Positions 1 through 64,000 of a DNA stretch of 64,000 nucleotides are shown here, piece after piece. The position numbers and the translations under genes were made by a program. The notes beneath the pieces were generated by a model. That model did not search any database. It was not told where the DNA came from and worked only from the letters and a program-made list of their open reading frames with translations. Source of the stretch: Piscirickettsiaceae bacterium (GTDB taxonomy: Bacteria; Pseudomonadota; Gammaproteobacteria; Nitrosococcales; Methylophagaceae); NCBI GenBank assembly GCA_013215805.1, contig JABSQM010000005.1, positions 1-64,000 of the forward strand, in the 5' to 3' direction. How positions within the stretch are numbered: the first letter of the stretch is position 1; each line of letters starts with the position of its first letter.

Positions 1-432
<432 letters not shown>

Positions 433-519
433 TAACCCTAAGGTTTTTTAAGGGTTTGTACAAAATTTTCTTATTACTTCCCATATTTTCATCAGCATTA
501 AAGCTGATAATAGGATTAC

Positions 520-636
520 ACCTGGCGGCCATAGCAAGTCGGCCCCACCTGATTCCATTCCGAACTCAGAAGTGAAACGACTTAGCGCCGATGATAGTGT
601 GGGGTTTCCCATGTAAAAGTAGGTCACTGCCAGGTT
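520..636 (+). rRNA. rrf: 5S ribosomal RNA
   Basis: Closing-helix strands 'cctggcggcc' (521-530) and 'actgccaggt' (626-635) pair. Between them lie the conserved 'ccgaactcagaagtgaaac' block and the 'gatagtgtgggg' loop E/helix IV region. The length of about 117 nt is normal. It lies about 90 bp after the 23S end, as the last gene of the rRNA operon. Exact ends are good to a few bases. Confidence 0.96.
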
Positions 637-647
637 CTCAATATGTA

Positions 648-684
648 AAAAGGTCGCCATTTATTTAATGGCGACCTTTTTTTA
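648..684 (+). terminator. Rho-independent terminator of the rRNA operon
   Basis: A perfect inverted repeat 'aggtcgccat' / 'atggcgacct' surrounds the short loop 'ttattta' and is followed by an unbroken T tract. It lies about 12 bp after the 5S gene. It is the strongest intrinsic terminator I see in the window; most other genes have none. Confidence 0.93.
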
Positions 685-779
685 TAATTCATTTGAATCT
701 AGTAGTATTTATCTAAGGAGTGACAATGCAATAATGATTATTCATTTTATGGATTCCTTCAAATTTTACTGTTATGCTT

Positions 780-810
780 GTGCTTTAATTTTTAAAGCAC
801 TTTCCTTCTA
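780..810 (+). terminator. Possible weak terminator or hairpin upstream of rho
   Basis: A perfect 9-bp stem 'gtgctttaa' / 'ttaaagcac' with a 3-nt loop (780-800) is followed by the T-rich stretch 'tttccttct'. The stem is AT-rich. No gene directly upstream needs it, apart from the rRNA operon, which already has its own terminator. It may be a leader structure of rho or the relic of a lost gene end. Confidence 0.35.
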
Positions 811-876
811 AAATTATTATATAGATACATATGTATAAATATATATTTCTATCTCAAATCCTAAATTAGGTAACAT

Positions 877-2136
877 ATGAATCTAACTGACCTTAAAAAG
901 CAGTCAGCTGCTGAACTTATGGGACTAGCTGTCTCCATGAAGCTGGAGGGTTTAGCCAGGAATCGAAAGCAAGATTTAATCTTTGCAATTGTGAAGGAAC
1001 ATGCTAGATCTGGCGATGAGGTTTATACTACAGGTGTCCTTGATTTACTATCTGATGGTTTTGGATTTCTACGTTCACCAGAGGATTCTTATATAGCTGG
1101 TCCAGATGATATCTATGTATCTCCAAGTCAAATTAGACGGTCTCATCTGCGTACAGGTGATACTCTAAAAGGTAAGATACGTGCACCTAAGGATAGTGAA
1201 CGTTATTTTGCCTTAGTTCAGGTGGAAGAAATTAATTTTGAAAAACCTGAACAATCAAGAAATAAGGTTCCTTTTCAAAATTTAACTCCTCTTTTTGCTA
1301 ATGAGAGATTTACTTTGGAATTAGGCAATGGTAGTACCGAAGATCTAACTCCTAGATTAATTGATTTAGCTTCACCCATTGGTAAGGGGCAACGAGGATT
1401 GATAGTTGCTCCACCAAAATCTGGTAAAACCATGATTCTACAGACGATAGCTAAATCTATCGCTATAAATCATCCGTGTAGTAAACTAATTGTATTGCTG
1501 ATTGATGAACGTCCGGAAGAAGTAACAGAGATGAAAAGTATCGTAAAAGGCGAGGTAATATCTAGCACCTTTGATGAGCCTGCAACTCGTCACGTTCAAG
1601 TGGCTGAGATGGTGATCGAAAGGGCAAAACGATTGGTTGAGCACAAGCATAATGTTGTTATTTTTCTTGATTCTATTACCCGTTTAGCTCGTGCATATAA
1701 TACCATAACCCCCTCTTCTGGCAAGGTTTTGACCGGTGGTGTTGACGCAAATGCGTTGCAAAGATCAAAACGTTTTTTCGGTGCTGCTCGAAATATTGAG
1801 GAAGGGGGCAGCCTAACAATTATTGCGACAGCATTAGTTGAGACTGGTTCACGTATGGACGAAGTTATCTTTGAAGAATTTAAAGGTACTGGCAATATGG
1901 AGTTGCAGCTTGAGCGGAAGCTTGCCGATCGTCGAATTTATCCTGCCATTAACATCACTCGTTCAGGTACACGTCGAGAGGAATTACTCACTCAAGACAA
2001 TGATTTACATAAATTATGGATTTTACGTAAATTGTTGGCTCCTATGGGGCCTATTGAGGCGATGGAATTTTTTATGAAACGCTTTAAGGCAACTAAAACT
2101 AATGCTCACTTTTTCGATACAATGAAGCAAGGTTAG
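877..2136 (+). CDS. rho: Transcription termination factor Rho
   Basis: Rho is the hexameric RNA helicase that ends transcription at Rho-dependent sites. The protein has 419 residues, the usual length. An N-terminal Rho-N domain is followed by a cold-shock-like RNA-binding domain (GFGFLR at about 61-66). The RecA-like ATPase carries Walker A APPKSGKT at 178-185 and Walker B VVIFLDS at 260-266. The ATG follows a weak 'ttagg' signal. miaA starts 21 bp downstream. Nearly all genes here lack intrinsic terminators, so Rho probably carries most termination in this genome (inference). A trxA neighbour, common in Betaproteobacteria, is absent. Confidence 0.98.
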
Positions 2137-2157
2137 CTTAATATAGGTTTGTTGTTA

Positions 2158-3087
2158 ATGCTACCGCCAGCAATCTTTGTTATGGGTCCAACAGCGGCAG
2201 GAAAGACCGATTTAGCTATAGAAGTATCTAAATATTTTTCAGTGGAAATTATTAGTGTTGATTCTGGACTTGTTTATAGGGGGATGGATATCGGTACTTC
2301 TAAACCAAGTGCTGAAAACCTAAAACAATATCCACATCATTTAGTCAGTATTATTGATCCTTCGGATAATTATTCAGCTGGCAGTTTTCGTAAGGATTCT
2401 CTGGCATTAATGTCTAGAATAACTGCAAACGGAAAAATTCCTTTGTTAGTTGGAGGGTCAATGTTATATTTTAAGTCTCTAGAAGAAGGTTTGGCTGATT
2501 TACCTGCTGCAGATCGGGAGATACGTGTACGTTTAAAGAATGAAATTAGCAGATTTGGCTTATCTTACGTTCATTCTCGACTGATGAAAATAGATCCTAC
2601 TTCAGCACAGCGCATACATGTGAATGATTTCCAGCGTTTGCAAAGAGCAATTGAAGTTTATGAAATCACTGGTAAATCAATAACTGAATTAACTAAAGAT
2701 GGACATTTCATTACGCCTTATCACATTATCAAGATAATTTTAAGTCCTTTTGATCGCAGAATTTTACATCAACGAATTGCGGAACGTTATCATTTAATGA
2801 TAAGAAATAATTTTGTTTCTGAAGTGGAGTTATTGTTTGCTCGTGATGACTGTCATAGGGACTTACCGTCCATTCGCTCTGTCGGTTACCGGCAAGCGTG
2901 GTCATATCTATTGGGAGAATATGATAGAAATATATTTATTGACAGAGCTATCATTGCAACTCGCCAAATGGCTAAACGCCAGATCACTTGGTTAAGATCT
3001 CAATCTGATGGCGCTTGGTTTAATAGTGGAGTAGATCTTCCAGTAGAAATAGTAGTCCAATACTTACGTAAAAATTTAAAAAAATAG
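2158..3087 (+). CDS. miaA: tRNA dimethylallyltransferase
   Basis: MiaA adds an isopentenyl group to A37 of tRNAs that read UNN codons, using dimethylallyl diphosphate. The P-loop GPTAAGKT lies at residues 10-17, followed by the family's VDSGLVYRGMDIGT block and the GGSMLY motif. At 309 residues it is full length. I chose the ATG at 2158; an in-frame TTG at 2149 would add three residues. It follows rho closely. In many proteobacteria hfq and hflX come next, but here 565 bp of non-coding DNA leads to hflK. Confidence 0.96.
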   Translation: MLPPAIFVMGPTAAGKTDLAIEVSKYFSVEIISVDSGLVYRGMDIGTSKPSAENLKQYPHHLVSIIDPSDNYSAGSFRKDSLALMSRITANGKIPLLVGGSMLYFKSLEEGLADLPAADREIRVRLKNEISRFGLSYVHSRLMKIDPTSAQRIHVNDFQRLQRAIEVYEITGKSITELTKDGHFITPYHIIKIILSPFDRRILHQRIAERYHLMIRNNFVSEVELLFARDDCHRDLPSIRSVGYRQAWSYLLGEYDRNIFIDRAIIATRQMAKRQITWLRSQSDGAWFNSGVDLPVEIVVQYLRKNLKK

Positions 3088-3652
3088 ATGGTTATAACTT
3101 TTTTTGAATTTCTAATATCATAGTTAATTAATTCATTATTCTTAGGAAATTAGAATTGATACCCAGCGGTTTATATCGTTGCAAATATCGGTTATCATTA
3201 TTTATGTATAATGAGTTTATTTATAAACGTGCTATTATCATAATCAACTGTTGTTATCTATATACAAAGCAGTAAATAAAATATGGATACTTTTTTAGTT
3301 ATTAATATCTCTTTCTAATCATTTTAGCCGGTTGATGGCATTTAATTTTCAATTTAGAGCAAATTATATTCCGTAGACAATCTTGTATAATCAAGATCAA
3401 CGACAAGTTAGAATATCCCGTATATAATATGCCTCGTGCAAACAAATACGATATTCTGAGTATATGTTAAGAATGTTATAAAGATATGGATATCTTCGTT
3501 GAATTAATAAAATATTTCCTTGACATTACAATTTAGGCGTTATTTTATATTATGGTTAATTTCATTGGTATTGGTTGCGATTGTCTGACATGTCCGTAAA
3601 ATAGGTATTTTTGAATTACATTATGTTATATTTTTAATTTTTGGAGAGCTAA
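3088..3652. other. Gene-free stretch where hfq and hflX are expected
   Basis: The common proteobacterial order is miaA-hfq-hflX-hflK-hflC. Here 565 bp of AT-rich DNA with stops in all frames separates miaA from hflK. I could not read any Hfq- or HflX-like residue string in it, and hflX would not fit in intact form. A possible promoter for hflK, 'ttgaca' at 3520-3525 followed 17 nt later by 'ttttat', lies near the right end. Confidence 0.6.
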
Positions 3653-4843
3653 ATGGCTTGGAATAAACCTAGCAATGGCGACAAGGATCCTTGGGGCAAT
3701 CGTGACAATGGTAGTCCTCCCGATCTAGATAAGATAATCCGTAATCTGCAGCATAAATTGAGCAGTATATTTAGTGGCAGTTCTTCCGGTGGTAATAACC
3801 CATATAAAGGGGGTAGTACCCTTGGTTTTGGTTTGATTTTTTCAATAATCTTTATTGTGTGGTTGATCTCTGGATTGTATATTATTGATCCTGCTGAACG
3901 TGGCGTAGTATTGCAATTTTTGTCATATAAAGAAACTACTATGCCTGGCCCTCATTGGCATATACCCTACCCTGTAGAAAAGATAGAGATTGTCAATGTC
4001 GAAGAAAGTAGAACAGCTGAAATAGGTTTTCGTTCTTCTTCCGGTCGTTCAGGTAATATTGCATCGGAATCATTAATGTTAACTAAAGATGAAAATATCA
4101 TTGAAATGAAGGTTGAGGTCCAATATCGAGTCGATGATGCGGCCGATTATTTATTTAATGTTGAGAATCCAGATTTAACATTGCGCCAAATGACGGAAAG
4201 TGCTGTTCGTGAGGTAGTAGGTCAGACTAGTATGGATGAAGTCATTAAAAGCGGTCGTGCTGATATGGCACCTAGAGCCAAATTATTACTGCAGCAGTTG
4301 TTGAGTGATTACGGTACAGGCCTGTTCGTAACGAGCTTTAATATTCCAGATATACAACCTCCTAGCCAGGTTCAAGCTGCATTTGCAGATGTAGTTAATG
4401 CAAGTGCTGATAAAGAGCGTATGAAAAATGAGGCGGAAGCTCATGCCAACGAAATAGTACCAAAAGCTCGTGGTGCAGCTTTTCGGTTACTTCAGGAGGC
4501 TGAGGCTTATAAAAGCCAAGTATTAGCCAAAGCTCAGGGTGAGACTAGCCGTTTTTTACAAGTAATGCGTGAGTATGAAAAGGCTCCGGATATTACTCGT
4601 GAGCGCATGTATTTAGATGCAATGGAGTCAGTTTATGGAGGTAGTCAAAAGATAATGGTTGATGTGTCTAAAGAAAATAGTAACGTTCTTTACTTGCCTT
4701 TAGATAGAATGCGTGGTGTCGTAAATTCATCATTTCCCGTCCATATAAATTCTGATACGGCAACCTCATCTCTAAGTTCAGATGTGACAAATGCCACTTC
4801 TATATCAGCACGTGATAATACCAGAAGTAGAGGGGGTCGTTAA
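3653..4843 (+). CDS. hflK: Membrane protease modulator HflK
   Basis: HflK is an SPFH/prohibitin-family inner-membrane protein. With HflC it forms the large periplasmic cage around the FtsH protease. The 396-residue protein has a polar, glycine-rich N-terminus (GNRDNGSPPD), one membrane segment at about 57-78 and an SPFH domain with the family block DPAERGVVLQFL. An alanine- and glutamate-rich coiled coil (EAEAHANEIVPKARG) precedes a serine-rich tail. The ATG follows a good 'ggagag' ribosome binding site. hflC starts 1 bp after its stop. ftsH is not in the window. Confidence 0.97.
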   Translation: MAWNKPSNGDKDPWGNRDNGSPPDLDKIIRNLQHKLSSIFSGSSSGGNNPYKGGSTLGFGLIFSIIFIVWLISGLYIIDPAERGVVLQFLSYKETTMPGPHWHIPYPVEKIEIVNVEESRTAEIGFRSSSGRSGNIASESLMLTKDENIIEMKVEVQYRVDDAADYLFNVENPDLTLRQMTESAVREVVGQTSMDEVIKSGRADMAPRAKLLLQQLLSDYGTGLFVTSFNIPDIQPPSQVQAAFADVVNASADKERMKNEAEAHANEIVPKARGAAFRLLQEAEAYKSQVLAKAQGETSRFLQVMREYEKAPDITRERMYLDAMESVYGGSQKIMVDVSKENSNVLYLPLDRMRGVVNSSFPVHINSDTATSSLSSDVTNATSISARDNTRSRGGR

Positions 4844-4844
4844 G

Positions 4845-5708
4845 ATGTCGTCACGTATTAATGCAATCATTGTCATTATTTCTTTATCTATAGCTTTATT
4901 TAGCTCATCTATTTTTTATGTAGATCAGCGTGAACGTGTTTTATTGCTACGTTTGGGTCAAATTGAACGTGCAAATTATACGCCAGGTATACATTTCAAA
5001 ATTCCATTACTAAATGAAATTAAACGATTTGATGGCCGTACCTTAACATTAGATGTGAAACCTGAGGAGTATTTGACAGGTGAAAAGAAAAAATTACTGG
5101 TAGATTCATTCATCTTATGGAGAGTTGCTGACGTTTCTATTTATTATACTGCCTTGGGTGGTAATACTGGTAGAGCTGGGCTACGTCTATTTAATATTGT
5201 TAATAACGCACTTCGTAATGCTTTTGCCAAACGTACAGTGCAAGATGTTGTTGCTGGTGATCGTCGTGAAATGGTTGAAAATATTCGCAATTCAACCAAC
5301 AATGCGATTAAAAATTTTGGAATTGAGGTAGTCAATATTAGAATTAAACGCATTGATTTTCCAAGTGAAATTAATAATCGTGTATTTGCTAGAATGAAAT
5401 CGGAGCGTGAACGTGAGGCAAAAGAATTAAGAGCTGAAGGTGCTGAAGAGGCTGAAAAGATTCGTTCATCTGCTGATCGTCAACGTATCATAATTCTTGC
5501 CGACGCCGATCGCCAGGCGCAGGAGCTACGTGGTAATGGTGACGCCTTGGCGACTGAAACATATGCACATGCTTATGGACAAAATAAGAAATTTTATTCT
5601 TTATATCGTCGTCTAACTGCTTATCAAAATGTATTCACTAATGAAGATATATTGGTAATTGAGCCAAAAGGGGATTTTTTTAATCGTTTCAGCAAATCTA
5701 AAGATTAA
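4845..5708 (+). CDS. hflC: Membrane protease modulator HflC
   Basis: HflC is the partner of HflK in the FtsH-regulating complex. The protein has 287 residues: an N-terminal membrane anchor at about 5-25, an SPFH domain with DQRERVLLLRLGQ, and a charged coiled coil (ARMKSERERE, AEGAEEAEKIR). I chose the ATG at 4845, just after the hflK stop, because a G-rich ribosome binding site (agaggggg) lies at the end of hflK. A longer frame running back into hflK is less likely. Translation is probably coupled to hflK. Confidence 0.97.
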   Translation: MSSRINAIIVIISLSIALFSSSIFYVDQRERVLLLRLGQIERANYTPGIHFKIPLLNEIKRFDGRTLTLDVKPEEYLTGEKKKLLVDSFILWRVADVSIYYTALGGNTGRAGLRLFNIVNNALRNAFAKRTVQDVVAGDRREMVENIRNSTNNAIKNFGIEVVNIRIKRIDFPSEINNRVFARMKSEREREAKELRAEGAEEAEKIRSSADRQRIIILADADRQAQELRGNGDALATETYAHAYGQNKKFYSLYRRLTAYQNVFTNEDILVIEPKGDFFNRFSKSKD

Positions 5709-5716
5709 TATGAACT

Positions 5717-5914
5717 GTGAATTTAGATTTAATTCATAGTTTATGTATTTCTGTGGCTCTAATGTTAATTATTGATGGAATTATCCCTTTTATTAATCCT
5801 ATGACTTTTAGACGTACATTGCTGCAAATGGCAAGCATGAAAGATCATCAACTACGCGTGATTGGCTTATTTAGCATGATGTTTGGCGTGGTATTACTTT
5901 ATTGGATAAATTAA
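5717..5914 (+). CDS. DUF2065 (YjeT-type) small membrane protein
   Basis: This 65-residue protein has two hydrophobic segments (about 6-27 and 46-63) separated by the conserved NPMTFRRTLLQMASM block. That is the pattern of the DUF2065/YjeT family, which sits between hflC and purA in many proteobacteria. Its function is not known. I used the GTG start at 5717; the ATG at 5710 is in another frame and soon meets a stop. It lies 8 bp after hflC and 5 bp before hisZ, so it is part of the same operon. Confidence 0.85.
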   Translation: MNLDLIHSLCISVALMLIIDGIIPFINPMTFRRTLLQMASMKDHQLRVIGLFSMMFGVVLLYWIN

Positions 5915-5919
5915 TATAT

Positions 5920-8413
<2,494 letters not shown>

Positions 8414-8660
8414 AAGATCTTATCATTTGGCTTACCTTCATTAAGTCTAATTTCTTCAAATTTGCCTTATAAATATATTTTATATGTCGTGACGTCAATC
8501 GAAAGATTTTTGTTTCTGAGTGTTAACTTTAATCTTAGGAGCATCAATCCTATTCTCTGTCTCTCCTGTTTTAATAAAGTATGTAAAATTATGATTTGAG
8601 GTTATAATTATATGTGAGATGTTATCCTTTTCTTGTCATATTGATAATTAACCTTAGCTT

Positions 8661-9173
8661 CTAATGTTCTTCAGCATGGGTAAGATATAAGGTTAATCCG
8701 ATTAAAGCTATACTAGCAGCAAGGGAAAGTAGATCTAAGGGTCCGTCAAAATTCATAGATATAGCCAGTTCAAAAAAATTCACAATTAAAATCATAATAA
8801 TAACTCGACCCAAACGTGTTTTTAGATCATCCAGGCTGTGAATGGCTAAAACAGAAGGTGTTTCGGATGAATCTGCTTGCTCAATTTTGCTAATGAAGAG
8901 CTCATATAATCCTAAAGAAAATATGAGTAATACTGTGGCTAGTAGATAGCCGTCAATTACCTCAACCACATGTGTTACTGTTACTGCTCGAAAATTTTTT
9001 CTGGCTTCGCCAACTAAGTCAGCTGACATGTATTCACCTAAATGTGTGACTAGGAAATAGGCATCTACTGAGGCCATGTAAAACATAGCAAATGACGTAA
9101 TTAAGCTTGCGATCACAGATACTATTACTATAAAACGGCTGTTCCATAGTGCGTTTTCAAAGATACGTTCCAT
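8661..9173 (-). CDS. YqhA-family (UPF0114) membrane protein
   Basis: This 170-residue protein begins with ENALWNSRFIVIVSVIASL and has about four hydrophobic segments (about 13-35, 65-90, 120-142 and 145-165). The layout and the N-terminal block match the UPF0114/YqhA family, which has no established role. The ATG is preceded by a strong 'ggagga' site. It faces purA, with a 247-bp gap that shows no clear terminator. It lies just downstream of panD on the same strand. Confidence 0.8.
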   Translation of the reverse strand: MERIFENALWNSRFIVIVSVIASLITSFAMFYMASVDAYFLVTHLGEYMSADLVGEARKNFRAVTVTHVVEVIDGYLLATVLLIFSLGLYELFISKIEQADSSETPSVLAIHSLDDLKTRLGRVIIMILIVNFFELAISMNFDGPLDLLSLAASIALIGLTLYLTHAEEH

Positions 9174-9194
9174 AATTATTCCTCCATTTAGCTT

Positions 9195-9575
9195 TTATAT
9201 ATCTTGTATTGGAATTGAATTATCCATACGGGTGATACAATTGGTATCATCCAAATAGACTAATGTAGGCTTAAAAGTTGAGATCTCTTTGCTATCTATA
9301 TTGGTATAGGCACAAATAATGATGCGGTCATATGGTGATGCTTTATATGCTGCGGCACCATTAATTGAAATAATATTTGAACTCTCTTGGGCTTTAATTG
9401 CATAGGTGGTAAAACGCTCACCATTGGAAATGTTATAGATTTGAATTTGTTCGTATTCATTAATTCCAGCCGCTTTTAATAATTTGCCATCTATCGCACA
9501 TGAACCTTCATATTCTAGTTCGGAGTGAGTTACGCAGGCACGATGTAGTTTTGCTTTTAATAAGGTCAGTTGCAT
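9195..9575 (-). CDS. panD: Aspartate 1-decarboxylase
   Basis: PanD makes beta-alanine from aspartate for pantothenate synthesis. It is made as a proenzyme that cleaves itself before a serine to form a pyruvoyl cofactor. The cleavage motif EGSC places Gly24-Ser25 at the usual position with the ATG start at 9575, and the N-terminus [13 protein letters not shown] matches the family. A TTG at 9584 would add three residues. The protein has 126 residues. It lies downstream of panC, so the pantothenate genes form one cluster. Confidence 0.96.
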
Positions 9576-9627
9576 ATCTAACAATCAGTAAATTAATTAA
9601 TCTACTATTATCACCATTTAGACCTTA

Positions 9628-10479
9628 TCAATCAAGGTCGCAGGCAATATTATCAATTAGTCTTGCTTTTCCTAGATAGGCAGCGGCTAGAATTCTAAAA
9701 CTTGAATCTTTAGTATTAGCAAGATCTAGGTTCTTTGAATGTCTAATTTCAATATACTCTGGCTCAAAGTTGGTCAATTTAAGTTTTTTTATTCCTTCTT
9801 GCTGTAAATTGTTAAAGTCTCTCCTGCCTTCTATGATTTGTTTTTTTAGTTCTATCAGGGTTCGATATAATACTGATGCTGTCTTTCTTTCGGAGTTAGT
9901 CAAATACTGGTTTCTTGAGCTCATGGCTAGACCCGTTTTTTCTCTAAATGTTTTAGAGCCTACCACTTTAATGGGTAAATTTAGCTCTGAGACTAGTTTT
10001 CTAATTAATATTAATTGTTGGTAATCCTTTTCACCAAATATAGCAATATCTGGCTGTACCATATTAAATAATTTGCTGATTACTGTTGCTACTCCATCAA
10101 AATGTTTGGGATGTTTTTGACCGCATAATGTTTTACTTATATCAGGTATTACAATCATAATATGCTGACTTGTACCAAGTGGATACATAATTTTAACTGC
10201 TGGGTTGAAGACTAGATCGCAGTTAATTGCACTAAGCTTTTTAATGTCAATTTTTTTTGTTTTCGGATAATCTGATAAGTCCACCTGATTGTCAAATTGC
10301 AAAGGATTGACGAAGATACTTACGATGACTTTATCAGCTAGTTCCTGTGCTTTCTTGACGAGGGATAAATGTCCTTGATGTAAATTACCCATAGTGGGTA
10401 CAAAGGCAATAGTCTTATTCTGCTTATGCCATTTGCTCACTTGCATTTTTAACACAATTATTGAGTCTACGCATTGCAT
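9628..10479 (-). CDS. panC: Pantothenate synthetase
   Basis: PanC condenses pantoate and beta-alanine using ATP. The 283-residue protein carries the HIGH-like nucleotide-binding motif as PTMGNLHQGHLSL, then SIFVNPLQF, the pantoate region FGEKDYQQL and a KMSKS-like MSSRN loop. All match active enzymes. Its ATG lies 1 bp after the panB stop codon, so the two are translated from one message. With panB and panD it gives the complete route from ketoisovalerate and aspartate to pantothenate, apart from ketopantoate reductase, which is not in the window. Confidence 0.97.
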   Translation of the reverse strand: MQCVDSIIVLKMQVSKWHKQNKTIAFVPTMGNLHQGHLSLVKKAQELADKVIVSIFVNPLQFDNQVDLSDYPKTKKIDIKKLSAINCDLVFNPAVKIMYPLGTSQHIMIVIPDISKTLCGQKHPKHFDGVATVISKLFNMVQPDIAIFGEKDYQQLILIRKLVSELNLPIKVVGSKTFREKTGLAMSSRNQYLTNSERKTASVLYRTLIELKKQIIEGRRDFNNLQQEGIKKLKLTNFEPEYIEIRHSKNLDLANTKDSSFRILAAAYLGKARLIDNIACDLD

Positions 10480-10480
10480 G

Positions 10481-11269
10481 CTACTGGTAAATCAATGGAA
10501 ATACACCCGATTTTACATCTCTCACGTAATTAGAAATTGCTGTAGTAATAGAGCTAGTATCGGATAAGAAGTTATGGCTGAACCAAGGACATTTTCCCTG
10601 AGTGAGACCTAATATGTCATATAAAACTAGTATCTGACCATCACAGTGATGACCAGCTCCTATGCCTATGACTGGAATATCAACAGTTGACGTTATTATT
10701 TTACTTAATTCAGCGGGTACACATTCAAGTACCAACATATCGGCTCCAGCTTCTTGTAATGTATTGGCATCTTCCATTAGTTGTTTTGCATGTTCCTCGT
10801 TACGACCTTGCATATGGTAACCGCCTAGATGGTATATAGATTGCGGTAATAGCCCCAAATGAGCACAGACTGGAATGCCGCGTTCAACTAACTGTTTAAT
10901 AATATCGGAAACAACTGCTCCACCTTCAAGCTTGACCATTTGGGCGCCACCTTCAGCCATCAAACGCGCAGCATTCTCAATTGCTTGTTTGACATTGGCA
11001 TAACTCATAAATGGCATATCGGCGATAATGAATACATTATCGCTGCCGCGTACCACATTTCGTGTATGATATATTATGTCATCTACCGTTACAGGTAAAG
11101 TGCTTTCTTGACCTTGGATAACCATGCCTAGTGAATCACCTACTAAGATTACATTTATACCTGCTTGTTCTAGTATATAACTAAAACTGGCATCATAGGC
11201 AGTTAACGCTACTATCTTATTCTGTGCAATCTTCATTTTTCGCAAACTGGCTAATCTAAAGCGACTCAT
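10481..11269 (-). CDS. panB: 3-methyl-2-oxobutanoate hydroxymethyltransferase
   Basis: PanB transfers a hydroxymethyl group from methylene-tetrahydrofolate to ketoisovalerate, giving ketopantoate. Family blocks are VALTAYDASFS, the metal site VGDSLGMV, ADMPFMSY, KLEGG and GIGAG. I chose the ATG at 11269 because 'aaagga' lies just upstream; a TTG at 11302 would add 11 residues unlike the family. The resulting 262 residues match the usual length. It is the first gene of panB-panC-panD. Its one-carbon donor links it to glyA in this window. Confidence 0.97.
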   Translation of the reverse strand: MSRFRLASLRKMKIAQNKIVALTAYDASFSYILEQAGINVILVGDSLGMVIQGQESTLPVTVDDIIYHTRNVVRGSDNVFIIADMPFMSYANVKQAIENAARLMAEGGAQMVKLEGGAVVSDIIKQLVERGIPVCAHLGLLPQSIYHLGGYHMQGRNEEHAKQLMEDANTLQEAGADMLVLECVPAELSKIITSTVDIPVIGIGAGHHCDGQILVLYDILGLTQGKCPWFSHNFLSDTSSITTAISNYVRDVKSGVFPLIYQ

Positions 11270-11694
11270 ATTAATTTCCTTTATTGATACCGGTAATATC
11301 AACGATCACTTGTAATGCTATTTTAATAAGTTCAAATAATTTATTAAAAATTAATAATTTTAGTCTACATATGATTATGCAAATATCAAGTATGTACTTT
11401 TAATGTACGTTATTTGATCATATATAACTATGTTGCAATTTTTCTAAATTATAAAATTTGTTAATGATATTACATTATGGATATAATATAACCATCTTAA
11501 TGTTATGGTTCACAACAATATTTTACATTTAAGTGCAGCCAATGTATGTCCGTAAACGAAAGAGTACAATTTATCCCTATTAAATTATTTGCATCACATG
11601 TCTTAATTAAGTGATTCATTATTGACTATTTGCGATATTGGTTGGCATGCGGTTACAAATTAATTATTTTATAACGGCTACGATGTATCAGTAT
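11270..11694. other. Gene-free stretch upstream of panB
   Basis: These 425 bp lie between panB and folK, which are both on the minus strand. The DNA is strongly AT-rich and stop-filled. It must hold the panB promoter, but I could not pick one convincingly. I saw no gene remnant. Confidence 0.5.
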
Positions 11695-12192
11695 TTATCT
11701 ACTGTGTAAATTTATATTTTTTATTTGTTGAAGATCATTATATGGACATTGTTTAATCAATTTTTCAATCTTACCTACACCAGGTATTTCTAATTGTGAA
11801 TCTAAATCTGCTAGAGGATAAATGACGAAAGGACGAATAGCTATCTTTGGATGAGGTATCGTCAAGTATCCATCATTTAGGATTAATTTTTCGTATAACA
11901 ACAAATCTAAATCTAGAGTTCTCTCTCCCCAGTAACGTGTATGGATACGTCCATACTGTTGTTCAATGCTTTGTAACCGATTTAACAATAAATGAGGTTC
12001 AAATTTAAGGTTTAATTCAACCACTGCATTAATATAGTCAGGCTGGTCTTGCGGTCCAATGGGTGAACTTTTATATAATGCTGAGTAGGCAATAAGGTCA
12101 GCGTTTAAAATTGACTGAATATCTTCCACTGCCATCTCTATTTGTTCACATGGTTTTCCTAAGTTACTTCCCAGCCCAATAAATACACGCAT
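11695..12192 (-). CDS. folK: 2-amino-4-hydroxy-6-hydroxymethyldihydropteridine pyrophosphokinase
   Basis: FolK (HPPK) transfers pyrophosphate from ATP to the pterin precursor of folate. The 165-residue protein has the family start RVFIGLGSNLG, the SPIGPQDQPDYINAVVEL substrate block, RYWGERTLDLDLLLY with the metal-binding aspartates, and IPHPKIAIRPFVIYPLADL. It lies 26 bp after pcnB on the same strand, an arrangement common in Betaproteobacteria. It is the only folate gene in the window. PanB and GlyA both need the folate it helps to make. Confidence 0.97.
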   Translation of the reverse strand: MRVFIGLGSNLGKPCEQIEMAVEDIQSILNADLIAYSALYKSSPIGPQDQPDYINAVVELNLKFEPHLLLNRLQSIEQQYGRIHTRYWGERTLDLDLLLYEKLILNDGYLTIPHPKIAIRPFVIYPLADLDSQLEIPGVGKIEKLIKQCPYNDLQQIKNINLHSR

Positions 12193-12218
12193 CAATTACC
12201 TTTATGGTTAGTTATCCA

Positions 12219-13565
12219 TTATGAGATGGGGGTTTTATTGATATCTTTATATGCAGGTGAGGTTAAAGTATCGATCATTTTTTGTTGTCCATGTTTATCT
12301 TGTTTTTGAAACAAGGTCCACCAATTAGTTAATGAATTTAGGGGCTCTCCAGCTTGATTGCGCAATAGTAAAAAATCATAACTGGCTCTAAATTTTGGCT
12401 GTGCTAAAGATTGGAACGCATGTTTTCCCAGACGTTGTGTGAGTCTAGGTTGTAAGTTCCAAATGCTACGTGTGACCATAGAATAACGTTTCGGCATAGC
12501 TACACGTTGAATCTGTTCTGAAATCACCTCAGAAGACGCACGTTGCATGGCTAAAATGTTGGGGATGTGAGCAGCAATATAGTTGTTCCAACTTTGTCGA
12601 ACCGGTTCCCACAATAATGCTGCGAATAAAAATGCTGGCGTTACGGTCTCTCCATTATAAATACGCTTGTCAGTATTCATTAATGCCTCAGTTAATAAAG
12701 AGGTATGTGGCTTACCATTTAGTTCTTCATGCACTGCCAATTTAGCTGTTTGTGGAAATAGGTGCTCAAATACCTTATACCGCCTCAGTAGCTGGTGAGT
12801 TGTTGTGGCATTGCCACTTAAATATAATTTTAGAGTTTCATCAAATAAACGTGCTGGGGCAATATCCTTTAACAGCATCGCTAATTTGGAAATCCATAGC
12901 TCAGTTTCATGATCTAATGATAATTCCAATTTTCCTGCAAAGCGTATTGCTCTAAGCATGCGGACTGGATCTTCTCGATATCTTGTTTCCACATCCCCGA
13001 TTAGTCTGATAGTACCTGTTCTAAGATCGTCAATACCACCAGTATAGTCTATAATGGAACGATCCTTAATATTATAGTATAGCGCATTAATAGTAAAATC
13101 ACGTCTCCATGCATCTTGCTCTAAGGTACCATAGACATTATCACGAATAATTCGTCCTTGGTAATCGATATGCCGTTCTGTTTTTGGAGGTGCCCTAAAG
13201 GTAGAGGTCTCAATTACTTCACGACCATAACGAATGTGGACTAATTTAAATCTTCGGCCAATGACATAACTGCGTTTAAAAATTCTATGTACTTGCTCTG
13301 GTAAGGCATTGGTTGTCACATCAAAGTCTTTGGGCTTATATCCAAGCAATAAATCTCGGACACAACCACCGACTAGATAAGCATCATAACCAGCTTTCCT
13401 TAGGCCATATAATACATTCAATGCAGCAGAGTTAATCTGAGAACAAGAGATAGTATGGTCAGGTCGAGCAATAACTAATGGTTTGCACTGTTGTGGCAGT
13501 GTCTTATTATTTTTATTTGGGCGATTATTTCTTGGTGAAAAAAATGTTTTATTAAGCGATAACAT
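12219..13565 (-). CDS. pcnB: Poly(A) polymerase I
   Basis: PcnB adds poly(A) tails to RNA 3' ends and so speeds RNA decay. The 448-residue protein has the nucleotidyltransferase core VGGCVRDLLLG followed by the catalytic DFDV. The RRFKLVHIRYG stretch that marks bacterial poly(A) polymerases, rather than CCA-adding enzymes, is present. So are EDPVRMLRAIRFAGKL and a basic N-terminus. The C-terminal part is shorter and less conserved, as usual in Betaproteobacteria. No clear ribosome binding site precedes the ATG at 13565. The neighbour is folK. Confidence 0.93.
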   Translation of the reverse strand: MLSLNKTFFSPRNNRPNKNNKTLPQQCKPLVIARPDHTISCSQINSAALNVLYGLRKAGYDAYLVGGCVRDLLLGYKPKDFDVTTNALPEQVHRIFKRSYVIGRRFKLVHIRYGREVIETSTFRAPPKTERHIDYQGRIIRDNVYGTLEQDAWRRDFTINALYYNIKDRSIIDYTGGIDDLRTGTIRLIGDVETRYREDPVRMLRAIRFAGKLELSLDHETELWISKLAMLLKDIAPARLFDETLKLYLSGNATTTHQLLRRYKVFEHLFPQTAKLAVHEELNGKPHTSLLTEALMNTDKRIYNGETVTPAFLFAALLWEPVRQSWNNYIAAHIPNILAMQRASSEVISEQIQRVAMPKRYSMVTRSIWNLQPRLTQRLGKHAFQSLAQPKFRASYDFLLLRNQAGEPLNSLTNWWTLFQKQDKHGQQKMIDTLTSPAYKDINKTPIS

Positions 13566-13883
13566 AAGTTAGGAGATAATACCATACTGTTCGTTATAAA
13601 GATCTATTAATTATGAGTAAGTAATTTTCTTAATTGTTCAATATTCGATGTAATCGGTGATTAGGTTAGTAGGTTGGTCAATATGCGTTTATCCATATTT
13701 GTATCAATTTTTATTAGGATGGCCAATTGTATCATTTTTAGAAGTGTCATTCATACGTCTATAATAGACTATAGGTTTATATTTATAATATGGTGGTTAT
13801 CATTAATATTTTTACTATATCTTTGAATAAGATAATTTTTATTAGATATATACCTATCAGATAATTTGATTACGATAACTTAA
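13566..13883. other. Gene-free stretch between pcnB and a fossil insertion sequence
   Basis: The DNA is AT-rich, with stops in all six frames. I read the minus strand for a lost neighbour of pcnB and recognised nothing. Confidence 0.5.
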
Positions 13884-14702
13884 GGTTCTGCCGCAGAATT
13901 ATAGATGATGTATATATGTTTGTTTTACAAGTACAACCATCTTGCGAATGTATAAAATTATTCGAAGGTAGTTATTTCTTTAGTATCCGTTTTCTTGAGT
14001 TTAATCATTGGCCATATTTACTTGCCATGGAAGATAACTTCAATGCCTTCAATTTATTTCGGGTATCGCGCTTGACACGTTCTTATTTCACCCAATGGCT
14101 AACTTTATGCAATAATATTATCTAAATATTTAACGTCCAGTATTCTAATTAAATACACATAATGCGCCCTGATAACCACGGTTGTACATTCATTGCATTG
14201 ATCTCCGCATGAACTTGTATTACTTCCATCAATGATTATATTATCTTGTAAGCCATTTTTAGCAATAGACTTATTGAGAAAGGTCTTAGTCGTTTTATCA
14301 TCACACTTTAAGCTTAAATGATAGTCGATAATATTTCCAGGTATTTATTTATGGCATGATAATGGCAAAACCACTCACCTTCTATCCTCATATAGGTTTT
14401 ATTCATATGTCATGTAAAAGATACTGTTTTCTTCCCAAGTCCTAAGTTATGCTCTGAGATGGATGTAAATTTAATGACCCAACGATCAATTGTCGCATGA
14501 TCAACCCTCACACTGCGTTCCAATTAAATATTTTCTATTTTTTTGGGGGAGGGGCTCATCGTATAGGCGAGGTATTGACGTATTATTTTTAAGATAATTT
14601 CATATGCAAAATTACTGTTTTTAAACATAGTCATTAATTTATGGATGTAATATGTGATCTGACTGTTTTACATAGTTTACGACGAATATTTGCAATAGAA
14701 CC
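13884..14702 (-). mobile_element. Fossil IS6-family-like insertion sequence, copy A
   Basis: This is a decayed copy of an 800-820 bp element also found at 26866-27566 and 39898-40701. The left end starts ggttctgccgcagaatta and the right end closes tttgcaatagaacc, an imperfect inverted repeat with the GGTTCTG-type tips of the IS6 family. Read on the minus strand across many frame breaks, it gives transposase pieces: VDHATIDRWVIKF, then HNLGLGKKTVSF, then NKTYMRIEGEW in place of the usual MDETYIKVKG. Near the end comes a KGIEAMHMIKKGQ-like tail (IEGIEVIF, MIKLKK). The first catalytic aspartate has become Asn. No reading frame survives, so it is not active. Confidence 0.85.
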
Positions 14703-15824
14703 ATAAACATTCTACATTATCGATGTAATAGACTATTACATAGTCATATTGAACATGATGTCCCTGCCCAATATGTTTCTCATAGCTTTTAATAGAATGA
14801 GTTATAGGTGTAGACCAAACCATAAAGACAAGATTTTCCATACAATTGATGGACATTCTCACAAACTTCTAAGTCATCATAACCTATCTTGATTTAAATT
14901 AAGCTAATACAGAGATTACTTTAGTATAAAAAATATAGTCAGCCTTCCTCTTTACTGAAGGAATATAATAAATATGTCATCTTTCTTAAAAACATCATGA
15001 ATATTAATATCTTCCATTCTGGTGTTAAGGCGATTATTAAAATCACTCTATAATAACTATCGTCGATGCATGAATAATTGAATTAAAATTTTTTACATAT
15101 ATAGGTAAGTTATTTAAACATTAGGTATAAGACTAGTGGAGTCCTACAAATTATAAATCATAGATATTTATTATGTACCGGATGGTTCACACATTGCAAT
15201 TGACTCACAACCAAAACAATTTACCAGGTATCAAAATTATCTTCATAATTAATAATTACATAAAATATTTCTATGGTTCCTTGATTTTAACGTAATATTA
15301 TTCATATCAGATATATTATTTGATATGCGAACTAAAGATAGGAAAGGTGATAAGTTAACGATAACTGACGAACGGAAACCACTTGAATGTAATGTGACAA
15401 AATATAGGATCTGCATAACATTGAAGTAGACCTTAAATTCGGAATACGGGCAAAACTAGTAAAAACTGATATGTACGACCTTCAAATAAAAAATGAAGAC
15501 TAGAACTCTCATGTTAATTTTTTTATCAATAAAACAATGTGTCTTAGTAATATATATTTTAAATATATTATCGCTAGAAATAAATACTAAATATGGATAA
15601 AATTATCGCTCAAAAGGTGTAAGATGAAGCCGTAAATAAGTCGCATTGGTGAAATAACAAATTCATGATGATATTTTAGGTTATTGTATACATACCTATA
15701 TATTCGAATATAATTTGAATAAAATGGACAATTATTATCAATTAATATTGCTTAATGGAATATGTTATAGACACATGTTTATTCGGTGAATCATCTAAAA
15801 ATAATAGTGGAACCACATTTACAC
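14703..15824. other. Gene-free stretch upstream of proS
   Basis: About 1.1 kb of AT-rich DNA with frequent stops in every frame. I recognised no gene remnant, RNA gene or repeat. The promoter of proS must lie near the right end. A minus-strand open frame at 14677-14862 overlaps the end of the fossil element and has no family likeness. Confidence 0.5.
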
Positions 15825-17537
15825 ATGCGTGCCTCACAAATTCTTATTACAACATTGAAAGAAACACCTGCCGATATAGAAGTTGTTAGTCACCAATTGA
15901 TGTTACGCGCGGGTTTAATCCGGCAGTTAGCATCGGGTTTATATACATGGTTACCGATGGGCTTGCGTATATTACGTAAAGCTGAGGGCATCGTGCGTGA
16001 GGAAATGAACCTTGCATGTGCGCAAGAATTATTAATGCCATCAATACAGCCCTCAGAATTATGGCAGGAGAGCAATAGATGGAAACAGTATGGACCTGAA
16101 TTGTTACGCATGACGGATCGTCATAACCGTGAATTCTGCTATGGACCTACACATGAAGAGGTAATCACTGATTTAGTTCGCCAAGAAATTCGCAGTCATA
16201 AACAGCTTCCCATCAATTTCTACCAAGTACAAACCAAATTTCGTGATGAAATTCGTCCACATTCTGGTGTAATACGAGCTCGAGAATTTCTAATGAAGGA
16301 TGCCTATTCCTTCCATTTAAGTTATGCATCGCTACAACAAACTTATGAAAAGATGTATACTACTTATACCTGTATCTTCAAAAGAATTGGATTAAATTTT
16401 CGTGCAATAAAAGCTGATACTGGCAATACTGGTGGTAATGTTTCACATGAATTTCATGCATTAGCTAATTCTGGTGAAGATTTAATTGCTTTTAGTGATT
16501 CCAGTAATTACGCTGCTAATGTTGAGTGCGCTAAAGCTTTGCCACCCATTGGCAAGTGTATGACTTCAATACAAACTATGAAGATAATTTATGAACCAAA
16601 GCAACATACTGTTAAAGAGGTAAATGGATTTTTTAATTTGCCACAAGACCAACACTTGAAAGCAATATTAGTTGAAGGATCTAAAAGAGGTAGTATTATT
16701 GCACTTGTATTACGCGGAGATCATAATTTGAATCGGCTTAAGGCGGAAAGACATCCTCTGGTTGCTAAACCTTTGACCTTTGCCACTCCCAAACAAGTTC
16801 GTGCTACCTGTGGTACTAATATCGGTGATATTGATTCAGTGTGCCTAGATATTCCAGTTATTGCTGATTATTCTGCAGCCTATGTTGCTAATTGTGTTAG
16901 TAATTCCAATAGAGATGGGCAACACATCACAGTTTTAAACCAGGAGCGTAACTTATGTGAGGTTGAGACTGGCGACTTAAGAAACGTAATAGAGGGTGAT
17001 CCTAGTCCTGACGGCGAGGGTAAATTAGAAATTGCACGTGGTATTGAAATAGGACATCTTTTTCAGCTTGGTGATAGATACAGTAAAAAACTCAATGCTA
17101 ATGTTATGGATGAATATGGCAGGTCTAAATCTTTAACAATGGGCTGCTATGGTATAGGTATTTCTCGCGTAGTCGCTGCAACTATTGAACAAAATAATGA
17201 TGAGCGCGGCATCATATGGCCAAAATCAATCGCACCATTTGAAGTTGCTTTAATTCCAGTAAACTCTAAAAAATCAATTCGTGTTCGTAAAGCGGCAGAT
17301 CAAATTTATCAAAAATTAACTGAAGCTAACGTTGATGTACTATATGATGATCGTAATTTACGACCTGGTGTTTCCCTCTCCGATATGGAGTTAATAGGTA
17401 TTCCACATCATTTAATCCTAGGCGAACGTGCTTTAGATAAAAATATAATCGAATATAAATGTCGTGCTAATGGAAATAGTGATATATTTCCCATTAAGGA
17501 TGTTATTAATATGATCAGTAATATAATGGCTACTTAA
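15825..17537 (+). CDS. proS: Prolyl-tRNA synthetase (bacterial type)
   Basis: ProS charges tRNA-Pro with proline. The 570-residue protein has the bacterial layout: class II motif 1 region (LASGLYTWLPMGLRILRK), motif 2 (TKFRDEIRPHSGVIRAREF), GGNVSHEFHAL, the inserted editing domain that clears mischarged alanine (about 225-385), motif 3 (MGCYGIGISRVVAA) and the anticodon-binding domain. I chose the ATG at 15825 because MRASQ is the usual start; a GTG at 15786 would add 13 residues without family support. It stands alone on the plus strand, with a decayed element upstream and a fumarase pseudogene downstream. Confidence 0.97.
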   Translation: MRASQILITTLKETPADIEVVSHQLMLRAGLIRQLASGLYTWLPMGLRILRKAEGIVREEMNLACAQELLMPSIQPSELWQESNRWKQYGPELLRMTDRHNREFCYGPTHEEVITDLVRQEIRSHKQLPINFYQVQTKFRDEIRPHSGVIRAREFLMKDAYSFHLSYASLQQTYEKMYTTYTCIFKRIGLNFRAIKADTGNTGGNVSHEFHALANSGEDLIAFSDSSNYAANVECAKALPPIGKCMTSIQTMKIIYEPKQHTVKEVNGFFNLPQDQHLKAILVEGSKRGSIIALVLRGDHNLNRLKAERHPLVAKPLTFATPKQVRATCGTNIGDIDSVCLDIPVIADYSAAYVANCVSNSNRDGQHITVLNQERNLCEVETGDLRNVIEGDPSPDGEGKLEIARGIEIGHLFQLGDRYSKKLNANVMDEYGRSKSLTMGCYGIGISRVVAATIEQNNDERGIIWPKSIAPFEVALIPVNSKKSIRVRKAADQIYQKLTEANVDVLYDDRNLRPGVSLSDMELIGIPHHLILGERALDKNIIEYKCRANGNSDIFPIKDVINMISNIMAT

Positions 17538-17570
17538 TATTATTTAATTTGCAGTTGATATTCAAATAAA

Positions 17571-19113
17571 ATGACAACCATTAAGGCAAATGATTTGATT
17601 GATAGTATCGCTGATAGCTTACAGTTTATATCCTATTATCATTCTAAATATTTTATACAATCTATGGGATAGGATTATCTTAAGGAACAGGCACCTGCAG
17701 CTAAAGATGCCATAGCCCAAATATTGGTTAACTCACTGTGTGCAGAAAACAAACGTCCTATGTGTCAAGATACAGGCATCGTCAATGCATTTATCAAGGT
17801 CGGGATGGATGTTTGTTGGGCAGGAGCACAAAGTCTTAATGATATGGTTAATGAGGGAGTACGGCGCGCTCACCTATCTCATGAAAATAAATTAAGAGCA
17901 TCTATTATTGCGAATACTATTGAAGAGCGCTGCGATACGGGTGATAATGCTTCAGCTATTATTTATACTGAACTTGTACTAGGCAATAAAGTTGAGATCA
18001 ATATTGCTGCTAAAGGTGGTGGAATCGAAAATAAAGCTACATTCAGCGTACTGAACCCCAATGATAATTTAGTTGATTGGATATTAAATGTTGTGCGAAA
18101 AATGGGTGCCGGATGGTGCCCACCTGGAATTATGAGTATGGTACAGCAGAAAAACAATGTTAATGGCTAAAGAAGTCCTAATAGGACCGCCTAACATTCA
18201 AGATTTAATGGAACTTGGGGTTGTAACTGCCACAGAAAAATTACGATTAGAACTCTATGAGAAGATAAATCATCTAGATATTGGTGTTCAAGTTTTGGGC
18301 GGCTTAATAACAGTTTTAGATGTGAAAGTGTCAGGGTATGCCACCCCATGCCACCCCATGCCACCCCATGCCACCCCCGCTTCTTCGTTGCCAGCTGCTA
18401 TCATTCCTAATTGTGCTGCTATCCGCAACATCCATTTTACCTTAGATAGATCAGGTATGGCTCAACTTGAGCGGCCTTTGTTATCAGATTGGCCTGATAT
18501 CATTTGGCAGGTAAGGAGCAATACAAAACATGTAAACTTAGATACTGTCATTCAACAGAATATTAAACAATGGAAAATAGGTGAAACCTTATTATTATCA
18601 GGGCACTTGCTGACTGGTCGTGATGCAGCTCACAAACGTATCGCTGATTTATTTGCCAAGGGCGGCTTATTACCTGAAGGGCTGGATTCTACTAATCGCT
18701 TCATATATTATGTTGGACCTGTTGATCCAGTTAAAGACGAAGTAGTGGGACCTTCAGGTCCAACTACTTCTACAAGCATGGATAAATTTACATAAATGAT
18801 GCTAATAAAGACTAATTTATTGGGCATGATCGGTAAGGCAGAACGTGGTTCTATCGCAATTAAATCTATTAAGAAATATAGCTCAGTTTATTTGATTGCC
18901 GTTGGTGGCTCCGCTTACCTAATCTCAAAAGCTATCAAATCAGCCAAAATAATTGCTTTTAAAGATATCGGTATGGAGGCTGTACGTGAATTTTATGTTG
19001 AAGACATGCCAGTTACTGTGGCCGTAGACAGTCTGGGTAAGTCAATACATACGATGGGTTCAAAAAAATGGAGTAAAATTACACATATTCCAGATTCGTC
19101 CGTACATATCTAA
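17571..19113 (+). pseudogene. fumA: Class I fumarate hydratase, broken
   Basis: The whole length of an iron-sulfur class I fumarase can be followed: KANDLIDSIADSLQFISYYH at the start, RPMCQDTGIVNAF, AAKGGGIENKA, MGAGWCPPGI, GRDAAHKRIADLFAKGG, YYVGPVDPVKDE and AVGGSAYLISKAIK to the end. It is broken by an in-frame TAG at 17670, a frameshift near 18150-18157 at the GIGIGG region, and an in-frame TAA at 18793-18795 where the family has Arg after DKFT. A 10-bp tandem repeat (18338-18377) also pads the middle. Three separate lesions make it a pseudogene, though much of the sequence is still close to normal, so the loss looks recent. Confidence 0.95.
18338..18377 (+). repeat. Four tandem copies of atgccacccc inside the fumarase pseudogene
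   Basis: The unit atgccacccc is repeated four times without error (18338-18347, 18348-18357, 18358-18367, 18368-18377). It is GC-rich in an AT-rich setting. Three extra units add 30 bp, so the reading frame is kept. They encode about ten residues (YATPCHPMPPHATP) where the family has a short YPTHAA-like stretch. Confidence 0.97.
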
Positions 19114-21130
19114 CGATATTGGCACTTTTTATTACCCCACATATAATAGCGCCGTTATCTAGGTTGGTAGCATGTTCTTTTCCTACATTGTACTGCGTTC
19201 TGTTGCTACAAAGTTATTCGAGTCACCGGAGAAATTTATGTTGTGGTTGCAAGTCTTTAAATACTTTCTTTCTATGGGTTTAGGCTATCATTAAATATTT
19301 TGTTAATAAGTAGTTACCTATCCAGCTATTGACCCCCCTGGGAATATAAGCAACGCTGAATCCCATGTTTATATTAGTCTCATTCATGATGTTATCTTTT
19401 ATGTATTTATTTTTGGTTATTATTAAAGTTTAAATTTAGCTATTATAACAAGTAGCTGGGTTTCAGAAGATACAATATCTAAATAAAATATGTCGGATTA
19501 TATGCATTAATGTAACACTCGGACTTTCAGTGATTGCTATCTCCGTTAGCGGGAGTTATTTTTATATAGATATTATTTTGTGATTTAACTCCCTATAAAA
19601 TTGGACAATTTATTTTATATCAATTTCAACATAGCTTTATTTCTAGGTGTTAATACTAATTTGAAGTATCAATTATAATAATGCAGAGTTAGAGATACCA
19701 ATATTATTAATGTAATATTGATAATTTTCAGTGAACGTTCGACAAATTAGACATGGGTCCTAATTTAATAACATGATATAAACATTCCTGCCATAGGACG
19801 ATAGGATACCTATTGTACTTATTCTACATTTTGATATGAAATTGGCCTGATTCATCAATGTTCCAAGAAATAAAAATATATAATGATTACATATAAATTT
19901 ATTCGTTAGTGGATTGATGGGATGTTTGATAAACTTAAATGCAATTTTACAAAATTTAATTACTGTATGAGCCATCTAAATTTAGGTTATATGCTTATAA
20001 TTAGGAGATGTAATAAGGTGAAAGTACTGATTATTAATGAGAATAAAACTGGAGATACCTTAATTCATACTAATTTAGCACGAAATAATATAGATATCCT
20101 AAATATTTAAATGATAATTGGAAGTGAAAGTCATAATGATATCTATAATTAGGAGCTTAAATCAAATTGACAGTTTCCGTAAATGTTCTAAATTACTATA
20201 CGGCAGAATTATTTGTGCTATGAATAAATGGTACATTGCATATAAAATCAATTATAACCATACTTTTTAGTACAAAAAATACAATATATTCCATCTACAA
20301 AACATTATTTATCTATTAATACCTTAATATGGGTATTTTAAAGTGCGAATACTAAAAATGAAGATTCAGTACTTGATATTCATGATAGCTAAATCATTCA
20401 TTATGAATCCTCTGTAGCCACACCCTGAAATTATAAGATAACCTGATTTTATATTCAATTGAGGGGGGGGGCAATTGATTATTAATCACCATTTGTATGA
20501 TTATTAAACATATATAATATGTAAAAATCATGGCCCGTACAGGTATGCAACATTTAGCACCTAGATCAGATAATTATATAAAATATATTTATATACAATT
20601 AAAAATACTATTTATTAATTTTTATAGACCAATGTTGCTAATTTCTCCCTACTTTTCATAGGACACTAGCAGTGGATCATATAAAACAATATTCCTGTTT
20701 TTAGTAATTATACTGCCTATATATTTTCCCAAAAGAAGCTGGAATAAAAATATGTAATATCTTTATTATTATTTAATTATTCGACAAATAGTAAAATCGT
20801 CAAGCAGGGCGATACTTTATATGCCAATTTTTGTAGCAATGCAAAAATTGTATTTAGCTGCCAGTTAATTATGGATGTACAAATTTTAAAGTATATATCT
20901 TCACTAAAAATGACGTGATAACATTAATTTGCAAAGACTGCATAGTTTCTCTAAGGTTGAGATTGGTTATGTACAATAGTAAAACTTTTGCAAAATACCT
21001 AAGGTAGAGACTGTTTTTATTTGTCTACACTTGATGCAGCAGGTATTAATAAAAATGACTATACAATGGAAAATTGCGATTCGGTGATATAGAATGCGCA
21101 CTTAATTTAACAGAGCATGAAGGATATACT
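19114..21130. other. Two-kilobase gene-free stretch before glyA
   Basis: AT-rich and stop-filled. A 43-residue open frame at about 19172-19303 (MFFSYIVLRSVATKLFESPE onward) has a protein-like composition but no family that I recognise; it could be the relic of a gene end. A run of nine G lies at about 20463-20471. An open frame at 19922-20110 on the plus strand overlaps one on the minus strand, and neither resembles a known protein. The end of the stretch holds the glyA ribosome binding site. Confidence 0.5.
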
Positions 21131-22384
21131 GTGTACAAAAAAAACATGTCTATCGCGGGGTTCGATAATGAGATATTACGAGAAATTAATAAAGAGAATA
21201 AACGGCAAGAAAATCATATAGAATTAATTGCTTCTGAAAATTATACCAGCCCAAGGGTTATGGAAGCACAAGGCTCCTCTCTAACTAATAAGTATGCAGA
21301 AGGTTATCCTTACAATCGTTATTATAGCGGTTGTGAATATATAGATGAAATTGAACAATTAGCAATTGATCGAGCTAAAGAATTATTTGATTCAGATTAT
21401 GCCAATGTCCAACCTCATTCAGGATCACAAGCAAATGCTGCTGTTTATCTAGCTTTATTACAACCAGGAGACACTATACTAGGAATGAAATTAGAACATG
21501 GCGGGCACTTAACACATGGCTCTAAAGTCAGTGCTTCTGGTAAATTTTATAATTCTATTTCATATGGTCTGAATACTAATACAGGAAAAATTGACTATGA
21601 TGAAATTTGGCATTTAGCCAAGACTCATAAACCAAAGATGGTCATTGCTGGTTTTTCCGCTTATTCACGTATTGTAGATTGGCAATGTTTTCGTGATATA
21701 GCGGATTCTATTGACGCTTATTTATTAGTTGATATGGCACATGTTGCAGGTTTAGTGGCAGCAGGCAATTATCCTAGTCCAGTGAAAATTGCAGATATCA
21801 CAACTGCCACAACACACAAAACATTGCGTGGACCTCGTGGTGGCTTGATATTGGCAAAGTCTAATGCGGAAATTGAGAAGAAATTAAACTCCGCAGTATT
21901 TCCAGGCCATCAAGGTGGACCTCTCATGCACGTAATAGCAGCAAAAGCCATTGCTTTTAAAGAAGCTATGTTGCCTGAATTTCTAACTTACCAACAACAA
22001 GTTGTTGAAAATGCCAGTGCAATGACCAATATTTTTTCAGAATGTGGCTATGATGTCGTTTCTAAAGGAACGGATAATCACATGTTTTTAGTTAGCTTTA
22101 TAGAACTAGGTTTAACTGGCAAAGATGTGAGTCAGTGGCTATGTGATGCTAATATCACAGTTAATAAAAATATCGTGCCTAATGACCCGCAATTCCCATC
22201 GGTCACCTCCGGTATTCGCGTAGGTACTCCAGCCATGACGACTCGCGGTTGTAAGAGTCAAGAATGCATAGACATTGCCACTTGGATGTGCGCCATCATC
22301 AAAAGTCGTGGTAGTAAGGAAACAATAGATGCTATTAAGGTCAGGGTACTGAACGTATGTCAAAGTTTTCCTGTATATTTATAA
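21131..22384 (+). CDS. glyA: Serine hydroxymethyltransferase
   Basis: GlyA converts serine to glycine and charges tetrahydrofolate with a one-carbon unit, using pyridoxal phosphate. Family blocks: [29 protein letters not shown], the PLP-lysine region [15 protein letters not shown], and [12 protein letters not shown] chose the GTG at 21131 because 'gaagga' lies 7 bp upstream and VYKKNMSIA aligns with usual starts such as MFSKNMTI. This gives 417 residues, the same as E. coli. The frame stays open back to 21074 without family likeness. nrdR, often found between glyA and ribD, is missing. Confidence 0.96.
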
Positions 22385-22833
22385 CAATGAGTTAAAATCA
22401 TTTATTCGCAGAAAGGCCATGTACCTCAATGGATTATTAATCAATATTTCGTTAAATTGGAGATAGGTAATATATAAAGATATTCATGCACTTTTGAGGC
22501 AAACTAATTTGGTCGGTGTTGATAAGGCTAGGTAAGGTGGTCATGATAACAGAAGTATCTTTAATATTTACTCCAAGAGTATAAAAAATATGGTGGGAGA
22601 GAAAAATAGAAGAGCAATTGTACTGATATATCATGTGACCCTAGAAAATTTCTTATATTTAAAGATTAGATAAGATTATAAGTAAAGTACTTTAGTAGTA
22701 TATTTTAATAATGAATGATCCATCCAACCTTTGGTTCCTTGGAATATCGTGATGCTATACGATCCAAGTGGGTTGTATAAAGTAAGGTATACGTATGTTT
22801 GCGCGAAATAAATGATACAAAAAGCCTTTCACG
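22385..22833. other. Gene-free stretch where nrdR is often found
   Basis: In many proteobacteria glyA-nrdR-ribD are neighbours. These 449 bp contain no NrdR zinc-ribbon or ATP-cone residues that I could read. I also found no FMN riboswitch (RFN) core upstream of ribD. Confidence 0.5.
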
Positions 22834-23925
22834 ATGAATAACCACGAATATTATATGGATCATGCCTTACTATTAGCAAAACGAGGACTTTTCACAACAT
22901 GTCCTAATCCTAGGGTAGGCTGCGTTATTGTGAACAATGGTGAAATTGTTGGAGAAGGATGGCACCAACGAACCGGTGAAGCGCATGCCGAAATTAATGC
23001 TTTATTATCTTCAGGTGTAAGGGCAAAAAATGCATATTGTTATGTAACATTAGAGCCTTGCAATCATCATGGTCGAATGCCTCCATGCACAGCTTCCTTA
23101 ATTAAAGCTGGCATTAAATCAGTTTTTATCGCAATGGCCGATCCTAATCCAATTGTGGCGGGTACCGGAATTTCTAGATTAGAAGAGGCGGGCATAGAGG
23201 TCCACGTTGGAATTCTTGAGCAGAAAGCGGAAAATATTAATCCTGGTTTTTGTAAGCGTATGTATGCAAATAGACCTTATGTGCGCAGTAAATTTGCTAT
23301 GAGCCTAGATGGACGTACTGCTCTAGCAACAGGGGAAAGTAAATGGATCACAGGCTCTGATGCTAGACTTGATGTACAAAAATTACGTGCGCGTAGCTCA
23401 GCTATTCTAACAAGCATCAATACGATATTGGATGATGATCCAGCTTTAACAGTGCGTCCCGAAGGTGCTGATTGGTACCCGCAGAATATGACAGTAAGGC
23501 AGCCGTTACGTGTAATAGTGGATAGTAAATTACGTACACCAGTCAATGCAGCCTTATTTGATAATAAGGGGGAGATTTTGATTGCTACGATAACAGAGCG
23601 AACATCAACTATACTGCCCGCAAAAATTATTACACTCCCTAAAAAAGACAGTAAAATAGATCTGGATGCCTTAATGGCAAACCTAGCCATTTATGAGATA
23701 AATGAATTGATGGTTGAAGCTGGGCCGATATTAAATGGTGCATTATTATCAGAACATCTTATTGATGAATTGGTGATATATATGGCACCAAAATTAATGG
23801 GGCATTTAGCCAATGGATTATTTCATTTACCAGAAATAAGAACTATGGAGCAGAATATCGAATTACAAATTACTGATATATCTGCCGTGGGACAGGACTG
23901 GCGTATCACTGCAAAACCACAATGA
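22834..23925 (+). CDS. ribD: Riboflavin biosynthesis deaminase/reductase RibD
   Basis: RibD carries out two successive steps of riboflavin synthesis. An N-terminal zinc deaminase removes the pyrimidine amino group, and a C-terminal NADPH reductase reduces the ribosyl chain. The deaminase motifs HAEINAL (about 50-56) and EPCNHHGRMPPC (about 74-85) are intact. The reductase domain carries KFAMSLDGRTAL, SKWITG and VEAGPILNGALL. The 363-residue length is standard. It overlaps by 4 bp the most upstream possible start of ribE. The pathway continues with ribE and ribB; ribH and a separate ribA are not in the window. Confidence 0.97.
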   Translation: MNNHEYYMDHALLLAKRGLFTTCPNPRVGCVIVNNGEIVGEGWHQRTGEAHAEINALLSSGVRAKNAYCYVTLEPCNHHGRMPPCTASLIKAGIKSVFIAMADPNPIVAGTGISRLEEAGIEVHVGILEQKAENINPGFCKRMYANRPYVRSKFAMSLDGRTALATGESKWITGSDARLDVQKLRARSSAILTSINTILDDDPALTVRPEGADWYPQNMTVRQPLRVIVDSKLRTPVNAALFDNKGEILIATITERTSTILPAKIITLPKKDSKIDLDALMANLAIYEINELMVEAGPILNGALLSEHLIDELVIYMAPKLMGHLANGLFHLPEIRTMEQNIELQITDISAVGQDWRITAKPQ

Positions 23926-23942
23926 AAGAGGTTCCTAAAAAC

Positions 23943-24530
23943 ATGTTCACCGGTATTATTACCGCAATCGGTAAAATTGTAGCTGTACAACTTAAATGCG
24001 AAGACCTAAAATTACAAGTATCAACTCAGCAATCAAAATTTATGGATATCACATCAGGAGATAGCATCTCTATCAATGGTGTTTGTTTGACGGTATGCAA
24101 GGTAAACTCAGAAATATTCATCTTTGATATATCATGTGAAAGCTTAAAATTAACGAATCTTGGCAATTTAACGAATACTTCGGAGGTTAATCTTGAGAAG
24201 GCATTATCCATCCAGGATAGACTAGGTGGCCACCTAGTTAACGGTCATGTTGATGGATTAGGCATTGTAGTTTTCATAGAAAAATCGGCACGATCAATTA
24301 CATTACAATTTGCGATTCTAGGCGACATAGGTCGCTATATAGCTAAAAAAGGCTCAATCTGTGTAGATGGCGTTAGCCTAACCGTAAATAATGTTCATAA
24401 AAAATGGTTTGAGGTTAATGTTATCCCTTATACTATGCACAAAACTATCATTAATAATTATCGAATTGGAACAAAGGTTAACCTTGAAATTGATCTTATC
24501 GCTCGTTATCTAGAACAATTGTTATTATAA
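23943..24530 (+). CDS. ribE: Riboflavin synthase, alpha chain
   Basis: The enzyme dismutates two molecules of 6,7-dimethyl-8-ribityllumazine into riboflavin. The protein has two lumazine-binding barrels in tandem: MFTGIITAIGKI with SINGVCLTV (about 1-95), and then GGHLVNGHVDG with CVDGVSLTVN. It has 195 residues. I chose the ATG at 23943 since MFTGI is the family start; an ATG at 23922 overlapping ribD would add seven residues. The order ribD-ribE-ribB matches many betaproteobacterial riboflavin operons. Confidence 0.96.
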   Translation: MFTGIITAIGKIVAVQLKCEDLKLQVSTQQSKFMDITSGDSISINGVCLTVCKVNSEIFIFDISCESLKLTNLGNLTNTSEVNLEKALSIQDRLGGHLVNGHVDGLGIVVFIEKSARSITLQFAILGDIGRYIAKKGSICVDGVSLTVNNVHKKWFEVNVIPYTMHKTIINNYRIGTKVNLEIDLIARYLEQLLL

Positions 24531-24583
24531 TATTACCTAAGTCTACCCTATATCATGCGCCCGAGATATGGACCTATTGAATA

Positions 24584-25702
24584 ATGAAATTAAATACGAT
24601 AGTTGAAATTTTAAAGGATTTAAGTGAAGGTAAAATGGCCATCATCATGGACGATGAGGATCGAGAAAACGAGGGCGACTTGGTTATAGCTGCTAAAAGC
24701 ATCACTCCTGAAGCGATTAATTTTATGGCGCGTTTTGGTCGTGGACTAATTTGTTTGGCTCTCACAGATGAACGTTGTAAGAAATTACGCATACCCTTAA
24801 TGGTCTCGGATAACCATACTCCTTATGCAACCAATTTTACGGTTTCAATTGAGGCTGCTCAAGGTGTAACTACGGGTATTTCAGCTGTTGATCGTGCATT
24901 GACCATTCAAGCCGCGGTTACAGCAGATGCTGAACCAGAAGATTTAGTGCAACCAGGTCATATTTTTCCATTAAAAGCTCAAGCTGGAGGGGTATTAACA
25001 CGTGCTGGACATACTGAGGCTGGTTGCGATTTAGCACAGCTAGCTGGTAAAACTCCATCGGCAGTGATTGTTGAAATTTTAAATGAGGATGGCAGCATGG
25101 CACGCCGTCTAGATTTAGAGAGGTTCGCCAAAAAGCATGAGCTTAAAATCGGTACAATTGCGGATCTAATTAGCTATCGCTTAGAAAATGAAATGACAAT
25201 TAATCGTTTATCGACATGTTTAATGCCTACTGAGCATGGTCAGTTTCGGCTATATAGCTTTCGAGATACTGTTAATGAACAGGTACATTTAGCCATGGTA
25301 GCTGGTAAAATAGACCCTGAGGAAGAAGTTCTCGTACGTGTACATATGGCTGATCCATTAAGTGATTTACTAAATTCAACTCGTGAACTAAGTCATTGGC
25401 CTTTACCAAAAGTGATGACTCAAATTCAAAAGGCAGGAAATGGTGTGTTAGTCATATTACGTCAGCCACAACATAATAAGCAGCTTGCGGAGAAGATTGC
25501 ACACTACCAGCAACAAGATTTAGGAAGAGGACATCTTAAAACGAAGCCAACATGGGATTTACGAACTTTTGGGGTTGGTGCCCAGATATTATCAAATTTG
25601 GGTGTAAAAAAAATGCGGGTCATGGGTACACCTACAAGATTAACTAGTTTATCTGGTTTTGGCTTAGAACTAGTTGGTTATTTTGAGGATGGACACACTT
25701 GA
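24584..25702 (+). CDS. ribB: 3,4-dihydroxy-2-butanone 4-phosphate synthase with degenerate RibA-like domain (RibBX type)
   Basis: The first 200 residues are a complete RibB: the acidic metal site MDDEDRENEGDLVIA (about 22-36), the TGISAVDRA block and HTEAGCDLAQLAG. It makes the four-carbon precursor of riboflavin from ribulose 5-phosphate. The rest aligns with GTP cyclohydrolase II, but the zinc site is gone: where the family has the three cysteines of an ECLTGDVFGSLRCDCG-like loop, this protein reads VHMADPLSDLLNST. So the tail is unlikely to act on GTP. Such RibBX proteins are known in beta- and gammaproteobacteria. A separate ribA would be needed elsewhere. Total 372 residues. Confidence 0.94.
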   Translation: MKLNTIVEILKDLSEGKMAIIMDDEDRENEGDLVIAAKSITPEAINFMARFGRGLICLALTDERCKKLRIPLMVSDNHTPYATNFTVSIEAAQGVTTGISAVDRALTIQAAVTADAEPEDLVQPGHIFPLKAQAGGVLTRAGHTEAGCDLAQLAGKTPSAVIVEILNEDGSMARRLDLERFAKKHELKIGTIADLISYRLENEMTINRLSTCLMPTEHGQFRLYSFRDTVNEQVHLAMVAGKIDPEEEVLVRVHMADPLSDLLNSTRELSHWPLPKVMTQIQKAGNGVLVILRQPQHNKQLAEKIAHYQQQDLGRGHLKTKPTWDLRTFGVGAQILSNLGVKKMRVMGTPTRLTSLSGFGLELVGYFEDGHT

Positions 25703-26847
25703 TTCTGGAGAAAAAAATTATTGTTGTAACTGGCGAAGCATCTGGTGAGATACATGCTGGTCGTATGCTATCAGAGTTGAGGAGTATAGCACCTAAATTT
25801 CAAGTATCAGGTATAGGTGGCAATACTATGCAAGACGCTGGTGTTAATATTAAAGTCAACTTTTCCCAATTGTCGATAATGGGTATGGTGGAAATTATAA
25901 AGAACTATCGCCAAATAAAAAATATATTCAACAAATTACTAACCTACATCGAATGTGAGCGTCCAGATTTACTGGTTCTAGTTGATTACCCAGGATTCAA
26001 TTTAAAATTAGCTAGAGCCGTTAAAAGAATGAATATACCCATAATGTATTATATCAGTCCCAAAATATGGGCTTGGCACAAAAGCCGTATTAAAAAAATA
26101 AAATTATATGTTGATCATATGGCTGTATTATTTCCATTCGAGCAGCCCATCTATGAAAAGGCAGGCATTTCAGTAGCATGTGTAGGTCATCCTTTAGTGG
26201 GTGCCGCAATAACTAAATTAAATTTTTTGCAAGCAAAACAAAAATTTAATTTAAATTTAAAACACCGAATAATAGGATTATTTCCTGGCAGTCGTAATCA
26301 TGAGGTTAAAACATTATTACCAATAATGATTAAGGCAGTGGAACAATTGCACAATCATCATTGTGATATTAGTGTGGTATTACCATTAGCACCCGGCATA
26401 GCGATAAATATAATTATGATTTTTATAGAAAAGACGGCCATACCAATAAAAATAGTTAAAGGTCATTTTTATGATCTCATAAAAAGTTGCGATGCTATAG
26501 TAGCTGTATCTGGTACGGTCACCTTAGAGATAGCCTTACTTGGCATCCCTCATATACTTATATATCGTGCGGAGTCAATGACTTACCTGATTTTAAAGCG
26601 TCTGGTAAATATTCCTTATATAGGTCTATGTAATATCATCAGTTGTAAATCATTAGTTTTGGAGTTATTGCAACATGATGTCACTTCGAATCGCTTACAT
26701 TGGGAAATATCAAATTTAATGATCCCATCACGTAGTGATGTAAAGGCCAAAAAAATTAAACAAAAGGTTCTAACTGCACTCGGGCCTTCCGGTGGAGCGA
26801 ATCATGCAGCACATCAAATAATAGAAATGCTAAAGAAAGGTAGTTAA
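25699..26847 (+). CDS. lpxB: Lipid-A-disaccharide synthase
   Basis: LpxB joins UDP-diacylglucosamine and lipid X into the lipid A disaccharide. The 382-residue length equals that of E. coli. Visible blocks are TGEASGE near the N-terminus (family GEASGD), SIMGMVEI, the DYPGFNLKLAR block, YYISPKIWAWHKSRI, LFPGSRNHEV and SGTVTLEIALLGIP. Two conserved places have drifted: Asp to Glu in the first motif, and GLCNIISCKSLVLELL where the family has a PNLLAGRELVKELL-like stretch. The start is a TTG whose last bases overlap the ribB stop (ttga). It is probably functional, but may be under relaxed selection. ribH and nusB, common here in relatives, are absent. Confidence 0.9.
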   Translation: MILEKKIIVVTGEASGEIHAGRMLSELRSIAPKFQVSGIGGNTMQDAGVNIKVNFSQLSIMGMVEIIKNYRQIKNIFNKLLTYIECERPDLLVLVDYPGFNLKLARAVKRMNIPIMYYISPKIWAWHKSRIKKIKLYVDHMAVLFPFEQPIYEKAGISVACVGHPLVGAAITKLNFLQAKQKFNLNLKHRIIGLFPGSRNHEVKTLLPIMIKAVEQLHNHHCDISVVLPLAPGIAINIIMIFIEKTAIPIKIVKGHFYDLIKSCDAIVAVSGTVTLEIALLGIPHILIYRAESMTYLILKRLVNIPYIGLCNIISCKSLVLELLQHDVTSNRLHWEISNLMIPSRSDVKAKKIKQKVLTALGPSGGANHAAHQIIEMLKKGS

Positions 26848-26865
26848 TACCACAATAATACTTAT

Positions 26866-27566
26866 AGTTTTGTCGCACACTTCGTCGTTAATATGTAATA
26901 TCATTAGTCCGCAGATCACATCAATAAATTAATTGCTGTGTTTAAAGGCAGTGATGCTCCATATCTGTTGAGGTTGCCTATCAATCATACGTTATTACTA
27001 CTTCGCCTATAAGTTCAGTCTTCGAGAAATAGAGGAAATTTAATTGTAATACGGTGCAAAGGTCCGATTATGCAACAATTAATCGTTGAGTCATTAAATG
27101 TACATCCATCTTGGAGTATAGATTAAGGCTTAAGACTTGAGAAAAGACCAGTATTCTATTCATTGCGCATGGATGAAACCTATATAAAATAAAAGATAAG
27201 TGGTTTTATTAATATCGTGCCATCGATAAATTTCTAAATATCATCGATTACCATCCTAGTTTAAAGAGTGATGGAAAATCGGCCAAAGCTTTTCTTAATA
27301 AGTATATCTTTCAAAATGAGCTTGCCAGATATAATAGTCATTAATAGGGGTAGCATAAATTATGCGATATTTCATGCAATGAATGTACAGCTGTGGTTAT
27401 CAGGGCTTTTTATGTTGTCTTTAATTGAAATATTGATGGACTATGATTAAATACAAGCAGATAGATATTGGAGGAACAATTACTTTTGAACAATTTTATG
27501 CACTCGCATGACGTCTTTGTTTGCAGCTCAGTACATCTACCTTATCTATAATTTCTCGACAGAACC
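26866..27566 (+). mobile_element. Fossil IS6-family-like insertion sequence, copy C, internally deleted
   Basis: Plus-strand copy of the element at 13884-14702 and 39898-40701. The right end ctcgacagaacc (27555-27566) is the inverted form of the ggttct ends of the other copies. The left end agttttgtcgcacacttcgtcg (26866 on) resembles the right tip of copy A. Transposase pieces read across frames: YFAYKFSLREIEEI, then INRWVI, then MDETYIK, then RAIDKFLNIIDYHPSLKSDG, then AKAFLNKYIFQNELA, then MNVQLWLSGLFML. Some 150 bp near the 3' part are missing compared with copy B, so it is about 100 bp shorter. It starts 19 bp after lpxB. Confidence 0.83.
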
Positions 27567-28728
27567 TTATTTGTTAATTAGAGTATTATTATTCATGATT
27601 ATTGCCTTATCTTAAACATAAGATCAACAGTAAGATGGGGCATAGAAACTTTGATGGCTAAAAGTTAGGCGAACCATATCAATGGTGGGAATATCATCAC
27701 TTATTTTGCTAATATCGGTTGTAAGTTTACAGAAATTATTTTCTTTGGGTCAGTTCATGGGTATTTCAATAGTCTGTGTAAATTCATCACCATGATTTTC
27801 ATATCGTTCTATTTAAATGAGTTATTTTAAGTATCTTTATCGGCCTTATAGTATTTTTTCATTGATATATTTAAATATATGGTAAGTTGAAGCTTGCAGT
27901 ACTCAAGATATTTATACTGTATTACTTATTGGAAATTATCTGTAAGCGGTACTTATATCATGAGTTCTTCTGAAGGTTTTATATTTATTATAGTTTTAGG
28001 ATCATTAAGATCAGTACAAATACATAGATTAAAATCCATGCATATGAACAAATTTATTAACAAAGGTATGTGAGTTGTTAATTGATTATTTTGCTCCCGG
28101 AGTGATGTTTTTTGTAGATGACAGATCTCTACTCAAAATTAGTCGCAATCTATTACAATTTATTTTTATAATAACTGATCAATTAATGGTCTTAAATTAT
28201 GCAAATAAGAATTTTATCCTATATTTAGTCGATAGATATATAAATATTCAAATTATAATGACAAATTATGGCTATCTTTAATGTATCTGATTACAAGTCT
28301 ATGATTATTATCACGAAATTTATTCAAGAACAGGGAGTGAGATCTTTGTGACTTAAATCTATTATTTTCATATAATAAGTAAGGACATCATTGCCATCAA
28401 TACAATTTTTACGTTAAAGTGCTAGTTTCATGATTCATGATAATGACATCGTTATTATAAATTGCAATCACTATATGAGAGTTAAAATAACTAATCTGAA
28501 AAAGAGATATGAAGATCGAATATGAATGGTGTAGAGTGAATCTAAGTATCCGAAATATTTGCAATTATCTATTTATCAATTTTAGTATTTAAACGTGTAT
28601 TGTTCAATTAAAATAGTACTTATAATCTATTATAATTAAGTTAAAGTTGTTAAATTAAATTGGACTTAATAATTATATTAATTTTTTACCTAAATATTTA
28701 TGGGTGAGTATATGGTATTGACCCGATA
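27567..28728. other. Gene-free stretch between the fossil element and feoB
   Basis: AT-rich and stop-filled. A plus-strand open frame at 28075-28281 (68 codons) has a plausible amino acid mix but no family likeness that I can name. feoB ends on the opposite strand at 28729, and I see no terminator hairpin for it. Confidence 0.45.
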
Positions 28729-30522
28729 TCAAATTAACATCGCTACATAGCGATATAGTTGATAAAAGCTAGTACTGGCAACCCAAGCCAATAATAATGA
28801 CCAAACTAATGACATCGTTGAGAACCAGGTCGATTTTGATTCAGCACGCATAGTTGCAATAGTAGTTAAACATGGAGTGTAGATTAAGGTGAAAATCATA
28901 AAACTGTATGCCTGCACCCAATCTATCTGTTGGGCAATACCTTGCATTAATGCATCACCTTCCATACCGTATATTACCGCTAAGGCACCAATTACTATTT
29001 CTTTAGCTACGAATCCAAAGATTAGAGCTATAGTTAATTCGGGATTAATGCCAGCTGGAGCTAGAATTGGCGACATAAATTCACCTATCCAACCGGACCA
29101 GCTATCTGAGCTTGCTGTGTCTACGCCGAATGGCATATGAGTAAGTAGCCACACAAGCACTACTCCAATGGTAATAAACTTAGTCGCTCTATATAGGAAA
29201 TTACTTATTTCATGCCATCCACGTGATATAATTTGGCGTAATGTTGGCAAACGATAAGGGGGAAGTTCTAGGGCTAAAGACTCTATATTGCTAAATTTAC
29301 CCTTAAATAAGAATGCTGTTATAAAAACAACAATGAAGCTCATTAAGTACATGCTGAATAGCACCAAAGGTGCTATATCTGCTTTAAATAAGGCAATGGT
29401 CATAAAAATAAATACCTGTAATCGCGCGGAACATAGGGAAAAAGGGATTACTAACATAGTTAATAGTTTCAAACCACGACTACTCATGGTCTTGGTTCCC
29501 ATCAACGCGGGTACATTGCAACCGAATCCCATCAATAACATTACAAAGCTGCGACCATCCAGTCCCATAAAGCTCATTGAGGCGTCCATTAGAAATGCTG
29601 CACGGGATAAATAGCCACTATCTTCGATGATCGCCATCATTAAGAAAAATATAATGATAATTGGAATAAAGGATGCAACAGTGGCTAAACCATCAAATAT
29701 ACCATCAATAATAAAATCCTTAATAATAGTAGGCAGATCAGAAAGAAGTGGCATCAAAATTAAATCACGTATAGCTTCTAATAACCATGCTACCATGTTT
29801 TGGAGGGGTTCTCCGATGGTATAGATAGCTTGGAACATCATATACATTATCATGAAGAATAATGGTAAGCCTAACCATGGGTGTAACATGAATTCATCAA
29901 TTTTATCGGTCAAAGCATAACTAATCTGTTTAGGCATGATGATGCTGTGCTTGACGATGTTTTCCAGTTGTTTTACAACTTGACTATCAATTAAAAATTT
30001 TTTCTCTATTTGTTGCAATCTTGTAGGTTTACTTATTTTCAATGAGGTTTCTATTTGCTTATAAGCCTCACTATAGCCTTGACCATATTTAGCACTTAAT
30101 AGGTGAGTAGAATATCCAATTTTTTTGGATATGGTCTCTGTATTAATTATAATACCAAGTTGTTTAGCTTCATCGACCATATTAAGTAATAATATTGCCG
30201 GCATGTTGAGTGCATGTAACTGTACGGCAAGACTTAATTGACGGTCTAATTGAGCTGAGTTAGCGACAATGATAATCATATCTATGGCATTTTTAGACAA
30301 AAAATCTTTGACCATCTGTTCATCTTCGGATAAGCCATTTAGATTATAAATACCTGGTAAATCGATTAACTCTACCATGCTTCCAGCAAGTAAGATCTTG
30401 GCGGAAAGTAGATTAACTGTGACGCCTGGCCAGTTGGCTACCTTGGCCCTAGCACCAGACATTCTGTTAAAAAGAGTAGATTTGCCTGTATTAGGCATTC
30501 CAACCAGTGCGATACGTTTCAA
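28729..30522 (-). CDS. feoB: Ferrous iron transporter FeoB
   Basis: FeoB is the inner-membrane Fe(II) importer. The N-terminal G domain has G1 GMPNTGKS (about 8-15), G3 DLPG and G4 NMVD. The membrane part has about eight hydrophobic segments and the two gate regions with conserved cysteines (MGFGCNVPALMGTKTM, PFSLCSARLQVF). With 597 residues it is shorter than the E. coli protein (773) but within the range of compact FeoB forms. The start is a TTG inside the feoA stop (ttga), so translation is coupled to feoA. No feoC is seen. Confidence 0.95.
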   Translation of the reverse strand: MKRIALVGMPNTGKSTLFNRMSGARAKVANWPGVTVNLLSAKILLAGSMVELIDLPGIYNLNGLSEDEQMVKDFLSKNAIDMIIIVANSAQLDRQLSLAVQLHALNMPAILLLNMVDEAKQLGIIINTETISKKIGYSTHLLSAKYGQGYSEAYKQIETSLKISKPTRLQQIEKKFLIDSQVVKQLENIVKHSIIMPKQISYALTDKIDEFMLHPWLGLPLFFMIMYMMFQAIYTIGEPLQNMVAWLLEAIRDLILMPLLSDLPTIIKDFIIDGIFDGLATVASFIPIIIIFFLMMAIIEDSGYLSRAAFLMDASMSFMGLDGRSFVMLLMGFGCNVPALMGTKTMSSRGLKLLTMLVIPFSLCSARLQVFIFMTIALFKADIAPLVLFSMYLMSFIVVFITAFLFKGKFSNIESLALELPPYRLPTLRQIISRGWHEISNFLYRATKFITIGVVLVWLLTHMPFGVDTASSDSWSGWIGEFMSPILAPAGINPELTIALIFGFVAKEIVIGALAVIYGMEGDALMQGIAQQIDWVQAYSFMIFTLIYTPCLTTIATMRAESKSTWFSTMSLVWSLLLAWVASTSFYQLYRYVAMLI

Positions 30523-30752
30523 GATGAAACCTCAATCATATTAGCATCATTCCGTCTTAACATAATCTCAGTATTGCCTATCCTTAAGTGTATAGGTCCA
30601 TTTAGTGGGGCAATACGAATAACAAGCAGTTTTTTGCCTAATTTAAATCCAAGTGCACTCAGTCGGAAATGGAAACCAGTAGAATAGACACGTATAGCTT
30701 GTACAGTAGCAATTTGTCCTGGATGTAATGAGGATAAGGATTGTAAATACAT
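30519..30752 (-). CDS. feoA: Ferrous iron transport protein FeoA
   Basis: FeoA is a small SH3-like cytoplasmic partner of FeoB. The 77-residue protein has the family pattern: SLSSLHPGQIATVQAI, LSALGFKLGKKLLVI, APLNGPIHLRIGNTEIMLRR. It overlaps the feoB start by 4 bp. The ATG lies only about 20 bp from a Fur box (30772-30790). A TATAAT sequence between the two suggests a very short leader. Confidence 0.93.
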   Translation of the reverse strand: MYLQSLSSLHPGQIATVQAIRVYSTGFHFRLSALGFKLGKKLLVIRIAPLNGPIHLRIGNTEIMLRRNDANMIEVSS

Positions 30753-30771
30753 TGAGAATTATATTATAAAT

Positions 30772-30790
30772 CTAAATAATAATCATTATC
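30772..30790 (-). promoter_or_regulatory. Fur box controlling feoAB
   Basis: The sequence ctaaataataatcattatc matches the 19-bp Fur consensus GATAATGATAATCATTATC at 15 of 19 positions by my count, with the right half perfect. It lies 20 bp before the feoA start. On the minus strand it falls in the -35/spacer region of a promoter whose -10 is a TATAAT about 10 bp before the ATG. Iron-loaded Fur bound here would block feoAB transcription. This implies that a Fur protein is still encoded elsewhere (inference). Confidence 0.8.
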
Positions 30791-32308
30791 ATATAGATCT
30801 TAATTACATAAAACAAATTTTTGTACATATTTAAATGTATTTATCATGAATATATAGCCTTGATTCATAGATCATATAAAAATAATATTGATAATTATTT
30901 TCCATAAATGTGCTGATGTTATTGGATGAAAGGTGAATTATCATTTATAGGTACTATCTAAGATACAGTCCAGACCTATATATCCTTTTATAAGAATAAA
31001 TTTATAGCAGGTGAATACTTCTAGGAAAGATATGGACATATATCATCTATATCGACATCATATCATCGGGGTACTTGATGTTGTGCTGATCGATTAAAAA
31101 TACTGTCATGATTTTATTGATTGACGATAATATCGTAAGATATTATGTAAAACATAAGACTATATCTGCAGCTACTTGCGGTGATTGTTACTTTCGATAT
31201 CATTGATAATGGTTAGCTTTTCTTAATTAATGGTTAATTATTTTTGTCAATGACTTTATTTAAAATAATATTATCGATATTTCAGTTGAAATTTGAGATA
31301 TCATGAATATCTCATCGTCTTAACGTGTCCTTTAAAGAGGTGTTATAGTTTTACAATCATATTGCTTTCCTACAACTATAATTTTTGAAAAAAAGACATT
31401 TAACATAAGGGATATGTAGTGCCTAATCCAAAATTAAGAGAAATATAGGAGTTATGATTTATATTGTAGGAGATTATTTGGATATAATTCTTTCAACTTT
31501 TGCAAATTATATCATGGCAAACCAAAATATTAGGTGCTGATTTCATTAAACTGACGTATTCTAGTCTGGAATGTTATATGAGATAAACATAATATCATTT
31601 TACAAAAATCACATATGTTCTATATTATTCAACCAGGCAATAATATTTTATGATAATTCTGGATTCTATAATTTTATGATTGAAGCGTTTACCATAAGTA
31701 GGTACTAAATTCAGCAAGACCAATGAATTGCAACAGATAAATTAAATAATGGAAATCCATTTATTTTTATTTAATTGTTTTGTAGGTCCAAAAATATATT
31801 TAACTTGGGAGTTATCATTACTAGATTGTTCATTTAAATTATGTTTGCTAACTCTGTTGTTAGTGTTAATATAAGGCATTATAAAACAAATTTAATTATT
31901 ATGAAATAGCATTGATTTATATGTAGCTAATCTTATTAAGCTTTAAGATCAGTCTTTGCTCTTTGGTAGATTATTGAAGTACACTTAACAACCATGATCA
32001 TTGCTGAAATTTATATGCGAGGTTGATGTTATCATATCTTTATTCATGCGCACTGGGTGCTGGCATTGTCTGGTTATGTGTGACTTTCTTCAGTTATAAT
32101 TAGCATTTTCTGAGAGCATTATTTTTTGATATAGTATTCTTAGTAATTATTTCAGGTATCATGTACTATGGTATTCTTTTCGTGAGTTGGGAGAGTAGCT
32201 AGAAAAGTAATGGTCAGTAGATAATCGCAACTAGATATTTCTGATGATATTTATTTACGGCGACTATAGTCTTAATCTGTAAAATCAACAAATTTTGAGG
32301 ATGTAACG
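30791..32308. other. Gene-free stretch between feoA and rubredoxin
   Basis: About 1.5 kb of AT-rich, stop-filled DNA between divergent transcription units. I recognised no gene remnant, RNA gene or insertion sequence end. The rubredoxin promoter should lie at its right end. Confidence 0.5.
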
Positions 32309-32476
32309 GTGAAAAGATGGATCTGTTCAATTTGTGGGTTTGTTTATGATGAGAAAAAGGGCATACCAGAAGAAGGCATAGCCACAGGAACATGTTGGGA
32401 AGATATTCCCGATGATTGGAAATGTCCTGATTGTGGTGTGAGTAAATCGGATTTCAATATGATCCCAGTCCACTAA
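32309..32476 (+). CDS. Rubredoxin
   Basis: A 55-residue protein with two CxxC knuckles, Cys6/Cys9 (WICSICGF) and Cys39/Cys42 (KCPDCG), which bind a single iron. Between them are the aromatic and acidic residues typical of rubredoxins ([17 protein letters not shown]). It is a small cytoplasmic electron carrier. The start is a GTG at 32309 with 'tgagga' seven bases upstream. It stands alone, 85 bp before ppa. No partner reductase or oxidase is nearby, so the electron acceptor is unknown. Confidence 0.95.
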
Positions 32477-32561
32477 ATTATAATTTGTTATATGCATTAG
32501 CCATTTATGTGAATAAACCATTGGTTACATCTAAAGTCCGTAATTTATGGAGTGAATGAAT

Positions 32562-33107
32562 ATGAATATTGAAAGGGTTGGCTCGGGTGTAAATCCACCA
32601 AAAAATATTAATGTCATCATTGAAATTCCTTCTCATTCTGATCCAGTTAAATATGAAATAGACAAGGAGACTGGTGCATTATTTGTTGATCGATTTATGA
32701 ATACAGCGATGTTCTATCCTTGCAACTACGGATATGTGCCCCATACATTATCTGGTGATGGTGATCCTACTGATGCATTAGTAGTCAGTCCTTATGCTTT
32801 GATTAGTGGCTCAGTTATTCAGTGTAGACCCGTTGGTATGTTAAAAATGACTGATGAATCTGGCGAAGATTCAAAAATTATTGCTGTGCCTCATGATGAG
32901 ATGTATAGGAACGTAAAAGATTTAAAAGATGTACCGGAATTTTTATTAGATCAAATATCACACTTCTTTGACAATTATAAGGATTTAGAGAGAGACAAAT
33001 GGGTAAATATTGCAGGTTGGGTTAATATAGATGAAGCAGAAGATGAAATTATGGTGAGTGTGGATCGTTTTAATTTAGATAACAATCTTAGATATATGAC
33101 TAAATAA
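32562..33107 (+). CDS. ppa: Inorganic pyrophosphatase
   Basis: Ppa hydrolyses pyrophosphate and so pulls biosynthetic reactions forward. The 181-residue family I enzyme has the start [20 protein letters not shown], the signature [11 protein letters not shown] with the metal-binding aspartates, and VPHDEMY. I chose the second of two close ATGs (32562) since 'ggag' at 32549-32552 is then 9 bp away; the first, at 32556, would add two residues. It lies upstream of serB on the same strand. Confidence 0.96.
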
Positions 33108-33176
33108 TTGGGCCCTCTTTGGAGAAACGGATTACTTAGTTCTGGTCCTTAATTTTTCTACATTTTATGATTATTC

Positions 33177-34016
33177 ATGAGACAAATGGTGTTACAAGGA
33201 TCTAATCTTACTATTCATGCAGCTAAGGACATCGCTGTAAAATTACAAGGTACTGTGAAGATAAATAATGACTATGCTGTAGTTGAATTATTTCGTATTA
33301 CTGCCAGTAATTTACAGATGATAAGAAGTAATTTTGACTTTGATATTAATGTAATACCAATTATATTTGAGCCGAAAGAAACCAAGTTGTTAGTGATGGA
33401 TATGGATTCAACTCTAATTAATATTGAATGTATTAATGAAATTGCAGGTTTTGTCAATTTAAAATTACAGGTATCAAACATCACAAAAGCTGCAATGCGT
33501 GGGGAAATTGATTTTCAAACCTCATTGCGGCAACGGGTGTCATTATTGAAAGGGGTTGATGTTAATGTATTGAAGCGCGTCTATCTGGAGCGATTACAAC
33601 TTAATATTGGGTCAAAAATTATGTTGAAAAGGCTGCGGCAAAGAAATATTAAGACAGCTCTTGTTTCAGGTGGTTTCACGTTTTTTACTGATCGATTGAA
33701 ACGACAACTAGGTTTGGATTTTTCGATGGCTAATACCTTAGGTGAATATAATGGCCGTTTAACAGGTGAAGTGATAGGAGATATATGTGATGCTCAGACT
33801 AAGGCCGATCTTTTATTAGAATATTGTGATAAGTTAGATATTCATCCAAGGCAAGCCGTCGCAATAGGAGATGGTTCTAACGATTTGTTAATGATGAATG
33901 AAGCAGGTATGGGTGTAGCTTATCATGCTGAGTCTATAGTGCAACAAAAGGCTAATACAGCAATAAATTATTGTGGCTTAGAAGGTATACTTGGCTTATT
34001 ACAGTTTCAAATATAA
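33177..34016 (+). CDS. serB: Phosphoserine phosphatase
   Basis: SerB removes phosphate from phosphoserine, the last step of serine synthesis. It is a HAD-superfamily enzyme: the nucleophile motif MDMDST has aspartates at about 75 and 77, followed by VSGGF (motif II), the lysine region and GDGSNDLLMM (motif III/IV). The N-terminal 65 residues form a short extra domain, as in the SerB type of proteobacteria. The 279-residue length is normal. Serine made here feeds GlyA. A second ATG at 33186 is also possible. Confidence 0.96.
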   Translation: MRQMVLQGSNLTIHAAKDIAVKLQGTVKINNDYAVVELFRITASNLQMIRSNFDFDINVIPIIFEPKETKLLVMDMDSTLINIECINEIAGFVNLKLQVSNITKAAMRGEIDFQTSLRQRVSLLKGVDVNVLKRVYLERLQLNIGSKIMLKRLRQRNIKTALVSGGFTFFTDRLKRQLGLDFSMANTLGEYNGRLTGEVIGDICDAQTKADLLLEYCDKLDIHPRQAVAIGDGSNDLLMMNEAGMGVAYHAESIVQQKANTAINYCGLEGILGLLQFQI

Positions 34017-34104
34017 TTATTACAATATTTGTATTGACAGGATTTAGGTGAATTCTTTCACCAATTGTCCAAGGTTTCAAAATTTATTCTAAAAGGTATA
34101 TAAA

Positions 34105-34419
34105 ATGGATATAATGGAACATATTAAACAGATAGTTGAGTCTAATTTAATTATCTTATTCATGAAGGGAACGCCTGAATCTCCGCAATGTGGTTTTTCT
34201 AGTAAAGTTTCACGAGTATTATCTTTATGTGGTGCAGAATTTGCTTTTGTTAATGTATTAGCGGAATCGGAAGTACGTGAGAATCTGCATCGTTATGCTG
34301 ATTGGCCTACATTTCCTCAACTTTATGTTAATAAATCTTTAGTGGGAGGTTGTGACATTATAATGGAAATGCATGAAAGTGGTGATCTGCAAAAATTACT
34401 ATCTCGGGCGAGCAAATAG
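34105..34419 (+). CDS. grxD: Monothiol glutaredoxin GrxD
   Basis: GrxD binds and passes on [2Fe-2S] clusters. The 104-residue protein has the monothiol motif CGFS at 29-32, preceded by LFMKGTPESPQ and followed by the glutathione-binding WPTFPQLYV and GGCDI. All the defining residues are present. The ATG follows an 'aaagg' site. Retention fits the iron-sulfur enzymes still encoded here, such as ThiC. Next downstream are the dead clpS and clpA genes. Confidence 0.97.
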   Translation: MDIMEHIKQIVESNLIILFMKGTPESPQCGFSSKVSRVLSLCGAEFAFVNVLAESEVRENLHRYADWPTFPQLYVNKSLVGGCDIIMEMHESGDLQKLLSRASK

Positions 34420-34478
34420 CAATTATGATTAATGTGTCCGATTCAGATAGATGTAATAAAAATCAATAGGCTGTTTCA

Positions 34479-34756
34479 TTGTCAAAGCTGAAGTTGCAAG
34501 AACCTCCTACATCTCAGGTTTTAATGCTAAATGATGATTGTACATCCGATGAATGTTGTGATGGAAGTATTAGAATGATTTTTGTTATGTATCGTGGGCG
34601 AGCTACACAAAGGATGTTAAAGTTACACACTAAAGGACAGGGGTTATGCGGTATTTTTATTTTTTTTAAATGTCTGGAACTAATTTAAAATAGGCAAATA
34701 TCTATGCTCATAAATATGGTCATCCATTGCAATGTGCGATGAATCAGGGATGGTAA
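34479..34756 (+). pseudogene. clpS: ClpS adaptor, frameshifted
   Basis: The first 60 codons (TTG start) read as ClpS: VLMLNDDCTSDE for the usual VVLLNDDYTPME, RATQRMLKLHTKGQGLCGIF for a KATQIMLHVHTEGKGVCGVF-like stretch. After a T-rich run at about 34659-34671 the frame shifts. The C-terminus is then found in another frame as ANIYAHKYGHPLQCAMNQ, ending at 34756. ClpS hands N-degron proteins to ClpAP. The gene directly downstream, clpA, is also dead. Confidence 0.9.
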
Positions 34757-34801
34757 CTTTCGATCATCAGAGGGTGGGGAGGTTATAAGGTATCAACCAA
34801 A

Positions 34802-36907
34802 ATATCAATTAAAGAACTTGAACACACGTTAAGTTGGGAATTTAATGATGTTCGTAACGCTCTCATTGATTTTTACTGTCGAGTATTTATTATTAGCATC
34901 TCTTGAAGATATTCAAGTATTGTGGTGTAAAAGATTGTGCAGTTGATATGGGTAATTTACGTCAATATTTCAATGATTTTTATCTAATGGATTGTCTGCA
35001 TTGTCTGGTGCTATTAAGCGTAAAATTCGGCCGACTTTATCATTGCAGAAAATATTACAACGTATTGTGATGTATGTACAATCTTTAGTTGGCAATGAAG
35101 TCATAGGTGTTTGATATATTAGTATTTATTTTTCCGGAGCAGCAAGCACGAGCGCTTATTTTTTAAAGCAGGATATTACGCGTTTGGATGTGGTTAATTC
35201 CATTAGCTACATTGATATTAATAATATGATTGAGATTGATAATACTTCAACCAAATTAAGATTATCTGAAGATAGGGAACGTTCATTAGACTTGTATCTG
35301 ACCAATCTAAATGTATTAGAGATGGAAGGAAATTTAAATCCATTAATTGGGCGTACCTATAAGATTGAGCATACTTTACAGATCTTGTGTTGACGTAGAA
35401 AAATCATCCGTTATTTGTAGATGAAACAGTAGTCTGCAGGACTGCATCAGTAGAGGGATTGGATAAACGAATTGTTGATGGGTATGCTCCTGCAATTCTA
35501 GAAAATTATTTTATTCATTCTTTGGATATCGGTGCCTTAGTTGCAGACACAAAATATTACGGTGATTTTGAGAAACTTTTGAAAGCATCATTAGGTACAA
35601 TCAAGCATAAAAACAATGCCATTTCATCTATTGATGAAATTCATACGGCAATTGGCGCTGATTCAGTAGGTGATAGCTCCATGAATTCTGCTAATCTACT
35701 GAAGCTATTTTTGGTTAGTGGTGATCTTAAATATATGGGATCAACCATTTTCCAGGAATATAGTTGTATTTTTTGAGTATGACAATGCTTTGGCTAGATG
35801 TTTTCAGAAAATTCATATACTGGAACTATCAGTAGTAGATACTATACAGTATATTGGGAAGATTTAAAGTCCAGCTTAAAAAGATATCAGGATGTGATGC
35901 ATACTAATGCCGCTTTAGTTCCAGTAGCAGAGTCGTCTGAACTATATATTAATAATAGTTTTTACCTGATAAGACAATTCATGCATTAGATGAGGTGGGT
36001 GCAACGCAATGTGTTTTATCTGAATATAAACGCGAAAAATTATTGGTATCAGGGACGTGCAAGTTATCATAGCTAAAATAGCCCGTATTTCAGCAACGAC
36101 TGTAAGTATTGTTGATAAAGATAGCTTTCGTAATCTGGAGGAGAATCTAAGGTTCGTGGTTTGCGGTCAAGACAGCGTAATCTCAGCACTAATTCCATCG
36201 ATTAAGATGTCTGCATCAGACTTATGGCATCTAAAAAATCTAATGGTTGCATTTTTCTTTGTAGGTCCCACTGGTGTTGGTGAAACTAAGGTATCACGTC
36301 AATTGGCGCATAATTTTAGTGTTGAGCTCATTATTTTTGACATGTCGGAGTATACATACGGTTTCATGTTCAATTAGTGTGCTGCCAGTCCGTATTAGTT
36401 ATGACCAAGGCAAATTATTGATAGAAACTATTACTAAGCATTCATATTCCGTCTTATTATTGGATTAAGTGGTACTAGCAATGCCTTGGTCCAGGAGATG
36501 GGTCTCTTATTGATGGGATTCACCAAGTAAGATTGTCATATGGATGGTTTGTAATCTATTAATCAATATTTTACTCCTGAATTTGGGAATAGGCTTGATG
36601 GTATTATTAAATTTAAGATATTGTCTTTATAAGCTGTATTATGTGTAGTAAATAAGGTGGTGTTTGATCTTGCAATGTTATTTGAATACAAGGATGTAAC
36701 GTTAAAATTTGATGATGAAGCATATCAATGATTGGCCTAATCATTGATACGACGAGTATATATCGGGGTTGATAAATAGCCAGGCTTGTGAGATAATATA
36801 TTAAACGTCCCTTGGCAAATGAATTTCTATTTGGTAAATTAGCCAACGGCTGACACGTAGACGTCATATTTTGGAATAGAGTATTGGTATTAAATTTGAC
36901 TGTCTAA
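34802..36907 (+). pseudogene. clpA: ClpA chaperone subunit, multiply broken
   Basis: Almost the entire ClpA protein can be traced in pieces: ISIKELEHTL at the start (with ATA in place of ATG), VTRLDVVN-like ITRLDVVNSISYID, then NPLIGRTYKIEHTLQILC, then SLDIGALVADTKYYGDFEKL, then IDEIHTAIGAD, then AKIARISATTV, then PTGVGETKVSRQLA where Walker A Lys has become Glu. It ends with PLANEFLFGKLANG at 36809-36850. At least ten stops and shifts separate the pieces. The gene is non-functional. With clpS also gone, the ClpAP/ClpS branch of protein turnover has been lost; clpP is not in view. Confidence 0.93.
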
Positions 36908-38213
36908 TTGACGTCTACTTATATTTATTTTTTAAATTTAAATCAGGGCACTTCTTAAATTATCAATTTATGAATGATATGATTATTATCTATTCTAGGT
37001 TGAATTTTATATAACAATTATTCATTGTGGAAAAATTTATTATATATCTACAAATTAAAGCTATGGGTTATTTTATGGCATCAAATTTTTATATCTAGCA
37101 AAATGATATGGATATTCATAGAATATGGCTCTCTGTCTAGAATGAAATTTTAATTTTCGTGCAGTAAAATATATCTCATAACATGGTTCCTTTCGAGTAA
37201 TATAAAATATACGATATTTTAAGTGAAGGAGGAATTATAATTAAATAATTGCAATTCCTCATTTCCTAAATATATATTAGGTCGTGCTTTATAATAATTA
37301 TACCGATTCTAAATTAGAATAATATATTGACCTAGATTAATAGCCTAAGTTAAATATTTAAGTGGATGCCTTCACCTATAAAAGCACATGAACCTATGTT
37401 TAAGCAGGTTGTCATTGCGTACTAATACGTAATTGATATCAGCGGTCATTTTTTAAAGGATACAAGGATATAGATTTGTATCCATTGCAATAAATTCGCA
37501 ACCAAAATTTATATAGATGTTCTAGAAAATAATTTGATATTAGCCTTAATAAATATTGAAAATACTCTATGGGTTCTCAGATATTATAGAGATATTTAAT
37601 TTGCTGAATTAGAGAATGTTGAAATCAGGATAAGGATAATATTATATATTTTGGTTAGAGTGAGTTCCTCACGCAGTATGTTGCGTCATTGTGGTTATTA
37701 TGAAAAGGGGGTAAATAGTTGTTATGGAGTTAACGTATTTATTGCGTGGCAGGAATGGTTAATATTACTCATGTTATCTAGAGTATGATATTTTTATATG
37801 CACTCCTACATCATTTCATATGTATTTCCTATTGCTTTCTGCTTAATAAGGCATACAAACTCATCACAGTACTAATATATTAAAAGCAATATAAGTGAGA
37901 AAATATTTTGTGTATTACAGGGGTAGCCCTCGATTGAGACCAGGATTAACATATATAGAGAAATAGATAGGTGAGAGATAAATATATTAGGAAGACAATT
38001 CATCAAATGTATTCTGACACATTTACATAATCACATTATACCTTAATTAGTCTATATTTTATTTAGGGGAATACACTTGTATTAATATGAGATAATGATA
38101 TCTCTAGATGAGGAGATATCACATTATGGTATATCCTTCATTATCCAAATATATCTAATACGTGGTTATCGGTTATTTCTTAATATTTACTGTAATTAAG
38201 TGTGGATGTAAAT
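36908..38213. other. Gene-free stretch between the clpA and mqo pseudogenes
   Basis: About 1.3 kb of AT-rich DNA with stops in every frame. I looked for icd- or cspD-like pieces, which are neighbours of clpA in relatives, and recognised none. Confidence 0.5.
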
Positions 38214-39541
38214 ATGACTAAACAGGTGCACCAAGTTGTTATTGTGGGGGCGGTGTTTGTGGTACGGCATTATTTTATTTATTAGCAGAATATACAAATC
38301 TTCGTGATATCGTTCCAATTGAACAATATAATGCAGTGTCTAAAGTTAACTCCCATGGACAAAATAATAGTCAGACCTTACATTTTGGAGATATTGAAAC
38401 TAGTTATACCTTGGAAAAAGCGATTAAGGTAAAAGCAGCTGCAGAGATGATAGTTCATTATACTGATACCATTCAGAATAGGGAGCGTGTGATATTTAGA
38501 TATCCTAAGATGGCGATAGGTGTTGGTGAAAGCGAATGTCAATTACTGCGTAAATGTTTTGAAATTTTTCATAAATTTTTCCAACAATGCAATTATTGGA
38601 AAAGGAACAGATAGCAGAAATTGAGTCTAAAGTTGTAATAATAAATGGTAAATTCAGACCGGAACCCTGTATAGCCCTGGCTTGTCCGGATGAATATAGC
38701 GCTGTAGATTTCAATCAGTTATCGAAATCTTTTATTATGGAATTTAATAAATAAGCAGATAAACATTTACAAATATTGTTTAATTATTATGTTGAAAAAT
38801 AGTGAGAGACAAGGGATTATTTACAATTTATACTAAGGGGAAGATCATTGAATCCAGGACTGTTATGGTCTCAGCTGGCGGTCATAGTCTATTGTTTGCT
38901 CATTAAATGGGCTATAGTCTTGAATTCTCATGCCTCTCAGTTGCAGGTAATTTCTACTTCACTCCTAAAGTTTTTAATGGTAAAGTATATACGGTACAAA
39001 ATGATACACTTCCTTTCGCATCCATACATGGCGATCCAGATGTATTAATTAAAGGCAAAACTAGATTTGGACCAACCGCTTTGTTATTACCATTGTTAGA
39101 ACGTTATTATATCGGTACATTCTTTGAATTTTTAAAGGTGTTACGACTAAATAGTCATGTGCTATTCGTATTTTTGGATTTATTAAAAGTGAATGATGTT
39201 CGTAATTATATTTTCAGGAACTTTTTGTTTGAAATACCAATTTTGAGACGATATTTTTTCCTGAAATCCATTCTCAAAATAATATCATCTTTGCGATTAA
39301 ATGACATCACCTTCGCAAGTGGTTTCGGTGAATTAAGCCCCAACTAATTGACAAAAAGCAATTGAAATTAATATTAGGTGCAGCAAAAATAAATCCTGAA
39401 AATGGTATTATTTTTCATATAACTCCATCACCTGGAGGGATCAGTTGTCTAGAAAATGCTGAGAAAGATTTGCGATTTGTCGCCCTCCATCTCAGAGCGA
39501 AAATATAGGAAAGTAAATTACAACAAATTTTGCATAAATAA
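38214..39541 (+). pseudogene. mqo: Malate:quinone oxidoreductase-like FAD enzyme, broken
   Basis: The start HQVVIVGA is followed by a frame break in the FAD-binding glycine motif. Then come VNSHGQNNSQTLHFGDIETS, ALACPDEYSAVDF-like text, AGGHSLLFAH-like text at 38860-38910, VQNDTLPFASIHGDPDVL, GKTRFGPTALLLPLLERY, RNYIFRNFLFEIPILRR, and finally TPSPGG and HLRAKI. These match the betaproteobacterial Mqo type over the full length. Several frameshifts and stops interrupt it. Mqo oxidises malate to oxaloacetate and passes electrons to quinone. Family likeness is from memory and should be checked; the broken state is clear. Confidence 0.85.
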
Positions 39542-39897
39542 ATCATCTTATTATCCGCATCTTTCATTCTAGATAAGTTTGTTATTTTAGTGCTAGCTAA
39601 TCTATACAGGGTTTAGTAAATATATAATTGATCATTATAATGTAGAAATCGTGATTGGTGAATGGGGAGATATCTAACAAGGGTAGATAGATTTTAATGA
39701 GGCACATATTTACTAATATCTATATGGCCACATATCTCAATATGTATTGTAGTGATGCCGGAGATTATTACCTATAGGTCCTATATGTATTTTCTTTGCG
39801 AGCAGTCCAATAGATGCAAGAATATATATTTTGTCTATGAATCTTATATATTTATATATAATTTGATATTTAACATTATATTAACGGTATTAGAAGT
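39542..39897. other. Gene-free stretch between mqo pseudogene and fossil element B
   Basis: 356 bp of AT-rich DNA with stops in all frames. I saw no gene remnant or signal. Confidence 0.5.
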
Positions 39898-40701
39898 GGT
39901 TCTATCGTAAAGTTATAGACGAGGTAGATGTGCTGATTCACGAGCATAACTATTCCGCGAGTGCTTAACATTTTTCGAATGTGTTTGTCCTTGCAATATT
40001 TATTGTTTGGCGTTTAATCATGTTCCATATTTTAACATGGAGAATATCTTAAGTGCCTTTAAATAATTTTGAGACTAGCGTTTGACGCATCGTTTTGTTC
40101 GCTCGACGTTAAGCCTTGTTCAATAATATTATTGAGGTGTTTAACGTCCAATATTTCAATTAAAAACAACATAAAAATTCATGACAACCACAGCTGTACA
40201 GTTGTTACATCTATTGCTGCATGATTCGCACTGCTTACATCAATCACCCTCCTATCTAGTAAGCCATTTTTTGGGAGAGGGGATATCCTTATTGAGAGAG
40301 GCTTTAGATACTTCTTTATGATGCTTTAATCCTATATAGCAGCCTATGATATCTTTTAGCTTACTGCACGCGATAGCAGTATAATCACTCACCTTATATT
40401 TTGATACAGGTCTCGTCCATATGTCATGGATAAGATGCCTGTTTTTTTAAGTCTTAAGTTATGCTCTAAGATGGGTGCAAATTCTATGATCCAACGATTA
40501 ATGGTTGCATGATTAACCTTCGGATCTAGTTTTAACTAAATGTCTTCTATTTCGCAGAAACCTAGCCCATAGGCAAGGTAGTGACTTATGGCTATCTAAT
40601 ATGACTTCTGAAAAATAACTGTTTTCGAATATATTAATTGTTGTATATATAATTTGGGCTAACAAAATTGCATTTTCACGATAAATTTTTCTATGGAATC
40701 C
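39898..40701 (-). mobile_element. Fossil IS6-family-like insertion sequence, copy B
   Basis: Minus-strand copy, 804 bp, similar along its length to copy A (13884-14702). The left tip ggttctatcgtaaagttata matches the inverted right tip of copy C. The right tip is a worn ctatggaatcc. Transposase pieces on the minus strand: VNHATINRWIIEFAPILEHN, then IEILDVKHLNNIIEQ, then MIKRQTINIARTNTFEK. The catalytic MDETY motif has become GRDLY. Stops and shifts are too many for any activity. Copies A and B both lie in gene-free DNA. Confidence 0.85.
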
Positions 40702-41439
40702 TTGGCATACCATTAATATAATCCTACCCGTGTGGAGACTATATATTGAATCGTCACAATAATATTTTATATGTTGTAATAGATTTATCATCATTGAAAT
40801 CATTATATTTTTTCAATTAAATTTAAATAATGTCAAACTTTTTTATAGACTATGAGCTTCCAAATGTTGGAAAATTAATATTTAGTTTGATGATGGCAGT
40901 ACTTTAATAGAAATGTGTATACCATAAAATGGTGGATGCCGGTGTAAAGACCAGTTAATTACGATATTATTTATAACTTTCTTTTTCGATTCATAATTCA
41001 TGTGTACAATAAGTTGTTTGGATCTATCGGAACAATTGTAGTACCAATATAAATTATGGTAAATTAAACGTGGAGCAAGGATTTTTAGAGAATAGATTAC
41101 AGAGATATATTAACTTACATGTGTTCATAAAAAATGGATTGAGGAAATATTTTCTCATTCACTTGATAATATTATGACAATTTTGGTGGATGGGCTAATA
41201 TTTTTACAACCTTTGTCGATATTATTTAATTTGTATTACTACTTCTGTTTCATTATCAGTATGAAATATAGATAGGTCTTATTATTGGAACCCACTTTTA
41301 GTATTATTATTTTCGGATAAAATAAAGCATATTTCCTTTTATGGCAAATTGTAAATTATTGCTTTTTCTTATTAATTAATTTCTCGGTAATATAAATATA
41401 GTCTGATTTCAATAAAAATTTGTTTTTTACTACCCATAT
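40702..41439. other. Gene-free stretch between fossil element B and the metG remnant
   Basis: AT-rich and stop-filled. Its right end, from about 41340, may still belong to the decayed tail of metG, because minus-strand NLQFAIKGNML at about 41350-41385 resembles the MRFGISEGMIL stretch of the tRNA-binding domain. The rest shows nothing recognisable. Confidence 0.4.
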
Positions 41440-41593
41440 AATGTCAAAATTAATAATTTATCAGCGCCATTAATGTGTTCAGCATTAATCATATCATCGA
41501 CGCGCATATTCATTTTTGTAGATTCTTGAAAGCCATATTTAGGCAAAAATAGGTTCACGACTATCGAAATTTTATCCGAGGTCATGTCTTAGA
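41440..41593 (-). pseudogene. Remnant of the C-terminal tRNA-binding domain of MetG
   Basis: Directly after the metG stop, the minus strand still encodes MNMRVDDMINAEHINGADKL at about 41450-41520. This matches the start of the Trbp111-like domain that follows the catalytic part in long methionyl-tRNA synthetases ([26 protein letters not shown]-type text). A short TSDKISI piece before it fits the domain's leading strand. A possible KQIFIEI piece follows. Stops (the metG TGA and then TAG-TAA after LTLYG) and frame breaks cut it off, so it is not made as part of MetG. Confidence 0.8.
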
Positions 41594-43234
41594 TCAGGTT
41601 TGTTTTGAATTATCAATAATGGCCTGAATCTTATTTGATTCAATGCGTGTTATCAGTGGTCGAAATTCATTAATCTTATGTGATAGCAGTGGTATGGAGA
41701 TGTCGTCCCATTGCATGGTTTTAATATTTAAAAATACTTCAACTTGTATTGAAGTTCGTGGTAGGATGGGTTTTAAATAAATCATTAATATACGAAATAG
41801 GTTTATGCCCATGGTGCATATATTATGTACATGCACATTTTGGCTAGTATTTTTGGCTAAAATCCATGGTTTTTTTTCATCAATATATTGATTTGCTTTA
41901 TTTGCTAGAGCCATAATATTATTAATACTGCGATGGAATTCACAATTTTCGAAATTTTGTTTAATAGTGTCAGATTGATTGTTAAATTCATTGAATAATG
42001 CTGGTTCTGATAGAAAACCCGATAATTCATTATCAAAGTGCTTTCTTATGAAACTAGCACAACGACTAGCAATGTTTACTACTTTGCCAACCAAATCGGA
42101 ATTAATCTTGTTCTGGAAATCCTCGAAGTTAAGATCTATGTCATCAATTCCTGCACTTAATTTAGATGCATAGTAATAACGTAAGTATTCTGAATCTAGA
42201 TGATTAAGGTAAGTGCGTGCTTTAATAAAGGTACCACGTGATTTAGACATTTTTTTGCCGTCTATTGTTAAAAATCCATGAGTGAAAATATAATTTGGCA
42301 AGCGAAAGCCTGCGCCCTTTAGTATTGCCGGCCAAAATAAGGCATGGAAATATATAATATCTTTGCCTATAAAATGTATCATTTCAGTAGTGCTGTCAGG
42401 ATGCATGTATTCATCAAAATCTATATTATTACCAGCGCAATAATTTTTAAAGCTGGCAATGTATCCAATTGGAGCATCCAGCCATACATAAAAAAATTTT
42501 CCTGAGGAGTTGGGAATTTCAAACCCAAAGTAAGGAGCATCACGTGATATATCCCAGTCCTGTAAGCCACTTTCAAACCATTCATCCAATTTATTTATCA
42601 CCTCATTTTGTAGGTGTCCACCTTTTATCCATTTTCTGAGATCATTTTTAAAATTACCTAGTTTAAAAAAATAGTGTTTTGAATTTTTGGTGATTGGCGT
42701 CGTATTTGATAGAGCTGATATGGGATCTTTTAGTTCTGTTGAAGTATATGTAGCACCGCAAGCTTCACAGTTATCTCCATATTGATCGCTGGTATTACAT
42801 TTTGGACATTTACCACGAATAAAACGATCGGGTAAAAACATTTTTTTTGAGGAATCGTAGGCTTGACTGATAATACGTGTAGTAATGTGGCCAGCCTCCT
42901 TGTTGGCAAAATAAATTTGGTTAGCTAATGCTTGATTTTCAGGGCTATGAGTGCTATGGTAATTATCAAAACTGATGGTAAAATCGGCAAAGTCATCCTG
43001 GTGTTCTTTCTTCATTTCAGCAATAAGTTGTTCAGGTGTAATATTTCTATTTTGTGCTTGTAGCATGATAGGTGTTCCATGAGCGTCATCGGCACATACA
43101 TAATGGACTTCATGCCCACACATTTTTTGGAAGCGTACCCAAATGTCAGTTTGTATATATTCAACTAAATGGCCAAGGTGAATGGAACCATTAGCGTATG
43201 GTAGAGCACTTGTAACTAAAATCTTTCTTTTCAT
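41594..43234 (-). CDS. metG: Methionyl-tRNA synthetase, without C-terminal dimerisation domain
   Basis: MetG charges initiator and elongator tRNA-Met. The class I core is intact: [12 protein letters not shown] (HIGH region) at about 13-24, a zinc knuckle with four cysteines ([17 protein letters not shown]), [14 protein letters not shown], and [10 protein letters not shown]. The anticodon-binding helical domain follows. The protein stops at 546 residues, against about 680 in relatives; the missing part is the tRNA-binding domain, whose decayed remains lie just downstream. MetG of E. coli is active without that domain, so this form can work as a monomer. It is divergent from apbC. Confidence 0.97.
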
Positions 43235-44854
43235 GAATGTTACCTACAACTACACTTAATCGTGCCGTTTAAGATATCAGAAATAGGTTATAGAAACTAT
43301 CCTTATTACAATGCTCCGATTGGGTCCCGATGATTTTTTTGCTAAATTATTAATTTAAATTGCGTAATACATCATTATGTGTTTTTACTTAAAGTCTGCT
43401 TTCTTTATATGTATAGGCTGATCTCTACCAATCATCTTCGTAATTGTATGACAAAATACCTAAAATTAACTGGTATTTAATTTGTGGCCAAGCTTTTCAA
43501 TATTAAGTTACATTATAATAGAAAGTAGTATGGCATTTATTTTAAATGATGGCCCATTTAAAATTATAGTAGTTATTTATTTCCTTATTTGATCTGGTGA
43601 CCAATCCAATTTTTTGATTAAATAATTTCATGGAGTGTAAAATATAAAATATGCTCATACTGAATTCAATATCTTCATATTCGATATTACTAACATCATA
43701 TGCCTAATATTATGGCTTTAGATATCTAACATCTCGGGCAATTAGGAGGAAGTATTATCTATTGTTTCAAGGTGTATGCAAATTTAAGTAAATCTCAATT
43801 ACAATTTCATATTATTATCTCTGGTGAAATCTGTCATTAAATAGATAAGATCAGTATCAATCATCTAATGACTAATAAATATAATATCTTGAACTATTGT
43901 AGTCATTTATGATGGGATTTTGCCTATATATAATATTATAGTTCTCATAAGGCTGTCTTTTAGATGATAACTAGGCTGATTTGAACCAGGTCTAGTTATT
44001 CCAGCAAAATATGATGTTATTTCATCCTTAATTAATCTTATATTAATTATTAGGTTGATATGTACAATGCAGTACTTCTTTAATAAATTTGACTAAATAC
44101 TAAATCTAATATTCTGGATTGTAGGCGAACTAATATAGTTTTGAAAAATTTGAATTATTGTATGTAAGTAATAAATGTCATACTAATATTTTGTGAAAAC
44201 TTTATTGTGGCGTTTGGGATTTTAACTGAACAATAATTTTGGGGTGTATAGTTTTATCGTAGCATTTAATGTAACTTTGTTATTATAAAGTTAGATATTA
44301 GATTTTTAACTAAATTAAATAATTATCCAGATGATCTGATCAGTAGTGTATGTCGATATATAAGGATACTACTTAGGGTGATATGGCAATTTATGATTGC
44401 CTGATTTCAATAATTAAAAGAGATAACTGTGCAATATTATGAAGTTATTTGTTTGCAGAACCATCATGTCTGAAGATTGCATAATTTGCTATGTGAATTA
44501 ATCACGCTATGCCTTCTGCCATTTCGTCATATATTCACAAAATTTTATAATCACCATAATGCGTGGTGTATTAGTATGAAGTCTTTAAACAATATATTTC
44601 TTGTCTGAAAATATCTGAGATTAGATATTAATATCGGTGATGAAGCTCCTGAAGAGTATATTTTATTGGAGATACTATCATTGGCGATGATCATGCCCAT
44701 AAAATTCTCGTGTCTGTTTTGATGCTTATCATGCTCATGCAACTTATGATTGTACAATCTTTTTATATATGGATGATGTAGCATAGTTATCTAGTATAAG
44801 AATTACAGTTGTAGATTTTAGTACTGTGTAAATTTGAATATAAAGGTAAATTTA
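43235..44854. other. Gene-free stretch between metG and apbC
   Basis: 1.6 kb between divergent genes, AT-rich, with stops in all frames. A 77-codon minus-strand frame at 44551-44784 is histidine-rich and resembles no family that I know. Promoters for metG and apbC should lie at the two ends. I saw no insertion sequence end or RNA gene. Confidence 0.5.
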
Positions 44855-45937
44855 ATGCTAAACCTGTTCCAAATTGAACAATTGATCCATAACTACCAAG
44901 ATCCTGTAACTCTAATGACGTTAGGAGAGGTCAAGGCTAAATTGGATATTGATCTAGACAAACAAATTCTTAATATTGTCATTACTTTAGGATACCCAGC
45001 CAAAAGTTATTTACATGATATGCAATCTGATCTAGTAAACATACTACGAGGGCAGCTGCGAGTGGAGGTAATAGTTGAGGTAAAATCGAAAATTATTAAG
45101 CATAGGGTGCAACAAGGTGTAGCAGCTCTAAAAGATATAAAAAATATTATTGCAGTAGCATCTGGTAAAGGTGGTGTTGGCAAATCAACTACATCGGTAA
45201 ATTTAGCATTATCTTTGGCTGCAGAGGGTGCCATAGTTGGTTTGTTAGATGCAGATATCTATGGTCCCAGTCAACCTCGCATGTTAGGGATTGCGCAGCG
45301 CCCTGAATCTGGTGATGGTAAGTCAATTGAACCTATTGAGAGCTATGGGATACAAAGCATGTCGATTGGTTATTTGATAGATGAGGAAGAGCCTATGATA
45401 TGGCGTGGACCAATGGTTACTCAAGCATTGCAGCAAATGTTAAGTGATACTAATTGGAGGGAATTAGATTATCTAGTAATTGATTTGCCTCCTGGTACCG
45501 GAGACATTCAGTTAACATTATCTCAGAAAGTTCCAGTCAGTGGTTCTGTGATTATAACAACACCGCAAGATATATCATTATTAGATGCACGTAAAGCTTT
45601 AAAGATGTTTGGGAAAGTTAAAGTACCTGTGTTAGGTATAATTGAGAATATGAGTACTCATATTTGCAATCAATGTGGATATGAAGAGCATCTTTTTGGT
45701 TCTGGTGGTGGCGATGAAATGTCTGATCAATACGGCGTCAAATTACTAGGTAAGGTACCTTTAGATATAGAGATACGTAAAGGTTCCGATGGGGGGCACC
45801 CAACTGTCATCAATGATCCGGGCAGTAATATCGCACATGTTTATCGAGCTATTGCTAGTCGTACCGCATCCCAATTGGCAATCCAAAGTGAATCATTTAC
45901 TACAATTTTACCAAATGTTTTTGTAAAAAATGATTAA
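44855..45937 (+). CDS. apbC: Iron-sulfur cluster carrier protein ApbC/Mrp
   Basis: ApbC is a P-loop ATPase that carries [4Fe-4S] clusters to target enzymes; ApbC is linked to thiamine synthesis in Salmonella. The 360-residue protein has an N-terminal MIP18-like domain, the deviant Walker A ASGKGGVGKSTTSVN (about 102-116), DADIYGPSQP, and the cluster-binding CNQCG near 268-272. I chose the ATG at 44855 with 'aaaggt' upstream; a TTG at 44834 is possible. The place next to metG, on the opposite strand, is typical. It may load the cluster of ThiC (inference). Confidence 0.96.
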   Translation: MLNLFQIEQLIHNYQDPVTLMTLGEVKAKLDIDLDKQILNIVITLGYPAKSYLHDMQSDLVNILRGQLRVEVIVEVKSKIIKHRVQQGVAALKDIKNIIAVASGKGGVGKSTTSVNLALSLAAEGAIVGLLDADIYGPSQPRMLGIAQRPESGDGKSIEPIESYGIQSMSIGYLIDEEEPMIWRGPMVTQALQQMLSDTNWRELDYLVIDLPPGTGDIQLTLSQKVPVSGSVIITTPQDISLLDARKALKMFGKVKVPVLGIIENMSTHICNQCGYEEHLFGSGGGDEMSDQYGVKLLGKVPLDIEIRKGSDGGHPTVINDPGSNIAHVYRAIASRTASQLAIQSESFTTILPNVFVKND

Positions 45938-45989
45938 TTGGCATTAAATCAAGTTTTATATATAAAGAATATAGCAAAGTAGTTGTAAT

Positions 45990-46559
45990 ATGAGTATCAA
46001 AGCAGATAAATGGATTCGTAGAATGGCGGAACGGGAAAATATGATTACGCCATTCGAGCCTATACAGGTCAATAATAATCATGGTAACGGCGAAGTGATC
46101 TCCTACGGTACCTCTAGCTATGGATATGATGTACGCTGCTCAACAGAATTTAAGATATTTACTAATATTAATTCAGCAATTGTAGATCCTAAAAACTTTG
46201 ATTCAAGTAGCTTTGTTGATATCAAATCTGATGAATGTATCATACCACCAAATTCATTCGCATTGGCTCGTACAATAGAAACATTTAAGATACCACGTCA
46301 TATTTTAACTATCTGTTTAGGCAAATCTACCTACGCTCGTTGCGGAATTATTGTTAACGTAACTCCGCTGGAGCCAGAATGGGAAGGACAAGTAACATTG
46401 GAGTTTTCTAATACTACTCCGCTACCAGCAAAAATATATGCAAATGAAGGCGTAGCTCAGATGCTATTTTTTGAATCTGACGAAGTATGTGAAACATCAT
46501 ATGCAGATAAATGTGGCAAATATCAACGTCAGCGGGGTGTAACTTTGCCATATTCCTGA
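45990..46559 (+). CDS. dcd: dCTP deaminase
   Basis: Dcd deaminates dCTP to dUTP, the main source of dTMP in many bacteria. The 189-residue protein has the start [14 protein letters not shown], the [10 protein letters not shown] block, [12 protein letters not shown], the KSTYARCGI motif, and [17 protein letters not shown] with the catalytic glutamate. The C-terminus [10 protein letters not shown] is complete. It follows apbC by 52 bp on the same strand, a common betaproteobacterial order. Confidence 0.97.
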
Positions 46560-46867
46560 AACTTTATTATGTAGATATTGTAAAATGTGTTTTTTATTAG
46601 TAACTAATTAATAAATTACTATGAATACACAACCCCCCAATGGGTGATGTATGAATCATCTATATTTTGCATATTAAATATATGTGCAATTTATGATATG
46701 TTGATGGTATATACATTATTTAGTTATTAGAATAAGTGTTATTTGATTTGGTAATAATTGGGTGATTTTGGCGGGAGATATGACGTGTGTGATATAATTT
46801 TAATGAATATTGTATACAGCTTTATACTTACAGTATTGTAAAGCAAATATAGAATATTCTTTTGGCT
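46560..46867. other. Gene-free stretch between dcd and the YqfO-like gene
   Basis: 308 bp, AT-rich. No terminator with a T tract and no gene remnant is visible. Confidence 0.45.
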
Positions 46868-47188
46868 ATGTATAAAAAAATATTTTTTGTGCCTGAAAAC
46901 CATAAGGAATTTGTAAAACAAGCAATATTTTGTGCTGGTGGGGGTAAATATAGACTTTACGATAGTTGCTCATGGGAAATACTAGGAATAGGACAATTTA
47001 GACCATTAAATGGCAGCCATCCTTATATTGGTATGCAAAATCATCTTGAACAAATTGCGGAATACCGCATAGAGGTGGTTTGTGCAGAAAAATTTATAAA
47101 GACTGTCATAACATCTTTGATGGAAGCACATCCATATGAGACTCCTGCGTATGAGGTATGGCCAATTAAAAGTTTAGATGATTTTTAA
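46868..47188 (+). CDS. NIF3/YqfO-like (CutA/PII-fold) small protein
   Basis: This 106-residue protein has KKIFFVPENHKEFVKQAI, then AGGGKYRLYDSCSWEILGIG, then RIEVVCAEKFIKTVI, and MEAHPYETPAYEVWPI. These are the marks of the stand-alone YqfO/NIF3 insert family, which has a CutA-like ferredoxin fold. Its function is not established; the HPYETPAYE block is shared with CutA and with the middle of NIF3 proteins. The ATG at 46868 is preferred to the TTG at 46862. It ends 17 bp before pepN. Confidence 0.85.
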   Translation: MYKKIFFVPENHKEFVKQAIFCAGGGKYRLYDSCSWEILGIGQFRPLNGSHPYIGMQNHLEQIAEYRIEVVCAEKFIKTVITSLMEAHPYETPAYEVWPIKSLDDF

Positions 47189-47205
47189 ATTTATTGAGTT
47201 GAGCG

Positions 47206-49851
47206 ATGTCTATATCTGATACACCTGAAGAAACATTACTATCTGATTATCAAGTGCCGAATTTTTTGGTGAAAAATGTAAATCTGCAATTTGAATTAGA
47301 TGCTATAAATACGCGTGTCACCAGTCTTTTATCCATGAAAAAAAATCCAAATGGCTCCAGTAGTGTTTGTATATTAGATGGCGAATGTTTGGAATTAATT
47401 TCAATTAAACTCGATGGTCGATTGTTACGAAGTAATGAATTTGAGCGTACTAATAAAAGATTGTCACTTGTTTCGGTGTCTGACGAATTTAAGTTAGAGA
47501 TAGTTACTATGGTTCATCCCAATCACAATACTACTTTAGAAGGTTTATATTATTCAGGGAACTTGTTATGTACTCAGTGTGAATCGCAGGGCTTTAGACA
47601 CATAACTTATTATCCAGATAGGCCGGATGTGATGGCTGTATATACTGTGTATGTCTTAGCCGATAAGCGGCAATGGCCAGTAATATTGTCAAATGGAAAT
47701 TTGCAGGAACAAGGTGTGTGGAAGGATGGACAGCATTGGTTTTGTTGGCATGATCCACATCCCAAACCGAGTTACTTATTCGCGTTAGTAGCAGGTGATT
47801 TATCCTATCATCAGGATACGTTTATTACCGCATCGGGACGCAACGTAACATTACGAATCTATGTCGAACATGATAACAGCCATAAGTGTGATCATGCCTT
47901 GGTTTCATTAAAGCAATCCATGGAGTGGGACGAAAATACCTATGGTAGAGAGTACGATTTAGATGTTTACATGATCGTTGCGGTTAATGACTTTAATATG
48001 GGCGCGATGGAAAATAAGGGGCTCAATATTTTTAATTCTGCCTGCGCTTTAGCAACACCGGAAACGTCTACTGATGAAGATTATTTTTCAATCCAGAGTA
48101 TTATCGGTCATGAGTATTTACATAATTGGTCAGGAAATAGAATTACGTGTCGAGACTGGTTTCAATTAAGCTTAAAAGAAGGTTTTACCGTTTTGCGCGA
48201 GCACCAATTTAGTGCGGATTTAAATTCTCATGCCGTCCAGCGTATTGATAATGTTAATGAGCTACGTAGAATACAGTTTGCTGAAGATGCGGGTCCGATG
48301 GCCCACCCGGTCAGACCTACATCATATATAGAAATCAGCAATTTTTATACTGCTACTATTTATGAAAAAGGAGCTGAGGTAGTAGGAATGATTAAGACTA
48401 TCGTTGGTGAGGCTGGTTTCAGGCATGGAACAGATTTATATTTTACTCGCCATGACGGTCAGGCTGTCACAACGGATAATTTTATTGAGGCTATGGAAGA
48501 TGCTAATGATATTGATTTAAATCAATTTAAGCTTTGGTATTCTCAGGCAGGTACACCGGAGCTAACCGTAGACACATCCTATAATATGAAAAACCATATT
48601 TTTGAATTAATTATAAAGCAGAACTGCCTGAATACACCAGATCAATCAAAAAAGCATGCATTTATGATGCCATTGGCAATAGGACTATTAGATAATGATG
48701 GGCAGGCAATACCCATGCAGCTTCAAGGTGAGAATACCATCTTTAATGGTGATACCAGGGTGTTGTCTTTGCTAAATGATAAACAAACATTTACATTCAT
48801 AAATGTAATAAAGAAGCCTATCATATCACTATTGCGTAATTTCTCAGCCCCTGTCAATATGCTATACAAACGTTCTAATGAAGAGTTAGCTTTCTTGATG
48901 TCCAATGATGTAGATAATTTTAATAAATGGGATGCAGGTCAGAAATTATTCATCAATGTATTAATGAATTTTGTTCATAATATCCAAACGCAGATGAGGT
49001 TAGTGCTTCCTACTCTTTTACAGGATCAAATAGAAATATTATTCTACAAAGCGAAATGTAATCCCGCTCTGGTTGCTAAAATGTTAGAGTTACCAAACGA
49101 AAATTATTTGGCATTACAAAGCCAACCAGCCGATGTAGATGCTATACATGTATCATGTGAATTTTTAAAAAAATCGTTAGCAACTATATTTAAAGATAGA
49201 TTCATTGAAATATATATAAATTGTAACGTTATAGAATCTTATCAATTTAATGCTGAGGACATGGCAAATCGTAGCTTAAAAAATATTTGTTTAGATTATT
49301 TAATGGCGATAGGAGATCCAATGCAAATGCAGCGTTGTCTCATGCAGATGAAACAGACTGATAATATGACAGATATGCTTGCTGGTTTGAGTTTATTAGT
49401 TTCACATCCAGGTCCAGAGTGTGAGTCTGCCCTACGTGCTTTCCTCAAACAATGGCAGCATGATCGTCAGGTTGTTGATAAATGGCTAGCCGTTCAGGCT
49501 CTCTCAACTTCAGTAGACACGTTAATGCGCGTTAAAAGTTTAATAAAACACCCTGTGTTTTCCATCACTAATCCAAATAATGTAAGATCATTAATCGGTC
49601 AGTTCTGTTTGAATAATCCAGTAAATTTTCATGTAAAAGATGGTTCAGGTTATAAATTTTTGGTAGAGCAAATTTTGGTATTAGATGCGCTAAATCCACA
49701 AGTCGCAGCTAAACAGATGCTGGCATTTAATTCTTGGCATCAGTATGATGAACGACGTCAGGAATTGATGAGAGATTCGATATCCTCTATTGCCGAGCAT
49801 GAAGGTTTATCATCCGATGTATACGAGATTGCGACGAAGTATTTAGCATGA
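47206..49851 (+). CDS. pepN: Aminopeptidase N
   Basis: PepN is the main broad-specificity zinc aminopeptidase of the cytoplasm and finishes peptide breakdown. The 881-residue protein has an N-terminal beta domain, the exopeptidase motif GAMENKG (about 266-272), the zinc site HEYLH (302-306) with the downstream glutamate in LKEGFTVLREH, and the long C-terminal helical domain ending in VYEIATKYL. The full length is kept. This is notable since the ClpA/ClpS branch that would feed it has been lost. Confidence 0.97.
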   Translation: MSISDTPEETLLSDYQVPNFLVKNVNLQFELDAINTRVTSLLSMKKNPNGSSSVCILDGECLELISIKLDGRLLRSNEFERTNKRLSLVSVSDEFKLEIVTMVHPNHNTTLEGLYYSGNLLCTQCESQGFRHITYYPDRPDVMAVYTVYVLADKRQWPVILSNGNLQEQGVWKDGQHWFCWHDPHPKPSYLFALVAGDLSYHQDTFITASGRNVTLRIYVEHDNSHKCDHALVSLKQSMEWDENTYGREYDLDVYMIVAVNDFNMGAMENKGLNIFNSACALATPETSTDEDYFSIQSIIGHEYLHNWSGNRITCRDWFQLSLKEGFTVLREHQFSADLNSHAVQRIDNVNELRRIQFAEDAGPMAHPVRPTSYIEISNFYTATIYEKGAEVVGMIKTIVGEAGFRHGTDLYFTRHDGQAVTTDNFIEAMEDANDIDLNQFKLWYSQAGTPELTVDTSYNMKNHIFELIIKQNCLNTPDQSKKHAFMMPLAIGLLDNDGQAIPMQLQGENTIFNGDTRVLSLLNDKQTFTFINVIKKPIISLLRNFSAPVNMLYKRSNEELAFLMSNDVDNFNKWDAGQKLFINVLMNFVHNIQTQMRLVLPTLLQDQIEILFYKAKCNPALVAKMLELPNENYLALQSQPADVDAIHVSCEFLKKSLATIFKDRFIEIYINCNVIESYQFNAEDMANRSLKNICLDYLMAIGDPMQMQRCLMQMKQTDNMTDMLAGLSLLVSHPGPECESALRAFLKQWQHDRQVVDKWLAVQALSTSVDTLMRVKSLIKHPVFSITNPNNVRSLIGQFCLNNPVNFHVKDGSGYKFLVEQILVLDALNPQVAAKQMLAFNSWHQYDERRQELMRDSISSIAEHEGLSSDVYEIATKYLA

Positions 49852-52800
49852 CATTGAGGGTTTCACTAATTTTTATATGGAAGTTGGTCCCTGGTTCATA
49901 ACATATATTATGGAACCATCACATGGGTAATGTGGTAATGTAATGTCGTGGGAGAATACTATTTATACATGAGATACTGTATATTACCGTAATAGTTTTG
50001 CCAATAATTCTTTATAGTTATGAGCGTATTACTAGAATACTTATTTAGATAATTTATCTATACATCACTATCTTATTTGCAATTTTATTTCATTGAGTAG
50101 ATGTTGCTTTATTACCTTCATCCTAAAATTGGTTATTCGCTATTTAAGGTTGAACAGCTAAATAGATTATAAAATAAATAGATATCTCTTCTCTGCGAAC
50201 TTAATTTTGCAGCTATTTTTCTCATAATGTGCCGTTTTTTTAAAAGATGATTGAAGGATGAGATAACACAACTTTTAGGTATTTGCTGCATTGTAATTCA
50301 ATTTTATTCGCAAGATTAAGAAAATTTTGAGGTTGCCTTAAGTCGTAGTGATTGTAATAAGATCATTATGCAATTTACTTTGTTGAGTCTCTGGCTATAA
50401 CATTAAATCTACAAAATTCTGTAAGAAAAATGCATGACATTTTCAGAGGTATGTAATTGAAATTGTTTTTTATTTTTGTGCATAACTTTTGGGTACCACC
50501 TGTCATAATATTTTAGATTATCAGCTTTCAACGTTTGATAGCAGGAAGATATGTATAATATTATTCTTATTACATCGCCATTCTAGGATAACTCAAGCAA
50601 TTTTCTAAGGGTCTAAATTTGGCGATACCAGAATATATTTTGAGAGGATCAGCTAGTTCTATGCCATCTATAAGAATTTTTCTGTCATTAATTTTCATCT
50701 TAATATAGTGCTAGATCGGGTGATCAGTAATATTCACTAGTATTTGATTTGTTGTTTTGGTGCTGAGATCAATGAGGGTACTGAAGGTTGCATGACTTAA
50801 TCCCCGAGATATGGTGCATTTCGGTTGTTGCATTATTTTTAATTTCGATGATGCATGTTTATAGAGGAGTTATGGTTCTATCCGTGCCCTCCTATTATAC
50901 TTGTAGTGCCTGTAAGCTCTTACCGATTTGATGAATTGTGCCGCGGACTGCCATAGCTACGACAAGATCCACTTGTACATGTTGTGCACAGTCAGAATAT
51001 TGAATTCTAAACCCATGATATTCATGTCGTTATTCTGCTGATTTGTAGTCTTGAGCAAATATATATGCTTAATCCCTTCCCTAATATTAGTCAAGGTAGT
51101 GCGCATTCTAAATGATAAGTTTGCCTGTATAATACTTTAATTACTGTTTATTTGATCCTATTTTATACAAAACATGAAAAGTACGATTGCACTTAAAGAA
51201 AGCGCAATAGATTGCATGGAGTCAATTTTATTTGGATGCGCGGCGTATTAATAATGGTTTAACGTTTTTCCATATACTTATATATCAAGTCGAAATTTGC
51301 CTCATAATAGGGATGTGCGTGTGGCTGGTATTGTTTATCTATTTACCACTTTAGATAGTAGAACTAGTTTCGGTGAATCTAAAATAATGGCGTTGTCTTA
51401 TTAAAAATGACAATTCTTCGAAATATATTGGTGGTGCTGCCGATTAATAATTTCTTAGAATTAATGTTGATATTCACCTTTATATTTTCTTTAATAAGCC
51501 ACTAGAAAATATTAAATATGGAGCGCGTCTTAACAACGCAATTAATTTTTAGTCATTTATAAGAAACTAAAGTAATAAACTTGCGTATCTCGCGCCATGA
51601 TCAGAGTCGTCATGTCTTGAAAGTTCATGTGGTTTTTCAGAACGATGAGTTGTTAAAATAGTAGATTCTTTCGTTCTTGGATATCACCATATTAAAGTGT
51701 GGCACCCATTGCTAATAATATTGTTGTCATGTGTGTGAGGGCACTGCACGACCTGGGTCTCTTGACTTGACTTAAGGCTGTTATACAGCATTAATTTTTA
51801 TAAATTTTAGTTATTAAGCTATTTTAAATGAAATTAAGGGATACGGTTAATCTGAAATTTTTGCTAAAGAGTCTATGAAAGCTCTGAAGAAAAATTATTA
51901 TGAAAGGTCTAAAAAGATCTTTATTACAGTACCACCAATATTATTTGGATATAAATATTTTTCGTTGAACCAGTGACCAATGAACAAAGTAATGTTTTGC
52001 TAGATATGAATATACTTAATTCAAAATATACCGTACATGAGATTCCTTCAAGTTAATTTCGCTTCTGGAGTGCTGTTGCATATAAGATGTATTTATATTG
52101 ATGATAAGGATAGGCAGTATAGCCATGTGGGATATCAGATTCATTTTAACCGTTTCTTTATCAATGTCTTGTTATTTCATTTCGTGGTATTTTGGCAGGG
52201 AATGCACAGGCGCTGCAGTAAATACATTAAAAAATATTTCTTATGACCTAATTAAATGAATTAAGTAAACTGTTTGCCATGCAATCTCAGTCATCATTGT
52301 AATGGATAGAGTATATCTGGCTGATCATTTCGGAGGTCATCATGATGGTTATATGTAAAGCGAATAATTTGAACTATTTCTCTGATAAAATTCATTGAGA
52401 CGTCTGAAAGAATGTCTCTGTGCGTCGGACTGAGAGGTAGATCTGTAGATTGGCAAATAATATACGGTTTATAGAGTAGTTTATTGGGATAATAGTCCAT
52501 GGCATTATATCTGTACCGAAGAGGATGATGAATATACTGTGTTTAAAGCTGTTGAGCTTTTTAATGTATCAGATAATGGATTATAATCATATTGGAAATT
52601 ATCAGAAGTATCTAAAGAAGTTGAAACACCAGAAATTGTATTTTAGTAATGAGCTAAAGGGCCCTTTTTCTATGATATTCCTTATAGAGGATGATCCAAA
52701 ATCTATGGAACTATTTAAAATATATCGTCAATCTATGGATCAGGAATGAATAAGAGTAGTAATAGACTATATCGTTACCCATTACTAATTTTTCTGTCAA

Positions 52801-53693
52801 TAATATATTGCACATGCTGTCGTAATATATATGTGAGGTTATTCTAATGTTTGAAGATCTGCCCAATCTTGAAAGATGCGAATGCGTTTATATTGATATC
52901 GTGGCTTCTCAGCCTTTCCTTTTTTAATTATTATCAATGCCAATTTCGTGATTGATGAATTCAGTGGTTGTGAAATATCATCAAAAGGACTAGAAGAATA
53001 GCGTATATATATTAAATGTGACCTAGAAGAGATGAACTAATAAATATTAAAGGATCTATTTGATAGCTGACTCCTAAGTGACTCGAAATTTTGACACTTT
53101 CTGAGCAAGAGGCTTTGCCCTTCTTGGTGAGCATATTAGATTTTGATGTTAGTCTGTTTCTTTAGGTATACTTATTTGGAATCCACGACAGACCAGATAA
53201 GCAGTAGGATTATAATATATTTGAGGAGTGGGTCGATATATTGACAGATATAAAATAGGCATAAAACTTTCAAAAGGCTGGCAAACAGTTTACAGCAACC
53301 ATGACTATATCCTTGTCTACAGTACTCTTCCCATCCTCAAATATTAATATCTATACTTAAATTTTTAATGGTTTAATCAGGATGTCGACATGACTTATAA
53401 TTCGGTACAGTAATGATATTTTCATTATAAAGACATTACATTTGTAGAAGTATGCAAGGTTGGTGGTAGTATTTTTCCAGGTTGAGCAATTAAGTATAAT
53501 CTATGTATTATAATTCTATTAAAGCCAGTAAAACTTTAATTTGAATCAAATGTTAAAAAGATATTACTAAATTTATTTCAGTATGCGCTGGGTGTAAATA
53601 ATCAGAATTCCACTCAGTATGAATCTTACAGGTATAACAGTACAGGGTTGTATATGAAGCTATCCAAGCCTGAGATGTAGATAGTCCTTAAAT
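49852..53693. other. 3.8-kb stretch without intact genes
   Basis: The largest gap in the window. The plus strand has scattered short frames with protein-like composition: PHNRDVRVAGIVYLFTTLDS at about 51304-51363, and 52037-52246 and 52525-52749. None resembles a family strongly enough to name. In Betaproteobacteria fbp often follows pepN, but I could not find FBPase motifs. An inverted repeat 'tggttc' / 'gaacca' lies at 49892-49918, just after pepN, without a T tract. The region probably contains one or two long-dead genes. Confidence 0.45.
49892..49918 (+). repeat. Inverted repeat downstream of pepN
   Basis: tggttcataa ... ttatggaacca forms a stem of six plus four pairs with one bulged G. 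No T tract follows, so it is at best a weak terminator or an mRNA end-protecting hairpin. Confidence 0.45.
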
Positions 53694-54122
53694 CTATTCA
53701 GCGGTATATAATTCAGTCGCAGAAAAATAATCTAGCCAGCTTAGTTTGTTCCTACCCAGATATTGCCACCAATAGCCCATGCCTAAAGGTATCCATGAAA
53801 TTATTGCTACAAAGAACCGAATAAATGCTTGTGTCCAGGTAATGGAGTGTCTATTATTGTTAATAATATATATTTTCCATGAACGCATGCCTAATGTTTG
53901 ACCGCCATGTGTCCAAAACCAGCAGTAAAAACAACAACTTACAGTAAGCAAATAAATAATAAAAATTGGATGGTTATGAGGAATGGCATGCCCAGAATTT
54001 AGTGCTACGGCAGGAATAGATGCAAGCAGCAATATGGATACCAACAAAAGGCTATCATAAATCATAACGGCTAGGTGGCGCAATACACTAGGTCGGTATT
54101 TATTTTTATTATTGTTTATCAT
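53694..54122 (-). CDS. RDD-family membrane protein
   Basis: The 142-residue protein has three hydrophobic segments (about 20-42, 55-75 and 100-120), the HLAVMIYDSLLL start with the family's Arg-Asp pair as RHLAVMIYD, and the conserved GGQTLGMRSWKIYII followed by TWTQAFIRF. These mark the RDD family, whose role is unclear; some members affect ion exchange. I chose the ATG at 54122 over a TTG at 54149. It is divergent from purL with 83 bp between, so the two promoters lie back to back. Confidence 0.85.
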   Translation of the reverse strand: MINNNKNKYRPSVLRHLAVMIYDSLLLVSILLLASIPAVALNSGHAIPHNHPIFIIYLLTVSCCFYCWFWTHGGQTLGMRSWKIYIINNNRHSITWTQAFIRFFVAIISWIPLGMGYWWQYLGRNKLSWLDYFSATELYTAE

Positions 54123-54205
54123 AACAATTATAGTTTTTAATGATTTCAAATGTAAGTATTACATATAAAGTATCATAATTTTTAATTTAGTTAATTAGGC
54201 TCAGT

Positions 54206-57200
54206 ATGTTACAAATGATCGGTCTTCCGTCTCATTCGGCTTCTAGTTTAGATAATTTACTTGCTGCCGTTCATATTAAATTTGAGGATGTGACGGAAAT
54301 TAGAACGGAATATCGATACTTCATTGAAACTAAAGTGCAAGATAGGTTATCCATTGCTGATAAAAATATTATTCAGACGTTGCTTAAGGCTGAAATCGGT
54401 AGTAGCAATACAGCTAAAGATGAGCATTTATTTTTAGTTACTCCACGTTCAGGAACCATCTCTCCATGGTCTAGTGAGGCAACTAATATTATACACAATA
54501 TTGGTATTAATAATGTCTTACGTATCGAACGTGGGATAGCCTTTTTTTTAAAGACTAGTAAGTATCTTACTGTTGAACGGCGCGAATGCATCTCTTTATT
54601 ACTACATGACCGTATGACTGAATCGGTATCATATTTTGCAGATGAAGCAAATCATTTATTTATTCATGATCAATCACGCCTTTTATTGGAAATAGATATC
54701 CTAAATAGTTCTCGTTCTCCTTTGTTTGAGGCCAATGAGACTATGGGTTTAGCATTATCCAGTGATGAAATCGATTATCTGTTTGATAGTTTTACAGTTA
54801 TAGGACGTAATCCAAAGGATATTGAGTTAATGATGTTTGCTCAGTCCAACTCGGAACATTGCCGCCATAAAATTTTCAAGGCTGATTGGATTATTGACGG
54901 CAAAAGACAGCCTATAACCCTGTTCGATATGATTCGTAATACCTATATTTCGAATCCCGAAGGTGTCACTGTTGCTTATAGTGATAATTCATCAGTGATT
55001 GAAGGATCAATGATCCATCGTTTCCATGTTGATGTGGCAACTAATGAATATTGCTATGAACGTGAAGCTCAGCATATTATCATGAAAGTTGAAACGCACA
55101 ATCATCCTACTGCAATCTCACCATTTTCAGGCGCAGCTACTGGTACTGGCGGAGAAATCCGTGATGAGGGGGCTACAGGACGTGGCTCCAAACCTAAAGC
55201 TGGATTGACAGGTTTTTCAGTCTCCAATTTAAATATTTTGGATTTCAAACAACCATGGGAATTAAATTACGGCAAACCTGCATTTATAGCATCGGCACAG
55301 GAAATTATGCTAAATGCGCCACTAGGTAGTTCTGCGTTTAATAATGAGTTTGGTAGACCAAACTTATGTGGTTATTTTCGAACTTATGAGATTATAGTGC
55401 CGTCATTAGATGGCTACGAGGTACGCGGTTACCATAAACCTATCATGGTTGCCGGTGGGATAGGCTCCATTAGACCCCAACATATTAGGAAAAATACCTT
55501 TCAACCAGGGGTTCAGTTAATTTTATTAGGAGGTCCTGGAATGATGATCGGCCTGGGTGGTAGTTCTGCCTCATCAGTTACCTCAGGTATCAGTAAGGAG
55601 AGCCTGGATTTTGCGTCAGTGCAACGTAGCAATCCTGAGATGGAACGTCGCTGTCAGGAAGTAATTGATCGCTGTGTATCCTTAGGTAGAAAAAATCCCA
55701 TTATCGCAATTCATGATGTTGGAGCAGGAGGTTTATCAAATGCATTTCCGGAATTAGTGGATGGTAGTGGTTGTGGGGGGCGATTTGAATTACGTCTAGT
55801 TCCGAATGACGAATTAATAATGTCTCCAATGGAGATATGGTGCAACGAATCTCAAGAACGTTATGTATTGGGAATCAATCCAGATAGAGTTGATGAATTT
55901 GGGGCTATCTGTGAACGCGAACGTTGTCCTTGGGCCATAGTAGGTGAAACAACCGCAGATAGGTATTTATTAGTTGATGATGCTAACCATAATAATTCAC
56001 CAATAAATATACCATTGTCGCTCCTCTTAGGAAAATCACCTAAGATGTCATGTGATGTCAAACATCAGACATTTAATAAACCAGAATTATATTTGGAGGG
56101 TATTACGGCAGAAGATGCTCTAGAGCGTGTCTTGAAACTACCTACAGTAGCTAGCAAGAGTTTTTTGATTACAATTGGTGATCGAAGCGTAACAGGTTTA
56201 GTGGCTCGCGATCAGATGGTCGGACCTTGGCAGATACCAGTGGCAGATTGCGCTGTTATGTTAGCGGATTACGATGGTTATCAAGGTGAAGCTATGTCCA
56301 TGGGTGAACGTGCACCTTTAGCCTTAATTGATGCACCTTCATCGGGGCGTATGGCAATTGGTGAGGCTATTACTAACATTTCTGCAGCTGTTATTTCTAC
56401 ATTAGGAGATATAAAATTATCTGCAAATTGGATGGCTGCATGTGGTCATGAAGGTGAAGATGCTTTACTATATGACACTGTAAATTCTGTGTGTATGGAT
56501 CTATGTCCTGCCTTAGGCATGGCAATTCCCGTTGGTAAAGATTCTCTATCAATGAAAACAGTTTGGCAGGATCATAAAAAAGAAAAATCAGTTACATCGC
56601 CATTGTCACTTATCATTACTGCTTTTGCACCTGTTACTAATGCTGTTAAAACATGTACTCCAGAATTGAAGACTGATCGAGGTGATACAGATTTGATTTA
56701 TGTCGATCTAGGTCATGGCTATAATCGTTTATCTGCGTCTGCATTAGCACAAGTATATAAGCAAGTAGGTCAATCTGGGCCAGATTTAGATAATCCAGAA
56801 TTATTGAAACAATTTTTTTCTGCGATTCAGCAGATGAATCTAAATGATCTACTGTTGGCATATCATGATCGTAGCGATGGTGGCTTAATAATAACATTGT
56901 GTGAAATGGCTTTTTCTGCTCATATTGGATTAGATGTCAATCTCTGCGGTTTAGGTGAAACGTTATCGGTATTATTTAATGAAGAACTAGGTGCAGTGAT
57001 ACAAGTGCGTCATCGTGATGTGAAAGATGTATTAAAAATTCTGCGCAAGCAAGAATTATTATACAGCAGTCATATTATCGGTAGCTTACGTAATGATCAA
57101 CAGATTATCATTAGTGCTAATGGAGATCAAATTATCAATCAGTCACGTATCACCTTGCAAAGATATTGGGCGGAAACTAGTTACCAAATGCAAAAGTTAC

Positions 57201-58108
57201 GTAACAATTTATATTGTGCACAGCAGGAATTTGATGGGTTACTAGATAAGCAAGATCCTGGTTTGTATGCAAATCTAGACTTTAATCCAGATGAATATGT
57301 TGCATCCTGTTCGATCGTCGGTACCCCTAGACCTAAGGTAGCCATCTTGAGAGAGCAAGGAGTTAATGGTCAGGTAGAAATGGCAATTGCATTTGATCGC
57401 GCAGGCTTTACCTCCATTGATGTTCATATGAGTGATATTCTTGAAAATCGTATTTATTTATCTGACTTCATAGGTTTGGTTGCCTGTAGTGGCTTTTCCT
57501 ATGGTGATGTTCTAGGCGCAGGTCGCGGTTGGGCGAGCATAATTTTGTATAATGATATTTTGCGAAGGCAATTTGCAAATTTTTTTAAACGTAGAGATAC
57601 CTTTGCATTAGGTATCTGCAATGGTTGCCAAATGTTTTCTCAGTTGAAGCAATTAATTCCAGGTAGTGATCATTGGCCCCGATTCAAGAAAAACCTGTCT
57701 AAGCAATTTGAGTCTCGCTTATCTTTAGTTAAGGTTGTTGATTCGCCATCTGTATTATTGAAAGACATGGCAGGTTCAGTCATGCCTATTGCCGTAGCAC
57801 ATGGAGAAGGTCTTGTTGATTTCACGGAGACTGGTTCACAACAAGATGTTTTAGTATCAATGCAATATTCAGATCATTATGGCAAAATTACAGAACAATA
57901 TCCCCAAAATCCGAATGGCTCGGTTGATGGTATTACTGCTTTAACAACAACAGATGGTAAGGTTACTATTATGATGCCACACCCAGAGCGGGGAGTACGC
58001 ACCGTACAATACTCATGGCACCCGGATTGTTGGGATAAAAACGGTCCTTGGTCAAGACTATTCAATAATGCTAAAAGGTGGGTAAGGGAGTCTTGTAATA
58101 ATTATTAA
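54206..58108 (+). CDS. purL: Phosphoribosylformylglycinamidine synthase (large, single-chain)
   Basis: PurL uses ATP and glutamine to turn FGAR into FGAM in purine synthesis. This is the long form, 1300 residues, with all domains in one chain: N-terminal PurS-like part, linker with [20 protein letters not shown], two AIRS-like ATPase halves ([46 protein letters not shown]), and the C-terminal glutaminase with the nucleophile in GICNGCQMF (about 1137-1145) and the partner PHPERG. All catalytic motifs are intact. Its survival with purA shows that purines are made, not imported. Confidence 0.98.
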
Positions 58109-58137
58109 GGTAGATTCCAATAAGCAAGGACATATTA

Positions 58138-58533
58138 TCAAAATGATAATTAATGCTTAATCATTCCTTATTCAATTCTTAATTGAATGTTGATGGCGCC
58201 ATCACCAGAATATTCTGCTTTAGCTCCAGCGTAGTTTGTAGAACGTTCAATCGTTAATCCATTTCATCTGTCAGCTATCATTCCTTGATCCACTGATGAC
58301 TCCAATTTATTAATGTAATGAAAATTAGAAAAGTTTATTATCCTATTTTTAAGTGTCACTTCTGTAGAAGTTATCTCAGATGGTAATACTATTCCTATCT
58401 TATATCCCGGATCACGTAATGAATTGGAGTGATTTATTTGTATCGATTCATCAGTTTTTTTCATTAACAACGAGTTCGGCACTGCAGTTGCTTTCTTTTT
58501 TGTATTTAATTTCAGGTGAGTCAATCGAGTCAC
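58138..58533 (-). pseudogene. Unrecognised gene interrupted by one in-frame stop
   Basis: On the minus strand an 89-codon frame with a GTG start (58533) ends at a TGA (58264-58266). In the same frame it continues for another 31 codons with protein-like text: NGLTIERSTNYAGAKAEYSG and DGAINIQLRIE, then a true stop near 58170. The TGA could be a TGG (Trp) mutated by one base. I do not recognise the family; the alternating polar and aliphatic pattern suggests beta strands. No other gene here uses TGA as an amino acid, and ribB and metG end with TGA, so recoding is unlikely. The far end is not certain. Confidence 0.5.
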
Positions 58534-58936
58534 TAAAAGACAAATCTAACGTATCTTTAATCTACATCTATATAAAATATCTTTGAAAAAGATCTAAAAG
58601 AAGAAAACAGAAGTATCATACAAATAATGTTTTTCATAACAATCTATCCTTGATAGGATATAGCATATCATATCATTAATTATGCCAAAGGAAACTTCTT
58701 ATACAAATTATATTTTCATGCTATTACCAGATCTTATAATTCATTATAATTTTGCTAGGGTTGTTGTTATGTACAAGGTTTAAATAACTATTATTAAAAT
58801 ATTCTGTATTACTCCATTTAAATTTTGATGTGACGTTGTTCTATGCATATTAAAAATATTATATATATATTTCATCCGAAGTGAATTTTAATTATTAATG
58901 ATATACAAAGATATTATTTTACATTACCCTTTGTAG
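58534..58936. other. Gene-free stretch upstream of the thi operon leader
   Basis: About 400 bp of AT-rich DNA without a recognisable gene. The promoter of the thiamine operon should lie in its right part, but I could not define it. Confidence 0.45.
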
Positions 58937-59021
58937 TACTTGTTAGGGTGTCATTGAATGGGCTTGGGTGAGATGTAATGGCTGATTTAATTTTGATAAA
59001 GGATATGATTCTTTGCGAGTA
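58937..59021 (+). promoter_or_regulatory. Candidate degenerate TPP riboswitch (THI element)
   Basis: About 125 bp before the thiC start. The order of elements follows the thi box: P1 strand tacttg (58937-58942), agggtgtc (for AGGGGUGC), gggtgaga (for GGCUGAGA), then aattttgataaaggatatga and ttctttgcg (for the AACCUGAU..GGAUAAU..CCAGCG block), closed by cgagta (59016-59021), which pairs fully with tacttg. Several conserved bases have changed and helix P2 looks weak, so it may have lost ligand binding. The evidence is placement, order of blocks and the P1 pairing. Confidence 0.5.
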
Positions 59022-59066
59022 ATAGGTAATAATGATATTTGCTAATTTAATAATAATTCAAGGTGA

Positions 59067-60953
<1,887 letters not shown>

Positions 60954-60969
60954 GGTCTAGATTTAATAT

Positions 60970-62049
60970 ATGAAACGGTATTTGGTTATAGGGAGTGGAC
61001 TAATTGGGAGACTTCTATCTTGGCGTTTATTGCAAGCTGGTCATACCGTTAATATTTTATCTAGTGATGATAAAATGGGTACAGATAGTGCTGGTTATAT
61101 TGCCGCTGCGATGATCGCCCCAGCAACTGAGGCCATTAGTGGAGGAGCAAAAGTACGAGAGATTGGTTTACGGTCTTTGCAATTATGGTCTCATTGGCTT
61201 GAGGAATTACCCGAAACAGTTTTTTATCAAAATAATGGTACCTTAGTTGTGGCCCATTCTAGTGATAAAGTCGAGCTAGATCGCTATCAACGACGAGCGG
61301 TACATGTTCTTGATAAGGATGTTTTTGAAAAAATTAATCAGCAACAGTTATTTCATTTAGAATCAGACTTGGCTGATAATTTTGATGAAGCCATGCTTTT
61401 TAAGCAGGAAGCTTGCTTAGATAATAGGCAGTTGTTTCGTATATTGGGTACTTTATTAAGTGAACATTGTAATTGGCAGCAATGTAAACCAATTAAAACT
61501 TTGTCAGATAAGATTATCAAAACATTTATAAAGCCATCTTCGGATTTATCTGAAGATAGCCTTGATGCTGTGGTCGATTGTCGAGGAAATGGCGCGATAT
61601 TCGACCTTCCTGATCTACGTGGTGTTCGTGGTGAGATAATTAGTGTTCATGCACCTGAGGTATCATTTAAGCATTCAATTAGATTAATGCACCCACGTTA
61701 TCCATTTTATCTGGTACCACGACCGAATAACAAATATGTATTAGGTGCAACGGTGATTGAAAGTAATGACCGCTCACCAGTAAGCATAAGATCTGGACTA
61801 GAGTTAATGTCGGCATTGTATAGTTTACATAGAGGTTTTGCTGAGGCTAGAATTATAGAGATGTCTTCACATTGTCGTCCTAGTCTGACGAATAATATGC
61901 CAACTATTAAACGTAATAGTTGGGGTTATCATTTAAATGGATTTTATCGTCATGGCTACCTGTTCGGGCCAGCTATTATTGCTGACTTTTTAAATATATT
62001 GGATGACCAAACCGAAAAAATTATGTTTAGCGAATATTATGACTTGTAA
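60970..62049 (+). CDS. thiO: Glycine oxidase ThiO
   Basis: ThiO oxidises glycine to the iminoacetate used for the thiazole ring; it takes the place of the radical SAM enzyme ThiH. The 359-residue FAD protein has the N-terminal nucleotide-binding VIGSGLIGRLLSWRL, the AAMIAPATEA stretch, VDCRGNGA, LRGVRGEIISV, PFYLVPRPNNKYVLGAT, and a C-terminal HGYLFGPAI. All match the DadA/ThiO family. It starts 16 bp after thiC. The substrate glycine is provided by GlyA. ThiO needs oxygen, which suggests that the cell is not anaerobic (inference). Confidence 0.95.
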   Translation: MKRYLVIGSGLIGRLLSWRLLQAGHTVNILSSDDKMGTDSAGYIAAAMIAPATEAISGGAKVREIGLRSLQLWSHWLEELPETVFYQNNGTLVVAHSSDKVELDRYQRRAVHVLDKDVFEKINQQQLFHLESDLADNFDEAMLFKQEACLDNRQLFRILGTLLSEHCNWQQCKPIKTLSDKIIKTFIKPSSDLSEDSLDAVVDCRGNGAIFDLPDLRGVRGEIISVHAPEVSFKHSIRLMHPRYPFYLVPRPNNKYVLGATVIESNDRSPVSIRSGLELMSALYSLHRGFAEARIIEMSSHCRPSLTNNMPTIKRNSWGYHLNGFYRHGYLFGPAIIADFLNILDDQTEKIMFSEYYDL

Positions 62050-62053
62050 TGTG

Positions 62054-62257
62054 ATGACTACTATTAAATTTAACGGTGATGATCTTGATATTGAAACTGG
62101 GATTAATATAGTGTGCTTTCTACATCAACAGAACATTACCGATGGACAATTTATAGTAGTAATTAACAAGGAAATGGTACCTAAGTCACAATATGGAAAC
62201 GTAGTTCTTGCCAAAGGAGATGCCTTAGACATAATATCGCCAATCACTGGAGGTTAA
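62054..62257 (+). CDS. thiS: Sulfur carrier protein ThiS
   Basis: ThiS is a ubiquitin-fold protein whose C-terminal thiocarboxylate brings sulfur to the thiazole. The 67-residue protein ends in ISPITGG, with the required Gly-Gly tail. I chose the ATG at 62054, 5 bp after the thiO stop; a longer frame overlapping thiO (from 62003) lacks family likeness. The adenylating enzyme ThiF is not in the window, so its work must be done by a protein encoded elsewhere, such as MoeB. Confidence 0.95.
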
Positions 62258-62258
62258 G

Positions 62259-63059
62259 ATGCAGCAAGCTTCGTCGTGGCAAGTATATGGCCAAGTATTA
62301 CAAAGTCGTTTATTTATGGGTACTGCTTTATACTCATCACCACAAGTGATGATGGATGCTTTCAAAGCATCCGGCTCACAGGTTATTACTTTATCCTTAC
62401 GTCGGCAAACACCGACCGAGGATAATAATGGTGCTAGATTCTGGAAATTAATTGAATCTTTAAATGGTCACTTATTGCCCAATACTGCCGGTTGTTACAG
62501 CAGTGAAGAAGCAGTTAAAATTGCGCATTTAGCACGGGAGTTATTCCAGACTAATTGGGTGAAGTTGGAAGTTTTAGGCGATAGCTATAATTTGCAACCG
62601 GATCCATTTGCATTGCTAGAAGCAACTAAAACGCTCGTAGCCGATGGGTTTAAGATTTTTCCTTACTGTACCGATGATCTGGTACTTTGCCAGAAATTAG
62701 CTGATCTAGGCTGCGAGGTACTCATGCCATGGGGAGCACCTATTGGTACTGGCAGGGGTCTGATTAATATACATGCTTTAAGAATATTGCGTGAACGTTT
62801 GCCAGAATTGACTTTATTGGTAGATGCTGGTATAGGCAAACCTTCTGATGCCGTACAAGCAATGGAGCTAGGTTATGATGGTATTATATTAAATACTGCG
62901 ATAGCAGAAGCTTTAGAACCAGTACAGATGGCCACTGCATTCTCACAAGCTATTAATGCAGGTCGCTTAGCTTATGAATCTGGCTTAATGCCGGAACGTG
63001 AACATGCAAGACCCAGCACACCCTTATTGGATCAGCCAATTTGGCAACAATATGTCTAA
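62259..63059 (+). CDS. thiG: Thiazole synthase ThiG
   Basis: ThiG joins deoxyxylulose phosphate, dehydroglycine and ThiS-borne sulfur into thiazole phosphate. The 266-residue barrel has RLFMGTALY, the Schiff-base lysine Lys102 in [23 protein letters not shown], and [14 protein letters not shown]. All are as in active enzymes. It starts 1 bp after thiS, and its end overlaps thiD by 8 bp. An 'ggagg' site for it lies in the last codons of thiS. Confidence 0.97.
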
Positions 63060-64000
63060 TACATCCAGACCTGCGGTGCTACTAATAGGAGGATTAGACC
63101 CTCAAGGCTGCTCTGGGATAGTAGCAGATATCCAAACAACATCAGCACATGGTTGTCACGGCGTTCCACTTCTTACCTGTTTAACTGAGCAAACTAGTCA
63201 GGGATTAACATCCATAGGTGCATTATCTGAAGATGTATTTATGAGACAATATCAATCTTGTGTGGCTGATTTCGATATTGCTGCAATTAAAATCGGTTTA
63301 ATTTCCAATATCAATATTGCGTATTGTATCAGCAAAATAATAGATCAACATGATGTTCCTGTAGTGTTAGATCCTGTTTTATCTAGTTCATCAGGGGGTA
63401 TTACCTTAAAACATAATGTAAACATTAGGAGATTTATAATTAAAAATCTACTGGTTAAAATAACTTTATTAACTCCTAATCTATCTGAGTTAGCAATTTT
63501 AACTAAATCGGGTAATATCTCCATACATAATATTAGGGCAGCTACGGCTCAGCTAATATCAAAAGGTCTAGCCGTTTGTTTAGTAACAGGAGGACATGCC
63601 AATTCAAAATGGTCAGCTGATTATCTTAATACTCACAACAGTTCCTTCTTCTATTTTTACCATCAAAAATTGGGTAAAGATGTGCGTGGAACTGGTTGTG
63701 TATTAGCATCTAGTATTGCGAGCAACCTTGCATTTCATCATGATATTCGTGATGCAGTGATGTTAGCTAAAGCATATGTGAACCAAGGTATAAAAAAAAT
63801 TTATAGTATGGGATGTCACACATTATTGAAACATGCCATGGTAAAAATAGAGTTAAAGGATCTACCTAAGCTTTGTTACGATCATAATTTAATTGGATCT
63901 CAGTTTAATTTTCCATTATGTCAAAAGCGTTTGGGTATTTATCCTATTGTTGATAGTAGTGACTGGATTAAAAGATTGGTTCAGGAGAATATCAGTACGA
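63052..64000 (+). CDS. thiDE: Fused HMP/HMP-P kinase and thiamine-phosphate synthase (ThiD-ThiE), 3' end off the window
   Basis: The ThiD part phosphorylates HMP and HMP-P. It starts [20 protein letters not shown], then [30 protein letters not shown] and [11 protein letters not shown]. From about residue 290 comes [17 protein letters not shown], the start of a ThiE domain, which couples the pyrimidine and thiazole into thiamine phosphate. The window ends inside ThiE with the frame open. ThiD-ThiE fusions are known. The ATG lies within the end of thiG (8-bp overlap). With thiC, thiO, thiS and thiG it nearly completes the thiamine pathway; dxs, thiF and thiL are not in view. Confidence 0.95.

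Follow-up and report, generated by a model that had tools for sequence, protein, structure and literature searches.

A degenerate TPP riboswitch upstream of thiC

Positions 58939-59026 of the window, the whole 64,000-nt stretch of DNA analysed here, very probably hold a dead TPP riboswitch that decayed by relaxed selection in a shrinking genome. The stretch is homologous to the TPP elements in front of thiC in related genomes, its invariant sites are eroded to the level of a pseudogene, the aptamer fold is no longer near-optimal, and the reading frames of the operon behind it are open. From its sequence and predicted fold we infer that the RNA has lost ligand binding. Since the sensor has decayed while the upstream block, a Shine-Dalgarno site and the reading frames were kept, thiC is most likely expressed without TPP feedback. 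The genome that carries the window (G000) comprises 1.149 Mb in 27 contigs and is rated 100% complete; two genomes of the same genus, G001 and G002, have 2.1 and 2.4 Mb against its 1.15 Mb. The relic and its parts are as follows:

58899..58932, + strand: block upstream of the relic, containing TTTTACATTA; 29 of 34 positions as in the same-genus genome G001
58939..59026, + strand: decayed TPP riboswitch aptamer; 24 thiC loci of the family carry the intact homologue
58939..58943, + strand: 5′ strand of P1, CUUGU; partner 59022-59026, 5/5 pairs formable
58944..58949, + strand: remnant of the 5′ strand of P2; partners inside 58976-58984
58969..58975, + strand: UGAGAUG, the pyrimidine-pocket stretch; every letter as in the relatives by alignment
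58992..59019, + strand: remnant of the P4/P5 arm (UUUG..CGAG; AAGG..UCUU); 8/8 pairs can form and do so in the predicted fold
59022..59026, + strand: 3′ strand of P1, AUAGG, placed by alignment to the family locus L025

A preliminary description of the window had recognised a worn THI element before thiC, placed it at 58937-59021 and closed it with a 6-bp P1 helix. The relic is real, with the homologous stretch running from 58939 to 59026. TACTTG (58937-58942) can indeed pair with CGAGTA (59016-59021), but this is not the homologous helix: by alignment, CGAG at 59016-59019 is the 3′ strand of P4, and P1 corresponds to 58939-58943 and 59022-59026. MAFFT puts the UGAGA block elsewhere; the pairwise placement was preferred because UGAGAUG is then identical letter for letter. 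The aptamer lies 121 nt from the thiC start, and 95-125 nt separate the two in the 24 family loci. The block upstream of the relic resembles the 8 other aligned relatives less than it does G001. It may act as a promoter; a scan for consensus promoters listed none at 58899-58932 and gave a total of 8, compared with 8.8 in shuffled sequence.

Homology to intact elements in related genomes

TPP matches over the cut-off occur in 46 of 58 relatives, in 34/34 other genomes of the same family and nowhere in G000 (counts among the 58 are subject to search filters that miss some weak matches). thiC was found in 41 of the 58; among these 41 genomes, G041, G045, G046 and G054 gave no TPP match and G035 and G052 a weak one. 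Wherever upstream sequence exists in the family, thiC is preceded by an intact TPP element (24/24 loci, L022-L045; a 25th, in G016, is a contig-edge fragment and was left out). In a free-end alignment of window positions 58900-59075 with 9 of the 24 family aptamers, the relic reached a mean score of 160.9. None of 500 dinucleotide shuffles attained this value (91.4 ± 8.3, maximum 124.8), nor did any of 706 other stretches of the window (94.0 ± 10.2, maximum 131.2). A whole-leader profile (nhmmer) matched 58937-58977 at 0.3 bits (E 8.2) and then, in profile order, 59079-59161 at 8.6 bits (E 0.024), each of them weak by itself, and an aptamer-only profile did not list the relic at E ≤ 50. The order of upstream block, relic, hairpin and thiC is that of the relatives. 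Both marks of descent are present: homology at the same locus and a location within the leader of an operon for thiamine biosynthesis (thiC at 59148). A plasmid search with the leader sequence returned no match.

Covariance models, in contrast, do not tell the relic from background. The Rfam TPP model (RF00059) gave no match in the window at its gathering score of 54.3 bits, which the relic does not reach and which the two congeners G001 and G002 exceed (70.9 and 74.0 bits); at E ≤ 10 it gave none in 58109-59200 and none in the whole genome. Five other Rfam families with weak matches near the relic all fell below their own gathering scores and were dismissed. We also built a covariance model, R1, from the 24 family loci. 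It scored the relic at 4.3 bits (58932-59032, E about 1 in 1.1 kb), and an unrelated site nearby at 4.2 bits. Over the 64-kb window the relic was absent among the 14 hits listed; over the whole genome R1 found nothing, an empty result that shows nothing without a positive control. In another family, R1 gave 46.5-49.3 bits in 4 of 5 loci. The score of the relic is at chance level, which the preliminary description had named as grounds for giving up the element; its position and its alignment to the sister genomes nevertheless identify it as a real relic.

Sequence changes and predicted fold of the aptamer

Compared with L025, 52 of 77 aligned positions are identical. The preliminary description was correct that several core bases differ, but this understates the divergence: 25 of the 77 positions are changed (10 C>T, 5 G>A, 4 A>T, 3 A>G, 1 C>G, 1 C>A and 1 T>C, so that C-to-T and G-to-A together account for 15 of the 25), and there are insertions of 5, 2, 2, 1 and 1 nt, at sites that include the flank of P2 and the joint between P2 and P4. 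Half of the strand letters of the P4/P5 arm (8/16) are changed. According to the available text of PMC7824784, the aptamer contacts its ligand through G19, G40, G42, A43, C77 and G78; in our mapping of this numbering, five of these six letters are kept in the relic (G19, G40, G42, A43 and G78) and C77 has become U.

In spite of these changes 19 of the 21 pairs of the aptamer remain drawable. Permuting the changes left 17.1 ± 1.2 pairs when all sites were used (P 0.13) and 17.7 ± 0.9 when paired sites were used (P 0.19). Pair retention is therefore within the range that drift alone would give and is not evidence for selection on structure; the reading of the 19 pairs as a sign of a living RNA was dropped on this ground. 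In the predicted fold, P1 is extended to 58937-58945/59020-59028 and absorbs two former P2 bases, and P4/P5 is extended through joining bases that include 59014 (the C77 equivalent, now U) and 59015 (G78). The P2/P3 arm is replaced, so that of the five-helix aptamer only P1 and P4/P5 are kept. The weakness of P2 noted in the preliminary description was confirmed: 4/5 pairs can be drawn, with a 2-nt bulge, and the helix is missing from the predicted fold. Enforcing the homologous structure on the relic cost 17.8 kcal/mol over the optimum. The same cost is 2.9-6.0 kcal/mol in 22 of the 24 relatives and 11.1 kcal/mol in L034 and L042, where we attribute it to the placement of a gap in P3.

Erosion relative to a pseudogene, a gene and neutral sites

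To put the decay on a scale, sites invariant among relatives were counted in the aptamer, in thiC and in a pseudogene from elsewhere in the window; the three counts use differing sets of relatives and can be compared only roughly. The relic keeps 39 of the 57 aptamer positions that are invariant in the 24 relatives (68%) and has lost 18. The clpA pseudogene keeps 860/1086 (79%) of the first and second codon positions invariant in 6 relatives, a count that excludes 72 further columns gapped in the window, and thiC keeps 978/1029 comparable invariant sites (95%; seven relatives). With bases matched, clpA rates predict that 44.7 ± 3.0 of the 57 aptamer sites would be kept (P(≤39) 0.045) and thiC rates 54.0 ± 1.7, so that the 39 observed place the relic on the side of the pseudogene. 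The worn-out state proposed in the preliminary description is thus supported: loss of invariant sites is at least that of the pseudogene, and the aptamer fold lies far from the optimum. Fourfold sites, which are near saturation, predict 22.0 of the 57 against 39 kept, which argues that the aptamer was under constraint for part of the lineage's history. Two functional RNAs of G000 escape erasure by drift: its RNase P RNA scores 323 bits (332 and 339 in the congeners) and its 5S rRNA 95.3 bits. Since RNase P is normal in the same genome, the switch cannot have been lost through base drift alone.

The thiC leader and the thiamine operon

The features downstream of the relic are listed here:

59079..59096, + strand: leader hairpin TTGTTTGCATTAGCACAA, 16/20 identical to CTTGTTCGCATTAGCGCAAC; relatives have a conserved counterpart; role putative
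59134..59142, + strand: Shine-Dalgarno region, a nine-G run in the window sequence
59148..60953, + strand: thiC, open; NF006763 1020.5 bits (cut-off 650)
60970..62049, + strand: thiO-like FAD oxidase; TIGR02352 206.4 bits, below the cut-off of 250.8
62003..62257, + strand: thiS; TIGR01683 46.2 bits (cut-off 37.45)
62259..63059, + strand: putative thiG; open frame, operon position
63097..64000, + strand: thiD-thiE fusion, lying in an open frame of 510 aa and reaching about 64464 in contig C23

The thiC of the window is 82-86% identical to those of its nine nearest relatives, and the closest named ThiC among the matches listed is that of a Methylophaga sp. MAG (82%); we assign the genome to Methylophagaceae or its vicinity. 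Judged from the starts in relatives, translation would begin at the GTG at 59148. The frame at 62259-63059 we take to be a putative thiG from its position in the operon; an NCBIfam scan of it returned no ThiG model and only a weak TIM match below the cut-off. In the thiD-thiE fusion, PF08543 covers 63097-63813 and PF02581 covers 63955-64464. thiL, located elsewhere in the genome, is open and over its cut-off, as are thiC, thiS and thiD-thiE.

Among the relatives, 21 of the 24 family leaders (L022-L045) have the hairpin as CTTGTTCGC together with GCGCAAC. A CCCC run lies 5′ of the Shine-Dalgarno site in 22 of 24; its counterpart in the window is ATCC. The site itself is AGGGGA in 19 of the 24, AGGGGGA in 3 and AGGGA in 2, and folding predicts it to be mostly paired, which suggests that thiC would be controlled at the level of translation in these genomes. 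Its mean unpaired probability over the 24 relatives was 0.21 when folded freely and 0.16 once part of the aptamer was enforced; in the window the value was 0.34 over six bases. Because this folding did not separate bound from free states, we offer the hairpin and CCCC run only as the likely expression platform of the relatives' leaders. The nine-G run at 59134-59142 of the window is a possible slippage site, and slippage there would alter the spacing to the thiC start codon.

Decay in the surrounding genome

The 32 frames judged intact cover about 56% of the 64-kb window. clpA is a pseudogene, with short open fragments at 35459-35776 and 36057-36377 within roughly 34500-37400. A class I fumarase at 17724-19113 is split over three successive short frames, of which two were tested and both matched fumarase models, and it is apparently a pseudogene as well. 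In a scan for frames of at least 100 aa, 13566-15785, 19114-21073, 26848-28728 and 49852-53693 contained none; such long frame-free stretches are consistent with continuing genome decay. Cobalamin riboswitches are present in 6/6 other genomes searched, and a search of G000 found none. FMN riboswitches gave 0 matches over the cut-off in 7 genomes searched and are uninformative.

Based on these results we propose that the ancestor of this Methylophagaceae-like lineage, like its relatives, carried a standard aptamer at a distance of about 95-125 nt from the thiC start, at which TPP binding presumably reduced expression of the operon. Selection on the sensor would have lapsed as the genome shrank, presumably in a stable niche where repression of the pathway was little needed. 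Base changes and small insertions would then have broken the P2/P3 arm, which holds the pyrimidine pocket, while the upstream block, a Shine-Dalgarno site and the reading frames of the operon were retained.

Alternative explanations

That the likeness to a THI element arose by chance in an unrelated leader is scarcely credible. In favour of it, both the Rfam and the family covariance model score at chance level; yet no shuffle and no other stretch of the window attains the alignment score, and upstream block, relic, hairpin and thiC follow one another as they do in the relatives. It is quite unlikely that the element is a diverged but working switch, an RNA with AU-rich pairs that still folds and binds TPP. 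Most of its pairs are drawable, P1, P4 and P5 are fully formable, partly through two-sided changes, and UGAGAUG is unchanged. Against this, pair retention is no better than under permutation, the homologous fold costs 17.8 kcal/mol relative to the optimum, C77 and invariant letters of the joining regions are gone, and insertions sit beside P2 and in the P2-P4 joint; moreover, erosion is no milder than in the pseudogene, and nothing comparable has happened to RNase P in this genome.

The loss of feedback might also have been favoured rather than tolerated, if the cell makes more thiamine than it needs and supplies it to, say, a host or a partner in its community. The operon and thiL are retained in a 1.15 Mb genome with pseudogenes, no recognisable TPP sensor is left, and the sensor has decayed at least to pseudogene level while the upstream block and the ribosome site, with its nine G, were kept. 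We regard this as unlikely: the cell itself requires thiamine, cobalamin riboswitches have been lost too, as general reduction predicts, and the larger G035 genome of the same order (described below) also has a weak element before thiC, so that such a loss needs no story of supply. Relaxed selection is simpler than thiamine export and, where genes and other riboswitches are being lost from the genome as well, is the simplest cause. The guess in the preliminary description that the organism is a symbiont fits a genome of this size bearing pseudogenes; its host is a conjecture, and so is the export of thiamine. Deep-sea mussels harbour Methylophagaceae symbionts, one with a MAG of 2.17 Mb in the available text of PMC10199937, and a host for G000 is conceivable.

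Comparison with related and other systems

The relic shares with the RF00059 elements before thiC in its congeners (L022 of G001 and L023 of G002) its position, block order, P1 and UGAGAUG, and the leaders share the downstream hairpin and a Shine-Dalgarno site. It differs in that L022 and L023 score 70.9 and 74.0 bits with Rfam, whereas the relic has no match, lacks P2/P3 in its predicted fold and has lost 18/57 invariant letters. In reduced symbiont genomes such as Buchnera, ancestral regulation is mostly lost and the genes remain, with the Shine-Dalgarno sequence among the conserved elements, as far as the available text of PMC3164680 describes it. What sets the present case, known from the genome alone, apart is that one named riboswitch can still be read as a relic beside intact copies in sister genomes. 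Titles and abstract openings in the literature yielded no comparable TPP-riboswitch relic of symbionts, which is no proof of absence.

The relic is ordinary in kind, an instance of gene control lost during genome shrinkage that is well documented by intact sister copies, and it adds little on how TPP riboswitches work. Its interest is that a riboswitch has been caught mid-decay and can be set against intact copies, in two congeners and at 24 family loci, so that the order in which constraint was lost from sensor, platform, upstream block and gene can be read directly. Covariance searches can miss such relics, and riboswitch losses in reduced genomes may therefore be counted as simple absences.

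In three relatives that were inspected (L001, L007 and L013), a second TPP element lies ahead of a TonB-type receptor recognised from the open reading frames, which suggests regulated thiamine uptake. A 481-aa part of the receptor matched nothing in G000, and each of 5 other genomes searched yielded 2-9 matches. In G001 the receptor matches are of 25-26% identity only, so that lacking this receptor is not peculiar to G000, and G001 has a single TPP element and an intact thiC switch. Receptor loss alone therefore does not entail loss of the switch.

G035, whose genome of 2.0 Mb belongs to another family of the same order, also has a weak TPP element directly ahead of its thiC (L048, 3347-3438, minus strand; Rfam 16.2 bits, R1 7.6 bits). 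Like the relic it is a low-scoring TPP element at thiC, but it is less eroded. The rest of this family that was searched (G036-G040) has TPP matches over the cut-off just before thiC in 5/5 genomes. The erosion in G035 is presumably a separate event from that in G000, indicating that TPP elements before thiC have eroded more than once in the order.
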